Source: Psychrobacter sp. Choline-02u-9 | GTDB taxonomy: Bacteria; Pseudomonadota; Gammaproteobacteria; Pseudomonadales; Moraxellaceae | Assembly (NCBI RefSeq): GCF_002836505.1 | Contig: NZ_PJBF01000041.1 | Span: 62,001 to 126,000, forward strand | Length of the DNA stretch: 64,000 nt | Reading direction: 5' to 3' | In this document: in pieces, positions 1 through 64,000 of the stretch | How positions within the stretch are numbered: position 1 is the stretch's first letter | How the letters are laid out: each line of letters opens with the position of its first letter | The notes under the pieces: generated by a model | Seen by the model: only the letters and a program-made list of their open reading frames with translations | Told to the model about the DNA's origin: nothing | Databases searched by the model: none | Position numbers and translations under genes: made by a program

Positions 1-342
1 GCGACTTTATTGAGTGCTTGTCAAACATCACCATTTGCAAAGGATCCAGTACCTGAGCCGCGCTATATTCCAAGTATTGTATTGGGAGAGGCGCAAACAC
101 TGACCGTCATGCCAAACCGTGTAGCTTGTGCTTCAGAATTGCCAATGCAGTGCCTGCTTGCTAAATCTAAAGACGGTAGCGTGTTTCAGATTCCTTACGA
201 CTGGATCGATGACTTCAAACCAACCCTTGGTACAGAGTACATTATTAGCGCCCGCCCGCAGATTGATGAAGGGCAACAGAGCGCCACTGGTCATTGGACA
301 TTGCAAAACATATTGTCACAACGTATGGTGGGCATGCCTTAG
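1..342 (+). CDS. DUF4377-like lipoprotein, 5' end missing
   Basis: The open frame is already running at base 1. The first visible residues are A-T-L-L-S-A-C, where LSAC is a lipobox, so the Cys at codon 7 is probably the lipidated first mature residue and only the start of the signal peptide lies outside the window. The mature part (about 107 aa) contains 'MQCLLAKSKDGSVFQIPYDW' and 'GTEYIISARP', the pattern of DUF4377, a small domain found in secreted or lipoprotein META/HslJ-like proteins. No catalytic residues are known for this family. Function unknown. It is followed by a 100-base gap before sthA and is probably a separate gene. Confidence 0.7.
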   Translation, partial: ATLLSACQTSPFAKDPVPEPRYIPSIVLGEAQTLTVMPNRVACASELPMQCLLAKSKDGSVFQIPYDWIDDFKPTLGTEYIISARPQIDEGQQSATGHWTLQNILSQRMVGMP

Positions 343-442
343 TAGGGCGGTATTCATTTATCTACATGATACTAACTCAGCTACATATTGATTCATTTAT
401 ATCTCAAACATTTACTCGATAAATAAATATAAAGAGGACATC

Positions 443-2092
443 ATGGTAAGTAAAAGTGCAAGCGACGAGACCAACGATACTGGTAAAGATATTCATACCG
501 AAGTATCAAATAAATCTAGCGGACACGTGCCAAGCCCTGAACATACCGAAGGTAAGAACAAAAAAGAAAAAATAGAGCAGACCCACGAGCAAGTGACCGA
601 TGATGTCATGCATCATCCAGACCTAGTGAATCCGCTCGATGACACACGAATCGATATTAAATCTGGCTTTACCAAAGACTCTCGTCGTCTAAAAAGTGAC
701 GATCATGAGTATGAGTATGATGCCGTTGTTTTAGGGGCAGGCCCTGCTGGTGAAGCCGCCGCCATGAAGCTGACTAAATCTGGTAAAAGAGTGGTGGTCG
801 TCGATCCGCGTGATCAAGTAGGGGGTAACTCTACTCACGTTGGTACGATTCCAAGTAAAGCACTGCGCCAATCTGTATTTAACTTGATTAATTTCCGCCG
901 TGATCCAATGTTTACCAAAGCGATGGAGTATAAGCAAGTACCGCTAAATGAAGTACTCGCCAAAGCGCGTCAAGTTATTCGTCGTCAAGTCAGTACCCAT
1001 ACACGTTTTTATGAGCGCAACCGTATCGAAGTCATCCAAGGTTGGGCAAGTTTCATTGACGCTCATACGCTACGTATTGAAGTCGATGAAAATGTTTATG
1101 AAACCATCACTTTCAATAAAGCCATCATCACTGTCGGTAGCCGTCCTTACCGTCCTGAGATTCTAGACTTTAACCATCCACGCGTTTTTGACTCTGACAA
1201 AATCTTGCAAATGGATTATGTGGTCAAAAAAATCATCATTTATGGTGCAGGGGTGATTGGTTGTGAGTATGCGTCTATCTTTACTGGTCTTGGCTACAAA
1301 GTTGATTTGATCAATAACCAAGATCAGTTGCTCAACTACTTAGACAGCGAAATCAGTGATGCCATCGCGCATGACTTTAGACAGTTCGGTGTGCTTATCC
1401 GTAGTAACGAAGAGATTGATCATCTTGAGACTCATGATGATTATGTGGTTTTACACTTAAAGAGCGGCAAGCGCATCAAATCTGATGCCATTCTTTGGTC
1501 AAATGGTCGCTCAGGTAATACTGAAGGCTTGAACTTAGAAGCCATTGGGCTAAAAGCAAACGGCCGTGGTCAGCTAAAAGTAGATGATACTTACTGTACG
1601 GACGTCGACAATATCTATGCTGCTGGTGACGTCATCGGTTGGCCATCGTTAGCTTCTGCCGCCTACGACCAAGGGCGCTGTGCTGCTGCCTTTATGGTCG
1701 GTGATAGCGATGCTGAGCCAGTATCTAGTGTGCCTACGGGTATCTATACGATTCCTGAAATCTCTTGTATCGGTAAGACAGAGCAAGAGCTCACAGATGA
1801 AAAAGTCCCTTACGAAGTGGGTCAGGCATTCTTTAAACATCTGGCACGTGCCCAAATCATTGGTGAACGTTCGGGCGTATTAAAGATATTGTTCCATCGT
1901 GATACGTTAGAAATTCTAGGCATCCATTGCTACGGTAACCACGCTTCAGAGATTATCCATATCGGTCAAGCAGTGATGAAGTGTAAGAGCAATAACACGC
2001 TTGAGTACTTTGTAAATACGACTTTCAACTATCCAACGATGGCAGAAGCGTATCGTGTGGCAGCATTGAATGGTTTGAACCGAGTGTTTTAA
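443..2092 (+). CDS. sthA: soluble pyridine nucleotide transhydrogenase (SthA) with N-terminal extension
   Basis: FAD-dependent cytoplasmic enzyme that exchanges reducing equivalents between NADPH and NAD+. The FAD Rossmann motif GAGPAG is at about residues 98-103, the NAD(P) motif [12 protein letters not shown] near 266, the second FAD motif [19 protein letters not shown] near 393, and the dimerisation end [20 protein letters not shown] near 526. From about residue 92 it aligns almost throughout with E. coli SthA (about 466 aa). The first 90 residues are an acidic, low-complexity extension. It seems genuinely translated, because AAGAGG lies just before ATG 443. The segment equivalent to E. 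coli GGGCTHWGTIPSK reads [13 protein letters not shown], so the single Cys there is Ser; SthA lacks the redox disulfide of other family members anyway. Monocistronic, ending at a strong hairpin. Confidence 0.95.
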
Positions 2093-2118
2093 ACCACCGC
2101 TATTAATATCGTATAAAT

Positions 2119-2154
2119 AAAAAAGCGCCTGCTAATAGTAGTAGGCGCTTTTTT
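2119..2154. terminator. bidirectional rho-independent terminator, sthA / ABC-2 operon
   Basis: Stem AAAAAAGCGCCT...AGGCGCTTTTTT (2119-2130 with 2143-2154), with further inner pairing. A- and T-tracts on both sides let it serve the two convergent units. Confidence 0.9.
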
Positions 2155-2183
2155 ATGCTCATAGACTTCATTAGTTTTAAGAT

Positions 2184-3374
2184 TTACAAGTAGGCTTTTG
2201 GTTGCGGAATACGCTTGCGTAAAAATAGTAATAAAACAAAATAGAGCAACCATAAGCCAGCCAACGCGTAAAATCCTATAGCGACTTGAGAAACACTGGC
2301 ACCCATTTGGTTAAGCTGCACAGAGGTATTGATTGCAGGCGTGGTCGGTACCAGCCAACGTATTACTTGTAATACTTGAGGCAATTGGTCTGCTGGCCAA
2401 GGGTAGCCGCTTAAGAAGAATATTGGTAAGGAGATAAAGATTAAGATCTGCATACTGCGCTCACGCTGCCGGAACCATAATCCGAGCACGCAGCCGAGCG
2501 TTGCGACTGTCGGACAAAATAGTGCCAAAAATAGCAGCGTACCAAGCATGTTTTGTCCGCGTGGATAATGATGTAGCTCAAACGCCCACCCATAATAAAA
2601 GCAGCCAACGATAAAACTAAGTGAGCTCAAAGCCCCAATACGTCCCAACCAGCCACGTACACTCGTACTGTGACGGCGCTGCTCATACCATGTGCCAATC
2701 AGCATTGCTGTCGCCATCAAAAGTGTCTGCTGTAAGATAATAACAGAGACAGCAGGTACGACATAAGCACCATAGCCTTCAGTTTGGTTATACAGTGGCA
2801 TAATCCGTAGCGGTACGGCTTGAGTATTCTGTGCTGCGGTAGATGCATAAGCGCCTTTCGCAATGCTTTTCTTTACCTTGATGCCTGCGGATACCGTACC
2901 TACTGCTTGAGAGAATCCCAATTGGACGTTTTTATTTAAAATAAAATAACCGCCATTACCCAGTACGCTAACGTGTGCTTGCTCTCCGGACTGAACTTGT
3001 TCTTCGAGACCAGCTGGAATCACCATATAGCCTGCAATTTGATCTGACCATATGGCTTCTTTGGCCGCCTGCTCATTGATAAATCGTTCAGTATCTAGGT
3101 ATGGACTAGCACTCGCATAGCGAACAAGAGTACGCGATAAGTTGCTGTTGTCATGATCAATGATACCCACTGGTACATGGTTGACCACTTCAGTTGAGTA
3201 GGGCCAAGGATAGAAAAACCCATAGATAATCGGGGCAATAATCAGCATCAAAAGTACGCCTTTATCGCCAAAAACGTCTTTGAACGTTTGAATAAAGCTT
3301 GTCCAAAATGTTTGAGATGCTGGAGCGATGGCTGATTGAAGCTCTTTGCGCTTGAGCTTTGATTGTGCGGACAT
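2184..3374 (-). CDS. ABC-2 type transporter permease (YhhJ/YbhR-like), second copy
   Basis: Inner-membrane permease of 396 aa. It has one N-terminal membrane segment (about residues 38-58), a periplasmic domain of roughly 140 residues, then about five membrane segments, the layout of the ABC2_membrane_3 family (YhhJ, YbhS, YbhR). Last gene of the minus-strand operon. Its ATG shares one base with the stop of the upstream permease (TAATG), and GGGGAG sits about 8 bases before the start, so translational coupling is likely. With the HlyD and TolC homologues upstream it should form a tripartite exporter. No ATP-binding subunit is encoded here. Substrate unknown; drug or bile-salt-like efflux is inference from relatives. 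Confidence 0.85.
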   Translation of the reverse strand: MSAQSKLKRKELQSAIAPASQTFWTSFIQTFKDVFGDKGVLLMLIIAPIIYGFFYPWPYSTEVVNHVPVGIIDHDNSNLSRTLVRYASASPYLDTERFINEQAAKEAIWSDQIAGYMVIPAGLEEQVQSGEQAHVSVLGNGGYFILNKNVQLGFSQAVGTVSAGIKVKKSIAKGAYASTAAQNTQAVPLRIMPLYNQTEGYGAYVVPAVSVIILQQTLLMATAMLIGTWYEQRRHSTSVRGWLGRIGALSSLSFIVGCFYYGWAFELHHYPRGQNMLGTLLFLALFCPTVATLGCVLGLWFRQRERSMQILIFISLPIFFLSGYPWPADQLPQVLQVIRWLVPTTPAINTSVQLNQMGASVSQVAIGFYALAGLWLLYFVLLLFLRKRIPQPKAYL

Positions 3375-4684
3375 TAGCGGGCTCCCCAGCGTTCAGGATG
3401 CGCCAATGCGCGTTTGGTCAATAGGGCTGTCAGTAGCATGGCGATGATAGTGGCAAGCGCCAGACCGTAGACAATAGGCACAGAGATAGCAATAGGCGCT
3501 TGCATTTGCAATTGAGCAATGTGTAGCTTGAGGTAATGTGTCAGTGGCAATGCATTTGACCAGTATTGCGCGCTATCACTAATCGCAATATAAGGAAAAG
3601 TAACACCGGCAAAGGCGTAAGAAGGCGCTGAAATAAATCCGGTAGTCGATAGACCCATACGTAATGAAAAAGAATTCAAAGTAAAAATAGCACCCAGCCA
3701 AAACGACAATACCATTAGGCACAAAAACCCAGCATAGACTGCCATGAGAGACATGATGTTGATATTCTGATTGGACGTTGCCAACCACAGTATCAACGCT
3801 GACCACAAGCTATATGCCAGTATTGGCCAAAAGTACTTACCTAATAAGCCAAATACCAAAACTGATAGGCTGACCGAATGGGGCACTTTTGCGCTTGACG
3901 ATGATGTTTTGTTATTGCTGCTATCTTGTTTGGTTGATAGCGAAGATGTCGTTTTTAAAGTTTTAGATAAGGTTAAATGAGGCTTTCCTGTATCAATAAA
4001 ACGGTACCAGCGACCGATATTCTTATCACGTAACTCGCGGCCTATCGTGGTTGCGCCAATGACCATTGCCAATATATGTAATAAGGCAGGTATGACAGTA
4101 GATGCCAAAAACTGCTGATAGTTGGTCGCAGCATTGAATAAGCTAATACGCTGCACACTGATAGGCGCATAAGCCGTCATCGCTTGTGATGGCGCTACGC
4201 CTTGTTTGACCAATCGCTTGATCTCTACACCTGCGGATAATGTACTAGCGACCGCTTGGACACCTGCCTGAATAATACCAGAGTGCGTACCGTACTGTGC
4301 ATTGACTTGTAGAGTCAACGTAGCAGGCTGGCTCGATAATATATTACGAGAAAAGTCCTCTGGGATAATGACGACAGCGTAAATATCGCGCTGTAAAATC
4401 GCAGCCTCTGCATCCGCTTGGGAGTAATACAGCTGTCTGACCGTCAAAGTAGGACTGGCCTCTAAGTAACGGACGGCAGTATTGGCAACAGCGCTATTGT
4501 CTTGATCGATGACTCCGATAGGCAAATCGGTAATTTGAGTCTGTGAAAATATCCACCATATTAGCAGCACCGTTGCCAGTGGTATCCATACCACCATGCT
4601 AAAGTCCCAATGGTTTTTTGCCAAAAAACGGCGCTCGTAGGCTGCACTGCGTAAAAAAGCCTCACTTAACTTAGTCAAGTGCAT
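3374..4684 (-). CDS. ABC-2 type transporter permease (YhhJ/YbhS-like), first copy
   Basis: 436-aa inner-membrane permease with the same layout as its downstream neighbour: an N-terminal membrane segment (about 31-47), a periplasmic domain containing 'DQDNSAVANTAVRYLEASP', then C-terminal membrane segments. Both copies carry the D-x-D-N-S pattern typical of ABC2_membrane_3 proteins. A Ser/Lys-rich loop (about 235-265, including SSLSTKQDSSNNKTSSSSAK) breaks the C-terminal half and is unlike the family; it is probably a cytoplasmic linker. The gene starts 3 bases after the HlyD homologue. The two permeases presumably form a heterodimer. Confidence 0.85.
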   Translation of the reverse strand: MHLTKLSEAFLRSAAYERRFLAKNHWDFSMVVWIPLATVLLIWWIFSQTQITDLPIGVIDQDNSAVANTAVRYLEASPTLTVRQLYYSQADAEAAILQRDIYAVVIIPEDFSRNILSSQPATLTLQVNAQYGTHSGIIQAGVQAVASTLSAGVEIKRLVKQGVAPSQAMTAYAPISVQRISLFNAATNYQQFLASTVIPALLHILAMVIGATTIGRELRDKNIGRWYRFIDTGKPHLTLSKTLKTTSSLSTKQDSSNNKTSSSSAKVPHSVSLSVLVFGLLGKYFWPILAYSLWSALILWLATSNQNINIMSLMAVYAGFLCLMVLSFWLGAIFTLNSFSLRMGLSTTGFISAPSYAFAGVTFPYIAISDSAQYWSNALPLTHYLKLHIAQLQMQAPIAISVPIVYGLALATIIAMLLTALLTKRALAHPERWGAR

Positions 4685-4687
4685 GGC

Positions 4688-5887
4688 TTACTCTTGGTTC
4701 TGATTGACAGAAGTAGGGTTGATACGTACGACCACACTCATACCCGAGCGGATACGAGCATCGGGCTTAGATGGTCGTGCCTTCACCTCAAAAGTACGCA
4801 CATCAAAACCATCATCGTTATTGGTCGGACGCCACGTGGCAAAGTCTGATAAGGTCGATGTCGCATAGACGGTAAACTGTTTCGTATAAGGCTTATCCGC
4901 TGATGACAGCGCTGGGATAGTACCCGTAAATGTTTGACCAATAGCAAATTGATTTAAATAAGACTCAGTGACGTTAAGTACCACCCATTGGTCGTTGGTA
5001 TCCACCAACGTCAGGAGCGGAACTCCTTGACCGATGACTTCTCCAGTACTCACGATGACATTATCGACGATACCAGCGATAGGACTTCTTAGGTTCGCTT
5101 CCTCTTTTGCTACTAGCGCTTCATCGAGTTTTGCATCGACCTGTGCAACTTGTGCAGTGGCCGCTGACTTATCTTCAGTACGTGCGCCTTCTAGTGCCAA
5201 ATCATACTGCAAGCGGGCTGCTTCGGTTTGGTCTTGAGTAGCAAGATATTGCGCATATGCTTCATCGCGCTTTTGTCGCGCCATCAGTCCTTCTTCGTAA
5301 AGGCGATTGACACGCTGATAGGTGTTTTCTGCCAAGTCAGACGCGGCTTTATTGGCTTGCCAAGCGGCTTTTGCTTGGGCGATTTCTTGCGGGCGCGCAC
5401 CATTTTCTGCTTTGTCTAATTGGCTTTGCGCGATTTGCTTACCAGCACGTGCTTGATTAATCTTGGCATTAATCTCAGGCGAATCCATCTCAACCAGTTG
5501 CTGACCTGCCGTTACCGTATCACCCTCTGTTACCATAATTTGGGCAATACGCCCTGGTACTTTTGCAGCGATAGACGTTTGCTGCATTTGCATTTGCCCT
5601 TGTAGTGTAATAACTTCTGGCTCGCTATGCGCATTACTTTTGTATAGGCCGTACGCGATCGTACCAAGGACAATCAGTATGAATAGTGCAAGTAATCCTT
5701 TTTTCATACGCGCAGATTTGTCAGTTTTAGAGACGTTACGATTATAAGCAGGTGTCGGTTGCTCTGGTTCAATATCAGATACGTCTTCTACAGGATCGAC
5801 TGAATTTTGTGTGTCTTGAGAGGTCACTGACTCGGTTGCATCAGCTGATTTATTTGAGTCGTCTGATTCGCGTGGTAATTCTGTCAT
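4688..5887 (-). CDS. HlyD/EmrA-type periplasmic adaptor protein
   Basis: Membrane-fusion protein linking an inner-membrane transporter to a TolC-type channel. An acidic cytoplasmic stretch (1-60) precedes one membrane anchor (about 62-83). Then come the first half of the lipoyl domain (SIAAKVPGRIAQIMVTEGDT, from about 105), an Ala/Gln/Glu-rich coiled-coil hairpin (about 142-245), the second lipoyl half (LRSPIAGIVDNVIVSTGEVI) and a beta-barrel. The 60-residue cytoplasmic leader is longer than usual. AGGAA precedes the ATG by about 11 bases. It lies between the YihY-like gene and the two permeases, as in ybhGFSR-type clusters but without the YbhF ATPase. Confidence 0.9.
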   Translation of the reverse strand: MTELPRESDDSNKSADATESVTSQDTQNSVDPVEDVSDIEPEQPTPAYNRNVSKTDKSARMKKGLLALFILIVLGTIAYGLYKSNAHSEPEVITLQGQMQMQQTSIAAKVPGRIAQIMVTEGDTVTAGQQLVEMDSPEINAKINQARAGKQIAQSQLDKAENGARPQEIAQAKAAWQANKAASDLAENTYQRVNRLYEEGLMARQKRDEAYAQYLATQDQTEAARLQYDLALEGARTEDKSAATAQVAQVDAKLDEALVAKEEANLRSPIAGIVDNVIVSTGEVIGQGVPLLTLVDTNDQWVVLNVTESYLNQFAIGQTFTGTIPALSSADKPYTKQFTVYATSTLSDFATWRPTNNDDGFDVRTFEVKARPSKPDARIRSGMSVVVRINPTSVNQNQE

Positions 5888-5935
5888 GACAATGAGATTC
5901 CTAAAGCAACAAAGTTGAAAATAAAGGGTTTATTA

Positions 5936-6802
5936 CTAGTACACTCGAAACGCATAAGGCTTGGCGTTGTCTATAGTTTCAGAATTAAAAATAGCACCAA
6001 GAGCGACGATAAATGCTGAGTAATATAGCCATAGCATAATGACCACAGCAGCTGAAAGCGCGCCAAACTCAGCACTATAGTTATTAAAGTTTTGCACATA
6101 AATTGAAAACAAGATGGACAATATAATCCATAAAACCGTTGCTAGTGCAGCGCCCGGCATTAGTTTTTTGAGGGCGACGGCATCGCGATTTGGGGCTAGA
6201 CGATAAAGACCTAAAAAGCTTAAGAATATGATACCTGTCAATATGGGCCACCTGCTCCAAAGCGCAATTGTCTTTGCTATCTGAGGGAAAGGGAAGTAGG
6301 CCGCCCCCAAAGGAATAATCGCGATAGAGGAGACTGCGATAATCAATACGACTACTGCTGCAAAGGTCAGACCAACTGCGCGGATCGTGCTTTGTACAAA
6401 ACTGCGCTCTTGAGTGATATGAAACGCAAGGTTAATAAGAATAATTAAAGACTTAATACCTTTAGAACCCGCGTAAAGTGCGAGCAAGGACGATATAAGC
6501 AGGCTGAAAGTCAGAGCAGACGTAGTTGTAGAAACCAACTCGCTTAGACGGGAGTTGAGCACTTCATATACTGTATCAGGTATAAATTGACTCAAAAGCG
6601 AGATTTGCTCTTGCATCTCGGTAGGAGAGAATGCAAGACCATAAAGCAGTACAAACACAGCCATCACTGGAAAAATTGATGAGAATCCAAAGAAACCTAC
6701 GCTTGCACAATGCGCCCAAACATTAGAATTATTGGCAATACGCCACGTTTCTAGTAACGTCTGTAGCCAGTTTTTTAACGATTTAGAGGTCAATTTTTTC
6801 AT
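5936..6802 (-). CDS. YihY/BrkB-family inner membrane protein
   Basis: 288 aa, about six membrane segments, with the family pattern 'VWAHCASVGFFGFSSIFPVM' near the start and 'GALSAAVVIMLWLYYSAFIV' near the end. Relatives were once mislabelled ribonuclease BN; no nuclease motif is present. The biochemical role of YihY proteins is unsettled. Here it sits inside the operon between the TolC-like gene and the adaptor, so a link to envelope transport is possible, but that is inference from position. No clear Shine-Dalgarno sequence is visible before the ATG. Confidence 0.85.
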   Translation of the reverse strand: MKKLTSKSLKNWLQTLLETWRIANNSNVWAHCASVGFFGFSSIFPVMAVFVLLYGLAFSPTEMQEQISLLSQFIPDTVYEVLNSRLSELVSTTTSALTFSLLISSLLALYAGSKGIKSLIILINLAFHITQERSFVQSTIRAVGLTFAAVVVLIIAVSSIAIIPLGAAYFPFPQIAKTIALWSRWPILTGIIFLSFLGLYRLAPNRDAVALKKLMPGAALATVLWIILSILFSIYVQNFNNYSAEFGALSAAVVIMLWLYYSAFIVALGAIFNSETIDNAKPYAFRVY

Positions 6803-6904
6803 AAAAGCAGCTGTTCGTAATAGGGTTGGTAATAGTCATTTCGATGTTGGCTTTATGGTAATACAAAGCGTTTATCAGCACGACTTAAGGCTTCTCACGT
6901 TACA

Positions 6905-8563
6905 TCATTGCTCAGTATATAAAGTGGGCAATTGAATGTCAGCGGCATTGAGATAAGCATTAAAAGCAAGTGGCGTACCACAGCTCTGCATAAGGGCAGC
7001 CAGTGACTGTACATAGTCATTAGCAGCTTGTGCTTGCTCGGTACGTGCTTTAAGCGATTGCGTTTGTGCTTGCACCACATCAACGGTGGTATTTACACCT
7101 TCTTGTAATCCTAAGCGTCGTAGTCGTAATACTTCTGCTGCCAAATCAACATTACTTTGCAGTGCCTGATAGCGTGATTGGGCATTATTAACATCGTGCC
7201 AGTTTTTTTCTACCAGTAGCAATAAATTGTCACTGACTTCAATCTCAGAGAGGTCGGCCTGACGAATTTTGGCATTACTGGATGCTAGTGATGCTGCTTT
7301 ATCGAGTCCGCCCCATAGTTTCCAACTGGCAGATATACCAGCGACCCAGCTTGGATCTTTCTCTACCTGACCATAACCGTATAATAATACCGTAGGCTTG
7401 TAGCCCGTATCTGATAGCGCATGTAACTGCTGAGCCTGTGCCCGCTTGGCTGCAACTTTTTGCAGTCCGGGATGGTTGTTTAGTGCCAAGTCCTGAAAGT
7501 AGCTCACATCTGGCAGGGGACGACTAGAGACAAACAAAGGTGTGGTTGGTTTAATACGGTAGTCGGTACGTAGTAGACGCTGTAACGCAATCATAGCTAA
7601 GCGCGCGTCATTATTCGCATTGACGGATTCGCTTTTGGCATCGGCAAGCGCCGACTGTGCTTCTAGTCTATCGACACGTGAGATAAAACCTTCTTCAAAC
7701 AAACGCTCGGCCATATGGTCGGTTTGCTGCAATGTATCGTAAGCGTCTTCTCGTAAGTAAGCAGCGATAATCGCTAGCTGTGCCTTAAAATAACGCTCAA
7801 TTAACGTATTATAAAGCTCATTTTTATCCAGTACGCTATCAGCCATCGCTTCCTGCGTACGTGCATCCGAGGCGCCAGTCAGTGCGTCCGTACGTCCAGC
7901 AGTATAAATAGGCCAAACGACACCAAGACCTGCACCCGACGTAGAGCCTGATCGCTTGAAGTTATAAGAGTCGGGAATACGCTCACCGACCAGCTCACCA
8001 AAGTCTGGTAAGTCTGCTGTAGGAGGGATTATGTTATCTACGCCATTGTTTACTTCGTTGACGATACCGCTTCTGAGAGAAGATAAATCTATATCCTCAT
8101 CTAAATGATAGGCACTGGCAGATACTCGAGCAAATACGAGCGGATTGTCGATAGTTCTGAGCGCGTCAGTTTGGTATTCGCTAGCAGCAATCGCTGCTTG
8201 ATTGGCAGCAATTTTAGGTGATACTTGTACCAGCAGCTTTTGCGCTTGCTCTAAGCTCAAAAAGCTTGAGACGTCTAGTGCGTAGCTATTATCGACTGCT
8301 TTATGTGTAATAGGGTCAACAAGCGTAGACAGTGCCTGCGACTCAGCGTTTCGAGGGTTTGGTACTGTATGAAAAGGCGCGACAGCTGGTTTATCATTAT
8401 CAGTTGGACTATCAGCATCTATGATTTGTGTCACAGCCACTGGTGTAACATCATCTGATACTTCTATACTGTCAGCGGCAGTGCTCGCGTAAGTCATGAC
8501 AGGCACACTCATGACTGCAACTGTCATCATAGCAGTCGGTAGCGCTGATAAAATGAATTTCAT
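6905..8563 (-). CDS. TolC-family outer membrane efflux channel
   Basis: 552 aa. A signal peptide (about 1-26, ending ..VMTYAS) is followed by a linker of roughly 70 residues and two OEP repeats of long alpha-helices. Examples are 'LLVQVSPKIAANQAAIAASE', 'ERLFEEGFISRVDRLEAQSA' and 'LRRLGLQEGVNTTVDVVQAQ'. It forms the trimeric outer-membrane duct used by the adaptor and permeases downstream. It is the first gene of the five-gene minus-strand unit; the gap to the next gene is 102 bases, so an internal promoter there cannot be ruled out. The linker after the signal peptide is longer than in E. coli TolC. Confidence 0.9.
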   Translation of the reverse strand: MKFILSALPTAMMTVAVMSVPVMTYASTAADSIEVSDDVTPVAVTQIIDADSPTDNDKPAVAPFHTVPNPRNAESQALSTLVDPITHKAVDNSYALDVSSFLSLEQAQKLLVQVSPKIAANQAAIAASEYQTDALRTIDNPLVFARVSASAYHLDEDIDLSSLRSGIVNEVNNGVDNIIPPTADLPDFGELVGERIPDSYNFKRSGSTSGAGLGVVWPIYTAGRTDALTGASDARTQEAMADSVLDKNELYNTLIERYFKAQLAIIAAYLREDAYDTLQQTDHMAERLFEEGFISRVDRLEAQSALADAKSESVNANNDARLAMIALQRLLRTDYRIKPTTPLFVSSRPLPDVSYFQDLALNNHPGLQKVAAKRAQAQQLHALSDTGYKPTVLLYGYGQVEKDPSWVAGISASWKLWGGLDKAASLASSNAKIRQADLSEIEVSDNLLLLVEKNWHDVNNAQSRYQALQSNVDLAAEVLRLRRLGLQEGVNTTVDVVQAQTQSLKARTEQAQAANDYVQSLAALMQSCGTPLAFNAYLNAADIQLPTLYTEQ

Positions 8564-9091
8564 AAGTCACATAAGCCATTAATTAGAATGTAAGGTATTA
8601 TAAAATAAGGAACAGCACCGATAAGTTTCATTGCTCAGGATATAAAGTTGCTGAACCATTATAGACTATTTGCTAGCTAGCGAAAAAATGATGCTTAAAT
8701 AAATCATTCATATTCTAATATGAAAATACGGCTATATTAAAAGCGCTAACAAGCGGTCATTCGTCATAAGAGGTACACTGTAGAGCCACAATGGTGACGG
8801 GTCAATGCTCAGTATTTTGCTGTTTCCTATTGTGTGACCAGTAGCGGTATGATAGAGGTTTGATTTAATTTTTAAATATCTGTTTATAAGTAACAACATA
8901 GCCAACAAGGCGTTTTAGATTCGCGCGATTTATTTTTAGTTGGATTTTGTTTTTAATTTTATTGTTAAAGCATTTAGACAGTAATTAGCAAATAAAAAAT
9001 GCTCAATAAGTAGCAATTAACAAGAATCAGTCAATGAATAGTCACTAAATGGCTATTAAGTAGAATAAATAATATTAGTAGAGGGTGTGTC
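8564..9091. other. 528-base AT-rich divergent intergenic region
   Basis: Holds the promoters of the minus-strand efflux operon and of glpK. Apart from the candidate -10 near 8660, I see no convincing operator, hairpin or reading frame. Confidence 0.6.
8658..8686 (-). promoter_or_regulatory. candidate promoter of the TolC-HlyD-ABC-2 operon
   Basis: On the minus strand there is a perfect -10 TATAAT (8658-8663), 17 bases downstream of TTTTCG, a poor -35. It lies about 95 bases before the tolC-like ATG. Confidence 0.4.
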
Positions 9092-10702
9092 ATGGCAGGG
9101 TATATTTTAGCGTTGGATCAAGGGACCACGTCAAGTCGAGCGATATTGTACGATGATCATGCGCGTCCTATCAAAATGGTACAACAGCCAACGACGCTGC
9201 AAACACCAAGAGCTGGATTCGTTGAACAAGATGCACAGCAGATCTGGCAAACTCAGATTAGCTGTGCACATGATGTTATTAATCGGGCAGGGCTGCTTGC
9301 CACTGACGTTACCAGTATCGCGATTACCAATCAGCGTGAGTCAATTGTGATGTGGGATAAGCAAACTGGTAAGCCACTGGCTCCTGCCATCATTTGGCAA
9401 GACAGGCGCACCGCAAATTATTGTAAGACGCTCGCTGCTGAAAGTGCTGGCAATAGTATGAATGACCCTGTGCATCAGGGCATTGATAGCGTCAACATGG
9501 CACATGAAGTACAGCGTATTACAGGTTTGCGTTTAGATCCGTATTTTAGTGCCAGTAAGATTGCTTGGTTACTCGAAAACAATCCGAAGCTGAGTGTACG
9601 AGCCAGCAGAGGTGAGATAGCGGTCGGCACGATTGATAGTTGGCTGATTTATAAGCTTACAGGTGGTGAACATGTCATTGATGTGACCAATGCTTCTCGT
9701 ACATTGTTATTTGATATCCATAAGCTGGCATGGTCAGAGACACTTTGTGACCGTTTTGCTATACCTATGAATATATTGCCTAAAGTACTATCGTCCGACG
9801 GTGACTTTGGCAAAACCAAAAAAGGTCTGTTTGCAAAGCAAATACCGATTCAAGCAGTATTGGGTGATCAGCAAGCAGCGCTCTTTGGACAAGGTTGCCT
9901 TGATGCAGGCATGGCCAAAAATACTTACGGTACAGGCTGCTTTATGCTAATGAATATTGGCCAACAGCCAAAGTTGAGTGAGCATAAGCTACTAACCACC
10001 ATCGCATGGCAACGTAAAACGTCACCAATTCGTCCAGACAATTTATCATTTGACCAAATCGTACAGTCAGGCAAACGCATGCTACAGCCGCCCAAAAAGG
10101 AAGTCACTTATGCCCTAGAGGGCAGTGTATTTATGGCAGGGGCTATCGTTCAATGGCTGCGTGATAATTTGGGTATGATTCAGCAGAGTAGTGACGTCGA
10201 AGACTTAGCCCGTCAAGTAAACAGTAGCGAAGATGTCGTTCTATTACCTGCTTTTACTGGATTGGGCGCGCCTTACTGGCGTTCGGATATTAGCGCTAGC
10301 ATCACTGGTATGAGCCGTGGCACTACTAAGGCACATATTGCACGCGCTGCATTGGAGGCCGTTGCTTATCAAACCTATGATGTGCTTATCGCTATGCAAA
10401 AGGACAGCCCTCATCCTTTGACTGAGCTGAGAGTAGATGGCGGCGCTGCAAATAATGATTTACTCATGCAGTTCCAAGCAGATTTGTTAGGTGTTCCAGT
10501 ATTACGTCCTAGAGATACAGAGATTACGGCAAAGGGCGCAGCACTCCTCGCAGGACTGAAAACTGGGCTATATGACGAATCGACCATGAAAGCTTCATGG
10601 CAGGTAGATCGCGTGTTTGAACCAAGCATGTCGGCTGATACTCGTGAGCGACATCTTGCTAAATGGCAACAAGCTATCAAAAGGTCTCTAATGCCGTTAT
10701 AA
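9092..10702 (+). CDS. glpK: glycerol kinase
   Basis: Phosphorylates glycerol to glycerol-3-phosphate with ATP, in the cytoplasm. FGGY-kinase motifs are clear: DQGTTSSRAILYD (9-21), ITNQRES, IIWQDRRTA, GDQQAALFGQ, KNTYGTGCFMLMN, PAFTGLGAPYW and ELRVDGGAANNDLLMQFQ. At 536 aa it is longer than the usual 500. Two insertions explain this: one of about 15 residues after CKTLAAES, and one of about 28 residues (SPIRPDNLSFDQIVQSGKRM and flanks) between TTIAW and the conserved YALEG. glpF, glpD and glpR are not adjacent, so the gene stands alone. The start follows GAGGGTGTGTC. Confidence 0.95.
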   Translation: MAGYILALDQGTTSSRAILYDDHARPIKMVQQPTTLQTPRAGFVEQDAQQIWQTQISCAHDVINRAGLLATDVTSIAITNQRESIVMWDKQTGKPLAPAIIWQDRRTANYCKTLAAESAGNSMNDPVHQGIDSVNMAHEVQRITGLRLDPYFSASKIAWLLENNPKLSVRASRGEIAVGTIDSWLIYKLTGGEHVIDVTNASRTLLFDIHKLAWSETLCDRFAIPMNILPKVLSSDGDFGKTKKGLFAKQIPIQAVLGDQQAALFGQGCLDAGMAKNTYGTGCFMLMNIGQQPKLSEHKLLTTIAWQRKTSPIRPDNLSFDQIVQSGKRMLQPPKKEVTYALEGSVFMAGAIVQWLRDNLGMIQQSSDVEDLARQVNSSEDVVLLPAFTGLGAPYWRSDISASITGMSRGTTKAHIARAALEAVAYQTYDVLIAMQKDSPHPLTELRVDGGAANNDLLMQFQADLLGVPVLRPRDTEITAKGAALLAGLKTGLYDESTMKASWQVDRVFEPSMSADTRERHLAKWQQAIKRSLMPL

Positions 10703-10949
10703 GATTGATTTACTTAGTAAATTTATTGTGATCGTACATTTACAATTACTCAAAGTATGAGGCTGCCGTACACAAATGTGATAAAGATACAGGCTGTAAC
10801 GCAAGACAATCGCAATACGGACACAGTTTACAAAATCGGCCTATCTGTCTTTACCTATAAATTTTTATACTTCAATTGGATTTAGTAAGACCGCTAATAA
10901 TTAGCAAATAAATAATTCAATAAATAATAAATAATTTAAGGATAATACT

Positions 10950-11462
10950 ATGAGTAACCATGATGCTATCGATCGCAGTGAAGTAAAACATATGTCAAAA
11001 GAGACAAAAGAAGATTTAAATGCAGACATCATTACCGGTGAACCAGGCTCACATCCAGTAGGTACAGGAATCGGCGGTGTAGGCGGTGCAGCAGCAGGTG
11101 CAGCTATCGGCACAATGGCAGGTCCATTAGGTACGCTAATTGGTGGTGCTATTGGTGCTATTGTTGGTGGTGGCGCAGGCCATGCAGCAGCTGAAGCCAT
11201 TGATCCAACTCATGAAGAAGCGTATTGGCGTGCAGAGTATGCAAACGCTGACTATCATAGAGAGGAATACGATTTCGACCGTGACTTGCATCCAGCATAT
11301 GCAGTCGGTTATGCGAACCGGGCTCGTTATCCAGTAGATGCTCGTTTTGAAGATCATGAAGCAGATTTAGAGCGTTCATGGCATGAAGTAAAAGGTGAGT
11401 CTCGTATGGAATGGAACGAAGCGCGTCAAGCATCACGTGATGCATGGAACCGCGTATCATAA
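10950..11462 (+). CDS. glycine-zipper protein, function unknown
   Basis: 170 aa. The charged N-terminus has no signal peptide. A Gly/Ala-rich region (about residues 38-72) carries GxxxG repeats such as GIGGVGGAAAGAAIG and GGAIGAIVGGGAGHAAAEA. It is followed by a hydrophilic C-terminus rich in Tyr, Glu, Arg and Trp (AYWRAEYANADYHREEYDFD; WNEARQASRDAWNRVS). Glycine zippers form membrane hairpins or oligomers; the tail resembles that of small stress-induced proteins. A clear AAGGATAAT precedes the ATG. Single gene with its own terminator. Membrane association is inference. Confidence 0.75.
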   Translation: MSNHDAIDRSEVKHMSKETKEDLNADIITGEPGSHPVGTGIGGVGGAAAGAAIGTMAGPLGTLIGGAIGAIVGGGAGHAAAEAIDPTHEEAYWRAEYANADYHREEYDFDRDLHPAYAVGYANRARYPVDARFEDHEADLERSWHEVKGESRMEWNEARQASRDAWNRVS

Positions 11463-11622
11463 GAGAGTTTAAGTAACTAATAAGACGTTTAGGCAAACGG
11501 CTTGGCAATCAATGCATTTAGTAATTAGCTAATGTCAGAGATTGCTATACCATTACTTAAAATAGATTAATTGTATGTCCAGTTCTATTAGTAAATCTAC
11601 TTATCAACATTTATGCTATTTT

Positions 11623-11657
11623 AAAACTTCCAAAGTTTAACTTTGGGAGTTTTTTTA
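11623..11657 (+). terminator. rho-independent terminator after the glycine-zipper gene
   Basis: AAACTTCCAAAG pairs with CTTTGGGAGTTT through a short loop (one G-U pair), followed by TTTTTT. It sits 160 bases past the stop, just before the EEP-family gene. Confidence 0.75.
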
Positions 11658-11728
11658 GGCATAAAATTTGTAGCGTATACACATACGTGAATATTATGCA
11701 CTATAATAATGAGAACGATGGGGAATAT

Positions 11729-12751
11729 ATGAGTAATAACACTGAAGGTCATAAACAGTTTTATATCGCAACGGCAAACCTGCTGAACCTTGCGAACCCT
11801 AATCGAACTTATTATGAAAATGCGCCAGCTTATAATGATAAAACCTACGAACATAAGCTGCGAGGTCTTACAGATTTATTGGCTAAAGCGCATGCTGACA
11901 TTATCGCAGTACAAGAGGTTTGGGATAGTGATGCATTAGAGGCACTGGCTATTTCACTAGGTTTCAAGCCCGAGCATGCGGTCATTCCACTTGCAAGTAA
12001 TGATAGCGCGAGTATATATACCAAAGGCATGGGTGCACAGAATACACCTGCTGTCGGTATTATCAGCAGATTTGAGCAGTTAGAAACCAGTTTGCTAGAA
12101 GATATAGCACCAAAAGCCATTATTGATGTACCTGATATCGGCCCTTATCAACGCTTCAACCGTCCTCCATTAGTGTTACGTGTTGACGCATACGGGCAGC
12201 CCATTACTATTATTACAGCGCATCTAAAAAGCAAACGTGCTTTTTTCTTACGCGATGAAAATGGTGACCTATTAGAAGACATGGACGATCCAAATATTCG
12301 AGTTCGCGCCAAGCTTCGTAGTTTATGTATGCGCGCGGCAGAAGCGGCCTCTATCCGTATGTCTATCATAGAGCGATTGCAACATACCCGTGAACCATTG
12401 ATCCTACTGGGCGATATGAATGATGTTACAGGTAGCGTGACTACTCAGTTGATGACAGAAACTGGGGAGGTTAATTACGATAAAAGTATGCGTGATGTCG
12501 CACTTTTTGATGCTGCTCGGATTCAAGCAAGATATGGCTGGATGAAAGATGTTGCCTATACCCATATATATCAAGGTATGCCAGAAGTTATCGACCAGTT
12601 ATTTGTCTCAGAAGAGTTTTTGCCCGATAGTAAGTTTTCGCTCGGTTATGTCGAACGGGTCGATTATTTTAATGATCATTTGAAGTGGGACTATGCCGAT
12701 AGAGTCACTGATCATGGTATTATAAGGGCGAAAATAAAACTCAATGATTAA
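11729..12751 (+). CDS. endonuclease/exonuclease/phosphatase (EEP) family protein
   Basis: Predicted metal-dependent phosphodiesterase or nuclease of 340 aa. EEP-fold marks are present in order: 'IATANLLNLANP' (Asn), 'DIIAVQEVWD' (catalytic Glu), 'ILLGDMNDV' (Asp-x-Asn) and the C-terminal 'DRVTDHGIIRAKI' (Asp-His). There is no signal peptide, so it is cytoplasmic if this start is right. The frame can be extended to GTG 11687, but TGGGGA lies just before ATG 11729 and conserved sequence begins only after it. Substrate cannot be told from the sequence: DNA repair nucleases, phosphoinositide phosphatases and extracellular nucleases share the fold. Confidence 0.8.
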   Translation: MSNNTEGHKQFYIATANLLNLANPNRTYYENAPAYNDKTYEHKLRGLTDLLAKAHADIIAVQEVWDSDALEALAISLGFKPEHAVIPLASNDSASIYTKGMGAQNTPAVGIISRFEQLETSLLEDIAPKAIIDVPDIGPYQRFNRPPLVLRVDAYGQPITIITAHLKSKRAFFLRDENGDLLEDMDDPNIRVRAKLRSLCMRAAEAASIRMSIIERLQHTREPLILLGDMNDVTGSVTTQLMTETGEVNYDKSMRDVALFDAARIQARYGWMKDVAYTHIYQGMPEVIDQLFVSEEFLPDSKFSLGYVERVDYFNDHLKWDYADRVTDHGIIRAKIKLND

Positions 12752-12987
12752 CTTTATAAAATTAGACGGTTAGCTCTATTAAATTGCTGATCGTAGTATT
12801 GTTTTTTAACCTATTCATTTCCCTTGCTTGATAATGTGCAAGCGTTTATGATGCCTCTGCATTGAATATAGTGGTGACCATATAGGCTTTATATTTTAGC
12901 CAACAGTCATCATCCTTTATTTGAGGATAAATACTATTCAATGAAGATTATATTTATAAAATAGGGCGCAACATTAAGAGATTCACA

Positions 12988-13680
12988 ATGAGTGATAACA
13001 AAGACGAAAAGATTGAAGATGTGTTGGTAGATTCGGAATTGGCAAAAAAGCTTGTACCTAATAAGTTTAAGTTTACTAGCCAACAAGGTCGTGCACGTCG
13101 TCAAAAACTATTGGCTGGTGCCAAAAAATTGAGCGAAACGCATGCTATTAACGATATTACGTTAGCAGCTGTGTGTGAAGAAGCGGGTATACCAAGAGCG
13201 TCTGCTTACCATTTTTTCCCTAATATTGAAGCAATATTTTTAGCATTGCGTTTTTTGAATGCGATTGAAATATTAGAGATGGTAGAGACGGTCGATATTG
13301 GCAACTATGATAGATGGCAAGGGTATTTAACGGCGCTTATCGATCATTGTATTACGATATTCCATAATGATGAGACAAAAGCCAAGCTTATCTATGATAC
13401 TAATACACCTGATTTTGAAGGCGACAGCTTTGGTGAAGATATGGATCATCAAATTGTTGATTTGGTCTATAAACGTTTGTCAGAGCGTTATGAGATGCCA
13501 AACTTCCATGATATCCAAGATACTTTGTTGATTGCTTATAGCATCGTAAATGCTATCTTTACGTTGTCTTATCGCCGTCATCAGAGTATTACTGAAGAGT
13601 ATATCCAAGAAGCAAATACAGCATTTATTGCGTATTTACGTTGTTACCTACCAGAAAAGTTACCACGTAAAAACCGATAA
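12988..13680 (+). CDS. TetR/AcrR-family transcriptional regulator
   Basis: 230 aa. The N-terminal HTH region (about 35-80) reads 'ITLAAVCEEAGIPRASAYHF' followed by 'FPNIEAIFLALR', the TetR helix-turn-helix with the conserved Tyr-His-F. The rest is an all-helical ligand/dimer domain of unknown specificity. A basic linker precedes the HTH. It stands alone between converging terminators, so its target is not indicated by an obvious divergent partner. AAGAGA lies before the ATG. Confidence 0.9.
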   Translation: MSDNKDEKIEDVLVDSELAKKLVPNKFKFTSQQGRARRQKLLAGAKKLSETHAINDITLAAVCEEAGIPRASAYHFFPNIEAIFLALRFLNAIEILEMVETVDIGNYDRWQGYLTALIDHCITIFHNDETKAKLIYDTNTPDFEGDSFGEDMDHQIVDLVYKRLSERYEMPNFHDIQDTLLIAYSIVNAIFTLSYRRHQSITEEYIQEANTAFIAYLRCYLPEKLPRKNR

Positions 13681-13692
13681 TTGAGCTTACTT

Positions 13693-13736
13693 TAGACGTA
13701 AAAAAGCCGACAAATGTGTCGGCTTTTTTACGTCTA
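13693..13736. terminator. bidirectional terminator, tetR / DUF11 locus
   Basis: Perfect 20-bp inverted repeat (TAGACGTAAAAAAGCCGACA and its complement) around AATG, with T-runs in both directions. It separates the TetR gene from the convergent surface-protein locus. Confidence 0.95.
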
Positions 13737-13796
13737 ATTTTTAGCATAAGATTAAAAGTTATAGAAAGTCATATTTTTAATAAAACAGCAGTTATT

Positions 13797-14573
13797 CTAA
13801 CGGTTAGATGTCAAATCTTGTCCACGGCAAGTATCATCGCTCGCGTCTAAAGGCGAGTACTGCTTATGATAACTGACTATTGACTTCTCTAGCGCTACAT
13901 TGGTCTGTGAGTCATTGGCATTGACGTAAGCTTCGCGGGCTTGTTCAAGCCAGCGATCGGCCATACGAAAATGCATACCAGATTCGCGCCAGCCTCGCGC
14001 GCATTGATTGGTTGCTGCCCAAATCAAAGCCACTTCACTAAATGCCATCTCACGTGGTGCTGATGCTATGCCATCGCCGTCTTTAAGTGCGCTTAACGTT
14101 GCCCATAGATCAGGACGCATTAGAGCAGAGGTAGACGGAATATCTTGATGCAAGCCCAAGTCTTGTACCGTGTCATTATCTAGCGCTTGCAATATAGGCT
14201 CTGCCATTTCTAACGCAACTTGACTAGCAGATGAGCGGCTATTCATACTGTCTTGATGGATGGCATAGTTCAACCACGCTTGCGCTTTATATGCGAAATA
14301 CTGTTGAGCTGCTGTCTTGTCTTTTTGCTGATAGGGTTTTAACTGCGTGACCATACAATTTAATAGGCGCTGTTGTTCGCTTTGATATCTATAAGAGTGT
14401 GCCTGAGTCTGACTATCATCGTGGCAATATTCAGCCATGCTAGTTGAGTTAGCCATTCGGACAGTCTCACCCTTAGCTAAAGCTGGCTGCATAAAGGTTA
14501 ACGAAAATAAAGCTGATAGTGTAACGCATATTGAGCGCTTGAAAGGTGCTGCATTGATGGATGAATCAAACAT
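13797..14573 (-). CDS. exported protein of unknown function, last gene of the DUF11 locus
   Basis: 258 aa with an N-terminal signal peptide (cleavage probably after ..FMQPALA, about residue 33). The mature part is mostly helical, with four Cys (in AEYCHDD, LLNCMV, TNQCARG and DDTCRGQ) that could form two periplasmic disulfides. It includes a helix-rich stretch 'QQYFAYKAQAWLNYAIHQDS' reminiscent of N-terminal regions of some OmpA-type proteins, but there is no peptidoglycan-binding OmpA domain. I do not recognise the family. It follows the large barrel protein by 155 bases on the same strand, so an accessory role in that system (periplasmic chaperone or assembly factor) is a guess from context. 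Confidence 0.75.
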   Translation of the reverse strand: MFDSSINAAPFKRSICVTLSALFSLTFMQPALAKGETVRMANSTSMAEYCHDDSQTQAHSYRYQSEQQRLLNCMVTQLKPYQQKDKTAAQQYFAYKAQAWLNYAIHQDSMNSRSSASQVALEMAEPILQALDNDTVQDLGLHQDIPSTSALMRPDLWATLSALKDGDGIASAPREMAFSEVALIWAATNQCARGWRESGMHFRMADRWLEQAREAYVNANDSQTNVALEKSIVSYHKQYSPLDASDDTCRGQDLTSNR

Positions 14574-14677
14574 GGTGTAAACCTTATGTTAAGGTAATAA
14601 ACGTTGGTATTATTTACCATTACTAGGGCTGACTTAATTGTTTATTGAATGACAAAATAATTTGCCATAAGACAATC

Positions 14678-14715
14678 ATGATACTGTCTTAAAGATGTAC
14701 TTACGACAGTATCAT
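14678..14715 (-). repeat. intercistronic hairpin between barrel gene and 258-aa gene
   Basis: Perfect 11-bp inverted repeat ATGATACTGTC / GACAGTATCAT with a 16-base loop. There is no T-run on the minus strand, so it is more likely an mRNA-processing or stabilising hairpin than a terminator. Confidence 0.6.
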
Positions 14716-14728
14716 TAGTATCAAACAA

Positions 14729-17700
14729 TTAAAATGCAGAATTGCTGCTTAGACGTTGGTTCTTACGTGGGTCTTCACGTTTGAATAAATCTTCATCAAA
14801 TTTAAAGCGCAATCTAAAGTAAGCACCTTGCTGAGTACTGTCATCATAAGCAATATCTTCATCTTCAAAGCCCATGAAATTATAACCAAGTGATAACCAA
14901 AGGTTGGTCATTGGGCTATAACCCACTTCTGCACCAAGCATATAAGCTAAGTCATTTGCCTGATCATTCCAGTAAGTACCTGCTTGTAAACCAATATCCC
15001 AGCGCTCACTGATGTCATAAAGACCGCGGCCATAAACAGCGTGAGCCGTGTTATCGCTGGTTAAGCTGTCTGCTTCGTATTCTGTATACTTACCAGCATA
15101 CCGTCCAGACAACGTCAACGGACGCGTAGGATGGTAATTACCATTCCATGACCAAATCATGGTGTCTTTTTGGTAAGCGTCATCGCCAGTATTATTATCA
15201 TCCAAACGATATTCGAATTTTGCAAGCATATCTAACTGATTGCTATCGTAGTCACGATATGCAGCACCTAGCTGAAAACGATTGATAGTGCGATCGCCAT
15301 CACTATAGTCAGTGCGTGAGTAGATGTCTTTAGCTAAGAAAGTAACCTCATCGGTATAGCGATAGGCGATACCAGCGCTACCAAGTAGCGTATCACTTGT
15401 TTCGCCCCAACGTTTTTCAATACGTCCTGATGCCTTATAGTTCTCTTTGGCAAGATATTCAACACCGATACCTGCCGCTGTTGCAGTGTTACTTTCTTCA
15501 CCTTCCAGAGATTCAACACGCTCAAATAAAGTATTTAAAGTTAAACCTTCTTGAACATACCACTTGTTTTTTAGACCGATGGCTGCTTCTGCCTCACGTG
15601 CACTAATGGCATCGCGCATGCGGTATTCGCTATAAACCTTACCATCTTTCATGTAAGTCGCGTCAAAACCAACAGTGGTACGTTGACGCTCATCTGTATC
15701 ATCAAGACCATAAGTACCAGATAGGCTGTTGATCAAATCATGACGAGCGTATAGACGACCCAAGTCCCCAAGTGCTGTCTCACCGCCGATAGAAGTTGCA
15801 TTACGTGAGCTATTTTCGATATCTTGCTCATATTCTGCAAATACCAAGCTATCATTCAACTTAGGTAGACGAGAGGTAATACGAGCACGAACAGTCGTAC
15901 CTTCAATATCTTCTTCAGCGTTACTAACGCTGCTTAACGCTGACTGATTGATGATGTCATCATTAAACAGAGTGTCGTCTGTAATATCTACAACGTCTGT
16001 CGCCGCTTGAGTATTACGTGAGGCAGCAGTCGCGTCTTGTTTGTAATAACGAACCCCAATTTCACCAACGATGTTTTCACTTAAACGATGCTCAACGCTT
16101 GCTTGCACGCCTTCGCGGCTAGCGTCAGTAGTATGCTCTTCTGTGCGTATGCCTTCTAATTTAAGAGCAGTTTTCTTATCATTTAGAGTATGAGTAACCT
16201 CTACACCAGATTCAGTACGTCCAGCCGTAAGCGGTGATGCACCAGTGACAAAACCTTCATCAGCATCATTATAATAAGCTTTAGCTCGCGTATTTTTCTT
16301 ATTATCAAAATCAAGCTCAATACGTAGTGCGTTACCTTCAACATCACTATCAGTCAGTTCTGCCGCGTTGATTTGATTACTTGACTGAAAATTTGGGTTT
16401 TCAGCTTTGTTCATCGCATATTCTGCGACTAGCTTTAGCTTATCATTGAATTTAACAACACTATTAACACTAGCCAACTCTTCTTTGTTCAGTGGGTCAT
16501 CGCTATTCACATAGCTACCACCGATGGCGACTTTATCCGTCAGTTGTTGCTTCGCGGCAATACCACCGACGAAGTAATCTTCACCGCCTTCATCAACTTC
16601 GACAGTGACACGGATATAGATAGGATTGCCTTCGATGTCTTGACTAGCAATCGGTGCAGTTAAGAATAAGCTGCGGCTGATAGGGTCGATCTCATAATCA
16701 GCAAAGCGAGTAAGCGTCTCACGATTGATAATAAGCCCAGGGTTGTTAGCGTCACGAGTAATAACTTCAACCGTTTCAGAGTTTTCTAATACCGCATCGA
16801 AGTTCTCAGCCAATGGATATGGGCCTGAAATACCCAAACCGCGAGTCTCATTTACACGTTGGCTAGTACTGGTTTCTGCTAAAAAGGCAGTAACACGAGT
16901 GTTGCTATCTTCAAATTGAGCCTTTAGACCAGTTAATGTACGGTTGTATTGACCAAGCTTGATACCTTCGTCGTCATCAATCTGAGTTTTTAAATCACCA
17001 TACATAGCGAACGAACGGCCTTTATCAAGGCGCACGTAAAGCTTGCTAGTAGACTGCGCATCGAAGCCTTTAGCTGATGAATCGCCATAGACAGGATAGT
17101 ATTCGCCAGGCTCGATATCACGGAACAAACGCTCGCCTTTTTTATCACTATCATATGCAAGCGTAAGCAGATAGTCGCCGCGTACTTTTCCTTTTAGGAA
17201 CATCGCGGCACGACCAGAAGCTGTGTAATCATCGTTACCAGCAAAGTCATTTAGCTCTTGTTCAAATGCACCTTGAGCATCGGTAATGCTGCTACCGTCA
17301 AAGTCTTTTAGTGAAATAACACCTTCTACAATACCAACAGCAAGTAGTGGACGTAGTTGAGCAGTAAACTGTAACGGAATGATTTGTTTGCTGCTACCAG
17401 TGTCAATTACTAGCTCGCCCTTACCTGGTACGCTAGGTGCAATTACGGGTATTAATAGCTCACCACCAGAAACAGTGATTTGAGTGCCTGCTTTATCTTG
17501 ACTGTCATCCTTTAGATTGATACGACCGATATTAGTATCAAGCGTAAGAGAAGTAGTACCAATATAAGGACGATTATCGCGATCTTTTAGGCTGATGACG
17601 ACTTGGTATTCACTAATGCCATCAGCTGGAACTAACTGTGCTTGAGTACGGTAGTCGATAGCTTGTAAGCTATCAGGAGTTAATACCTTAATCGTCTGCT

Positions 17701-20041
17701 CAGAGATGACCTGACCATTTATATCAGTCGCAACACCACGTAAGGTGTTCTTGCCGCGCTGTAAATCAACAGCATAGTAATCGAAAGCCGTTACATTCTG
17801 TTTTTCTTGCTCAGCAGTTTTACCGATCTTCTGTTCTGATACAGCTTTGCCGTTGGCATATAGTGTGAACACAGACCCAAGCGGTGCCTGAACCTGTACC
17901 ATTTGTTTATAAGTGCTAAGCTGCTGACCTTCGTTCAGGTTAATGAAGGCAACATCGTTACTCGCCACTTCTTTCAAGTATTCTTCGAGCTCTTTTTCTA
18001 CTGGCGGAGCAACAGTGGTCACTGTCATATCAACACGGCTATCTATTGGATTGACCATTTCATTAACGATAGCCGAATCACAGTTATTACCAAGGTCTAA
18101 GTCACCATTGATGTTACAACCACTAGCATCTACATTGTCAGTAGTATCGGTATCATAATCAGGATCTAAAGTCAGCTCGGTTTTTACCGCTTGCTCTAAC
18201 GTGTCATTTTTAGCTTCTACTAATTTGCTACGAGCAATTAGCTCAGCGTTTAAGCGCTCAGTGCTATCTGCCATGCCACCGACGATTGCAAAATCCGCAC
18301 GATGTAATTCGCCGTACTTCAAATCAACAAAACGACTACCGGCATCACCAGCATTACGATTGCTTTGGGTAACCAGTTCAGTCTCTCTAGGGATAGTAGT
18401 ACGATCGACCTTTAGTACGTGTGTTTTGGCACTGATACCATAGAAGTTATATTTACCTTCAGGATCAGTCACGATGAAGTTGCCGTTCTCCATATAGATA
18501 CGTACACCAGCGACACCAAGCTCGCCGTCTTCTTTTTGCTGAATACCGTCGCGGTTGATATCATGATAGACCTTACCAACGATAATACCATCAGTATTCA
18601 TAACGCCGCGCTCTACATCAATCTTCCACTGCGCTTCTCTTGAGCTTACGCTTTGACCTTGTTCATTTCTAGCAATTGCGGTGGCGCGGTTAATACCATC
18701 GCCGCCTAGCGATGACGCACCGATGAGCACACGATAAGTAACTTTTTTACTTTCGCCAACTGCCATGTTTCCTAAGTTCAATACCTGATATTTACCATCA
18801 GCTTTAAACTCAGTGGTCTGCGCTTGGTTGATATCAATATCAGTCGTTGGACTAACACGTACACTGTTCTCAACGTAGTCAAAACCACGTGGTAAAGCGT
18901 CTTTTAGTTGTACATCGTAAGCAGTCGATTTGCCGTTATTGGTAATATCGATGGTATAGCTGACATAATTACCAAGCTCTGCAGTTTTGACATCGCTTTC
19001 TTTAGTGACAACCAAACTGGCACTATTATCAATTATACTTACTTGAGAACTCAGATCCTCGATAACTACAGTAAAATCGCTATTACTTGGTAGCTGATCA
19101 GCATCTGTACCAACAGAAGGAGCAATACACGCTTCTAGACTAGCAGTTAAAGTATCGTTAGCTAATGTCTGAATGAACTTATCATTAATAGCATTGGCGT
19201 TGTTTTGTGTCGGTGCAGTTAGACGATATTTGCCTGTATTATTACCAGTTTCAATTCCTTTAAGAGAATAGGTATCACCTGTTGCAGGAGACTTAACGGT
19301 AATCCATACTTGATCAGGCTTATCAGATTGTACATTACAGTGCGCGTAACTGGCATCAATATAAACGTTGTCGCCGATTTGTGAGGTAGTTTTAGTACCG
19401 TCAAATTGAGGCGTGGTAAAGTTGATTTTAGGTTCAACAATAACCAGTCTGTCAATTGCTTCGACAGCTGCTATTGATGGATCTTCTAGTATGATAGCGC
19501 CAATCTTTACATCAGCGGTATCGCCATCTTCACCCTCGGCATCTGATAGAGCCTGTACGATAAGCTGAATACTCTCACTCTGACCAAGTTTGATCTGAGC
19601 GCTCAGGTTATCGAGCATGATTTGTCGATCTTCTGAATCGACTTCTCCGTTATTATTAAGATCTTGATAGACCTTTAAATTAGAAACAGTTGGTGATATA
19701 GCAAGTGTCAGCTCAACAGTCTGACTACTATAGCCAATATTACTAAGAACATTGACCCAATTCACCAATGTATTGGGTGCGACAGTACGCAAGGGTTGCT
19801 GAGTTAAATTAATACCATATTCAGGTAAGGTAGAGGCTTTGACTTGAACTTGGTTTGAAATGCCATTTTGTTCAATAGAATCGACGTCATAAGTTGCATT
19901 AGCAATGTTATTGATAGTTTGTACGAGAGTGCTAGGCGCAGCAGACGCCATATTTGATTGCATAAGCAACATTGCAGCTGTCAGCGCAGAGATCTTCGCT
20001 GTATGCAACGTAGTACGATTAGACGTTGAGTATGTAGTCAT
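14729..20041 (-). CDS. giant DUF11 / SdrD-like surface protein with C-terminal outer-membrane beta-barrel
   Basis: 1770 aa. Start: the frame extends to TTG 20056, but GGATAAG lies six bases before ATG 20041 and the signal peptide (ending ..MASAAP) begins there. Order of parts: N-terminal beta region with a calcium-loop-like DLNNNGEVDSED (near 126-137). Then a DUF11 domain (about 340-440, 'NYVSYTIDITNNGKSTAYDV'), an SdrD_B/carboxypeptidase-regulatory-like domain (about 485-550, 'VYHDINRDGIQQKEDGELGV'), Ig/invasin-like domains (about 670-890), and from about 945 a long run of amphipathic beta strands including EYYPVYGDSSAKG. It ends ..RLSSNSAF, with a terminal Phe as in many outer-membrane barrels. 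I infer an outer-membrane barrel with a large N-terminal periplasmic or surface region. It sits downstream of two smaller DUF11-type secreted proteins, its probable partners. Exact topology is unknown. Confidence 0.85.
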   Translation of the reverse strand: MTTYSTSNRTTLHTAKISALTAAMLLMQSNMASAAPSTLVQTINNIANATYDVDSIEQNGISNQVQVKASTLPEYGINLTQQPLRTVAPNTLVNWVNVLSNIGYSSQTVELTLAISPTVSNLKVYQDLNNNGEVDSEDRQIMLDNLSAQIKLGQSESIQLIVQALSDAEGEDGDTADVKIGAIILEDPSIAAVEAIDRLVIVEPKINFTTPQFDGTKTTSQIGDNVYIDASYAHCNVQSDKPDQVWITVKSPATGDTYSLKGIETGNNTGKYRLTAPTQNNANAINDKFIQTLANDTLTASLEACIAPSVGTDADQLPSNSDFTVVIEDLSSQVSIIDNSASLVVTKESDVKTAELGNYVSYTIDITNNGKSTAYDVQLKDALPRGFDYVENSVRVSPTTDIDINQAQTTEFKADGKYQVLNLGNMAVGESKKVTYRVLIGASSLGGDGINRATAIARNEQGQSVSSREAQWKIDVERGVMNTDGIIVGKVYHDINRDGIQQKEDGELGVAGVRIYMENGNFIVTDPEGKYNFYGISAKTHVLKVDRTTIPRETELVTQSNRNAGDAGSRFVDLKYGELHRADFAIVGGMADSTERLNAELIARSKLVEAKNDTLEQAVKTELTLDPDYDTDTTDNVDASGCNINGDLDLGNNCDSAIVNEMVNPIDSRVDMTVTTVAPPVEKELEEYLKEVASNDVAFINLNEGQQLSTYKQMVQVQAPLGSVFTLYANGKAVSEQKIGKTAEQEKQNVTAFDYYAVDLQRGKNTLRGVATDINGQVISEQTIKVLTPDSLQAIDYRTQAQLVPADGISEYQVVISLKDRDNRPYIGTTSLTLDTNIGRINLKDDSQDKAGTQITVSGGELLIPVIAPSVPGKGELVIDTGSSKQIIPLQFTAQLRPLLAVGIVEGVISLKDFDGSSITDAQGAFEQELNDFAGNDDYTASGRAAMFLKGKVRGDYLLTLAYDSDKKGERLFRDIEPGEYYPVYGDSSAKGFDAQSTSKLYVRLDKGRSFAMYGDLKTQIDDDEGIKLGQYNRTLTGLKAQFEDSNTRVTAFLAETSTSQRVNETRGLGISGPYPLAENFDAVLENSETVEVITRDANNPGLIINRETLTRFADYEIDPISRSLFLTAPIASQDIEGNPIYIRVTVEVDEGGEDYFVGGIAAKQQLTDKVAIGGSYVNSDDPLNKEELASVNSVVKFNDKLKLVAEYAMNKAENPNFQSSNQINAAELTDSDVEGNALRIELDFDNKKNTRAKAYYNDADEGFVTGASPLTAGRTESGVEVTHTLNDKKTALKLEGIRTEEHTTDASREGVQASVEHRLSENIVGEIGVRYYKQDATAASRNTQAATDVVDITDDTLFNDDIINQSALSSVSNAEEDIEGTTVRARITSRLPKLNDSLVFAEYEQDIENSSRNATSIGGETALGDLGRLYARHDLINSLSGTYGLDDTDERQRTTVGFDATYMKDGKVYSEYRMRDAISAREAEAAIGLKNKWYVQEGLTLNTLFERVESLEGEESNTATAAGIGVEYLAKENYKASGRIEKRWGETSDTLLGSAGIAYRYTDEVTFLAKDIYSRTDYSDGDRTINRFQLGAAYRDYDSNQLDMLAKFEYRLDDNNTGDDAYQKDTMIWSWNGNYHPTRPLTLSGRYAGKYTEYEADSLTSDNTAHAVYGRGLYDISERWDIGLQAGTYWNDQANDLAYMLGAEVGYSPMTNLWLSLGYNFMGFEDEDIAYDDSTQQGAYFRLRFKFDEDLFKREDPRKNQRLSSNSAF

Positions 20042-20079
20042 ATGTCGCTTATCCAATAAAACATAGAAGAGTAGGTTAG

Positions 20080-20160
20080 TAACGCTCCAGTTTGGCTAAC
20101 CAAAAACGATTAGGTCAAGCTGGAGCGTTAGACTATAAGTGTCTTGTGACGCTTATAGTC
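20080..20160 (-). repeat. two tandem hairpins between the 702-aa gene and the barrel gene
   Basis: Hairpin 1: TAACGCTCCAG (20080-20090) with CTGGAGCGTTA (20120-20130). Hairpin 2: GACTATAAG (20131-20139) with CTTATAGTC (20152-20160). Neither is followed by a T-run on the minus strand. They fill most of the 139-base gap and may attenuate transcription or fix mRNA ends between highly and weakly needed products. Confidence 0.65.
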
Positions 20161-20180
20161 TTTGAAATATTAAATATAAA

Positions 20181-22289
20181 TTAACGATCGTTTTTGATTT
20201 TGATTTTAAAAGTCAAGGTGCCAACGCCGCCAGGAACTATAGTAAAGTTAGTGCCAAGAACAGCAGCACTAGTCGTACTAGGCGTGCCTGCAGTAGATGA
20301 AGCAGTCGCAGAAGTAGCAGGTGAACCAGCTACTAAATTTGCACCAGCTGAGAAGTTAGACAACAAATCCGAGATGGTTAAAGCGTTAAGATTAAAACCT
20401 AACGCTGTTGAAGAAGTGTTAGTTGCCTGAATACGATAGATGACACATTGATCAGGTTTCGCCTCGAGCGCAGTCTGAACAAAGGTACTTGCAGCAACCG
20501 TACCTGAACAAGTCTCATCTAATGCTTGAGACTTCACTAAAGTTAAGCCTCTAACGTTAGTCGTATCAGTCACTGAAGTAACAGCAGGTGGATTAATACC
20601 AGCAGGCGTTAGCGTTACAACAGAAGTTTCAGTGCTACCAACAGCTGCAGCATCATCAACAGTTGCAGGAGCAGCTACATTGCCAGACGACACATTGTAG
20701 TTGATCGCTAATTTGCCACCAGGTGCAATACCATTTGGAAATTGAGCAGTTGGTAGTGTAGTGCTATTAAGAGTATATGTATTACCACCAGCAACGGTAG
20801 GTTGCAGTGTTATAGTAACCGGGGCTCCACCACCAGGCGGCGTATAAGTAGCACTAACAGGACCAGTAACCGGTCTGACACCCACATTATTGCCACCATC
20901 GGCAATAGTGAAAGTCAATGGGTTAGCATTGGTACCTTCAGCATCTTGACCGCTGTTAGTAATGAGAGTTGAATGAGTCGCTTGACTAGCAGTACCTGAG
21001 GCAGGGGGAACTTCTCTAGTCGTTGGATTGCTCACTACAACCGCTCGTCTGGTAAAGTTAGTCACACCAGCAGTATCTATACCAGCGCCGTTACCTTCAC
21101 CTGCATCATCAGGTATTCTAGTAACGCCTATAGTGCTATCTGTACTATCCAAAATGTTATAGTCAGTATCAAGTACAGGAGCAGCAATTAACGGACTAAC
21201 CGGACCGATGAACTTATCGTAGACTTCTGCGTTGTTAGTTACTGAACTATTAGCAGCTGTAAACTGAGTTTTATCGACGTTAACCGTGAAAGTAATCGTG
21301 CGACTTGCGCCAACGGCTAAGTTCGCTACGGCAACATTAATAGCTTGTCGAGTACCAACAGTAGAGATCGTCGCGGTACCAGCACCAGTTACGGTCACAT
21401 CTGATGCTGTGCCACTAGGCAAGCTCAAACCTGCAGGAAGGACATCTCGGATGACAAAATCAGTCGCAGCAGTACTATAGTCAGTAGTCGCGTTAGTGAC
21501 TACGATACTATAAGCAATCTGTGGGTTAGCGACTGTCAAATCGACAGTACTGGTCGCTGTTTTTGTAATTTTGAAGGTAGGCAATCTCACGATAGTTTGG
21601 TTTTCGTTCACCAATGTCGCATTTGCTGGAAGATTAGCAGTAAAGAAAGTACTGGTCGCTGTTAATGTGCCTACACCTTTGTCATTACCGTTACGATCGT
21701 CTGGTGTAGCTGCTTCGTAGCTTAAGTTAGCTCTAGTACCTGGCTGTAGTCTAATAGTACCACCATTTGCTAGGGTACCTGTCTGTGCCTGACCATTCAA
21801 AGCGGTAACTTGAGCAGGAGTCAAAGCAGTACCGTCTGCTTGTACAATAGTAAACGTAACAGGCGCAGTACCCAGAGCATAGTCTGGCGTAGCTGTTACT
21901 AGGGCTGAGTCATTACCTGTGGTATTAACGGTATAAGTATCTGTCACGTTACCCGTATTGGTTAAAGCATGAGTAAAAGTAGTCGTACCACCTGGCGTAG
22001 CAGATCTATTAACAGCAGTATCGTTACCAATGCTACCATCATCAACAGTCGATACGAGTGCAAAGTTAGCTGTTTCGCTAACACTTACAGTCACCGTGTT
22101 AGAAGTAACGTTCGGCTGAGCAATGCCAGCAACGCTATAGTTTGCGGTTGCGACGTTGGTAATCGGTGCTGCTCCTGCACTAATACCACCAGTAGTATTA
22201 GGAGTAGCTGCATTAGCGGCAGTAGAGATGCCCATTGCAGCCACAACACCTACGGCTAATACTGAATATTTGAAAGAATTTGGTTTCAT
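20181..22289 (-). CDS. secreted DUF11-repeat surface protein
   Basis: 702 aa with a typical signal peptide (MKPNSFKYSV.. to ..STAANA, about 27). The mature protein is very rich in Thr, Ala, Val, Gly and Asn and poor in Lys and Cys, as expected for an extracellular beta-sandwich chain. Several DUF11/Ig-like units are visible. Examples: 'TTTFTHALTNTGNVTDTYTV' near 100; 'PQIAYSIVVTNATTDYSTAA' then 'DVLPAGLSLPSG' near 260-295; and 'SQATHSTLITNSGQDAEGTN' near 435. The last unit (about 575-702) has 'LVKSQALDETC' and 'DQCVIYRIQATN', matching the end of the 660-aa protein upstream. It follows the 155-aa gene by 41 bases and precedes the barrel protein. Likely a cell-surface or matrix protein; function unknown. 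Confidence 0.85.
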   Translation of the reverse strand: MKPNSFKYSVLAVGVVAAMGISTAANAATPNTTGGISAGAAPITNVATANYSVAGIAQPNVTSNTVTVSVSETANFALVSTVDDGSIGNDTAVNRSATPGGTTTFTHALTNTGNVTDTYTVNTTGNDSALVTATPDYALGTAPVTFTIVQADGTALTPAQVTALNGQAQTGTLANGGTIRLQPGTRANLSYEAATPDDRNGNDKGVGTLTATSTFFTANLPANATLVNENQTIVRLPTFKITKTATSTVDLTVANPQIAYSIVVTNATTDYSTAATDFVIRDVLPAGLSLPSGTASDVTVTGAGTATISTVGTRQAINVAVANLAVGASRTITFTVNVDKTQFTAANSSVTNNAEVYDKFIGPVSPLIAAPVLDTDYNILDSTDSTIGVTRIPDDAGEGNGAGIDTAGVTNFTRRAVVVSNPTTREVPPASGTASQATHSTLITNSGQDAEGTNANPLTFTIADGGNNVGVRPVTGPVSATYTPPGGGAPVTITLQPTVAGGNTYTLNSTTLPTAQFPNGIAPGGKLAINYNVSSGNVAAPATVDDAAAVGSTETSVVTLTPAGINPPAVTSVTDTTNVRGLTLVKSQALDETCSGTVAASTFVQTALEAKPDQCVIYRIQATNTSSTALGFNLNALTISDLLSNFSAGANLVAGSPATSATASSTAGTPSTTSAAVLGTNFTIVPGGVGTLTFKIKIKNDR

Positions 22290-22330
22290 GCAGTAGATCT
22301 CCGAAAGATTAAATCAGTAAGGATGAAGGG

Positions 22331-22798
22331 TTATTTGTTAACGACAGTATTAAGGGCAACAGCTGCTGCCTTTTTTGCGGGTAGTAGTTTGATGTTCCAG
22401 CGTAGCGTACGGTATTCGGAGTAGGGTACTTTGACCATTTTGCCATCGACCTTGCGCATTAGCGGCATATCAGCGTAGTTTTTACCATCAGTGCTGGCTT
22501 GTGCGCTGGCAGGGTTTGCCTCACCAGTAAAGGTCATGTTTGCAGGGACAGGCAATGTCACCATCAGATCATTAATGTCTTTATTAATGGTATTGGTATA
22601 AGTTGCTTTGTATTGAATGACAGTACCAGCTGGTGCTGTACGTACTGGTGAATAGACTGTTTTGCCGTCCGCATTCTTAATGACCTGATTAGCAGTCAGT
22701 TCCATTTTTAGAGCGTCGTCAGCATGAGCAGTACCTAGCAAACAAGCAGAGGCAAAAGTTGCTAGCATGACATTATGTAATAGGTTAAAACGTTTCAT
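22331..22798 (-). CDS. small exported DUF11-like protein
   Basis: 155 aa with signal peptide (about 1-26, ..LLGTAHA). The mature domain reads 'TAPAGTVIQYKATYTNTINK' then 'VTLPVPANMTF', the DUF11 beta-sandwich pattern, but the protein is a single short domain. It is the first gene of the locus's main transcription unit, with AAAGGATTT seven bases before its ATG, followed after 41 bases by the 702-aa DUF11 protein. It could be a periplasmic partner, a cap or a subunit of a surface polymer; none of these is shown by the sequence. Confidence 0.8.
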   Translation of the reverse strand: MKRFNLLHNVMLATFASACLLGTAHADDALKMELTANQVIKNADGKTVYSPVRTAPAGTVIQYKATYTNTINKDINDLMVTLPVPANMTFTGEANPASAQASTDGKNYADMPLMRKVDGKMVKVPYSEYRTLRWNIKLLPAKKAAAVALNTVVNK

Positions 22799-22849
22799 AT
22801 AAAATCCTTTCTTAGAACATGACTATCAGTAAAAAGCGAACGTCGTATA

Positions 22850-22910
22850 TCATGATGGAGGAGCTAGTAATCTAATATCATTCGTCGTTTTAAAAGGCAT
22901 CTACCTCCTT
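22850..22910 (-). promoter_or_regulatory. leader with strong Shine-Dalgarno and 16-codon reading frame before the 155-aa gene
   Basis: The minus strand carries AAGGAGGT, three bases before an ATG opening a 16-codon frame (MPFKTTNDIRLLAPPS, 22850-22900). AAAAGG of this site can pair with CCTTTT just after the ATG, and GGAGG with CCTCC near the end of the frame. This could be a leader peptide or a translational switch; spacing to the ATG is short, so translation is uncertain. Confidence 0.3.
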
Positions 22911-22931
22911 TTCTTGTATTTTCACGTAATT

Positions 22932-22960
22932 AATACAATTAATCATCACAAAAATGACAA
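22932..22960 (-). promoter_or_regulatory. candidate promoter of the DUF11 operon (155-aa, 702-aa, barrel, 258-aa)
   Basis: Minus strand: -35 TTGTCA (22955-22960), 17-base spacer, -10 TGTATT (22932-22937; weak). A 16-bp motif shared with the promoter of the 660-aa gene (22943-22958) overlaps the -35. Confidence 0.35.
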
Positions 22961-22986
22961 CTGGCATTTTGGAGTATACAAACGGT

Positions 22987-23014
22987 AAAAGCCCTGTCTG
23001 GTTAGACAGGGCTT
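22987..23014 (-). terminator. terminator of the 660-aa secreted protein gene
   Basis: Perfect 11-bp stem AAGCCCTGTCT / AGACAGGGCTT (22989-22999 with 23004-23014) around a four-base loop, followed by TTTT on the minus strand. It separates the 660-aa gene from the downstream DUF11 operon, so that operon needs its own promoter. Confidence 0.85.
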
Positions 23015-23039
23015 GAGTAAATGTTTAATAAACAGGTGT

Positions 23040-25022
23040 TTAGTTACTAATGATAGTACCATATTTAGTATTAAAACGAATGGCCTGACGGCGAGTGGCT
23101 GTAGTAGCACCTAAAGAAAAAGTATTGGTGGTAACTGTACCGTTGTTACCAATAGATACTGAATTTGTTGCAAATGATGGAGTGCCACTATTTTCACCAA
23201 TAGGTGTTGGATTGACTAAGGTAGAGGTAATCAATGAATTATTAGAGTCATTTTTACTCTGTAGCGTATCCTTAATAACAATATCTGCTAACGAAATATT
23301 ACCGCGATTTGTAGCTTCAATTCTATAAGCGATACATTGTCCAGGGATAATGTTAGATATTGGTTTTGTACTATACGCACTACTAGCACTACCGTCATAA
23401 TTAACACCAATTGTGGCAAGGTTATTTAGGCTACAGTCATGGACATACTGACTTTTGATTAATACCAACGCAGCATTTTCTTGAACAACATCACCAAAAT
23501 CATTGCTAGGGTAATTGTATTTACTGTTAGTAATGTCTATTTGTAGGAAGTTGCTCGTAGTATCTACAGAATATGTATAGTTGCTAGGCTCATTTTGAGT
23601 AACGCAAAGCCTTGTATAACTACCTACTTGTGCTGGCGTCAAGCTAAAACTATAGGTTCCATCATTACCAATGTTTACCGTCTGAGGTGAGAACGTACCA
23701 CTATCACCTGTACATTTGTTTAGAGTAATGGTATGACCCGTAGTAAAGGGAATACCAGATTCAGTTGGTGAATCGTATTTGCCATTGAAATAAAGACTAT
23801 TATTTAGGTATTTGCTAGATATATCGTCCTTAGACGGACTTAAGACATTACCATTATCGTTAAATACGGTGCCTGAGAACACATAGTTTGCAGTATTAGT
23901 AATAGTACAAGTAATATCATCGCCATAAGTGGCATTACTAAGCGTAAATGAACGAGTCTTGCCTGAGGCGCTATAGCTCATTGCTGAGGTAGGCATGACT
24001 GTAGTACTACCTGACGTAGCATTACTACAAATATAAGTCGCATTATAGTTCGCTATATCACCTAAGGTTGTGCCATTCATCACACGCTCAGTAATGGTAT
24101 AACTTGTGCTATCTGCTAATGTAAGCGTTGCACTGGTTCCGTTAGTGATGGTCGAGCCTGTACCAGTAGTAGTAAAGCTATTAGCAGCTAATGATCCACC
24201 ACTAACTGCTATTTCAAATTGGTCGTTAGTGTTGACACGTGTACTATTCAACGCTTTTTTTACGATGAGCTTAGGCGGTGCCAGACAGAAATAGAAGTCT
24301 GAATAACCTACTAAATGATCACCAGTTGACGTTGTCGTGGAGGCACCAGAGTATGGATTACCATGTGTGGTTACAAATGGCGTATTTGCTGATTGGGCTT
24401 CCCATTCAATATTAAAATTACATGGACTACTAGGACTACAGTTTGCCCACTGGTTTGCAGTAATCGTTTTATTCGAATTGGATACAGTAAAGTTGTTAGC
24501 GAAATTGCTAAAAGAACCACCTGTAGTAACAATTGATACGGACTCAGTGTATCTTCCAGCAGCATTTGCATCTAAGTCTTGAACGACAAAACCGTATTTT
24601 GTAACGGGTTTATTAATAGTGGCCGTCAACCTGTGATTCACATCAATTTTTTCGCTGCTATGACGCATGTTAAGAGCATTGGTAGTAACACCAGCAAAAC
24701 TGCTAACTTCTGGATAGCCAGTCCTAATAAAGTTAATATCAGAAAAAGATAAGACGAGTTTAAGACCACTGTCAAAGCTATAAGTGGTACTAGAGTTGCC
24801 TGCTGCTGACCAACTCAAGGTGGCCTTAGGCGCTGTTGTAGTACTCTTAGAGCCTAAGTAATACATAGCATGTCCACTTGGACATACAGGAGCAGCTTCA
24901 GCAAAAGCTACATTGCTAATCAAAAACATAGGAATAGCAGCTAGCAATGTCATTATCTGACATATATATCTATTGAATAAATGCTTTTTTGTTGAATTCA
25001 AAAGTCGCTGTACTTGTCGCAT
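23040..25022 (-). CDS. secreted multi-domain beta-sandwich protein with DUF11-type C-terminal module
   Basis: 660 aa with a long signal peptide (about 41 residues, ..FLISNVAFA). Parts in order: an N-terminal domain (about 45-250) beginning with APVCPSGHAMYYLG; a prealbumin-like domain (about 255-385, 'LIVKKALNSTRVNTNDQFEI', 'ITCTITNTANYVFSG'); an SdrD-like or carboxypeptidase-regulatory-like domain (about 385-515, 'GTVFNDNGNVL', 'YSFSLTPAQVGSY'); and a C-terminal module (about 525-660) with 'LVLIKSQYVHDC' and 'PGQCIAYRIEATN'. That last module matches the end of the 702-aa protein. Rich in Ser, Thr and Asn. It has its own promoter and terminator but shares orientation, composition and the terminal module with the locus, so it is probably cargo of the same surface system. 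No barrel or anchor of its own is visible. Confidence 0.8.
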   Translation of the reverse strand: MRQVQRLLNSTKKHLFNRYICQIMTLLAAIPMFLISNVAFAEAAPVCPSGHAMYYLGSKSTTTAPKATLSWSAAGNSSTTYSFDSGLKLVLSFSDINFIRTGYPEVSSFAGVTTNALNMRHSSEKIDVNHRLTATINKPVTKYGFVVQDLDANAAGRYTESVSIVTTGGSFSNFANNFTVSNSNKTITANQWANCSPSSPCNFNIEWEAQSANTPFVTTHGNPYSGASTTTSTGDHLVGYSDFYFCLAPPKLIVKKALNSTRVNTNDQFEIAVSGGSLAANSFTTTGTGSTITNGTSATLTLADSTSYTITERVMNGTTLGDIANYNATYICSNATSGSTTVMPTSAMSYSASGKTRSFTLSNATYGDDITCTITNTANYVFSGTVFNDNGNVLSPSKDDISSKYLNNSLYFNGKYDSPTESGIPFTTGHTITLNKCTGDSGTFSPQTVNIGNDGTYSFSLTPAQVGSYTRLCVTQNEPSNYTYSVDTTSNFLQIDITNSKYNYPSNDFGDVVQENAALVLIKSQYVHDCSLNNLATIGVNYDGSASSAYSTKPISNIIPGQCIAYRIEATNRGNISLADIVIKDTLQSKNDSNNSLITSTLVNPTPIGENSGTPSFATNSVSIGNNGTVTTNTFSLGATTATRRQAIRFNTKYGTIISN

Positions 25023-25125
25023 CTCAATATTCCTATGTACTAAAGCCTAATGTAAACGTTTATTTACCAAAAAAAATTGTGTTATATATATTTTGTATAT
25101 TAAGTAATATTTTTGTAAAAATCAT

Positions 25126-25154
25126 ATTAAATAGATGAATGGCATTTTTGTCAT
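25126..25154 (-). promoter_or_regulatory. candidate promoter of the 660-aa protein gene
   Basis: Minus strand: -35 ATGACA (25149-25154), 17-base spacer, -10 TTTAAT (25126-25131); each matches the sigma-70 consensus at five of six positions. It lies about 105 bases before the ATG. The motif GGCATTTTTGTCATGA (plus strand 25141-25156) covers the -35. Confidence 0.5.
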
Positions 25155-25283
25155 GACCAGTTACCCTATGTTGCAAGATTAACCAGTCATATTCCACAAA
25201 GCTATCAATTAATAATATTTACCTAACAACTAATCATTATTTATTTAAAAAATACTTGTTATTTCATCATTTCTCTACAGCCA

Positions 25284-25312
25284 TAAACAACTAGCGCGTA
25301 AACGCTTATAAT
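25284..25312 (+). promoter_or_regulatory. candidate aceE promoter
   Basis: -35 TAAACA (25284-25289), 17-base spacer, perfect -10 TATAAT (25307-25312). This implies a leader of about 245 bases before aceE. I see no PdhR-type operator in that leader. Confidence 0.45.
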
Positions 25313-25562
25313 GGAATGTCATAGTAATTAACATTTGAATAGAATAGTCGTAGCATTATGACGGTTTGGCAGGTGCGTTGATTTGATGCATTTGTCGATA
25401 TGAGTAATACTATTTTTATAATCTAGCAGTATGTCATCGCACAAAACAATGGAATGCTTGGACGTAGCAAGGATGTCATAAGTAAACCAATCTCTCATCA
25501 TGCATTTTTCAATGAAGCCCTGCCATTAGGTAGGTATGACTGATATAAAAGGATTAACAAGA

Positions 25563-28373
25563 ATGAATTATTATAAGGATGCTGATAGCACCGAAACTCA
25601 GGAATGGCTGGCAGCCTTTGAGTCTGTGGTTAAACACGCAGACAAGGACCGTGCTCAGTTCCTCCTAAAAGCCTTATACAATATGGCAGTTCAAGAAGGG
25701 TTGCCGTTCAACAGACTAGACACTGCGTACGTCAATAGTATCGCTGTTGAAGATGAGCCGATGTACCCAGGCGACCTAGGCATGGAGCGTAAGATACGCG
25801 CTTTGATTCGTTATAATGCACTTGCTATGGTCATGCGCGCCAATAAAAACGACGATGATCTAGGTGGTCACTTAGCGACATTTGCCTCTAGTGCGACACT
25901 TTATGAAACGGGTTTTAACCATTTCTTCCGCGCCGCTAGCGATCACTTCGGTGGCGACATGATCTATTATCAAGGTCACTCAGCACCAGGTATCTATGCA
26001 CGCTCTTATCTAGAAGGTCGTTTGACCGAAGATCAGCTTGATAACTTCCGCCGTGAAGTAGGCGGCAAAGGCCTATCAAGCTATCCGCATCCATATCTAA
26101 TGCCGGATTACTGGCAGTTCCCAACGGTATCAATGGGACTGGGCCCAATCATGTCTATCTATCACGCCCATGTACATCGCTATATGGAAAATCGTGGATT
26201 GCTAGAAAAAGAAGGTCGTAAGATTTGGACATTCTTAGGTGATGGTGAAACGGATGAGCCAGAAAGCTTGGGTGCTATTTCTCTGGCAGGTCGTGAGAAG
26301 CTGGACAACCTAATATGGGTAGTCAACTGTAACTTGCAGCGTCTTGATGGTCCAGTCCGTGGTAACGGTAAAATCATTCAGGAGCTAGAGTCAGTATTTC
26401 GCGGCGCAGGCTGGCGAGTCATCAAAGTCATTTGGGGTGGCAACTGGGATTCATTACTTGGTAAAGATCATACGGGTGTGCTTAAACAACGTATGGAAGA
26501 AGTGGTGGATGGCGAGTATCAGCTATATGAAGCGCGTACGCCTGAATTTACTCGCAAAGAGTTCTTTGGTAAATATCCAGAGCTAGAAGAGATGGCAGAT
26601 GCGTTGTCTGACGAAGAAATCTCACGTCTAAACCGTGGCGGCCATGATCCAGTTAAAGTTTATGCTGCATTTAGTGAAGCTATGAAAACCAAAGGCCAAC
26701 CAACGGTTATTTTGGTTAAGACCGTTAAAGGTTATGGCTTGTCTGCCCAAACACAAGCAGTCAACAAATCGCATCAGGTCAAAAAGCTTGATCAAGAAGC
26801 GTTGATGTATTTCCGTGATCGTTTTGATTTGCCATTTACTGATGAGCAGTTAGAGACTCTACCATTTTATCGCCCTGAAGAAGGTTCGGCGGAGATGAAG
26901 TATCTCAAAGGTCGTCGCGAGTCGTTAGGTGGTCATCTACCAAACCGCCGTAGTGGTCATATTCCACTGAATATCCCTGAACTATCAATGTTTGATCGGG
27001 TGTTAAAAGGCAGCAATGGTAAAGAGCAATCGACGACGATGGTATTTGTACGATTGCTATCTGCGATGCTCAAAAACAAAGACATCCAAGATCGCGTCGT
27101 ACCAATCGTACCTGACGAAGCACGTACTTTCGGTCTAGAAGGTATGTTCCGTCAATTGGGTATTTATTCGGCTGTTGGTCAAAAATATACGCCAGAAGAC
27201 AGTGAAGCGCTGATGGGCTATAAAGAAGCTATCGATGGTCACATGTTAGAAGAAGGTATCAACGAAGCAGGCGCAATGAGTACTTGGATTGCATTGGCAA
27301 CCAGTTATTCTGTGAACGCGCTACCGATGATTCCGATGTATATCTATTACTCTATGTTTGGTTTCCAACGTGTGGGAGATTTGGCTTGGGCAGCAGGCGA
27401 TTGTCAAGCACAGGGCTTCTTATTGGGTGCAACGGCTGGTCGTACAACGCTTAATGGCGAAGGCTTGCAGCATCAAGATGGTCATTCTCAAATCTTGTTC
27501 AATGTCGTGCCAAACTGTGTTAGCTATGATCCTTGCTTTGGTTATGAGCTAGCTGTGGTCATGCATGACGGTCTACGCCGTATGTATGGTGAAGGCGAGC
27601 GCGTTTACTATTACTTGACGTTGATGAACGAAAACTACGAGCAACCTGCTATGCCAGAAGGTGCCGAAGAAGGTATCAAACGTGGTATGTACTTGCTTGA
27701 AGACAATGGTTCAACACAAGTGCAACTACTAGGTTCTGGTGTTATCTTACGCGAAGTACAGAAGGCATCACAAATACTAAAAGACGAGTTCAATATTACG
27801 TCCAACGTTTGGAGCGTAACCAGCTTTAATGAGCTGACTCGAGATGGTATGGTTTGTGATGATTACAACCGTCTACATCCAATGGACGAAGAGAAAGTGC
27901 CTTGGGTTACTGAGCAATTAGCACCGCACGAAGGTATTGTGGTTGCAGCGACAGATTATATGCGTAACTACTCAGAGCAAATCCGTGCTTGGTTGCCAGA
28001 CAACCGTCCTTACACGACTCTAGGTACCGATGGTTATGGCCGTTCTGATACGCGCGAAAACCTACGTAGTTTCTTTAACGTTGATGCGGCGCATATCGTT
28101 GTGGCAACGCTTAAACGTCTAGCCGATGAAGGCGAAGTTGAGATGCGTTTGGTTAAAGACGCGATTTCAAGCTTAGGTATCGATGTGGATCATCCACCTG
28201 CATGGCAGCAGCAGTCTTACTATGATCAGTCTCCAGATGCACCAGCACCAGGTAACGTAAATCCAAATCCTGTACCTGAGTTTATCGCTGAAGACGATGA
28301 TGAAATCAGTAATGAAGGCCGTGCTGAAGATCAAGCAGATGCAAATGTACTTGATGATAAAGATGTCAAATAA
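25563..28373 (+). CDS. aceE: pyruvate dehydrogenase E1 component, homodimeric type
   Basis: Thiamine-diphosphate enzyme that decarboxylates pyruvate and reductively acetylates the lipoyl groups of E2. The ThDP motif is clear: GDGETDEPESLG ... LIWVVNCNLQRLDGPV (about residues 225-265). The length, 936 aa, is close to E. coli AceE (887) plus an acidic C-terminal tail of about 40 residues. The frame opens at ATG 25536, but alignment to E. coli (which begins about ten residues before the ETRDWL-equivalent) and AGGATTAAC upstream favour ATG 25563, giving MNYYKDADSTETQEW. First gene of aceE-aceF; the E2 gene follows after 28 bases. The E3 gene lpd is not in the window. Confidence 0.95.
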   Translation: MNYYKDADSTETQEWLAAFESVVKHADKDRAQFLLKALYNMAVQEGLPFNRLDTAYVNSIAVEDEPMYPGDLGMERKIRALIRYNALAMVMRANKNDDDLGGHLATFASSATLYETGFNHFFRAASDHFGGDMIYYQGHSAPGIYARSYLEGRLTEDQLDNFRREVGGKGLSSYPHPYLMPDYWQFPTVSMGLGPIMSIYHAHVHRYMENRGLLEKEGRKIWTFLGDGETDEPESLGAISLAGREKLDNLIWVVNCNLQRLDGPVRGNGKIIQELESVFRGAGWRVIKVIWGGNWDSLLGKDHTGVLKQRMEEVVDGEYQLYEARTPEFTRKEFFGKYPELEEMADALSDEEISRLNRGGHDPVKVYAAFSEAMKTKGQPTVILVKTVKGYGLSAQTQAVNKSHQVKKLDQEALMYFRDRFDLPFTDEQLETLPFYRPEEGSAEMKYLKGRRESLGGHLPNRRSGHIPLNIPELSMFDRVLKGSNGKEQSTTMVFVRLLSAMLKNKDIQDRVVPIVPDEARTFGLEGMFRQLGIYSAVGQKYTPEDSEALMGYKEAIDGHMLEEGINEAGAMSTWIALATSYSVNALPMIPMYIYYSMFGFQRVGDLAWAAGDCQAQGFLLGATAGRTTLNGEGLQHQDGHSQILFNVVPNCVSYDPCFGYELAVVMHDGLRRMYGEGERVYYYLTLMNENYEQPAMPEGAEEGIKRGMYLLEDNGSTQVQLLGSGVILREVQKASQILKDEFNITSNVWSVTSFNELTRDGMVCDDYNRLHPMDEEKVPWVTEQLAPHEGIVVAATDYMRNYSEQIRAWLPDNRPYTTLGTDGYGRSDTRENLRSFFNVDAAHIVVATLKRLADEGEVEMRLVKDAISSLGIDVDHPPAWQQQSYYDQSPDAPAPGNVNPNPVPEFIAEDDDEISNEGRAEDQADANVLDDKDVK

Positions 28374-28401
28374 TAATAACCATAAGACGAGGAAATAAAT
28401 C

Positions 28402-30120
28402 ATGGACATTAAAGCCCCCGATTTAGGTGTGGATAGCGCCGAAGTCAGCGAGATTATGGTAGAAGTTGGCGATGTCATCGCAAAAGATGACAACATCGTA
28501 TTATTAGAATCTGACAAAGCATCGGTTGAAGTACCAAGCTCTGCTGCTGGTAAAGTGACTAAGATTAGCGTTGCTATCGGTGATCAAGTCAGCGAAGGTA
28601 TGGTGCTGATTGAGCTTGAAAGCGCAGATGATAGCGCAGAAAGCAACGATGACAATACTGCCGAAGATCAAGATGCGAACAGCACAGACGATGTTAAACC
28701 AGAATCAAAACCTGAACCTGCTGCAACTGAATCAAAGCAATCAGAGTCTGCTGCCAAGCCAGCCGCTAATGCTGGTAAAGCAACCACTCATGCATTACCT
28801 GACTTAGGTGTTGATGAGGCACAAGTTTCTGAAATCATGGTTAGCGTTGGTGATACTGTTAGCGCTGAGCAGTCCATTTTGCTAATCGAATCAGATAAAG
28901 CATCGGTTGAAGTACCAGCGCCAGTTGCCGGCAAGATTGAGAAAATCTTGGTTGAAGCAGGTGATATGGTTGCTAATGGTCAGGACTTTATCGTCATCAT
29001 GGCAAGTGGTGCAGATGATGCTACTGATAGTGAATATGAAGCTCCTAAGCTACAAGAGTCAGCACCAGCTAAAACAGAAGATAAATCAGCTGCTAAAACT
29101 ACTGGTGAGCCAAAACAAGCTGCCAAAACGACTAATACTAATACAGCTGCTAGCAAAACAGAGGGTAAATTAACTGAAGCACAAGTCAATGAAAAATTGG
29201 TTGATGTGTATGCAGGTCCTGCTGTTCGCAAGCTAGCGCGTCAGTTAGGTGTGGATATCACACAAGTGAATGGTTCAGCTCTAAATGATCGCATTCTAAA
29301 AGAAGACTTGTTTGCACATGTTAAAAATAGTCTAACCAAGCAAAAAGCGGCACCTGTGAGCAGTAATCCTGTTAGCTCAGGTCTACCGAAGCTGCCTGAC
29401 ATGAGTAATGCTGAGATCTGGGGTGAAACAGAAACACAAGACCTCAGCCGCTTGCAGAAAGTCTCGATACCACAGCTCAACTACAATACTTTGCTACCGC
29501 AAGTAACGCAGTTCGATCTGTCTGATATCACTGAGACTGAAAAATTACGTGGTGAGTTAAAAGGTGGCATGAAAGCTGAAGGTGTTGGCTTTACTATCTT
29601 GGCATTTGTGGTTAAAGCAACTGCTTACGCGTTGACCCAGCATCCACGATTCAATAGTCATTTGAGCGATGACAACACTCAGGTTATATTGCGTAAAAGT
29701 GTCAATATGGGTATTGCTGTGGCAACAGATGATGGTCTTATCGTACCGGTTATCAAAAACGTACAAGATAAAGGTCTAAAGCAAATCGCAATTGAGATTG
29801 GCGAGCTTGCTGTAAAAGCTCGTGATAAGAAGCTCAGCACTAAAGATTTGCAAGGGGCTAGCTTTACCATATCGAGCCAAGGTAACTTGGGTGGTACGGC
29901 ATTTACGCCATTAGTTAACTGGCCACAAGTTGGTATTTTAGGTGTCTCTGAAGCAAGTATGCAGCCACGTTGGAATGCTAAAAAACAAAGCTTTGAGCCA
30001 CGTTTGATGCTGCCACTGTCTTTGTCTTATGACCACCGTGTGATCAATGGCGCAGATGCTGCTGTATTCACTCGTTATATCGCAACGCTATTAGCAGACC
30101 CACGTCGTATCTTGATCTAA
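28402..30120 (+). CDS. aceF: dihydrolipoamide acetyltransferase, E2 of pyruvate dehydrogenase
   Basis: 572-aa core protein of the complex, transferring acetyl groups to CoA. Two lipoyl domains have lipoylation lysines at K39 and K166, both in ESDKASVEVP. They are joined by Ala/Glu/Lys/Thr-rich mobile linkers (about 75-130 and 200-260). A peripheral subunit-binding domain (about 272-308, GPAVRKLARQLGVDITQVNG) and a catalytic domain ending in 'SYDHRVINGADAAVF' (His about 545) follow. E. coli AceF has three lipoyl domains; this one has two. AGACGAGGAAATAA precedes the ATG. Cotranscribed with aceE and ended by a hairpin. Confidence 0.96.
   Translation: MDIKAPDLGVDSAEVSEIMVEVGDVIAKDDNIVLLESDKASVEVPSSAAGKVTKISVAIGDQVSEGMVLIELESADDSAESNDDNTAEDQDANSTDDVKPESKPEPAATESKQSESAAKPAANAGKATTHALPDLGVDEAQVSEIMVSVGDTVSAEQSILLIESDKASVEVPAPVAGKIEKILVEAGDMVANGQDFIVIMASGADDATDSEYEAPKLQESAPAKTEDKSAAKTTGEPKQAAKTTNTNTAASKTEGKLTEAQVNEKLVDVYAGPAVRKLARQLGVDITQVNGSALNDRILKEDLFAHVKNSLTKQKAAPVSSNPVSSGLPKLPDMSNAEIWGETETQDLSRLQKVSIPQLNYNTLLPQVTQFDLSDITETEKLRGELKGGMKAEGVGFTILAFVVKATAYALTQHPRFNSHLSDDNTQVILRKSVNMGIAVATDDGLIVPVIKNVQDKGLKQIAIEIGELAVKARDKKLSTKDLQGASFTISSQGNLGGTAFTPLVNWPQVGILGVSEASMQPRWNAKKQSFEPRLMLPLSLSYDHRVINGADAAVFTRYIATLLADPRRILI
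28507..28917 (+). repeat. near-identical 30-base direct repeats inside aceF
   Basis: 28507-28536 and 28888-28917 differ at two bases (GAATCTGACAAAG versus GAATCAGATAAAG, then identical). They encode the two lipoylation loops and could recombine to delete one lipoyl domain. Confidence 0.85.
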
Positions 30121-30136
30121 AGCTAACTAGCAATAC

Positions 30137-30166
30137 AAAAAGACTGCCCACGGGTGGTCTTTTTTA
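30137..30166 (+). terminator. aceEF terminator
   Basis: AAAAAGAC...GTCTTTTT stem with an inner TGCCC/GGGTG part (two wobble pairs) and a T-run, 16 bases after the aceF stop. Confidence 0.85.
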
Positions 30167-30260
30167 TGGAGATTATTTGTTATTATAGGATCCTAGCCGT
30201 TTTTGCAAATAATTGCTTAGTAGCTAGAGTAACTAGTAATAGCCATCATTAATGGGCACA

Positions 30261-30287
30261 AAAAAGCCAGCCTGGTAGCTGGCTTTT
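30261..30287 (-). terminator. terminator of the OmpW gene
   Basis: AAAAAGCCAGC pairs with GCTGGCTTTT; read on the minus strand it is followed by a long T-run, 25 bases after the ompW stop. Confidence 0.85.
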
Positions 30288-30311
30288 ATTACACATAATA
30301 TTTTGACTAAT

Positions 30312-30944
30312 TTAGAACTGTTTAACGAATGCTACGCCATATACCCAAGGACTAATGTCAATTTCGCCAAGGTTTGTACCATCTAAAGTAGCGTCCGTTT
30401 TGATGTCCATATAACGAGCATCGATACGGAAAGCTTCGGTAGGAGCAAAAGGAATATCAAGACCAACATGACCAGCCACACCAACGCTATCATCAAGGTC
30501 TAAGTCACCACCAGTAGAAATTCTTTCTTTGAAAAAGGTTGTGTAATTCACACCAACGCCAATGAAAGGCTTGATATTCATTGGCATACTGTCATTATCG
30601 AAGTGATACTGTACAGAAAGAGTAGGTGGTAAATGCTGTGTTTTACCTTTCAAAGCTGGTGTACCATCAGCATTATTTAGATCAAAATCATGATGGAATG
30701 GAAGCGCCGCTAGCAGTTCAACACCAACGTTGTTAGCGATAAAGTACTCACCACTGATAGTTGGACGAATGTCGTCGTCAACTTCTACAGCTAAAGTGCC
30801 GTTAGCTAATTGACCATTATCACTTTTTGGATCAACCATGTGCGCGCCAGCAGCAACAGACCAAGTACCAGCAGGGACTGCAAAAGCAGTTGTCATTGTA
30901 AGTGCAGCAGCAGTAGCTAAAACTAGGGATTGTAGTTTCATCAT
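30312..30944 (-). CDS. ompW: OmpW-family outer membrane protein
   Basis: 210 aa with signal peptide (..TMTTAFA, about 22) and an eight-stranded small barrel. Recognisable OmpW patterns are 'IKPFIGVGVNYTTFF', 'DSVGVAGHVGLDIPF' and the end 'ISPWVYGVAFVKQF' with terminal Phe. OmpW proteins pass small hydrophobic molecules across the outer membrane. The start is ambiguous between two adjacent Met codons; AAGGAA lies just upstream. Single gene with its own terminator. Confidence 0.93.
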   Translation of the reverse strand: MMKLQSLVLATAAALTMTTAFAVPAGTWSVAAGAHMVDPKSDNGQLANGTLAVEVDDDIRPTISGEYFIANNVGVELLAALPFHHDFDLNNADGTPALKGKTQHLPPTLSVQYHFDNDSMPMNIKPFIGVGVNYTTFFKERISTGGDLDLDDSVGVAGHVGLDIPFAPTEAFRIDARYMDIKTDATLDGTNLGEIDISPWVYGVAFVKQF

Positions 30945-31250
30945 TTCATTCCTTAACGTAATAAAAAATTATCAGCAGTTTGCTAATGAGGGATGGCATT
31001 AGCTACTGATACATAATGTCATGATTAAAGTTTAATCTGTAACATTTAATCTCTATTATAATACGAAAATCATTATTGTTGGTAAGGTTTTAAATATAAA
31101 TTAGCAATGTTTCTGCAATAAATTACATTTACGTGTAATTCAATTGTCTACAGTCTATAATTAAACACAACAAAAGCTGCTTTTTAAGTAAGTGTCATTG
31201 ACGTAAGTCGGTATCTCTTATTTACGATTCAACAAGAGGTGCAATATATT
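30945..31250. other. 306-base divergent intergenic region
   Basis: AT-rich. A minus-strand TATAAT (31055-31060) about 110 bases before ompW may be its -10, without a good -35. Nothing else recognised. Confidence 0.45.
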
Positions 31251-31478
31251 ATGCTTGGCTATTGCAGTAACTCCCCTCTACGCTGTACGAATGCGCGTAC
31301 GATGAAAATACTGAATCAGGTAGACTCTTGTTGTCCTGAATGTCACTTGTTTTTGATACCTGCGCAGGATATTAGTCAGAAGCTTCGCGCTGACGAACAG
31401 TTCTTGAGGTTCTCTATCCTACTAATTGTGTTTATACTGCTTGTATCAGTCTATATTTATTATCTGCATTTTGTATAG
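31251..31478 (+). CDS. small zinc-ribbon membrane protein
   Basis: 75 aa. Starting at ATG 31251 rather than GTG 31239, because the Shine-Dalgarno AAGAGG (31234-31239) overlaps the GTG. The N-terminal part has GYCSNSPLRCTNARTMKIL and then CCPECHLFLIP, i.e. C-x6-C ... C-x2-C, a likely zinc ribbon. It closely resembles the N-terminal 'C...C.nAR...CP.C...L' segment seen in some larger substrate-binding or OmpA-type proteins. One membrane helix (about 52-72) ends the protein. Here the domain stands alone. It precedes a K+ channel gene by 176 bases. Function unknown. Confidence 0.6.
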   Translation: MLGYCSNSPLRCTNARTMKILNQVDSCCPECHLFLIPAQDISQKLRADEQFLRFSILLIVFILLVSVYIYYLHFV

Positions 31479-31654
31479 CCGATAGTCATGGCTGATAATG
31501 GACAGGTCAGTACCAAATGAAGCGTTTCTGATAAAAATCACGGATGATTGCTGCAAATATCTCCTATGTTCTGTGATGAAAGTTTGGTTTTTATTGTTTG
31601 ACCGTTGTTTTATTCTACTAATATCAAATCGGTATACCACTATATAGGGCTGGC

Positions 31655-32638
31655 ATGTTATTCCAATCTATACGGCGCTTGCGTCATTTTGTTTATGATA
31701 TTTTACAAAATGAAGAACATGACACGTTATTTAGCCGTTACGTCGATTACTTTCTCATATTTTTGATCATGACTAACGTAGCCGCTGTGATAGCGGAGTC
31801 TGTCGATCAATGGTATTACCCTTATCAAGATTACTTCACCTTATTTGAAAACTTTTCTATCGTTGTTTTTTCTGTTGAGTACTTATTGCGTTTGTGGAGT
31901 GTCGCTGAAACCAAGCCTGACAATACGACGTGGAAACAGCGTTGGAATTGGATTAGAAGCCCATCAGCGTTGATTGATTTAGTAGCGATCGTGCCAGCAT
32001 TTTTGAATTTCTTTGTCAATATTGACTTGCGTTTCTTACGCATTTTACGCTTGTTTCGAATCCTAAAACTGACTCGTTATTTTGCTTCCATGCGTATTTT
32101 GCTAGTCGTAATCAGCAAGGAGCGAGGCTCATTTCAGGCTGTTATCTTTATTCTTATCATTATGATTGTGACCGCCTCTAGCGGTATTTATCTAGTGGAG
32201 AATCACGCACAGCCAGACGAGTTTGAGTCCATACCTAAAGCGATGTGGTGGGCTGTAGTGACACTGACAACAGTAGGCTATGGAGATGTCACGCCAATTA
32301 CTAATGCGGGAAAAATATTGGGTGCTGTCATTACGATATTGGGCGTTGGTCTCGCAGCCCTACCGGCTGGTATTCTAGCGACGGGATTGGCGAATGAGTT
32401 GGCCCAGCGCCGTGAAGAGCTTGAACAGCATTTTCGTGAGCAGCTCATTGATAGCGACTTTGATCTGGTACAGAATCAGATGATGATTGATAAAATTCGT
32501 CGAGAGCTAGGTTTAGATAAAGAGCAGGCACAAAATATCGTCCTACAAGTACTTCGAGAGCAAGAGCTTGAACGGCGTGAAAAAGAAGTTGAAACGCGCC
32601 AAAAGAACTTCTGTCCGCATTGCGGTGAAGTTTTATAG
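31655..32638 (+). CDS. voltage-gated-type potassium channel
   Basis: 327-aa inner-membrane ion channel subunit with six transmembrane segments. S4 is arginine-patterned (RFLRILRLFRILKLTRYF, about 126-143). The pore helix and selectivity filter read AVVTLTTVGYGDVTP, the K+ signature, followed by S6 (LGAVITILGVGLAALPAGIL). The cytoplasmic tail is a charged coiled coil (about 250-310) and ends in CPHCGEVL, half of a zinc ribbon. Topology matches prokaryotic Kv-like ion_trans proteins (KvAP/KvLm type), not the two-TM Kch. Probably forms a homotetramer. Ends at a perfect bidirectional hairpin. Confidence 0.92.
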   Translation: MLFQSIRRLRHFVYDILQNEEHDTLFSRYVDYFLIFLIMTNVAAVIAESVDQWYYPYQDYFTLFENFSIVVFSVEYLLRLWSVAETKPDNTTWKQRWNWIRSPSALIDLVAIVPAFLNFFVNIDLRFLRILRLFRILKLTRYFASMRILLVVISKERGSFQAVIFILIIMIVTASSGIYLVENHAQPDEFESIPKAMWWAVVTLTTVGYGDVTPITNAGKILGAVITILGVGLAALPAGILATGLANELAQRREELEQHFREQLIDSDFDLVQNQMMIDKIRRELGLDKEQAQNIVLQVLREQELERREKEVETRQKNFCPHCGEVL

Positions 32639-32704
32639 GCAAGTGTGAAATGATTTATAACAGATATGTTTTTAGCAATTAATTACAGCTAATGATTTGC
32701 CCAT

Positions 32705-32744
32705 AAAAAGAGGTCTTGTGTTTACATAGCACAAGACCTCTTTT
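32705..32744. terminator. bidirectional terminator, K+ channel / TerD-like gene
   Basis: Perfect 15-bp stem AAAAGAGGTCTTGTG / CACAAGACCTCTTTT with a nine-base loop. Confidence 0.95.
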
Positions 32745-32765
32745 ATATGCGATTACTAGTTGCTC

Positions 32766-33413
32766 TTATATTCCCTGAGGAATAGGCAATGCACGCGCTA
32801 ACTCATGAGCCACTTCTTGTGCTGCATCTGCTAGACCTTCTGCAGTAAGTGGTAAGTTTTGCAATGTTAAATGCCAATCATCAACAGATCGACGCAAATG
32901 CGCTACCCATAACGTCGTGCAGTCGCGTGGAAGCTGCTTAAGGTTGACTTCAAAACAACGGTTTCCTTCATCGTCACTCAGATGAATTTCGCCTTTTTTC
33001 ACCCTAGAAAACGAATGGCCATGGTATGAGTTGGCAATTAAACCAATATGAGTAATATGAGCGGGAATTTTTTCGAGCTCCAATCTGATTTGTTCTTGAT
33101 CAAGCGGGGCAAGATACATGGCTTGTTCACCGCGATCCTTACCATTTAAGCTGTCACCTTGATGCTTGACCGACTCAGCTTTATCTCGTAATTGCTTAAA
33201 CCAAACGATGTCACTGATGACGCAATTATCATCGTACAACACGCAAGCTAAATCAATATCCATCGCGCTTTGATTTTTCTTAAAGCGCTTAAACATGCCT
33301 TTTGGCTCAATTTTGGTAAATTCATAATTGAGCGCAAAGAACAAAGTCCCTGCGTCTAGTCCCAGTCCTCGTAAACTATCTGACAACAGTGGTGATGGGG
33401 CAGTGGTCGACAT
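32766..33413 (-). CDS. TerD-family stress-response protein
   Basis: 215-aa cytoplasmic protein with the TerD beta-sandwich signature: 'DIDLACVLYDDNCVISDIVW', then 'GDSLNGKDRGEQ', 'HITHIGLIANSYHGHSFSRV' and 'CFEVNLKQLP'. In TerD proteins the acidic residues of these loops bind Ca2+; here the GDSLNG part is kept but the following acidic run is reduced (KDRGEQA). It lacks the TerB/TerC neighbours of tellurite operons. The neighbour on the same strand is a WYL regulator (98-base gap), which may control it. The exact process is not known; phage or oxidative stress is often proposed for the family. Confidence 0.85.
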   Translation of the reverse strand: MSTTAPSPLLSDSLRGLGLDAGTLFFALNYEFTKIEPKGMFKRFKKNQSAMDIDLACVLYDDNCVISDIVWFKQLRDKAESVKHQGDSLNGKDRGEQAMYLAPLDQEQIRLELEKIPAHITHIGLIANSYHGHSFSRVKKGEIHLSDDEGNRCFEVNLKQLPRDCTTLWVAHLRRSVDDWHLTLQNLPLTAEGLADAAQEVAHELARALPIPQGI

Positions 33414-33510
33414 AACTTTCCTTTTTTATTCTTAGTTTTTAACCGTTATCTAGATTTAGTGACTGCTTACTTAAGGCGTGCGGATATTAGCCTATCTTAG
33501 ATCAGTGATA

Positions 33511-34653
33511 TCATTCACTGGTTGCTGTCGAAGACTTATCTAATACCGCTTGATAGAGCAGCTCAGGCTTAGCATCTAACAACCCACTACCAAATCCGCG
33601 TAGCCACCAGACCAGCTGTGAGGTTAAATTAACAGTGGCCTTTACAGTAAGGGTGTTATCCTCATTTAGCGTCACGGTTTGATCGTCATTAAGCTTACTT
33701 TCGGTCAGACTCTTACCAGCTTGCCTAGTGAACCTAAGCTCAACAGCAGTATTTTTGCCACGCTCATCCAATTCGCCAAACAGTGGGTGACTAAAGCCCA
33801 TGCTGCCTTCATCCAAATACGTATCGAGTTGAAAGTTCTCTGGTGTTTTTGCAGCAGTTTCGAGAATCTCAACACTATCAAAACGATGTAAGGCAAAGGT
33901 GCGAATGGTGGCTTCTGGATCGTCGGTACGAGTTGCCAGTAGATAAATAATCACGCCGCGCTGGATAATTGCGATTGGATTTAGGATGTATTCGCTGGCT
34001 TGTAATTTGTTGCTACGAGTATAGCAAGCATGAATCTGCAGTTGATAAAATAGCGCGTGGTAAATATTGTCTTTACTGTCCAAATCTATATCTGGTGCGA
34101 TAAGCGGCTGAGTGGCAGGCTCGATACGCACTCTGTCTATCCAAGAGTGGGTCACTTTGCTGTTTTTGAGCTGTCGCCGTGCTAAGTCAAACCAAGGAAA
34201 TAATTCATCTAAGATAACAGGTGGCAGCAACTGGGTCAGATTGGCCTCGACCATATTAAAAGCAACCGCTTGTGATAAGTTCATATGCGGCAAACTTTGT
34301 AATGGAGCGTCTTCTTTCCAGCGCCAACCTTGAGGATTGGCATTGTTTTTTTCGATAGGGAAGCGTTTGGCAAGGGCGTTCAAATCGCGTTGGACAGTAC
34401 GTAGGCTGATATCGAAGCCTGCCATCATCAGCTGCTCATAAATATGCGTGGTGCCTACCCAGCGATTGCGCTGTAGTTGTGATAGTACCTGCCATTGCCG
34501 AGCAGTCGTTGCCGCACCATGTCGATTGTCACTGATATTGGCAGCATTGGCCTCTTTTGAGGTGCCAGTGTCTACAGCTGCAAGCGCACCTGCCTGCTCA
34601 CTAGGATTGGACTGAGCTTGGATGTTATCAGCATCAGTAGGATGTACAGTCAT
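33511..34653 (-). CDS. WYL-domain transcriptional regulator
   Basis: 380 aa. After a disordered N-terminus (1-50) comes a DeoR-like winged HTH (about 50-110; 'YEQLMMAGFDISLRTVQRDL'), a helical linker, and a WYL domain (about 205-285). In the WYL domain the core reads IIYLLATR, followed by 'RTFALHRFDSVEIL', and a WCX-like C-terminal extension closes the protein. WYL proteins sense small ligands or nucleic acid and often control defence or DNA-damage genes. Located just upstream of the TerD-like gene on the same strand; autoregulation or control of terD is inference. Confidence 0.88.
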   Translation of the reverse strand: MTVHPTDADNIQAQSNPSEQAGALAAVDTGTSKEANAANISDNRHGAATTARQWQVLSQLQRNRWVGTTHIYEQLMMAGFDISLRTVQRDLNALAKRFPIEKNNANPQGWRWKEDAPLQSLPHMNLSQAVAFNMVEANLTQLLPPVILDELFPWFDLARRQLKNSKVTHSWIDRVRIEPATQPLIAPDIDLDSKDNIYHALFYQLQIHACYTRSNKLQASEYILNPIAIIQRGVIIYLLATRTDDPEATIRTFALHRFDSVEILETAAKTPENFQLDTYLDEGSMGFSHPLFGELDERGKNTAVELRFTRQAGKSLTESKLNDDQTVTLNEDNTLTVKATVNLTSQLVWWLRGFGSGLLDAKPELLYQAVLDKSSTATSE

Positions 34654-34880
34654 TAAGAGATACCCTTTATGAAGTTACAAGTCGGTTTCTGGCACGATAT
34701 TGCTCGATCAGGAACCGTTAATCATCGCAGAAAAGCAGCGTAGCGTCTAGCGACGTTCATGCATGCGTATGTTTATTTGATGGTTGCTATTCGATGATAG
34801 CTGCTCGATCTAGCTGTAGATACAACGATAAATCTAGTCGAACAGCAATGTGCGTGCGTATCGGCAGTACCGTTCAAATT

Positions 34881-37739
34881 TTAATTGCCATCCTCATCGA
34901 CAGCTGTTGTCTCGCTATCGTTTAGGGTGTCATCAATAGGCTTAGCATCGCTTTGCTTGTTACTTTCCTCGCTACCTTTCTTATCACTTCTCTCACCTTT
35001 TCGCTTTTCTTTTATTCTCTTATCTTCTTTCTTTTGACGTTTTTCTTTACGCTTTTTCTTCGCTTTCTTTTTGGACTTTTCATCATCGATGTCGTCCGTG
35101 CTTTCTTGGTTTTCATCCCATAGCATCAGACGACTTAATACTTTGCCAAATAAAGTATCTTTACGATAACGGCCTTTTTTATTCATGGTGTCGATGGGCA
35201 AACCAGTCATCAGCGTCAGGGCCTCACTTAGAGTATAGACGCCATAAATATGAAATTTGCCTCTATTTACTGCATCGATAATGTCGTCACGTAGCATCAG
35301 TTGTTTGACATTAGCCATTGGAATGACGACGCCTTGATCGCCTGTTAGCTCTTGCTCGCGGCAAGCGTCGAAGAAACCTGCGATTTTAGCATTGATGCCA
35401 CCAACTGCCTGTACTTCGCCTAGCTGGTTCATTGATCCAGTAATCGCGAGAGACTGATTGATAGGGACGTTTGCTAACGCGGATAGCAATGCACAGCCTT
35501 CGCTAACGGTAGCACTATCGCCATCGATTTGTGCGTAGCTTTGCTCGAATGCCAGTGAGGCACTAAAGTTAAGCGCATGATGTTGACTAAATAACGCTCG
35601 CAAATAGCTGGTCATAATCAGCATGCCTTTGGCGTGTAAACTACCACCCAAGTCTACATCACGCTCAATATCAAGAATTTCACCTGTGCCAATATTGGGC
35701 TGAATGACCGCAGTAAGCCGTGCTGGCATGCCAAACTCACTATCAGCATAACTGACCACAGTAAGCGCATTAACTTGTCCGATAGCATTGCCTTGCGTCT
35801 GGATCAGCTGTTGGCCGTTTTTCAGCTCATCCCAGTACAGATCGCGCAAATATCCTGAACGCTCATCCATATCATCGATTGCTTGAGTGACATGATCTGC
35901 CGTTACCATATCATCGCTATTTAAACGCGCGTGACGGTTTGATTCATGCAATAGTTTAATCAATAAGTCACTGTGTAGGCTCAAACGGTCTTGCTCTTCG
36001 GCTTGCAAGCTTAAATGCTCAAGTAGCGTGGCCTGCGCACTACTATCAAACGGGTAAAGGTTGGCGTAGTCAATGATATCAGCCATTTTTGCGACCAGTG
36101 CCAATTCATGCTCAGTAGTACGAGGCACATCATCATGAAAGTCAGCTCGGACTTTGAATACCGCATCAAATTCAGGCTCAAGCTCTAGCAGCTCATAATA
36201 TAAATCTGCTTCACCTAATAAGATAACTTTGATATCTAAATCAATAGGCGCTGGTGAGAGAGACAAGCTACCGGTTAGCGTCAGCATTTGCTCTAGACTA
36301 GACAGTTTGATTTTTCGTGATTGTAATGCGCGCTTTAAGCCCTGCCATGCATAAGGATGTTCAAGTACGTGGCTGGCTTCTAACAATAAATAGCCACCAT
36401 TGGCGCGGTGTAGCGCACCTGCACGAATCATACTCACGTCAGTGGTTACTGTGCCTAATTGGGTGATTTGCTCGACATGCCCCAATAAATTGAGATGGGT
36501 TGGCAAATCTTCAAAAACCACAGGTGCGCCACTGTCAGGTGTATGACTGACAATAACATTGACCGCATAACGACTGGGCGTCGTAGCCAACACTGCTGTC
36601 ACAAACTCCTCATCATCGCCATTGACGATACGCTCTACGTGAGTGACCATGTCATCAAATACAGCTTTGAGATATGCTACGACAAGTGGATGAGTCGCAA
36701 ACTGCTCATAAATAGGAGTAAATAATGGCTGTAAAGCACGTTGGGCAATACTACGATGTAGCGACTCTATCTCATCATTGGCTTCGTCTTCTAATTGCTC
36801 TAAAGCGATGGTCAATTGACTCAGACGCTTTTGCATATGGTTTTTTTGTACAAAGTTATTCAGCTCAGCTTCATACTCATTATTGCCATATGTAGAATCT
36901 TGGTTTTCCTTACGCTCATTATTTTCATCGCTCAAAATGTTAACTTTTTCGCTATCATCGAGCTTTTCTGAATTTTTTTGCTTGTTAGGTTTTTCTACCT
37001 GTTTGTTATCACCGCTGTTGCTTTCTGTAGGCAGTTGACTAGGATGAACAAATACGGCTTTATTATCAAACGAGCGAAACGTCAATGCTAGGTCATATTG
37101 CTTGCCTTCAGCATTAAGCGCGTCATAGGCATGACTTTCTTTTTGATGAGTACTGTTTTTGATGGCTTCAATTTTGCTCTGGTATTGATCGCTACGAAAG
37201 CGTTGGCTTAAACGCTTTTTTGCTTGCTGCCATAAGTTATTAACTTGCTGCTGTAATAGCGAGGCTTGACCAGCTGGTAGACGCAGCGCCAATGGTGTGC
37301 GTGGATCGGTAAAGTTATGCACATATACCCAATCATCAGGCGTCGGTGCGTCGGCGGCAATACGTGTTAACAGACGACTAATCACAGTACGTTTGCCCAA
37401 ACCGTTTTCACCAGCGGCAAACACATGGTAGCCACTGGCTTTAATATCCAGCGCTGTATGCAATGCTTTAAGCGCGCGTTGTTGACCGAAGCCCACATCT
37501 AAGTCGGGCGCAGTGCGCGTGTCTGTAGGCAATTCATCAGGGTCGCTATAGCGTTTTAATTGCTCAGCGGAAATGCGACAATTTTGCTGAACTTCTATGA
37601 AGATAGGGTTTGGGGTATCAGGTGCTGTTTGCTTAGTATTTTTTGAGTCAGTAGTAGGTACTACCATATTGTTAGCGTCTTTTGATACTTGCGATATAGG
37701 GGTGTAGGGTTGTTCTGTCATAGGCGTTTGAAAAATCAT
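34881..37739 (-). CDS. LonB-like ATP-dependent protease with charged insert and polybasic tail
   Basis: 952 aa, much longer than E. coli YcbZ (586). The N-terminal AAA_32 region has 'GFGQQRALKALHTALDIKAS' and the P-loop-like AAGENGLGKRTV (Arg where Ser/Thr is usual, with Thr next). A charged low-complexity insert lies at about 240-290. The Walker-B/sensor part contains 'HRANGGYLLLEASHVL'. The Lon peptidase domain carries the Ser-Lys dyad: Ser about 741 in DGDSATVSEGCALLSAL, and Lys about 784 in GGINAKIAGF. The last 95 residues are extremely charged (KKKAKKKRKEKRQKKEDK, then acidic). Cytoplasmic quality-control protease by family. Weak translation signals at the start; ATG 37721 is an alternative. 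Confidence 0.88.
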   Translation of the reverse strand: MIFQTPMTEQPYTPISQVSKDANNMVVPTTDSKNTKQTAPDTPNPIFIEVQQNCRISAEQLKRYSDPDELPTDTRTAPDLDVGFGQQRALKALHTALDIKASGYHVFAAGENGLGKRTVISRLLTRIAADAPTPDDWVYVHNFTDPRTPLALRLPAGQASLLQQQVNNLWQQAKKRLSQRFRSDQYQSKIEAIKNSTHQKESHAYDALNAEGKQYDLALTFRSFDNKAVFVHPSQLPTESNSGDNKQVEKPNKQKNSEKLDDSEKVNILSDENNERKENQDSTYGNNEYEAELNNFVQKNHMQKRLSQLTIALEQLEDEANDEIESLHRSIAQRALQPLFTPIYEQFATHPLVVAYLKAVFDDMVTHVERIVNGDDEEFVTAVLATTPSRYAVNVIVSHTPDSGAPVVFEDLPTHLNLLGHVEQITQLGTVTTDVSMIRAGALHRANGGYLLLEASHVLEHPYAWQGLKRALQSRKIKLSSLEQMLTLTGSLSLSPAPIDLDIKVILLGEADLYYELLELEPEFDAVFKVRADFHDDVPRTTEHELALVAKMADIIDYANLYPFDSSAQATLLEHLSLQAEEQDRLSLHSDLLIKLLHESNRHARLNSDDMVTADHVTQAIDDMDERSGYLRDLYWDELKNGQQLIQTQGNAIGQVNALTVVSYADSEFGMPARLTAVIQPNIGTGEILDIERDVDLGGSLHAKGMLIMTSYLRALFSQHHALNFSASLAFEQSYAQIDGDSATVSEGCALLSALANVPINQSLAITGSMNQLGEVQAVGGINAKIAGFFDACREQELTGDQGVVIPMANVKQLMLRDDIIDAVNRGKFHIYGVYTLSEALTLMTGLPIDTMNKKGRYRKDTLFGKVLSRLMLWDENQESTDDIDDEKSKKKAKKKRKEKRQKKEDKRIKEKRKGERSDKKGSEESNKQSDAKPIDDTLNDSETTAVDEDGN

Positions 37740-38078
37740 CTTAAAAAGTATTAAAGGAATATGAGAAGTGATTGGTTTTATCTGTTCAGGCGTATTCTGA
37801 GTTTTTTATAGTCAATCATGACATCTTACAAGATATAGTCACCTATTAGCGAAGTCATTAAGCGCAGTTTTGTATCATATTTAGGCAAATACTTGAGCGT
37901 AAACAGTAAAAAACGAATGACTTAATCAGCGAATTGGAGGCAATCAAAGCAGAATAATGCCTCATGATCAGCGTAGATAGTATAAGATGTCCCACATTGG
38001 CGCAATCTGCAACTATTCAATGGGCAGACTGCATGATAAAATAAACGGTTCACAAGTCAAAACTGGATAACTCGTTGT
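37740..38078. other. 339-base divergent intergenic region
   Basis: Lies between the LonB-like gene (minus) and rsmG (plus). No hairpin, operator or small reading frame that I would trust. Confidence 0.5.
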
Positions 38079-38795
38079 ATGTCAGCTTCCGCTAAAAACT
38101 CTTCATCGTCTGCTAGCATGGGTAATATCAATATTGATCCGACTGGTTTCGTAAAGCTTGGTTCGCAATTGCCAAAGCTGGTCAATATCCTGGCGCAAGC
38201 GATAAATGAGCTGGGTCTGTCGCTAAGTGAAACGCAGCAGCGCACGTTATTATTGTACTTAGACCAGCTTTTACTATGGAATAAAGCGTATAATCTGACC
38301 GCCATTACTGATCCAGAAGAAGCGCTGATCAAGCATGTGATAGATTGTCTGTCTATTATAACGCATTTACCCGCTGGATCGTTGCTAGATATCGGCACGG
38401 GAGCAGGGTTGCCAGCAGTTATTATTGCCATTTGTCAGCCTGAGCGCCAGTGTACGGCTCTTGATAGCAATCAGAAGAAAGTCCGCTTTATTAAGCAAAT
38501 CAGCAGCGAGCTTGGTTTGAGTAATATGCAGCCGATCGCATCGCGGATTGAAGCGCACGAAGCAAGCTACGATGTGGTGACATCACGAGCGTTTGCCAGT
38601 TTGATAGATTTTGTAGAAGTAGCGCAGCCAAGATTGGCAAATGGCGGCTTCTTATGTGCTATGAAAGGCAAGGTGCCGAGTGAGGAAGAGCTGCAAGCAC
38701 TCGATAGTGATTGGCATATCAAAACCATTAAGCTGACGGTGCCAAGTTTGCATGACAATCGTCATTTAATTGAAATGTCTGCTAAAGATAGCTAA
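38079..38795 (+). CDS. rsmG: 16S rRNA (guanine-527-N7)-methyltransferase
   Basis: Methylates G527 of 16S rRNA using S-adenosylmethionine. 238 aa, with 'YLDQLLLWNKAYNLTAITDP' and the SAM motif 'LLDIGTGAGLPAVIIAICQP' (about 101-120), then 'VVTSRAFASLIDFVEVAQPR', all matching GidB/RsmG. The N-terminus is about 25 residues longer than E. coli RsmG. It heads the conserved rsmG-parA-parB order. In many bacteria mnmG and the ATP synthase genes flank this trio near oriC; here neither does. Confidence 0.95.
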   Translation: MSASAKNSSSSASMGNINIDPTGFVKLGSQLPKLVNILAQAINELGLSLSETQQRTLLLYLDQLLLWNKAYNLTAITDPEEALIKHVIDCLSIITHLPAGSLLDIGTGAGLPAVIIAICQPERQCTALDSNQKKVRFIKQISSELGLSNMQPIASRIEAHEASYDVVTSRAFASLIDFVEVAQPRLANGGFLCAMKGKVPSEEELQALDSDWHIKTIKLTVPSLHDNRHLIEMSAKDS

Positions 38796-38828
38796 GGCAT
38801 AAACACTTCGCAGTCATGAAACAGGCAC

Positions 38829-38844
38829 TGTTTTTTGTGAAACA
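38829..38844. promoter_or_regulatory. degenerate parS-like site
   Basis: TGTTTTTTGTGAAACA matches the bacterial parS consensus TGTTTCACGTGAAACA at 13 of 16 positions. The right half GTGAAACA is perfect, but the central CAC is TTT. It lies between rsmG and parA, where parS sites often occur. Confidence 0.35.
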
Positions 38845-39033
38845 CAGTTTACGTCTGTATCTAAATGACATAGTATTTAAAAGCATTTAAAATACTCGAC
38901 CGCAAACTGAGCATTTTAGACCATGAATTGCTTATTTTTAAATACTAAGTGAGTGTCGCTGCACAAGATTGAACAAAAATAATCGTACCAACCGAGTCAA
39001 AAGTAATAGACCCTAATAAAATTGAGTGAGTGT

Positions 39034-39813
39034 ATGGAAATCATAGCAATTGCGAATCAAAAAGGCGGTGTGGGTAAAACCACAACGGCAGTAAATTTGA
39101 CCGCCAGCTTGGCCGCTAAACGCAAGCATGTACTGCTGATTGACTTAGACCCACAAGGTAATGCGACCAGTGGTACAGGTGTTGACAAAAACGAGTTGGA
39201 TCTTACCATAGCGGACGTTTTGCTAGATGGTGTCGCGTTGTCTGAAGCAATTGTTACTAGTCCTGCAGGGTTCGATGTCATCGGTGCCAATCGCGATTTG
39301 GCTGGCATGGACATTACGTTGATGAGTAAGACAGATAGTCATGAGCTGTTCAAAACTGCGATGGCCGAATTGGTTAACGATCAGGTATCTACACAAAAGC
39401 AGCCATACGATTATGTGATTATCGATTGTGCGCCTAGTTTGAATCTACTGACGATTAATGCGCTGGTGGCTACAGATAGTGTGATTATCCCTATGCAGTG
39501 TGAGTACTATGCACTAGAAGGGTTGGCTGACTTATCACAAACCATTGAACGTTTAACAGAGTTGAACCCTAAGCTATATATTCGCGGTGTGGTTAGAACG
39601 CTATTTGATGCGCGTAACACGCTTGCCCGTGATGTCTCTACTGAGCTAGAAGCGCATTTTGGCGATATTATGTACAAAACCCATATTCCAAGAAATATTC
39701 GCTTGGCAGAAGCCCCTGCGCACGGCTTACCAGTTATTGCGTATGAGAGATGGTCAAAAGGTGCACGCGCGTATCAAAAGCTTGCCGCTGAAGTGATGAA
39801 ACAAAGTAGCTAG
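39034..39813 (+). CDS. parA: chromosome partitioning ATPase ParA (Soj)
   Basis: 259-aa Walker-type ATPase that drives segregation of ParB-parS complexes. The deviant Walker A NQKGGVGKTTT (residues 8-18) starts almost at the N-terminus, so it is the small chromosomal type without an HTH. Other motifs: LLIDLDPQGNATSG, DYVIIDCAPSLNLLT and IPMQCEYYALEGLADL. A longer frame would use TTG 39022; ATG 39034 gives the normal ParA start (MEIIAIANQKGG). A hairpin and 157 bases separate it from parB. Confidence 0.96.
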   Translation: MEIIAIANQKGGVGKTTTAVNLTASLAAKRKHVLLIDLDPQGNATSGTGVDKNELDLTIADVLLDGVALSEAIVTSPAGFDVIGANRDLAGMDITLMSKTDSHELFKTAMAELVNDQVSTQKQPYDYVIIDCAPSLNLLTINALVATDSVIIPMQCEYYALEGLADLSQTIERLTELNPKLYIRGVVRTLFDARNTLARDVSTELEAHFGDIMYKTHIPRNIRLAEAPAHGLPVIAYERWSKGARAYQKLAAEVMKQSS

Positions 39814-39853
39814 TTTTTATCTAAAGTTCTTACAAAGAATTTTTAGATAAAAA
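39814..39853 (+). repeat. strong hairpin between parA and parB
   Basis: TTTTTATCTAAA pairs with TTTAGATAAAAA, with further inner TTCTT/AAGAA pairing. No T-run follows, so partial attenuation or mRNA processing is more likely than full termination. Confidence 0.6.
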
Positions 39854-39970
39854 GCGTCATTGATCAAGACAGTAAATGAATAGCATAAGTATAGAACACT
39901 TAACATTGTATTTAGTAAGCCGCATCAGTAATCAATTGGCTTTTATTTTAGCGTTAGAGGATAGGTAATC

Positions 39971-41140
39971 ATGGCGAAGAAAAGAGGGTTGGCTGCTAAT
40001 CGGGGCTTAGATGCCTTATTAGGGTCAATCAAAAAAGAAAAGCAAATTACCGCCTCTGCCTTGCAAGACGACATGGTGGCGCGTGAAAATGCTGCGCCAG
40101 ATATTAATGTGCCTGTAGAGACTAATGCGCCTGTAAATACTGTGTCTACGGATATAGCGCCTGATATCACTCCGACGAAAGCCAGTAAAAAATCATCTGC
40201 GAAGACTACTGATAACGATGCTGCTAGTGAGAATGGCACTCGCGCGCCACGTTCACCTCGTGCTGCCAGCAAGGCGTCGCTCAACAAATCGCGTGGCAAT
40301 AGTACAGATACGAGCGCAACCGAAGACCAGATTAGCCTTGTGCAGATTGATGTCACACGCTTGCAAGCAGGTAAGTACCAGCCTCGTCGTGATATGAGTG
40401 AGACAGCACTTGCAGAGTTGGCGTCTTCTATTGAGCAGCATGGCGTGATGCAGCCTATCGTTATCCGCCCACTATTGGCAAATGAAGATAAAAGTGAAGC
40501 ATTTGTCACTCACGAAATTATCGCTGGTGAACGCCGCTGGCGCGCAGCAAAAATGGCAGGAAAGGCGGTTATCCCTGCGATTGAGCGCGCTTTATCTGAT
40601 GAGTTGGCAATTGCACTAGCACTGATTGAAAACATACAGCGCGAAGACTTATCAGTAATTGAGCAGGCAGCAGCATTGCAGCGCTTTCATACGGAGTTTG
40701 GTATGAGTCATGCCATGATCGCTGAAGTCGTTGGCAAGGCGCGTACGACAGTATCGAATTTACTTCGCTTAAATCAGCTACATGATGCAGTAAAAGATCA
40801 TTTGGCCAACAGTGCGCTAGATATGGGTCATGCTCGTACACTTTTAGCATTGTCCTCTGAACAACAACCTATCATCGCGCAAAAGATTATTGATGGCGGT
40901 ATGACCGTGCGAGAGGCTGAAAAATTGGTCAAATCAATCTTGCAGCCAGCGCCCAAGATCAACCGTGCTGAACAAGCGCAATCTCGTGATGTAGAGCGTT
41001 TGACCCAAAGATTGACAGACATGCTTGGTGCTGAAGTCAAACTAAAACATAAAAAAGGTGGTCAAGGTAGTGTTGAGATATTTTTCCACAATCAAGCTCA
41101 ATTAGCTGCGTTGATTAAACATATAGAAGCTCAAGCTTAA
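39971..41140 (+). CDS. parB: chromosome partitioning protein ParB (Spo0J)
   Basis: 389-aa parS-binding CTPase. The N-terminus MAKKRGLAANRGLDALLG is the ParA-interacting peptide. An unusually long disordered Ala/Thr/Ser/Lys segment (about 25-115) follows. Then come 'LQAGKYQPRRDM', the CTP-binding region with GERRWRAAK (about 187-195), the parS-reading HTH ('EFGMSHAMIAEVVGKARTTV') and a C-terminal dimer domain. About 290 aa is usual; the extra length is the linker. GAGGATAGG precedes the ATG. Forms a pair with parA. Confidence 0.96.
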   Translation: MAKKRGLAANRGLDALLGSIKKEKQITASALQDDMVARENAAPDINVPVETNAPVNTVSTDIAPDITPTKASKKSSAKTTDNDAASENGTRAPRSPRAASKASLNKSRGNSTDTSATEDQISLVQIDVTRLQAGKYQPRRDMSETALAELASSIEQHGVMQPIVIRPLLANEDKSEAFVTHEIIAGERRWRAAKMAGKAVIPAIERALSDELAIALALIENIQREDLSVIEQAAALQRFHTEFGMSHAMIAEVVGKARTTVSNLLRLNQLHDAVKDHLANSALDMGHARTLLALSSEQQPIIAQKIIDGGMTVREAEKLVKSILQPAPKINRAEQAQSRDVERLTQRLTDMLGAEVKLKHKKGGQGSVEIFFHNQAQLAALIKHIEAQA

Positions 41141-41194
41141 TAATGTTTGCGAGTTAGCCGTATCTATTCAAATGCTAAGTCGCCTCTGAACAAC

Positions 41195-41210
41195 TATTTT
41201 TGCAAAAATA
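41195..41210. promoter_or_regulatory. perfect 16-bp palindrome upstream of exbB
   Basis: TATTTTTGCAAAAATA lies 15 bases before the exbB ATG. It could be an operator or a chance AT-rich palindrome; it is not a Fur box by sequence. Confidence 0.35.
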
Positions 41211-41225
41211 CGGAAGAGAGTAGAT

Positions 41226-41951
41226 ATGTGGGAGTTGGTAAAAGCAGGTGGCTGGCTAATGACACCTATCGTGGTCTGTTCTATATTGGCTTTGGTTATC
41301 ATCATTGAACGTAGCCATACGTTACAGTTTAACAAAGTCGCTCCTAGCAGGTTGCGCGAACAGCTGATAACTCGTTTACGTGAAAATGGTGATATTGGCC
41401 GCACACAATTGATGAATGTAAAAGAAAAGACGGCGCTTGGCGATATCTTGGCAACGGGTTTGCTATATCGCCAGTATGGGCTAGAGTCGATGACGATGCA
41501 CATGCAAAATCGTGCCAGTGTCCAGGTTCATCAGTTAGAAAAAAACATCAATATGTTAGGAACTATCGGTGCGATAGCGCCGTTGCTTGGTCTATTAGGT
41601 ACGGTACTAGGGATCATCTCTTCGTTCTTGGCGATTACCGATGGTGCCATGCAAGACCCGACGATGCTAGCTGCTGGCGTATCACAGGCACTAATCACTA
41701 CCGCTGCTGGTATGATTGTTGCTATCCCTGCGTTGGTTGCTTATCGTTATTTTCAGCGCCGTATCATTGATATTAATGCTCAGTTTGAGACTCAAGCAGG
41801 GCTCATGATTCAAGAGCTGTATGATTATCACTTGCTTGCTAGTACGCAGGCATCTACATCTTCGGGCCGTATGGCAATAGAAGATAGTATTGTGCAAGAA
41901 CGTTCATTCGGTGGGTTGGATTCGGATAAGACTAGCATAGCGGCAGTGTAG
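41226..41951 (+). CDS. exbB: ExbB/TolQ-family proton channel protein
   Basis: 241-aa inner-membrane protein that, with ExbD, converts proton-motive force into work on an outer-membrane or periplasmic partner. Three membrane segments: about 10-28; about 110-140 with 'LGTIGAIAPLLGLLGTVLGI'; and about 155-180 with 'SQALITTAAGMIVAIPALVA', where the conserved Thr and Pro lie. No TonB gene is adjacent. In Pseudomonas an exbBD pair also sits beside lpxK and kdsB, so this may be an envelope-biogenesis copy and not the siderophore system. Confidence 0.92.
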   Translation: MWELVKAGGWLMTPIVVCSILALVIIIERSHTLQFNKVAPSRLREQLITRLRENGDIGRTQLMNVKEKTALGDILATGLLYRQYGLESMTMHMQNRASVQVHQLEKNINMLGTIGAIAPLLGLLGTVLGIISSFLAITDGAMQDPTMLAAGVSQALITTAAGMIVAIPALVAYRYFQRRIIDINAQFETQAGLMIQELYDYHLLASTQASTSSGRMAIEDSIVQERSFGGLDSDKTSIAAV

Positions 41952-42016
41952 TCAATGCGGTTTTAAAGAATAGAAATCTTAAGCCTATAAATGGTAGCTG
42001 AATTAAAGAGATTGAT

Positions 42017-42448
42017 ATGCGTTTTAGAAAACCAACGGTTGAACCACTTGAAATTAATCTAACACCGATGATTGATTGTTTACTGTTTTTGATTGTGTTT
42101 TTATTACTTGCTACCTCATTCAATCACTTTAGTCGTTTAAATATTATTCTTCCGGAAGCGGAAGGTGTTGCACTGACAGAACAAAACAACAGTATCGAAG
42201 TAGCTGTGCAAGAGGATGGTAGCTATTTGGTCAACGGTATTACACTTGCTAGTAGCAATGAGGCTGAACTGACCAGTATGTTGCAGCAAGAGGCGGGCAG
42301 CAATCGCGATATGCTATTTGTCATTGCAGCGGATGCCAATGCGACCCATCAGTCTGTGGTACGAGTGATGGATATCGCTGGAAAGCTCGGATTTTTGAAT
42401 TTAAACATCAGTACAGTGGTGCCACTTGGCCAAACGCTGCCGCAATAA
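42017..42448 (+). CDS. exbD: ExbD/TolR-family protein
   Basis: 143 aa. One membrane helix with the essential Asp (residue 20 in NLTPMIDCLLFLIVFLL), followed by a periplasmic domain ('EVAVQEDGSYLVNGITL', 'VIAADANATHQSVVRVMDIA'). Works with the ExbB-like protein 66 bases upstream. AAGAGATTGAT precedes the ATG. Confidence 0.93.
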   Translation: MRFRKPTVEPLEINLTPMIDCLLFLIVFLLLATSFNHFSRLNIILPEAEGVALTEQNNSIEVAVQEDGSYLVNGITLASSNEAELTSMLQQEAGSNRDMLFVIAADANATHQSVVRVMDIAGKLGFLNLNISTVVPLGQTLPQ

Positions 42449-42523
42449 CATATATAGTCTTATCATCATAAAACTGTGTGATACACAGCCCATTCATACC
42501 ACGATACCCAAATTGAGGCTTTT

Positions 42524-44311
42524 ATGAGCCAAGCTTATTTACCTGACTCTAAAAAATCTTCTGCTAAAAATGCATCGGCAGTATTGCCCGTTACTCCTAA
42601 GAGTAAGACATTATTACGCTTATTAAGGTATTTGAAGCCTTACTGGTGGGCATTGCTATTGACAGCTTTAGGTTTTGCGATTAATGCAGGGACAGAGATT
42701 TGGACTGCCAAGCTTCTGCAATATATTACTGATGCTATCAATCAGAATGATCGAAGCAAACAAACGTTATTTCCACTATTGATTGTATTGCTATTTTTTG
42801 TGCGCGGGGTGGGTAGCTTTTTGGGTAACTATTACTCTGCATTGGTCTCACGCAACTTAGTCTATGAGCTACGTGTAGAAGTTTTCAATAAATTACTGCG
42901 CTTGCCTAGCTCGTTTTATTTGGCCAATCCAGCCGGTACGATTTCATCGAAATTGATATTTGATGTTGAACAGGTCACGGCCGCCAGTACAGACTCAATG
43001 AAGACTTTGCTGCGTGATGGTTTGACCGTTGTCGCATTGATCGGTTTTTTGTTCTATAGCAATTGGCGTCTAACGCTTATTTTGTTTATTGTCTTGCCAC
43101 CAATACTATGGCTGGTACGCATTGCATCAAAGCGCTATCTTAAGCTCTCAAAAGGTATCCAAGAGACGATGGGTAATGTCAGTCACATTACTAATGAAGT
43201 CATCGGCGGCTATCAAGTGGTCAAAAATTACGGTGGTCAATCATACGAATCAGCACGTTTTGATAAGACATCGAAGAAAAATCTACGCCAAGGTATGAAG
43301 GTGGTTGTTACCAATAGTATTAATACGCCAGCCGTACAGCTGTTGATGGCGGTTGCGATGGCCGTTGTCGTCTGGCTTGCGTTGCGACCTGCAGTAATAG
43401 ATGATATTTCAGCAGGTGAGTTCATCTCCTACATTGCAGCAGCAGGTTTATTAAGTAAGCCTGTACGTTCGCTGACTGATATTAATCAGAAGCTGCAAAA
43501 AGGTCTGGCTGCTGGTGAGTCGATTTTTGCACTACTTGATGAGCCAGAAGAAGAAGACACAGGCACAATCAGTAAAGCGCTATCAGGGCAAATGTCGTTA
43601 GACAATATCAGCTTGGTATATCCAGATTCGACGGTGGCTCTACGTGACTTTACCTTGAATATAAAAGCAGGCGAGACAGTTGCATTAGTAGGGCGAAGTG
43701 GCGCGGGCAAGTCGTCATTAGTCAATTTATTAACACGTACTCTAGAGACCTCTTCAGGGCAAATCACATTAGACGGTATGCCTATTGAAGACATTAAGTT
43801 AGAGAGTTTGCGTGCCCAGATTGCAATGGTGAACCAACAGGTAGTATTGTTTAATACTACTGTATTCAATAATATTGCTTATGGTGGCCTAGCTGATAAG
43901 ACTCAAGCTGAGGTTGAGCGAGCAGCAAAAGATGCCTTCGCTCATGACTTTATTATGAAAATGCCAAACGGTTATCAGAGTGAAATTGGTGCCGAAGGGT
44001 TGCAACTATCTGGTGGTCAGCGTCAGCGCTTGTCTATCGCGCGTGCACTATTAAAAGATGCACCGATTCTAATTTTAGATGAAGCTACTAGCGCGCTTGA
44101 TAATGAGTCTGAGTATTATATCCAGCAAGCGCTCGATAATGTGATGAAAGACCGTACCACATTGGTCATTGCCCATCGATTGACAACTATCGAATCAGCG
44201 GATCGTATTGCTGTGATGGATGGCGGTCAGATTGTTGAGTTAGGAACGCATAATGAGCTAATGCAGCAGCAAGGCCACTATGCGCAAATGTATGCTCGAG
44301 ATTTCGAGTAG
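42524..44311 (+). CDS. msbA: lipid A export ATP-binding/permease protein
   Basis: 595-aa ABC half-transporter that flips lipid A-core across the inner membrane. Six membrane segments (about 35-320) are followed by the ATPase. Walker A is GRSGAGKSS (about 390), the signature LSGGQRQR (about 495), Walker B ILILDEATSALD (about 515) and the H-loop AHRLTT (about 550). It directly precedes lpxK, as in many gammaproteobacteria, which supports the MsbA call over a generic exporter. GAGG lies before the ATG. Confidence 0.95.
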   Translation: MSQAYLPDSKKSSAKNASAVLPVTPKSKTLLRLLRYLKPYWWALLLTALGFAINAGTEIWTAKLLQYITDAINQNDRSKQTLFPLLIVLLFFVRGVGSFLGNYYSALVSRNLVYELRVEVFNKLLRLPSSFYLANPAGTISSKLIFDVEQVTAASTDSMKTLLRDGLTVVALIGFLFYSNWRLTLILFIVLPPILWLVRIASKRYLKLSKGIQETMGNVSHITNEVIGGYQVVKNYGGQSYESARFDKTSKKNLRQGMKVVVTNSINTPAVQLLMAVAMAVVVWLALRPAVIDDISAGEFISYIAAAGLLSKPVRSLTDINQKLQKGLAAGESIFALLDEPEEEDTGTISKALSGQMSLDNISLVYPDSTVALRDFTLNIKAGETVALVGRSGAGKSSLVNLLTRTLETSSGQITLDGMPIEDIKLESLRAQIAMVNQQVVLFNTTVFNNIAYGGLADKTQAEVERAAKDAFAHDFIMKMPNGYQSEIGAEGLQLSGGQRQRLSIARALLKDAPILILDEATSALDNESEYYIQQALDNVMKDRTTLVIAHRLTTIESADRIAVMDGGQIVELGTHNELMQQQGHYAQMYARDFE

Positions 44312-44377
44312 CCAGTTCACAAGTTTTTAGCCAATTTTCATGCAGCCATGAACCAACAAGATAAGCGACATTGATGA

Positions 44378-45508
44378 ATGAGTATTGAGACGACAATCAC
44401 CCGTGCATGGCAAGGTCAAGCTGTTTGGTTGTGGTTGTTGCTGCCTGTCAGTTGGTTATACGGTTTCATCACCTTCTTGCGTCGTCAAGCTTATAAGGCT
44501 GGGCTATTATCAAGCTATCGAGCACCTATTCCCGTGATGGTCATTGGTAATATCAGTGTGGGCGGTAGTGGTAAGACGCCGCTGATTATTGCTCTGGTCA
44601 ACTACTTACAGAAAAAAGGCATAGAAGTAGGGGTAATCAGTCGCGGGTATGGCGGTGATACGAGTCAAATGCCTGCATTGGTTAGTGCTACCAGCTTACC
44701 TCATATAGTCGGGGATGAGCCGTGTTTGATTGCTCATATGACAGGCGCTGCTATGGCAGTGTGCCCCAATCGTCAGCAAGCGATTGCCACTTTATTAAAG
44801 GCAAAGCCTGATTTACAATTGATTATTGCAGATGATGGTTTGCAGCATTATGCACTACAGCGTGATATCGAATGGATTGTGGTAGATGCTGCCCGTGGGT
44901 TTGGTAACAAGCAGCTATTACCAACGGGTTTTTTGCGTGAGCCGATGTCACGATTAGAGGGTGCAAATGTTATCTATCATGAAAAGCCAAGTACGCATTT
45001 AACTCAGACTTTTAGAAGTGGTAATAAGATACAGTCTGCTGACCGTTTAACCATGCATTTGCAACCAGCTGAGTTACAGCGCCTATGGGATCCCACATCG
45101 AGCGCAGCACAACTAAATAGTGTGATGCCTACTAATAATAACCGCGTCCATGCTGTTAGTGGTATCGGTTATCCACAGCGATTTTTTGATACCTTGGAAT
45201 CTATTGGCTTTGAGGTCATAGGGCATCCTTACCCTGATCACTATGATTTTAGTTTGGCTGAGCTTTTACAATATAGTGATTATCCTATCATCGTGACCAG
45301 TAAAGATGCAGTGAAAATTAGCGCATTATTGGCGGACTATACAGCGACACAAGCACTCAGTGATGAGTATGTAAAACTTGTCAGTAGACTATGGGTATTG
45401 CCAGTGACGGCTGTATTATCTGAGAATAGTTACCATAATCTAGATGCGCAGCTAAAGGCACTAGGGATTCGTATCAACCATGATATGAACACGTCAGCCC
45501 CATTATAA
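44378..45508 (+). CDS. lpxK: tetraacyldisaccharide 4'-kinase
   Basis: Phosphorylates the 4'-position of the lipid A disaccharide at the inner face of the cytoplasmic membrane. 376 aa with an N-terminal membrane-associated helix (about 15-35) and a P-loop VGGSGKTP (61-68). Further motifs: 'GVISRGYGG', 'VGDEPCLIA', 'DDGLQHYALQRDIE', 'PTGFLREP' and 'VTSKDAVKI'. Downstream of msbA and upstream of kdsB, so three lipid A/LPS genes are grouped. Confidence 0.95.
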   Translation: MSIETTITRAWQGQAVWLWLLLPVSWLYGFITFLRRQAYKAGLLSSYRAPIPVMVIGNISVGGSGKTPLIIALVNYLQKKGIEVGVISRGYGGDTSQMPALVSATSLPHIVGDEPCLIAHMTGAAMAVCPNRQQAIATLLKAKPDLQLIIADDGLQHYALQRDIEWIVVDAARGFGNKQLLPTGFLREPMSRLEGANVIYHEKPSTHLTQTFRSGNKIQSADRLTMHLQPAELQRLWDPTSSAAQLNSVMPTNNNRVHAVSGIGYPQRFFDTLESIGFEVIGHPYPDHYDFSLAELLQYSDYPIIVTSKDAVKISALLADYTATQALSDEYVKLVSRLWVLPVTAVLSENSYHNLDAQLKALGIRINHDMNTSAPL

Positions 45509-45557
45509 ATATCAGCTAATATTTTAAATCGCCGTATAATTTTTATAGGAATACGCC

Positions 45558-46376
45558 ATGTCGTTCGCCACCACGCCCGCCAAAACCCATATCGTGATTC
45601 CTGCGCGTTTTAAAAGTACGCGCTTACCTGGTAAGCCATTGCTAGCTATTCATGGTAAGCCGATGATACTTTGGGTAGCAGAAAAAGCGCAGACAGCAAG
45701 TTTTGCTGATGACATGTGTATAGCGACTGATGATGAGCAAATTGCAAAAGTTTGCACCGATGCAGGTTTTGATGTGGTTATGACCAGTAGTGAGCATGCT
45801 TCAGGGACGGATCGCTTGGCAGAGGTAGCAGCTATCAAAGGTTGGGCTGAGCATGATATTGTGGTGAACATGCAAGGCGATGAGCCCCTTGTACCGCCAT
45901 TGCTTTTGGAGCAAGTACAGGCGCTTTTGGTAGCAGATGAGGATAGCGTGATGGCCACACTCTGTGAGCATATCGATGACTATGATACGTTCCAGCGGCC
46001 ATCGGTAGTAAAAGTAGTCAGCCAATCTGCTAATAACTTACAGCGTGCGCTCTATTTTAGCCGCGCACCGATTCCTTGTGATCGTGATGTTGTATTGGCT
46101 GATAATAACCAGATGCAACCACCAAAGAACGCCTATCGTCATTTGGGTTTATACGCTTATCGTGTCAGTCTATTACAGCAGTTCGTAAACTGGCCACAAA
46201 CGCCACTTGAGATACTCGAAAGCTTAGAGCAATTACGTGTTTTAGAAAATGGTCAGCATATCGCCATCGCAGAAGCTGCCTGTCAGTTACCAGCAGGTGT
46301 CGATACACAAGAAGATTTAGACCGTCTAAACGCGATGAGCTTAAATAACTTTCAAAACTCTCATAATCATAAGTAA
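45558..46376 (+). CDS. kdsB: 3-deoxy-manno-octulosonate cytidylyltransferase
   Basis: Activates Kdo to CMP-Kdo for LPS inner-core synthesis; cytoplasmic. 272 aa. Motifs: [15 protein letters not shown] (14-28), '[16 protein letters not shown]', '[15 protein letters not shown]', '[13 protein letters not shown]' and '[14 protein letters not shown]'. The segment order matches E. coli KdsB (248 aa), slightly longer at the C-terminus. AGGAATACGCC lies before the ATG. Confidence 0.96.
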
Positions 46377-46480
46377 TAGTCTAAGCAAAGTTGCGTGCGA
46401 TTCTAAGCTTCATACAACGCTAAAGTATCGTTGTCGTGGCTATACCTAAAGTACCTAATCAATGTGATAGAGCCATAACC

Positions 46481-47611
46481 ATGAATAATTTAACAGGAAA
46501 TATGGACGCACTAGATAACACAGACCGTATGTATTTTGCGCCACTATTGCCATGGCAAAAAGTACTGTGGTTACAGTTGACCGAGCGCGTACTTAAGCAG
46601 CAGTCTTTGCCGCATGCATTGCTCGCTGCTGGTATGCAAGGTATGGGCAAACGCGCCTTTGTATGGCGATTGGTCGCTTGGCTATTATGCCGTGAGCGTG
46701 GCACACACCCACTAGGTGCTTGCGAAGTGTGTGAGAGCTGTCAATGGCTCAAGTCGGGAACTCATCCGAGCCTACAAGTATTACCACTCGTTAGTATGCC
46801 TATCAGTGCCGAAAGCGATGCGCTTCAAGAAAAATCAAGTAGCACAAAAGATAAAAAAGGCGCTAAAGCTACTAGCAATAGCGCTCTTAAAATCAAAGTA
46901 GATGATATTCGTGCTTTGCAGCCTTTTATTTATCAAGGGGGGCAAGGGATGCGTATCTGTGTGTTAGATCACGCTGAAAAAATGACGGTGGCCGCTGCTA
47001 ATGCGCTGCTTAAAACATTGGAAGAACCACAAGCGCAGGTGCATCTACTTTTGATTAGTGATACGCCTGCTCAGCTATTGCCAACGATTAAGAGTCGTGT
47101 GCAACAGTTGGCACTACAGACAATTGAGCCGACTGTTGCTGTCGATTACGTGACGCAGGCGTTAGGTCACACGATTAACCGCGAAGCCGTCGGTACCGCT
47201 GCGATTGAGCAGTTGATACAACTGGCCAACGGTGCGCCATTAGCTGCTATCGCCTTAGCGCAAGCACCATGGTATAGCAAGCGCAGCCTATGGCTGACCA
47301 CATGGCAGGCGCTACGTAGCGGTAAACGTAGTGGTGTGGCGGCGAGTGATTATTGGCAAAGTCAGCTTAATATTAAAGAGTTTATACAGTTATCTGAGCT
47401 GATGCTCCTTGATATACGCCGTGTCTGTTTGGGCCTTGTTGAACTACAAAAGGATGTCAATCTATCAACGATATTGGCGACTTATCAGCCTACTGATAGC
47501 GGGTTAGAGGCATTTGCCAACAGCGTACAGCAGACCAAAATTGCGCTGCAACAAAATGTGCAAGAAAAATTTGCCTATGATAAGCTAATGCAAGAATTGG
47601 CAAGCTTATAG
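46481..47611 (+). CDS. holB: DNA polymerase III delta' subunit
   Basis: Clamp-loader subunit. 376 aa from ATG 46481. GTG 46436 would extend it, and ATG 46502 has AGGA close by, so the start is uncertain. The AAA+ P-loop region is degenerate as usual for delta' (AAGMQGMGKRAF). Zinc-module cysteines lie in WLLCRERG and CEVCESCQWL. 'DDIRALQPFIYQGGQGMRIC' and 'ANALLKTLEEPQAQVHLLLI' follow, then the SRC-like arginine finger as IKSRVQQL (Val for Cys). A Lys/Ser-rich insert sits near 115-135. Followed by pilZ, as in Pseudomonas (tmk-holB-pilZ), but tmk is absent. Confidence 0.92.
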   Translation: MNNLTGNMDALDNTDRMYFAPLLPWQKVLWLQLTERVLKQQSLPHALLAAGMQGMGKRAFVWRLVAWLLCRERGTHPLGACEVCESCQWLKSGTHPSLQVLPLVSMPISAESDALQEKSSSTKDKKGAKATSNSALKIKVDDIRALQPFIYQGGQGMRICVLDHAEKMTVAAANALLKTLEEPQAQVHLLLISDTPAQLLPTIKSRVQQLALQTIEPTVAVDYVTQALGHTINREAVGTAAIEQLIQLANGAPLAAIALAQAPWYSKRSLWLTTWQALRSGKRSGVAASDYWQSQLNIKEFIQLSELMLLDIRRVCLGLVELQKDVNLSTILATYQPTDSGLEAFANSVQQTKIALQQNVQEKFAYDKLMQELASL

Positions 47612-47722
47612 AGCCATGCTTGAGCATTTAATTTGTGTTCTAAAATTTGTGATTATTCTTAACTATATACTATCAATTATTTATATAAACATATTAAACC
47701 CAGTTGATAAAGGAAGCTGACT

Positions 47723-48070
47723 ATGGCAATGCCAGGACGTGGCGGGATTTTAACCTGTCATTATGAAAGTATCGAAATGTTATATGCCAGCTATTTATCA
47801 TTTGTCAGTAATGGCGCTTTGTTTGTACCGTCTGACAGACCTCAGCAATTGGGTGATGAAGTGTTTATTGCTATCACGCTACCCAACTCCAGTGAACGCC
47901 TACCAATGAATGGTAAGGTTGTTTGGATTAACTCTAAGAGTCAAGGCAGTCGCCCAGCAGGGTTTGCTGTGCAAATTGGTAGTGATGTCTCTGGCCAAAG
48001 AATTAAGAATGAAGTTGAGCGTTTGCTAGCTGGAAAAATCGATAGCTTGCAATCGACTTATACTATGTAG
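47723..48070 (+). CDS. pilZ: PilZ-type type IV pilus assembly protein
   Basis: 115-aa cytoplasmic protein needed for type IV pilus biogenesis. It matches the original PilZ more closely than c-di-GMP receptors: 'GGILTCHYESIEMLYASYLS', 'NGALFVPSDRP', 'LGDEVFIAITLP' and 'AGFAVQIG'. It lacks the N-terminal RxxxR c-di-GMP motif, so it probably does not bind the nucleotide. Next to holB as in Pseudomonas. AAAGGAAGC precedes the ATG. No other pilus gene is in the window. Confidence 0.92.
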   Translation: MAMPGRGGILTCHYESIEMLYASYLSFVSNGALFVPSDRPQQLGDEVFIAITLPNSSERLPMNGKVVWINSKSQGSRPAGFAVQIGSDVSGQRIKNEVERLLAGKIDSLQSTYTM

Positions 48071-48132
48071 TATCTAGAAATCACACCTGTATCTTTAATA
48101 AGTTTGGCTGTGATTTTTAACTTATAAATATA

Positions 48133-48170
48133 AAAAAAGCAGCCTTATTATTTAGTAAGGCTGCTTTTTT
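48133..48170. terminator. bidirectional terminator, pilZ / ppk2
   Basis: Perfect 15-bp stem AAAAAAGCAGCCTTA / TAAGGCTGCTTTTTT around an eight-base loop. Confidence 0.95.
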
Positions 48171-48214
48171 AGATCAAGTTTCTGTAGATTTTTATAGTAG
48201 TAGGTGCTAGTGGC

Positions 48215-49294
48215 TTAATAACGAGGCGGTACATACATATCATCGGGAATAGGTTCGCGGTAGTACTCATCATCGCGTTTGCGATTGGGTAACTCAATTT
48301 CGTCACGAGGCACTTCTTTGTAAGGGATTTGGTCGAGCAAATGGGCAATACAGTTCAGCCTAGCACGTTTTTTATTATTGCCTTCGACAACCCACCAAGG
48401 TGCTTCAGGAATATGAGTGCGCTCAAACATGGTCTCTTTTGCTTTGGTGTAATCTTCCCAGCGTCGACGCGACTGTAGGTCCATTGGTGAGAGTTTCCAC
48501 TGCTTAAGCGGATCATATATTCGGCTCATAAATCGTGCATGTTGCTCATCATCAGTGATAGAAAACCAGTATTTTACTAAGCGAATGCCTGAGCGTACGA
48601 GCATACGCTCAAATTCTGGTACTGATTGAAAAAATTCCTCATATTGCGCGTCAGTACAAAACCCCATAACACGCTCAACGCCTCCGCGGTTGTACCAACT
48701 ACGGTCAAACAATACGATTTCGCCTGCTGCAGGCAAGTGGGCCACGTAACGTTGGAAGTACCACTGCGTTTGCTCGCGCTCAGTGGGAGCCGGCAGGGCA
48801 GCTACCCTGCACACGCGTGGGTTTAATCGTTGGGTAATGCGTTTAATGGCGCCACCTTTACCAGCAGAATCCCGCCCTTCAAAGATAACGACGATACGCT
48901 CACCGCGATCAACTACCCAATCTTGTAGTTTTATCAGTTCTCGCTGTAGTCGTACCAACTCTTGAAAGTAGGTGCGTCGATCCAGTTTTTCTTGCTCGCT
49001 CATCTCACGTCCGTTAAAACGAAAGTCACGTGCATAGTCATCTATTTCATTTTCTAGTTCTTCATCATATGTATCGATTAAGTCTTGGTGCATTTTTCGA
49101 CGTAAATCATCATCAAGAATATCTTTTTCGATGCGTTCAGTAAGAATGGCTTGTTCCTGATTGTACCGATCTACATCCTCATCAGTCGTTAGAGATCGAA
49201 AATCAGCGGTTGCAAGCGGTTCTGTCAACACCAGTTTTTCAGAGCCAAAAATGACTTGCCTCATTTTTCTTAATAAAATTTTTGTCTTACCCAT
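48215..49294 (-). CDS. ppk2: polyphosphate kinase 2 (class I PPK2)
   Basis: 359-aa P-loop kinase that uses polyphosphate to phosphorylate nucleoside diphosphates. Motifs: Walker A IFEGRDSAGKGGAIKRI, then 'PTEREQTQWYFQRYVAHLPA', the Walker B/lid VLFDRSWYNRGGVERVM, and 'MSRIYDPLKQWKLSPMDLQS'. The length matches Pseudomonas PA0141. The frame opens at 49408, but that start would lie inside the thiolase terminator (49379-49411). ATG 49294 has AAAGGTAAT eight bases upstream and starts MGKTKILLRK, so it is preferred. Catalytic direction (GTP from polyP, or the reverse) cannot be told. Confidence 0.93.
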   Translation of the reverse strand: MGKTKILLRKMRQVIFGSEKLVLTEPLATADFRSLTTDEDVDRYNQEQAILTERIEKDILDDDLRRKMHQDLIDTYDEELENEIDDYARDFRFNGREMSEQEKLDRRTYFQELVRLQRELIKLQDWVVDRGERIVVIFEGRDSAGKGGAIKRITQRLNPRVCRVAALPAPTEREQTQWYFQRYVAHLPAAGEIVLFDRSWYNRGGVERVMGFCTDAQYEEFFQSVPEFERMLVRSGIRLVKYWFSITDDEQHARFMSRIYDPLKQWKLSPMDLQSRRRWEDYTKAKETMFERTHIPEAPWWVVEGNNKKRARLNCIAHLLDQIPYKEVPRDEIELPNRKRDDEYYREPIPDDMYVPPRY

Positions 49295-49378
49295 AAATAT
49301 TACCTTTGTTTTGCGTATCGGCTTTTTTAAGAGGCTACTATCTAGGTCGTTTCTATCATAGCAAAGTACAGACAATAA

Positions 49379-49411
49379 AAAATGCCCTTTAAATAAATTA
49401 AAGGGCATTTT
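49379..49411 (-). terminator. terminator of the thiolase gene
   Basis: AAAATGCCCTTT pairs with AAAGGGCATTTT; followed by T-runs on the minus strand, 70 bases after the thiolase stop. Confidence 0.9.
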
Positions 49412-49480
49412 TTTATTGATAGATATGTACTGATTAAAACAATAAATCAGCGTATCTTTTTCACTTAAAAGTGACTAAGC

Positions 49481-50995
49481 TTATTTTTCTAGGATACAAG
49501 TCACACCTTGGCCACCTGCTGCGCAGATAGAGATAAGTGCACGCCCCGAACCTTTTTGATCCAATAATTTAGCAGCAGTGGCTAGAATACGACCACCAGT
49601 TGCCGCAAATGGATGACCTGCGGCTAATGATGAACCATTTACGTTTAGCTTGCTACGATCAATAGAACCTAGTGGGGCATCTAAGCCTAAGCGCTCTTCA
49701 CAGAATTTCTCATCTTCCCAAGCAGCTAAGGTTGATAGTACTTGTGAAGCAAAGGCTTCATGAATCTCGTAAAAATCAAAGTCTTGTAGAGTCAGACCAG
49801 CGCGCTCAAGCATACGTGGTACCGCATAAGCTGGTGCCATTAGTAAGCCTTCTGTAGTACCAGATTTACCAATGAAATCTACCGCTGCGGTTTCTTGATG
49901 GACGATATAAGCAAGTGGTTTTAGACCGTGCTCTTTTGCCCACTCATCAGTACCCAATAGTACACAAGAAGCACCATCAGTAAGCGGCGTAGAGTTGGCA
50001 GCTGTCATCGTTGGATTGGCATTTTTTCTACCAAATACTGGCTTTAACTTACCCAGTTTTTCTAATGTAGTATCTGGACGTAAGTTGTTATCGCGAGTTA
50101 GGCCTTTGTATGGCGTGATCAAGTCGTCAAAGAAACCTTCGTCATAAGCGCGTGCTAGGTTTTGATGGCTGTTAAATGCAAGCTCATCCTGCGCTTCACG
50201 GCTGATATTCCACTCAAGCGTGGTAATCGCTTGATGATCGCCCATTGATAGGCCAGTGCGTGGCTCACCGTTTTGCGGTGAATCGATTAAATCTTTTGGA
50301 TTTAGACCCATTAACGCTTTTAGACGTTGTTTATTGTCTTTTGCTGCACCAAGTTTGATCAGTACTTTACGTAAGCCATCACCGACAGCGATAGGAGCGT
50401 CAGAAGTAGTATCTACACCACCAGTGATTGCCGAATCGATCAGACCAAGTGCAATCTTGTTAGCAGAAGCAAATGTCGCTTGTAAGCCAGTACCGCAAGC
50501 TTGTGAGATATCATAAGTTGGCGTATGTGGGTTTAGCGCGGTATTTAATGTGGCTTCACGAGTAAGGTTGATATCACGGCTAAGTTTCATAACTGCGCCA
50601 GATACCACTTCACCTACTGTTTCGCCTTGCAGGTTATAACGCTCAACTAAACCGTCCAATGCAGCTGTTAGCATATCTGTGTTGCTAACATCAGCGTATG
50701 ATCCATTTGAGCGCGCGAATGGAATACGGTTACCACCTAAAATAGCAACACGGTTTAGGTGTGAAGCTGGTTTGCTCGCGCTGGCTTTTTTAGCTGGAGC
50801 AGGTTTTTTAGCAGCAGTGGTTTCCACTTTTTCATCGACCGCTTTTTTGCTAGCAGTTTCTTTAGCGCTAGTATCTTTAGTCGAGGTGCTTTTTGCTGCG
50901 TTTTCTTTTTTTGCTGTATCTGATTTTGTATCCGTTGCTTTAACAACTGTACTTTCAACAACAGGGCTATCTGGATGATTGTTTTTATTACTCAT
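49481..50995 (-). CDS. acetyl-CoA acetyltransferase (thiolase) with lysine/alanine-rich N-terminus
   Basis: 504 aa. The thiolase core starts near residue 86 ('VAILGGNRIPFARSNG') and carries the catalytic Cys167 (DISQACGTGLQATF), the His of YEIHEAFASQVL, 'NVNGSSLAAGHPFAATGGR' and the last Cys in ISICAAGGQG. The first 85 residues are low-complexity Lys/Ala/Ser/Thr (AAKKPAPAKKASASKPASH), like histone H1-type tails. Such a tail is not part of normal thiolases and might bind nucleic acid or polyphosphate. Divergent from a FabG4-type reductase and near a MaoC hydratase, so together they could run one cycle of 3-oxoacyl-CoA chemistry. FadI/FadA2-like; substrate chain length unknown. Confidence 0.9.
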   Translation of the reverse strand: MSNKNNHPDSPVVESTVVKATDTKSDTAKKENAAKSTSTKDTSAKETASKKAVDEKVETTAAKKPAPAKKASASKPASHLNRVAILGGNRIPFARSNGSYADVSNTDMLTAALDGLVERYNLQGETVGEVVSGAVMKLSRDINLTREATLNTALNPHTPTYDISQACGTGLQATFASANKIALGLIDSAITGGVDTTSDAPIAVGDGLRKVLIKLGAAKDNKQRLKALMGLNPKDLIDSPQNGEPRTGLSMGDHQAITTLEWNISREAQDELAFNSHQNLARAYDEGFFDDLITPYKGLTRDNNLRPDTTLEKLGKLKPVFGRKNANPTMTAANSTPLTDGASCVLLGTDEWAKEHGLKPLAYIVHQETAAVDFIGKSGTTEGLLMAPAYAVPRMLERAGLTLQDFDFYEIHEAFASQVLSTLAAWEDEKFCEERLGLDAPLGSIDRSKLNVNGSSLAAGHPFAATGGRILATAAKLLDQKGSGRALISICAAGGQGVTCILEK

Positions 50996-51543
50996 AATAT
51001 TATCCTTAAAAAGTATGGGTAGAAGTAAAAAGTGATAGGTAATAATAAAAAATAGTTAAGTTATTTTATACAAGCAAATATTATCATTTATTACGCAGTA
51101 CAGCTGTTTATCATAAGGCGTTTTTATTCACTTAATGTATCTCTTTAGCAAACTATGTGACGCTTGTATGAGGTCGGTAGTAGATTCATGACCATGACGC
51201 ATCGCTCTAATAGACTGGCTAGTAAGAAATATTAGCATTGCATAACAGTACGTTTGATAATATATTGTTATCAATAATTAAGTATGCCATAACCTATAGG
51301 TCGGATTTTAACATGTTATAGTGGCGCTTAACGCTGCTAAAAACGACTGGCTTGTATACTGACTTGTTTACAGATTGTTGTAGACATTATCTGTTTTTGG
51401 ACTTGTTTATAAGGGAAGTGTATAGTTAGGCTAGTTTTGAGGCGATTTACTAAATTTAAATAATTACGATGTCAATGTCTCTATATAATAGATTCATTGC
51501 ATTTTTTATTATTATACGAATCATTAATTATAAGGATTATATT
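50996..51543. other. 548-base divergent intergenic region, thiolase / FabG4-type reductase
   Basis: Holds both promoters. It includes two palindromes (51254-51274 and TAACATGTTA at 51309-51318). No reading frame of note. Confidence 0.6.
51254..51274. promoter_or_regulatory. candidate operator palindrome
   Basis: TTGATAA-N7-TTATCAA, a perfect 7-7-7 inverted repeat of the size bound by a dimeric regulator, midway between the divergent thiolase and reductase genes. Confidence 0.4.
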
Positions 51544-52944
51544 ATGTCAGACCGTTATGGTGATTTTGTTCAATCTTCTATTGGCAAAAAAGTAGCAAAA
51601 AACTTAGGTTTGCCGATGCCAACGACGCTTGATCGTTTCGAAAGCGGCGAGCGTTTGGTGCGTGGTAGTGTATTGGTTGGCCGTGCTACTGGTGATGACA
51701 AGAGTGTCAGTGAGTCTGTGACCCGTATCCTGTCAGACGTTCATGCCGAAGTATATGTAAACAGCAGCGATGACATCAAAGACGCACTTGCTGATGCAGG
51801 CGTAGAGGCAAAAGCCAACACGGGCAGCGATGATCAATTCAAAGTACTGCTTTTTGATGCCAGTAATATCAGCAATGCTGAACAGCTAAAAGAGCTTTAT
51901 GAGTTTTTCCATACAGTTGCACGCCGCGTAGAAAAATCAGGCCGTGTGGTTGTGGTTGGTCGTACGCCAGAGAACATCACTGATATTGAAACAGCAATGG
52001 CTCAACGCTCGCTTGAAGGTTTTGTGAAGTCAGTGGGCAAAGAGTTCAAGCGCGGTATTACAGCGCAGCTGATTTATGTTGAAGAAGGCGCAGAGCAAAA
52101 CCTAGATTCAACCTTACGCTTTTTTACTTCAGCTCGTTCAGCTTATGTATCAGGACAAGTAGTACGTGTCAGTAAAGGCAGCTCAGTCGATGTTGACTGG
52201 AACCAGCCTTTGGGCGGCAAGACGATGCTAGTGACTGGCGCAAGTCGCGGTATTGGTGAAGCTATCGCTCGTGTGTTGGCTCGTGAAGGGGCTCATGTTA
52301 TCTGTCTAGATGTACCACAGCAGCAAGCTGACTTACAAAAAGTTGCTAGCGAAATCAGTGGTTCTGCTTTGACGGTAGATATCACTAGTGAAGATGCTGG
52401 TGCAGAAATCGCTGACGCTGCTCAAAAACGTGGTGGTCTAGATTCAATCATCCATAATGCTGGCGTGACTCGTGATAAGACGTTGGCTAAGATGGATGAG
52501 AAAAAATGGAACATGGTCATTGATATCAACTTAGGCAGTATCGCTAGATTGAACCGCTACTTGTTGGACAATGACGTACTGAAAGAAAACGCACGTATCG
52601 TATGTGTGTCTTCAATTTCAGGTATCGCGGGCAACATGGGTCAGACCAACTATGCCACTTCTAAAGCTGGGGTAATTGGTTTGGTTAACGCAACTGCCAA
52701 GCAATTAGAAGACAATGCTAAAGGCATGACGATCAATGCAGTCGCTCCTGGTTTCATCGAAACCCAAATGACAGAAGCCATTCCATTTGCTATTCGTGAA
52801 GCTGGTCGCCGCATGAACTCAATGAGCCAAGGCGGCCTGCCAGTAGATGTGGCTGAGACTATCGCATGGTTCGCTTCACCTGCGTCTGGCGGTCTAAATG
52901 GCAATACGGTTCGCGTCTGTGGTCAAAGCTTACTTGGTGCGTAA
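51544..52944 (+). CDS. FabG4-type 3-oxoacyl-(ACP/CoA) reductase
   Basis: 466-aa high-molecular-weight SDR. A non-catalytic flavodoxin-like N-terminal half (about 1-210, 'RTPENITDIETAMAQRSLEG') is followed by a complete SDR domain. That domain has the NAD(P) motif VTGASRGIGEAIARVLAREG (about 228-247), HNAGVTRD, catalytic Ser in VSSISGIAGNMG, YATSKAG, and APGFIETQMT. The two-part build matches mycobacterial FabG4 (454 aa) and not normal FabG (about 245). The frame opens at 51469, but AAGGA seven bases before ATG 51544 and the conserved MSDRYGDFVQ start favour 51544. Reduces 3-oxoacyl thioesters by family. Confidence 0.92.
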   Translation: MSDRYGDFVQSSIGKKVAKNLGLPMPTTLDRFESGERLVRGSVLVGRATGDDKSVSESVTRILSDVHAEVYVNSSDDIKDALADAGVEAKANTGSDDQFKVLLFDASNISNAEQLKELYEFFHTVARRVEKSGRVVVVGRTPENITDIETAMAQRSLEGFVKSVGKEFKRGITAQLIYVEEGAEQNLDSTLRFFTSARSAYVSGQVVRVSKGSSVDVDWNQPLGGKTMLVTGASRGIGEAIARVLAREGAHVICLDVPQQQADLQKVASEISGSALTVDITSEDAGAEIADAAQKRGGLDSIIHNAGVTRDKTLAKMDEKKWNMVIDINLGSIARLNRYLLDNDVLKENARIVCVSSISGIAGNMGQTNYATSKAGVIGLVNATAKQLEDNAKGMTINAVAPGFIETQMTEAIPFAIREAGRRMNSMSQGGLPVDVAETIAWFASPASGGLNGNTVRVCGQSLLGA

Positions 52945-53267
52945 TGTTGATTAATTGACAGGTATATGTGAGAAATAAGGTACAGATAAAGACAGTAGTT
53001 GTATCATATAAGCTATTATTCTCGTTTGTATCACATATGCTTACGAAATAATCTCTGATAAAGTGTAATAAAGCTGCCCAAGGGTGGCTTTTTTATGATA
53101 AAAACACAAGAACCAATAGCCAAACTATTTTTTGCTATTAAAAATACTCATGAGGTTGATTAAATTTAATGCTTATTAGATGATTTAATAGTAGGCTTTA
53201 GTCAATGATTGCAGATTGTCTTTATATACGTTAAAGAACTTGTTCAAGCCACACTTAGGATGTACTT
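52945..53267. other. 323-base gap between reductase and MaoC genes
   Basis: Contains the terminator at 53069-53095 and the upstream region of the MaoC gene. No extra gene seen. Confidence 0.6.
53069..53095 (+). terminator. terminator of the FabG4-type gene
   Basis: AAAGCTGCCC pairs with GGGTGGCTTT (two wobble pairs), followed by six T. The core resembles the aceF terminator. Confidence 0.8.
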
Positions 53268-54182
53268 ATGTCAGACAAACATTATGATGCGTTGCCAAAA
53301 GCGCACACCACTTATGCCAACATTGTTAAAAGCTTATTGCCTATCGGTAATGGTGGCAAGGTCAGTAGAGACCAGTTGCCACAATCTACTTACTATGTAG
53401 ATGACTTGCATATCGATCAAGAAAACCTAGATGACTATCGCAAAATTTGCGGTTTTGCTGATGATGGTAAAGTGCCAGCGACTTACTTCTCGGTATTGTC
53501 ACAGACGCTGCAGATGAACATGATGGTCAAAGAGCCATTCCCATTTGCCATGTTAGGTCTTGTTCACGTTGATAATAGCGTCACCCAGTATCGCCCGATT
53601 GGAGAGCGTGAAACGGTAGCAATGTCGGTCACTTTTGATAACCTACGCGATCATGCCCAAGGTCAGCAGTTTGACTTTGTCACTATCGTAAAATCAGAAG
53701 ATGAAGTTATCTGGGAAGGTACGTCGACTTATTTATCACGTAGCAAGAAACCTAGCAGTAAAGATAAGAAGAGCGCGCCGCGTCCGGTCATGGTCAAGCC
53801 TGAAGTAAACGAAGAAGGTGTTCATAGCATTTTTGAAGTACCAGAAGATATCGGTCGTCGTTATGCTTTTGTCTCAGGTGACTTTAACTTGATTCATTTG
53901 CATCCACTATCAGCACGCGCGTTTGGTTTTCCTAAAGCGATTGCACATGGTATGTGGTCAAAGGCTAAGTGTCTTGCTCTAATGGGTGACTTGCCTGATG
54001 CTTACACAACTGACGTTTCATTTAAGCTGCCTATCTTTCTGCCAGCTGAAGTAGAGCTGATTGCTGAGCCAGTAGCCCAGCTCAAAAACGTAGATGATAC
54101 TTGTGAGTTTGGATTGTATAGCTCTAAAAACAATAAACCGCATTTGGCGGGTGTTGTAACCCTAAAGAGCGACAGCAAGTAG
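53268..54182 (+). CDS. MaoC-type hydratase/dehydratase (HtdX-like)
   Basis: 304 aa. The C-terminal hot-dog domain has the hydratase-2 motif 'FVSGDFNLIHLHPLSARAFG' (about 203-222) with Asp and His of the catalytic pair, then FPKAIAHGMWSKAKCLAL. The N-terminal half is a second, non-catalytic hot-dog. It hydrates trans-2-enoyl or dehydrates 3-hydroxyacyl thioesters. A charged Ser/Lys linker (SRSKKPSSKDKKSAP) joins the halves. With the FabG4-type reductase upstream and the thiolase beyond, it parallels M. tuberculosis Rv0241c-Rv0242c-Rv0243. AGGATGTACTT precedes the ATG. Confidence 0.9.
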   Translation: MSDKHYDALPKAHTTYANIVKSLLPIGNGGKVSRDQLPQSTYYVDDLHIDQENLDDYRKICGFADDGKVPATYFSVLSQTLQMNMMVKEPFPFAMLGLVHVDNSVTQYRPIGERETVAMSVTFDNLRDHAQGQQFDFVTIVKSEDEVIWEGTSTYLSRSKKPSSKDKKSAPRPVMVKPEVNEEGVHSIFEVPEDIGRRYAFVSGDFNLIHLHPLSARAFGFPKAIAHGMWSKAKCLALMGDLPDAYTTDVSFKLPIFLPAEVELIAEPVAQLKNVDDTCEFGLYSSKNNKPHLAGVVTLKSDSK

Positions 54183-54240
54183 AGTAAGTATCATAAAGCT
54201 TCTATTTTAACAGCCATATTTAACGTACATATTTATTATT

Positions 54241-54813
54241 ATGACTTCACAAAACCTGCCTTCAGAAGAAAACGCGATAGACGTAGATCAAACAGATAGC
54301 TCGATAGCGACTAATACGGTTGCCGCTAATGATAGCGGCGCTAACATTCATGTTAGTGCCGATAATGGCGTTGATTTGGCCGATATCTTTGAGCCTTATT
54401 TTCGTCCAGATGCAAACACTATCGTGTGCGGTGCATTAGATGACGAAAAAGTTGCGGCTTTAGCGAAAGCGGGCGTCGAGCTGGTCATCAACTTGCAGCC
54501 TGATGACGAGTTAAGCTTTGATGAGGCATCAGCAGTTGAGCAAGCAGGTATGCACTACGAACAGCTGCCTATCAACGGTGCTAAAGAGCTAAAGCAGCTT
54601 AAGATATTGGCATTTGATAATGTATTGCGCCAGCACCATGGCAAAAAAATCGCTATGCACTGTGGGTCGGGTAATAGAGTAGGAGCTGCAATAGCGCTGC
54701 GGGCAGGATGGTTGCGTGGACGTAAGATGGATACGGCTATGGAACGTGGTCGCAGTCATGGTTTGACCAAGCTTGAACAAGAAGTTCATAACCGTTTGCT
54801 AGTGCCGCGTTAA
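54241..54813 (+). CDS. DUF442/BLH-like phosphatase-family protein
   Basis: 190 aa. After a disordered acidic N-terminus (1-47) comes a dual-specificity-phosphatase-like fold: 'VAALAKAGVELVINLQPDDE' and the loop AMHCGSGNRVGAAIALRAGW (about 139-158). The loop is C-G-S-G-N-R, i.e. Cys-x4-Arg, which agrees with DUF442 proteins (CRSGNRS) but is one residue shorter than the classical Cys-x5-Arg, so phosphatase activity is uncertain. No Shine-Dalgarno sequence is visible at the ATG; it follows the MaoC gene by 58 bases and may be cotranscribed. Confidence 0.8.
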   Translation: MTSQNLPSEENAIDVDQTDSSIATNTVAANDSGANIHVSADNGVDLADIFEPYFRPDANTIVCGALDDEKVAALAKAGVELVINLQPDDELSFDEASAVEQAGMHYEQLPINGAKELKQLKILAFDNVLRQHHGKKIAMHCGSGNRVGAAIALRAGWLRGRKMDTAMERGRSHGLTKLEQEVHNRLLVPR

Positions 54814-54888
54814 CTAGATTTGTGGCATTGAATATTAGTGCTGTCTTAGACGTGAGTAAACTCTAAAAGTATCATCGAAATAAATAAT

Positions 54889-54919
54889 AAAAAAGGCGAC
54901 CAATAGGTGGCCTTTTTTA
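54889..54919 (+). terminator. terminator after the phosphatase-like gene
   Basis: AAAAAAGGC pairs with GCCTTTTTT, with inner ACC/GGT pairing and one mismatch. Confidence 0.85.
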
Positions 54920-55091
54920 TTGGCTCACAATTCATTTATACTGGTTCAAATATTTTATATAGTCAAAGAACTACTTGTGCAATCTGTAATCGGCTACCTT
55001 GTATTCGTTTTAGCCCTCTTTGACTATAGCTTACATATAGCTATCATTTTAAAAATAGAATAATTCATATCACTGGAGTAAGGTAATAATA

Positions 55092-56516
55092 ATGGATCAT
55101 AATACAGAAAATTCTAATACACCCATAAACGCTGACTTTCAAAAAAAATTACAGCAATTACTGACAGACTTACAGCTTGATGATGCACCTGCTGGCGGGG
55201 CTGTGGCCGTGTATCAGGCAGGTCATTGTATAGCACAAGCTAGTACAGGTATGGCGCGTCCTGATATGCCGTGGCAGCCCGATACGTTAGCGATTAATTT
55301 TTCTACCGGTAAAGGGGTATTGGCAACGTTGGTTCATGTGCTGGTTTCACAGCAGCTGCTTGAATATGACAAACCTATTGCCCATTATTGGCCAGAGTTT
55401 GCTGCAAACGGCAAAGACCAAATTACGTTGCGACAAGTCATGTCACATCAAGCCGATTTGTTTTCGATTCAAAGTATCGATGTCGATAGTGAGACAGTAC
55501 TCAATTGGGATACGATGCTGCGCCACATTGCAGCGATGCCCATTACCTCACCCGAAGATGCGACCAAATATGACAGCGCTTATAGTGCATTGGTCTATGG
55601 CTGGGTATTGGGCGGCTTAGTAGAGGCGGTTACTCATTTGTCGCTAGCCGAAGCACTGCGCCAGTATCTAACGGAGCCTCTGGGTATTGCCGACAGCTGC
55701 TATTTTGGTGTGCCAGATAGTAAAGTAGATCAGGTGGCAAAATTGGCCAAAGATTTTGAAGAATCAGAGGATACGAGTGCTCAATTAAAATCGAGACGTC
55801 AAAAACCAACCTTAAAAGTAGACTCTCAAGAAACTTTACGTACTTATGCAAGCTTACCTAGTTATCATTACTGGCAACAGAAAATGCTAAATGACAAACG
55901 TGCAGCTGAGACGCAAAGTAGCCTATATGACAGCCTAGATAGCTCTGATATTGATAACGTACAACATGTATTAAATACTGCACGTATTAATAGCTTATAT
56001 TTCAATACCACTCAGCTTAATCTAAAAAACTATAAGGCAGCGCTGATACCTGCTGGCAAACATGCCCTTGATTATCATAACCGTCAAACATTACAGGCGG
56101 TCATTCCAGCGGCAAATGGTGTCGCTTCCGCTAAAGCACTGGCAACGATTTACGCAATGCTCGCTAATGGCGGTATATGGCAAGGAAAGACGCTGATTGA
56201 TAGTGCTACTTTTGAGCAGTTATCTACTCCGCAGGTTGAGGGTTTAGATGCGGTTATGCCAGCAGCTATGAAATGGCGATTGGGCTACCATAGATTATTT
56301 AGTTTGTATGCTAACAACGATGATACGGATAAGAGAATGAGTCCTGCATTATCAGGATTTGGGCATATGGGGTATAACGGATCGGTTGCTTGGTGCGAAC
56401 CTGAGCGCCAACTGTCATTTGCTTTTATTCATAATTTTGATACCACTATGCTCAATGACGTTCGTCAGTTTGCACTGACAGAAGCCGTCTTGAGCTGGGT
56501 AGAAGAGATGTTTTAA
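55092..56516 (+). CDS. serine hydrolase of the beta-lactamase fold (EstB-like)
   Basis: 474 aa, no signal peptide, so probably cytoplasmic. Class-C beta-lactamase motifs: S71-T-G-K (NFSTGKGVLAT) and 'YDSAYSALVYGWVLGGLVEA' (Tyr motif; YSA where YxN is typical). A GHMGYNGS stretch stands in place of the KTG box, consistent with esterases such as EstB rather than true beta-lactamases. A charged insert (about 220-255) is unusual. Probably an esterase or peptidase; no evidence for antibiotic resistance. Confidence 0.88.
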   Translation: MDHNTENSNTPINADFQKKLQQLLTDLQLDDAPAGGAVAVYQAGHCIAQASTGMARPDMPWQPDTLAINFSTGKGVLATLVHVLVSQQLLEYDKPIAHYWPEFAANGKDQITLRQVMSHQADLFSIQSIDVDSETVLNWDTMLRHIAAMPITSPEDATKYDSAYSALVYGWVLGGLVEAVTHLSLAEALRQYLTEPLGIADSCYFGVPDSKVDQVAKLAKDFEESEDTSAQLKSRRQKPTLKVDSQETLRTYASLPSYHYWQQKMLNDKRAAETQSSLYDSLDSSDIDNVQHVLNTARINSLYFNTTQLNLKNYKAALIPAGKHALDYHNRQTLQAVIPAANGVASAKALATIYAMLANGGIWQGKTLIDSATFEQLSTPQVEGLDAVMPAAMKWRLGYHRLFSLYANNDDTDKRMSPALSGFGHMGYNGSVAWCEPERQLSFAFIHNFDTTMLNDVRQFALTEAVLSWVEEMF

Positions 56517-56571
56517 TAATGCTATTTTTAATCGCGAATTGATTCCGTTTCAAATATAAGCAGCATTAATT

Positions 56572-57819
56572 TTAATGCTGCTTGTTTGGTTTCATTTTAA
56601 GCAGTCTTGATGCGCTGAGACCATGGATAAAAATAGAAGTCAAAATAACAATCGAACAGACAATCCACAATTTAAGCGCATCTTCATCCGCGAAGAATCC
56701 TTGATTGAGCGCATAGGACAGATAATATAGAGTACCAATACCGCGAATACCCAAAGCCGATATCGCGTATTTCTCGGTATGGGGTAGGTTCAATCCTGAT
56801 AAGGCAATAAATCCACCGATTGGACGTATGAGTAGTAAGAAGGTAAAGCTGACGATATAGACGCGCCATGTCAACTCGACGCCTGCCTGTAACCCTTGAC
56901 CGAGGAACATGCCGAAGATAACCAGCACTAATGACATTAGTAAGCCTTCTGATTGCTCAGCGAAATCATGCAGTTTTTGGTGATAAGTATGCTCACACTC
57001 CGAGCGACGAAACGCAAATGCGGCCACGAATACAGCGATAAAGCCATAACTATGTACATACTCGGCAAGACCATAGGCTAGTAGTGTCAACGCAATAACC
57101 ACATAGCCTTGCGAGATGGTAGTCTCGCGAGTATGTTTAGAAAACACGATTTTGGCCAATAATTTACCAACCAATACACCTACCACTACACCTGCGCCAA
57201 TCTTCCACAAGACGTCATGAGTAAACCACGACCATAGCATCTCGTAAGTAAAGGCTTTGCCTTCACTGAACGCTTCTGCAATCTTAATCGCTAGATACAC
57301 AAACGGAAAAGCCAGACCATCGTTCAACCCGGCCTCTGACGTTAAGGTAAAGCGCGGTGTGTCTTCTCTTCCTGTATTGGGAGGACCCACCTGAATGCTC
57401 GAAGCTAACACGGGATCAGTAGGTGCTAACACTGCACCTAATAAAATAGCTGCACCAAGGCTTAAACCAAACGCGTAATACCCCAAGACTGCCATCGCAA
57501 AAATACCAATAGGCATGGTAATAAGTAGCAGTCTTACAGTTGGTCGCCACAATCGCCAAGACAACTCTGTATCGATTTTAATGCCAGCACCAACCAATGA
57601 GACCAATACAACAATCTCAGTCAGTTTTTCGATGAGTAACCCGTTATCAAGTGGGTCTAAAAAGGACAAAGACGTCCACCAGTAGCCCATCATCAGACCG
57701 AAGCTGACTTGGAGCATCGGTAATGAGATAGAGGTGCGCTTAAAAATAACAGGAAACAATGCCCCGAGTAAAAAGGCAATCCCGCAGATTAATAAGAATA
57801 AGTTATATTTTTCAATCAT
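56572..57819 (-). CDS. CPA1-family cation:proton antiporter
   Basis: 415-aa inner-membrane Na+(K+)/H+ exchanger with about 12 membrane segments. Key motifs: 'ILLGAVLAPTDPVLASSIQV' (TDP helix break) and 'SEAGLNDGLAFPFVYLAIKI' (the ND ion-binding pair of electroneutral CPA1 members). There is no C-terminal regulatory domain. Monocistronic; the ATG lies at the edge of a 250-base gap. Confidence 0.9.
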   Translation of the reverse strand: MIEKYNLFLLICGIAFLLGALFPVIFKRTSISLPMLQVSFGLMMGYWWTSLSFLDPLDNGLLIEKLTEIVVLVSLVGAGIKIDTELSWRLWRPTVRLLLITMPIGIFAMAVLGYYAFGLSLGAAILLGAVLAPTDPVLASSIQVGPPNTGREDTPRFTLTSEAGLNDGLAFPFVYLAIKIAEAFSEGKAFTYEMLWSWFTHDVLWKIGAGVVVGVLVGKLLAKIVFSKHTRETTISQGYVVIALTLLAYGLAEYVHSYGFIAVFVAAFAFRRSECEHTYHQKLHDFAEQSEGLLMSLVLVIFGMFLGQGLQAGVELTWRVYIVSFTFLLLIRPIGGFIALSGLNLPHTEKYAISALGIRGIGTLYYLSYALNQGFFADEDALKLWIVCSIVILTSIFIHGLSASRLLKMKPNKQH

Positions 57820-58004
57820 GAGGTTTACGCACGTCGTTATGTTTTAAGGGTCGATTTTAAGAGGGTAATTTTAGATATTGATGACAATTCACAGCAATGG
57901 TTGATAGTCAGTCATTGATACTCTTTATCATGACGTCAAAATAAAATAATTACCGCAAAAAATAGTTATCAAAACGACAGCTACGTTGTTTTTTGGTGAA
58001 AAAA

Positions 58005-58025
58005 AAGCCTGCATTGCGCAGGCTT
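58005..58025 (-). terminator. ilvD terminator
   Basis: AAGCCTGC pairs with GCAGGCTT around ATTGC; eight T follow on the minus strand, 45 bases after the ilvD stop. Confidence 0.85.
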
Positions 58026-58069
58026 AATATATTTTTATCAGTATGTTTGTATCATGAATAGCTTATAGA

Positions 58070-59956
58070 CTAGCGTTCGACTTGACTCACATCACGTACG
58101 GCACCAGTATCAGCACTGGTAGTCATAGCCGCATAAGCACGTAATGCTGGCGAGACATGACGGTCACGGTTGACAGGTTTCCATGCATCACGACCACGCG
58201 CTTCCATAGCTTCTCGGCGAGCGGCTAAGTCTGCATCGCTCACTTGCATGTTGATGGTACGATTGGGGATATCGATATGAATGCTATCGCCTTCTTCGAC
58301 CAAACCAATCGCCCCACCTTCAGCAGCTTCTGGGCTAGCATGACCAATTGATAGGCCTGATGTACCACCAGAGAAGCGACCATCAGTCAGTAGGGCGCAT
58401 TCTTTACCCAATCCTTTTGACTTCAGATAAGTCGTTGGGTATAGCATCTCTTGCATACCAGGGCCGCCTTTAGGGCCTTCGTAGCGAATGATGACGACAT
58501 CGCCTGCAACGATTTGATCAGCCAATACCGCAGCAACCGCATCATCTTGTGATTCAAATAGACGCGCGCGACCAGTAAAGGTCAAGATGCTTTCGTCGAC
58601 GCCTGCGGTTTTGACCACACAGCCGCGCTCAGCGATATTGCCATATAGTACGGCTAAGCCGCCATCTGTAGAGTAGGCATGTTTGGCACTACGGATACAG
58701 CCTGACTCACGGTTGACGTCGAGGTTTGACCACTCTTTTGATTGTGAAAACGCCTCTGTAGTACGTACGCCACCAGGTGCTGCAAGGAAGCGTGCGCGAG
58801 CTTCATGATTATCAGGGTTCATGATGTCCCATTTGTCGATTGCTTCTTTCATCGTTGCGCTATGAATAGTCGGCACGTCAGTCTTTAATAACTCAGCGCG
58901 ATCAAGCTCAGCGAGTAATGCAAAGACACCGCCAGCACGATGCACATCTTCCATATGGTATTTCTGTGAGGCAGGGGCTACTTTTGCCAGACAAGGTACA
59001 CCGCGACTTAAACGGTCAATATCAGCCATCTTAAAATCGATCTCTGCTTCATTGGCCGCAGCAAGTAGATGCAAGATAGTATTGGTTGAACCACCCATAG
59101 CGATGTCTAAGCTCATGGCATTTTCAAAAGCAGCCTTGGTAGCGATAGAGCGTGGCAGCACAGAGTCATCATCTTGCTCATAACGACGCTTAGCAAGCGA
59201 CACAATGGTACGACCCGCTTCTAAAAATAGCTCGCGACGCAATGAATGAGTAGCTAGTAGTGAGCCATTACCTGGTAAGGCTAAGCCTAAAGCTTCGGTC
59301 AAGCAGTTCATCGAGTTGGCTGTAAACATACCAGAGCATGAGCCACAAGTAGGGCAGGCTGAGGCTTCGATAGCAGCGACGTCTTCATCACTGATGCTAT
59401 CATCAGCAGCGTCCATCATCGCATCGACAAGGTCAAGTTTGCGAACAGCACTGCTGTCACTACTATCGGTATTGTGGCTCTTACCAACGGTACTGGCTAA
59501 GATTTTACCCGCTTCCATTGGGCCACCTGAGATAAAAACCACTGGTATGTTAAGGCGCATGGCGGCCATCAACATACCCGGAGTGATTTTGTCACAGTTA
59601 GAAATACAAACTAGCGCATCTGCACAATGGGCATTGACCATATATTCGACAGAATCAGCGATCAAATCACGGCTTGGTAGCGAGTACAACATACCGCTAT
59701 GGCCCATCGCAATACCATCATCGACCGCAATGGTATTGAACTCTTTTGCAACGCCGCCTGCTTGCTCAATCTCACGGGCGACCAGTTGTCCAAGGTCTTT
59801 TAGATGCACATGGCCGGGTACAAACTGGGTAAAAGAGTTAGCAATCGCAATGATTGGCTTGCCAAAGTCGCCGTCAGTCATGCCGGTTGCACGCCATAAT
59901 GCGCGCGCGCCTGCCATATTACGACCGCCGGTAGAGGTTTTTGAGCGATAATCCAT
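58070..59956 (-). CDS. ilvD: dihydroxy-acid dehydratase
   Basis: Fe-S enzyme dehydrating 2,3-dihydroxy acids in valine, isoleucine and leucine synthesis. 628 aa. The N-terminus [20 protein letters not shown] aligns with E. coli IlvD; ATG 59956 has AAGGAATATC before it, better than the upstream ATG 59998. Cluster ligands: Cys121 ([13 protein letters not shown]) and the Cys of [12 protein letters not shown]; Mg site [12 protein letters not shown]; also '[20 protein letters not shown]'. Single gene, with no other ilv genes in the window. Confidence 0.96.
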
Positions 59957-60176
59957 GTGATATTCCTTACAAATAGGCGGGGTTGTTAAAATGTGCACCC
60001 TTAGTTTTAATAGGGATAGTGTGCTTTTTATAGAGAGTGAGTACTAGTGAATAATACTAATTCGTTACCATACCATTAGATATGAATAACTAAAAACAAT
60101 ATGCTAATAACAGTGAATTAATAATAACGAATTAATAATCACAAGCGATGAGCAAAAAAACAGTTATTCAAAATAT

Positions 60177-60995
60177 TTATTCGATACGTTCTAATATGGC
60201 TTTGTCAAACCAAGGAAGATCGGCTTTGTCTGCTTCTAATTTCACAATAGCTGCAAGCGCATGAGCAGCCAGTAGCTGTTGATAATCACTACTAGCTTCA
60301 ATCGTCAACAGTGACTCGGCAGGTAGTGCTTGAGTGTTAGGGTTTTGCTCGTCAACGCTAATTAATGTCTGCTTATTGTTTTTATAAAGGACGTCTACAC
60401 GACCAAAAAACTGCCAGTCTTTAAAAGCGGCAATAATAGCGTCGGCAGCATCCTTGGTATATACCTGCTGCGTCTCTTTACCCGTATTGGTCCAGTGTAG
60501 CCGTACAGCCAACTGCAATGCCTCACTAAATACGACCAACGAGCCAATAATTTTTACATGCCAAGGACTGGTCAGCAGCTCCTCGTCAATGCCAATTAAT
60601 TTGGCAGCTTGATGAGCCGACATGGGTGTATTGAATTGAAGCAGTAGCTCAGGAGTAAGCGGGTGCGTCTGTTTGATCGCATCATCTAAACTGTCATAGT
60701 GATACAAAAAAGGCAGTGGCAAATCTTGCGTGACAGTCTTCTTTATAATTTTACAATTGTGCATCTGCCAGCTGATGGCTTTATCAGTTAGTGCTTCCGC
60801 TAATATGATAGCGCTTGGATCGATGGTTTGAGTACTATTGTCAGGCTCAGTACTAAGTTGCTCTAAGCCAGTACTATCAGGCACAGAGACATTTGATCCA
60901 GACATTTGGGCATTGTCATTGAGTGTTGAAGACGGGTCGCCGTTATCTAGGCTATCTGATCTATTGGTTGGCAAAGTAGGCAAATCCATAAACAT
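60177..60995 (-). CDS. hypothetical protein
   Basis: 272 aa, not recognised. Residues 1-60 are a Ser/Asp/Asn/Thr-rich disordered segment without a signal peptide. The rest (about 62-272) is a mixed alpha/beta globular domain with 'DKAISWQMHNCKIIKKTVTQ', 'WHVKIIGSLVVFSEALQLAV' and 'KDWQFFGRVDVLYKNNKQTL'. No catalytic motif stands out. The start is uncertain: ATG 60995 and 60989 are both possible and no Shine-Dalgarno sequence is seen. Stand-alone gene beside ilvD. Confidence 0.7.
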   Translation of the reverse strand: MFMDLPTLPTNRSDSLDNGDPSSTLNDNAQMSGSNVSVPDSTGLEQLSTEPDNSTQTIDPSAIILAEALTDKAISWQMHNCKIIKKTVTQDLPLPFLYHYDSLDDAIKQTHPLTPELLLQFNTPMSAHQAAKLIGIDEELLTSPWHVKIIGSLVVFSEALQLAVRLHWTNTGKETQQVYTKDAADAIIAAFKDWQFFGRVDVLYKNNKQTLISVDEQNPNTQALPAESLLTIEASSDYQQLLAAHALAAIVKLEADKADLPWFDKAILERIE

Positions 60996-61193
60996 AGCGT
61001 TGTTAAAATAGAGGGCTAATATAACATTTAAAAGGTATGACTCGCCAATAAATTAGTGGGATGAGATGGTAGTTTATACGTATAAAATAATATCTTTAGT
61101 TGAATGACTTATTATAAATTAATCGTATTTTGTCTATTAAAATAATCTAAAATATAGTCGATAATTTAGATGGAAATGTAAGCAAAGGAATTA

Positions 61194-62207
61194 ATGAAAA
61201 AGTTCTCCGATAACGAATCTATCCAAGAATGGATAACATCAAATCGTCTCTATGAAGAGTATCTGTTCTTTTATTTACTCATATGCCTATTTTGGTTTTT
61301 CGTTGGTTTGTTTTCTATTGGTATACGTATACCAGTATTCAACGATATGCAGAATTTAGCATTTAATACGGTATGGTTTTTAATCCTATGTGTCGCATTA
61401 AGCATCCCCAAATTTTGGTATTTTTTGATAAAAGGGCGTCATGGTCAACTGTTTCAAGCCACTGCCAAAGTGTATGAAACGCTAGACAGCATAGAAGATA
61501 TTGAACAAAGAGAGCAGGTGCATAAGCAGATTACTAGCAATGGCAAGTTGCCACCTAACCGATTAGAAACGCTATCACTGGCATTTTTATTTGCATTCGT
61601 ACTCTTCGATATATTGTATACCCGCTGCTGGATAAGAGATCTGAGCCTAGTATGGCAGCCTGACTGGGTCAATATGTGCATTGGCTGGGTACATAATAAT
61701 CTATCGATGCCTCCAATTAGTGAAGACAGACAGATTTTTAATTTATGGTTCAATGGCGGTCATAGTGACACGGTATTACAGGAGCTTTTTGGTGATGAGT
61801 GGGCGTTTTTGGCTTCTCCATTTGGTGATGCGGCAATGTTTTACCACTTTATTCGAGTGGTCATGTTTGTTCCTATCTTAGCGGCATTGTCGATTGTATT
61901 GTGGAAGCCATTAAGATGGCTGGGTATGCAGCAAATCGATCCTAGAAATATTCATAGTGCTATGTCTTTTTTACGTAGTTGTGCATGGTCGCTTATTTTT
62001 GGATTTTTTATGGCGATTGGTACATTGGGTTTTGTAACTAAAACTACTTGGTTTACGTTAGGTTTGATAGATCAAGAAGCATGGTTTGGTAATTTATATA
62101 TCAACGGTTTATATATATTTATCGCTTTTAGTATCCGATTTTTTTATGGCTGGTTTGTTTTTTGGAAAAATAATTTTTTTAAGTGTGTAAAAAAGTTCAG
62201 TTATTAG
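61194..62207 (+). CDS. polytopic membrane protein of unknown function
   Basis: 337 aa with about six membrane segments (near 25-45, 55-78, 127-147, 220-243, 263-287 and 300-322), rich in Phe and Trp. A cytoplasmic or periplasmic loop (about 83-125, 'KVYETLDSIEDIEQREQVHK') lies between the second and third. I do not recognise a family. AAAGGAATTA before the ATG supports translation. It is AT-richer than its neighbours, which could reflect transfer or just membrane codon use. Confidence 0.75.
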   Translation: MKKFSDNESIQEWITSNRLYEEYLFFYLLICLFWFFVGLFSIGIRIPVFNDMQNLAFNTVWFLILCVALSIPKFWYFLIKGRHGQLFQATAKVYETLDSIEDIEQREQVHKQITSNGKLPPNRLETLSLAFLFAFVLFDILYTRCWIRDLSLVWQPDWVNMCIGWVHNNLSMPPISEDRQIFNLWFNGGHSDTVLQELFGDEWAFLASPFGDAAMFYHFIRVVMFVPILAALSIVLWKPLRWLGMQQIDPRNIHSAMSFLRSCAWSLIFGFFMAIGTLGFVTKTTWFTLGLIDQEAWFGNLYINGLYIFIAFSIRFFYGWFVFWKNNFFKCVKKFSY

Positions 62208-62296
62208 AGGTTCGTTCGCTTTGAACTCACATTGCTGACTTGTACTAAAGTTATATTTCGTCCACTATATGACAGATGCTTTTATCTATTTTGGAT

Positions 62297-62320
62297 AGCT
62301 ATTGAGCTATTGAGCTATTA
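62297..62320 (+). repeat. three tandem copies of an 8-base unit
   Basis: AGCTATTG x 3 (the last ending in A) in the gap upstream of the HIT gene; a slipped-strand site that could vary in copy number. Confidence 0.6.
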
Positions 62321-62355
62321 ATTAACTAATAATAAAACTCTTAAAGGAAAAAATA

Positions 62356-62796
62356 ATGACTGAAGTAAATCAAAAGACTGCTTATGACGACAATAATATT
62401 TTTGCCAAAATGTTAGATGGTGATATTCCATATCACAAAGTATATGAAGATGATAAAACGCTGGCCTTTATGGATATCATGCCACAAGCAGAAGGCCATG
62501 TATTGGTCATACCAAAACAGAAAGCCGTTGATTTGGCGGATCTTGAGCCTGAATATGCTGCTGCGGTGCTAATGACGTCTAAGAAAGTCATGCAAGCTCA
62601 GCGCCAAGTATTTGAGCGTGAAGGCGTTATCCAAATGCAGTTGAATGGCTCACAAGCAGGTCAAACGGTCTTTCATTATCATGTGCATCTCATTCCATCA
62701 AGTATCCATGAATTGGGTCGTCATGCAGTGACCCAAGCAGATAATAGTGATTTGGCAGCTATTGCGCAGAAGTTGGCGGCAGTGATTGATGCATAG
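62356..62796 (+). CDS. HIT-family nucleotide-binding hydrolase
   Basis: 146-aa cytoplasmic protein with 'FAKMLDGDIPYHKVYEDDKT', 'FMDIMPQAEGHVLVIPKQ' and the histidine triad FHYHVHLIP (about residues 105-113). Closest in type to Hint-like purine nucleoside phosphoramidases. AAAGGAAAAAATA precedes the ATG. Monocistronic with its own terminator. Confidence 0.95.
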   Translation: MTEVNQKTAYDDNNIFAKMLDGDIPYHKVYEDDKTLAFMDIMPQAEGHVLVIPKQKAVDLADLEPEYAAAVLMTSKKVMQAQRQVFEREGVIQMQLNGSQAGQTVFHYHVHLIPSSIHELGRHAVTQADNSDLAAIAQKLAAVIDA

Positions 62797-62898
62797 TTAG
62801 AAAACAGAGTGCTTCTGTTTAGGTACAATAAATATTGGTATTTACGAATTAGCGAGTATTCAAAGATTATAAATCACTAAAAAATATATATACAATCA

Positions 62899-62926
62899 AA
62901 AGGCAGCTAGCAAGCTGCCTTTTTTA
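62899..62926 (+). terminator. HIT gene terminator
   Basis: AAAAGGCAGCT pairs with AGCTGCCTTTT around AGCA, followed by a T-run, about 100 bases after the stop. Confidence 0.9.
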
Positions 62927-63106
62927 TTTTCTTGGTAATAGTCATGTAACATTCGTTAAAGTCATGTTACGAGTTGAACGCTTGTCTAGGGTTTTGGAAA
63001 AGAGTGTGATAATTATTATAACCATTCACACACATTTTCTAATCTTTGCCTTAATTAAAACTTTTCTATAAAAAGGCATCGTCAACTTTTGAGGATATTA
63101 TTTTTC

Positions 63107-64000
63107 ATGAGTAAATTACCTCGTTCGACTATTTTATTACCAGTCTTTGTACCTGCAGCAATTATTATGCTGCTATTGGTCATTGGTACGGCTATTAATC
63201 CTGAAGCAGCGGGTGCTCTGTTTAGTGATGTGCTTAGTTTTACGACTGAGACATTCGGCTGGTTTTATATGCTGGCAGTGGCACTGTTTTTGATGTTTAT
63301 TATTGTACTGGCGTTTTCGTCTTATGGCAGTATCAAGCTGGGCCCTGATCATGCTGAGGCAGAGTACGGATTCCTTGAATGGTTTGCCATGCTGTTTTCG
63401 GCAGGTTACGGGATTGCGCTACTGTTTTATGGGGTAGCGGAACCAGTGATGCACTTTTCTAGTCCGCCAATGTCGGATCCGCAGACTATCGCCGCGGCAA
63501 AAGAGGCGATGCAAATTGCGTATTTTCATTGGGGTTTTCATATTTGGGCAATTTATGGTGTCGTTGGTTTATCACTAGCGTATTTTGCGTTTCGTCATGG
63601 TCTACCACTATCGATACGCTCGACGTTGTACCCGATTATTGGTGACAGGATTCATGGCCCTATCGGTCATACGGTTGATGTGTTTGCGATATTAGGTACG
63701 ATGTTTGGTATTGCGACCAGTCTTGGCTTGTCGGTGTCGCAAATCAATGCGGGACTAAATTATTTACTGCCAGATATCATTCCAGTGAATACGACCGTAC
63801 AGGTGATTGCCATTGCCTTAGTGACCGCCGCGGCATTGGTATCGGTGTTGGCAGGTATGGATAAGGGTGTAAAACGCTTATCTATTTTAAATATGTTATT
63901 GGCAACTGCGTTGATGCTGTTCGTATTTGTTGTCGGTCCGACCATTTTTATCTTGAATGCCTTTATGGAAAATACGGGTAGTTATTTAGGTAACATCGTT
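63107..64000 (+). CDS. BCCT-family betaine/choline/carnitine transporter, 3' end beyond window
   Basis: The open frame from ATG 63107 (GAGGAT ten bases upstream) runs to the window edge, 298 codons without a stop. Membrane segments begin at residue 10. BCCT signatures: 'YGFLEWFAMLFSAGYGIALL' then FYGVAEPVMHF, and 'AYFHWGFHIWAIYGVVGLSL'. The substrate-binding tryptophan segment and full TM8-9 lie outside the window. An Na+- or H+-coupled importer of compatible solutes or choline by family. The glycine motif reads GYGIA, unlike the GMGIG of BetP, so substrate choice cannot be assigned. Confidence 0.92.
   Translation, partial: MSKLPRSTILLPVFVPAAIIMLLLVIGTAINPEAAGALFSDVLSFTTETFGWFYMLAVALFLMFIIVLAFSSYGSIKLGPDHAEAEYGFLEWFAMLFSAGYGIALLFYGVAEPVMHFSSPPMSDPQTIAAAKEAMQIAYFHWGFHIWAIYGVVGLSLAYFAFRHGLPLSIRSTLYPIIGDRIHGPIGHTVDVFAILGTMFGIATSLGLSVSQINAGLNYLLPDIIPVNTTVQVIAIALVTAAALVSVLAGMDKGVKRLSILNMLLATALMLFVFVVGPTIFILNAFMENTGSYLGNIV

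Follow-up and report, generated by a model that had tools for sequence, protein, structure and literature searches.

A candidate donor-strand fibre built from split DUF11 domains in a five-gene Psychrobacter locus

The window, a 64,000-nucleotide stretch of a Psychrobacter genome, carries between positions 13797 and 25022 five consecutive minus-strand ORFs for exported proteins, as the first-pass annotation had described them in both position and strand. Read by eye, the N-termini of all five resemble Sec signal peptides. The first four in the direction of transcription are called tip, cap, shaft and base here.

23040..25022, minus strand: tip, 660 aa, with a SpaA_3 domain and an unfinished C-terminal DUF11 domain; no N-terminal donor motif is seen
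22331..22798, minus strand: cap, 155 aa, a single DUF11-like domain whose last strand is the same as the acceptors' last strand
20181..22289, minus strand: shaft, 702 aa, with a putative donor at its N-terminus and a putative acceptor at its C-terminus
20042..20180, minus strand: intergenic stretch between shaft and base, predicted to form two hairpins (MFE -44.8 kcal/mol)
14729..20041, minus strand: base, 1770 aa, with a putative N-terminal donor, DUF11, SdrD_B-like and Ig-like domains and a predicted C-terminal barrel
13797..14573, minus strand: 258-aa downstream protein, a homologue of the N-terminal portion of OmpA-family proteins of about 400 aa

The base begins either at an ATG (1770 aa, to 20041) or at an alternative upstream TTG (1775 aa, to 20056). 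The 660-aa gene had been credited with its own promoter, a claim that found no backing in a scan of positions 13400-25600, where 39 promoter-like sites stand against 32.5 (sd 5.2) in shuffled sequence, no clear excess. The 155-, 702- and 1770-aa proteins had also been grouped as a series of three with the 660-aa protein set apart. The 660-aa protein, however, ends in an unfinished domain like that of the 702-aa protein and is therefore a member of the series.

The DUF11 and SdrD-like domains first read in the 1770-aa protein are borne out by Pfam, with DUF11 above the cut-off at residues 343-455 (E 5.3e-13) and SdrD_B at residues 490-555 (E 8.5e-7; its 29.6 bits fall just under the cut-off, 29.7). 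The tip matches SpaA_3 at residues 252-378 (E 8.5e-25) and its C-terminus is a partial DUF11-like domain above the TIGR01451 cut-off, while shaft and cap give weak DUF11-type matches under that cut-off. Sequence searches of the PDB with the 1770-aa protein, the 702-aa protein and an 893-aa homologue gave no match at E <= 1. The same database searched with a six-row DUF11 profile returned five sequences, including 9ifr ('OmpA-like domain-containing protein', 123 aa), which we tentatively take to be the published CLIPPER crystal. DUF11 (PF01345) is now described as CLIPPER, an isopeptide-forming Ig-like domain, and its crystal structure from Acinetobacter silvestris has a Lys-Asn isopeptide bond with an Asp nearby (PMC12617251). 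The autotransporter domain PF03797 (type Va) gave no match at E <= 1, and DUF560/Slam (type 11 secretion) none among the five window proteins. Tip and shaft, as read in sequence, have no sortase-type C-terminal sorting signal and both stop just past the last strand of their final domain.

A DUF11 domain appears to be split between proteins, since the C-terminal domains of tip and shaft are without their last strands and strands of this kind are found where the mature shaft and base begin. The segments concerned, and a complete domain for reference, are these.

22080..22163, minus strand: shaft donor strands, ITNVATANY ... SNTVTVSV, conserved Asn45 at 22155-22157
19835..19915, minus strand: base donor strands, INNIANATY ... 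SNQVQVKA, conserved Asn45 at 19907-19909
20184..20567, minus strand: shaft acceptor domain, residues ~575-702, Lys586 at 20532-20534, Asp641 at 20367-20369; start approximate
23043..23489, minus strand: tip acceptor domain, residues ~512-660, Lys523 at 23454-23456, Asp585 at 23268-23270; start approximate
18677..19015, minus strand: complete DUF11 domain inside the base, the Pfam match at residues 343-455

For comparison across loci (L numbers), a base was defined as at least 1600 aa, a shaft as the next gene upstream at 550-1100 aa and a cap as 140-210 aa; shorter shaft-like genes (L083-L086, L082, L109, L140) fall outside the shaft counts because of these size rules. A redundancy filter (shared 4-mers below half) preceded the counts of donor motifs, domain ends, acceptor Lys/Asp and donor Asn. 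The N-terminal donor motif is present in 56 of 56 shafts and 37 of 45 bases, and elsewhere in 4 of 39 caps, none of 58 downstream proteins and 22 of 336 other ORFs. In an alignment built without the motif, 100 of 101 shaft and base N-termini have the donor Asn, the exception being the shaft of L089 with Ser at that position. The acceptor Lys is found in 56/56 shafts and 0/39 caps, the Asp in 55/56 and 0/39; tips have the Lys in 40/44 and the Asp in 41/44, tip being a class assigned by place only (the third gene, at least 400 aa), into which four second shafts also fall (L090, L091, L112, L156), as do several genes with no relation to the system (a symporter, a dehydrogenase). Of 79 internal DUF11 domains, 71 combine all three features (Lys, Asp and the Asn strand), and 77 continue past the end point of the shaft and tip C-terminal domains into an I-x-N-x-A-like strand, a pattern with a background frequency of 0.39 in random 32-aa windows. 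The acceptor profile was made from shaft C-termini and its end thus fits the shafts by construction; the tips are independent of it. A position test with the donor profile gave 19 internal hits at i-E <= 0.1, of which 2 lie within the preset distance.

The cap has Ala36 in place of the acceptor Lys and Leu82 in place of the Asp, and on this reading of its residues it is an acceptor-like fold without the reactive side chains. Caps are also kept in genomes that lack shaft and base, which counts against a fibre. The joining by donor strands could be real and yet non-covalent: the bond in this locus is predicted from sequence, and according to PMC12617251 not all DUF11 domains form it. This we consider unlikely, given that Lys, Asp and Asn are near-invariant on opposite partners and that Lys and Asp are lost together in the cap.

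The gene set occurs in Psychrobacter, Acinetobacter, Alkanindiges, Gallionella and other lineages, with some shaft/cap/base loci outside the Moraxellaceae. In the window's own genus, searches for the base come up empty in 7 of 41 genomes, a gap that counts against the fibre reading. Co-occurrence in other genomes had been set as a refutation test of the first-pass reading; the genes are neighbours and their order is kept, and 65 of 76 named loci (base at least 1600 aa) have shaft- and cap-sized genes ahead of the base, more than chance would give.

Docking was read from the alignment ranges of an AlphaFold2 model of one relative, in which shaft and base N-terminus form a single artificial read-through fusion, so that nearness favours docking. 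Among the matches listed, 40 of 50 end at residues 762-773, inside the base donor, and none of the 50 ends at the shaft end, 648; these ranges indicate that the base donor docks in the last domain of the shaft. The closest solved folds to that completed domain are, among the matches listed, RrgB, BcpA and SpaD (rmsd 2.6-4.3). The tip, shaft and base might instead be separate fibrillar adhesins, their short C-terminal domains being tolerated ends and their N-terminal strands belonging to their own first domains. DUF11-like proteins of one domain that share this short end do occur on their own, which also counts against a fibre, and the shaft's own donor is partly strand by itself in the model (residues 13-24, pLDDT 52-74). 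However, matches to the first shaft domain begin at residue 54 or later among those listed, which leaves out the donor; Lys and Asp are retained with no Asn strand on the same chain; and the gene order is fixed. We regard separate adhesins as highly improbable.

The C-terminus of the base, whose folding as a beta-barrel had likewise been named as a refutation test, is predicted as a barrel with a mean pLDDT of 71.7 and pTM of 0.53.

17357..17974, minus strand: Ig-like beta domains ahead of the barrel, base residues 690-895
14804..16624, minus strand: predicted barrel strands, base residues ~1140-1746

The strand list holds 32 strands over residues 1140-1746, from which a large barrel with roughly that many strands is predicted. 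Such a barrel might also serve for export in the manner of an usher or of SprA: tip and shaft would pass through it first and the base would then close the chain, a proposal that extends the fibre reading. The predicted strand number would mean a wide lumen; the top-ranked structure for the barrel is the FimD usher in VIA (Z 14.4, 338 aligned, rmsd 5.2) and the T9SS translocon SprA in Foldseek (E 2.1e-8, TM 0.18; VIA Z 11.8 over 297 residues). The usher score is, however, within 1 of that of SlpA (Z 13.9), and many other barrels reach 11-13. Homology of the base to ushers was rejected, with no sequence relation found by Pfam, genome profile search or hhalign: the 1770-aa protein does not match Usher PF00577 at E <= 1, the window's own genome has no match to it, and hhalign gave 0.2% against the usher beside 1.8% and 1.9% in LptD comparisons, a sensitivity at which there is no positive control. 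None of the five window proteins matches a Pfam pilus-chaperone family at E <= 1 either, and the conduit is put forward tentatively, at somewhat short of an even chance.

In other genera the corresponding position is taken by relatives of the 258-aa protein, OmpA-family proteins of about 400 aa, and the OmpA domain, absent here, is found in 17 of 45 downstream homologues scanned out of 58. These domains would also suit a periplasmic scaffold, in which the same donor-strand chain is a tether between outer membrane and peptidoglycan with nothing at the surface. Likewise, in one genus (L083) the base has an OmpA domain inside it, ahead of the barrel, and a split form (L092) joins DUF11 repeats to OmpA-like sequence (by eye) in one protein beside a separate adjoining barrel. 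Tips and shafts nevertheless vary much more strongly than the cap and the barrel do. Within Psychrobacter, identity to the window is 32-93% for tips (excluding the L156 'tip', a second shaft at 22%) and 33-88% for shafts against 84-99% for base residues 901-1140. SpaA-type domains are usual in surface proteins, and tips carry SpaA_3 (21/40) and SpaA_4 (13/40; 39 of the 44 tips and the window's own were scanned). A purely periplasmic scaffold is thus improbable.

We consider it likely that the five genes encode a head-to-tail donor-strand fibre of split DUF11 (CLIPPER) domains that is sortase-free and probably covalent. Computation backs the splitting of the domain, the conservation of its residues, the order of the genes and, in one relative, the predicted docking. 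The tip would be an acceptor only, whereas the shaft, with both an N-terminal donor and a C-terminal acceptor, would therefore be able to repeat, and the base, with a donor and an outer-membrane barrel, would therefore be chain end and anchor. Each donor would lend the two final strands, with the conserved Asn, that complete the C-terminal domain of the preceding subunit, which brings the Lys and Asp, and the three residues would probably close an intermolecular isopeptide bond with no enzyme. The cap shares the acceptors' unfinished fold and lacks both Lys and Asp; it is therefore expected to bind donors reversibly, perhaps as a chaperone or chain cap. The OmpA-family-related downstream protein probably helps to keep the base on the periplasmic side. 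The chain would be exposed at the surface and may pass through the barrel. The first-pass annotation had the barrel protein anchoring or exporting the others to build a surface layer, adhesin or fibre, of which the anchored fibre is kept here; missing from it were the split DUF11 domains with their Lys/Asp/Asn pattern, the 155-aa protein as a non-reactive acceptor-like fold and the OmpA-family kinship of the 258-aa protein.

If true, this would give a function to the DUF11 and barrel gene set of Psychrobacter, Acinetobacter, Alkanindiges, Gallionella and other lineages, and a self-linking fibre type would join the known Gram-negative surface structures. It would also supply natural split isopeptide pairs for protein linking, with the cap as a natural non-reactive control. 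Among the matches listed in a literature search, which left out most subscription papers and all bioRxiv preprints, no report names this system.

In chaperone-usher pili the subunits lack the last Ig-like strand, which is supplied by the N-terminus of the next subunit, and the tip has no donor. To judge from a sequence pattern and one model, the present locus would likewise take the missing last strand from the next subunit, and its tip shows no donor motif. It differs in its fold family, in having the barrel fused to the terminal subunit, in the probably covalent joint and in the absence of usher and pilus-chaperone family matches among the five window proteins. The SpyTag/SpyCatcher pair is a split isopeptide domain, engineered from a CnaB domain and completed by a reactive strand; the likeness lies in both the split and the strand, but here a CnaA-like domain would have been split naturally. 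CLIPPER is the same domain family, and its crystal structure shows the Lys, Asp and Asn found here; the published bond is intrachain, whereas here the residues sit on two proteins, and the main text of that paper (PMC12617251) does not use the words 'donor' or 'split'. The archaeal threads (Saci_0406), as described in PMC9715654, are also donor-strand filaments with a proposed intermolecular isopeptide bond, a likeness by description only; they differ in being archaeal, in bonding via the N-terminal Asp24 and in having no outer membrane. In the Gram-positive sortase pili, to which RrgB, BcpA and SpaD belong, Lys-Asn bonds lie inside the subunits and sortase links them, according to the account in PMC3132780. 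We give an even chance to the view that the locus represents a separate class of Gram-negative surface fibre, with self-catalysed isopeptide bonds across donor strands but without a sortase or a member of the usher family; it would be a natural equivalent of SpyTag/SpyCatcher, in which a non-reactive cap would guard the reactive strands and a giant barrel on the terminating subunit would serve as both conduit and anchor.

At 13797-25022 the minus strand of the window, which is part of a 3.39 Mb genome, carries five genes whose products measure 660, 155, 702, 1770 and 258 aa in transcription order, all with signal peptides as assigned by eye. The first four are referred to here by putative role as tip, cap, shaft and base, and the fifth as the downstream protein. 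In Pfam the tip matches SpaA_3 and the base DUF11 and, near threshold, SdrD_B, and the DUF11 repeat model is matched weakly by the cap and the shaft. Another match of the DUF11 profile (A8) of 18602-19015 is GhpA, the grappling hook protein of Aureispira (9flp, E 7.8e-5).

Among 149 Moraxellaceae genomes (match cut-off E <= 0.001) the base is matched in 67, the shaft in 42, the tip in 42, the downstream protein in 52 and the cap, which has paralogues at other sites too, in 94. Within Psychrobacter the base occurs in 34 of 41 genomes, one of the 34 holding merely a 36-residue remnant. A scan of the species collection examined 594 candidate stretches, of which 576 were relatives; the best of these make up at least 79 distinct loci. 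A base of at least 1600 aa is present in 76 of the best loci listed; the genes upstream of it encode first 550-1100 aa and next 140-210 aa in 65/76, a third gene of at least 400 aa lies further upstream in 49/76, and a same-strand gene of some kind lies at most 600 nt downstream in 72/76. The closest relatives are from Psychrobacter, with barrel identity up to 99% among the best loci listed. The shaft-sized/cap-sized order also occurs outside Moraxellaceae, in loci from Desulfuromonadales (L158), Betaproteobacteria (L159), Thermodesulfovibrionales (L163), Gammaproteobacteria (L168) and Gallionella (L170 and L171), and the barrel profile is positive in 35/299 genomes sampled across the phylum, including that of the window. 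Some loci have a second shaft (L089, L090, L091, L112, L156), L089 containing a tandem pair of shaft-base sets. A divergent form of two genes, also in Moraxellaceae (L092, 5915-13105), joins, as judged by eye, DUF11 repeats and OmpA-like sequence in one protein, with a separate barrel next to it.

An intact DUF11 domain in these proteins has a closing I-x-N-x-A strand, then another strand after Ser-Asn; an N-A strand lies within 32 residues after 77/79 internal domains, the pattern occurring at 0.39 in random windows. In shafts and tips the C-terminal domain ends ahead of the I-x-N-x-A strand. All 56 shafts end between -2 and +8 residues relative to the last position of an acceptor profile that was itself built from them, and tips, which are independent of the profile, end at -3 to +4 (22 hits). 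The missing strand pair is found at the N-terminus of 56/56 shafts and 37/45 bases by a donor motif composed after the sequences had been read, the remaining eight bases having variants or being shortened nearby (L116, L120). The motif occurs in 4/39 caps (shuffle expectation 1.6), 5/44 tips, four of the five being second shafts (2.5), 0/58 downstream proteins (1.5) and 22/336 other ORFs (8.4). In an alignment built without the motif the donor Asn is present in 100/101 shaft and base N-termini; the exception is one shaft, a point against the proposed chain.

All three elements (Lys, Asp and the Asn strand) are present in 71/79 internal DUF11 domains. The acceptor Lys is kept in 56/56 shafts and 40/44 tips and the Asp in 55/56 and 41/44, respectively. 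The cap can be aligned to the acceptor fold, and in 39/39 caps both columns are empty of these residues. The joint between subunits is probably covalent, via Lys and Asp of the acceptor and Asn of the donor, and the cap probably non-reactive; the strongest single argument for both proposals is that two partners retain the reactive residues, whereas a third protein with this fold has lost Lys as well as Asp. In Psychrobacter genomes that lack an intact base the cap gene is retained in its usual position (L239, 3612-4076; L240, 3723-4205; L241, 6386-6934), in L239 and L240 along with the homologue of the 258-aa gene. Stand-alone exported DUF11-like proteins of one domain are encoded by the genome of the window and by a relative from a different genus (L237, 4213-4809; L238, 4365-5258; L242, 6363-6899), the last strand being in every case the one that ends the cap. 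Since caps persist without shaft and base and related proteins stand alone, the cap may have a role other than in the fibre.

The shaft-base joint was modelled for Psychrobacter sp. 4Dc (L095) as a single chain in which the N-terminus of the base was appended to the mature shaft, contiguous via stops read as Gly (mean pLDDT 77.0, pTM 0.49). Residues 649-734 are poorly ordered and the base donor is ordered, with strands at 737-742, 745-750 and 765-770. Docking was judged from structural-alignment ranges, not coordinates: of the 50 matches listed, 40 have their end point at 762-773, in the base donor or at its last residues, a result that nearness within the fused chain favours. Fourteen single-domain pilin-domain matches span 484-522 to 768-771 (rmsd 2.6-4.3 over 127-143 residues), and none of the 50 ends at the shaft C-terminus (648). 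All begin at residue 54 or later, leaving the shaft's own donor motif (21-30) outside every one; this donor is also partly strand (13-24, pLDDT 52-74).

Residues 690-1770 of the base, modelled with 40 sequences, are predicted to form Ig-like domains (mostly at pLDDT 80-91) and, after a region of poor prediction, 32 listed strands, and the modelled C-terminus is taken as a large barrel. Its Foldseek hits include SprA, SlpA and LptD, all at low TM-scores, and VIA places the FimD usher top (Z 14.4, rmsd 5.2 over 338 residues) with SlpA within 1 Z. Usher membership was rejected: PF00577 has no match in the window's genome, and hhalign, run without a positive control, gave 0.2%.

In other genera a homologue of about 400 aa with a C-terminal OmpA domain replaces the 258-aa gene, the domain being present in 17/45 downstream proteins scanned. 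The homologues of the 258-aa protein in L239 (2521-3321) and L240 (2825-3616) may be lipoproteins, because their N-termini are lipobox-like by eye. In one genus (L083) an OmpA domain lies within the base, with the DUF11 part on one side and the barrel on the other, so that both functions are on one chain. This segment would be periplasmic if it binds peptidoglycan, and the whole chain may likewise stay in the periplasm; tip and shaft, however, diverge most among Psychrobacter loci. With the window as reference, identities are 32-93% for true tips (15 loci) and, across 17 loci, 33-88% for shafts, 71-96% for caps, 42-96% for downstream proteins, and 84-99% and 75-99% for base residues 901-1140 and 1141-1770.

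Among the best loci listed, the 76 shaft-base gaps contain strong hairpins (longest stem 13, median -0.26 kcal/mol per nt), whereas the 65 cap-shaft gaps mostly do not (longest stem 5, median -0.08 kcal/mol per nt). Because the two kinds of gap are of unequal length (median 111 versus 47 nt), the contrast only hints that more shaft than base is produced. The window has two strong hairpins in its shaft-base gap (20042-20180), with similar ones there in many loci.

In the chain proposed here the tip would have no donor, the shaft would have both donor and acceptor, and the base would combine a donor with an anchor. A literature search found no description of such a chain. Its logic is the same as that of chaperone-usher pili, but the tip, shaft and base series probably achieves it with other proteins and with covalent links.
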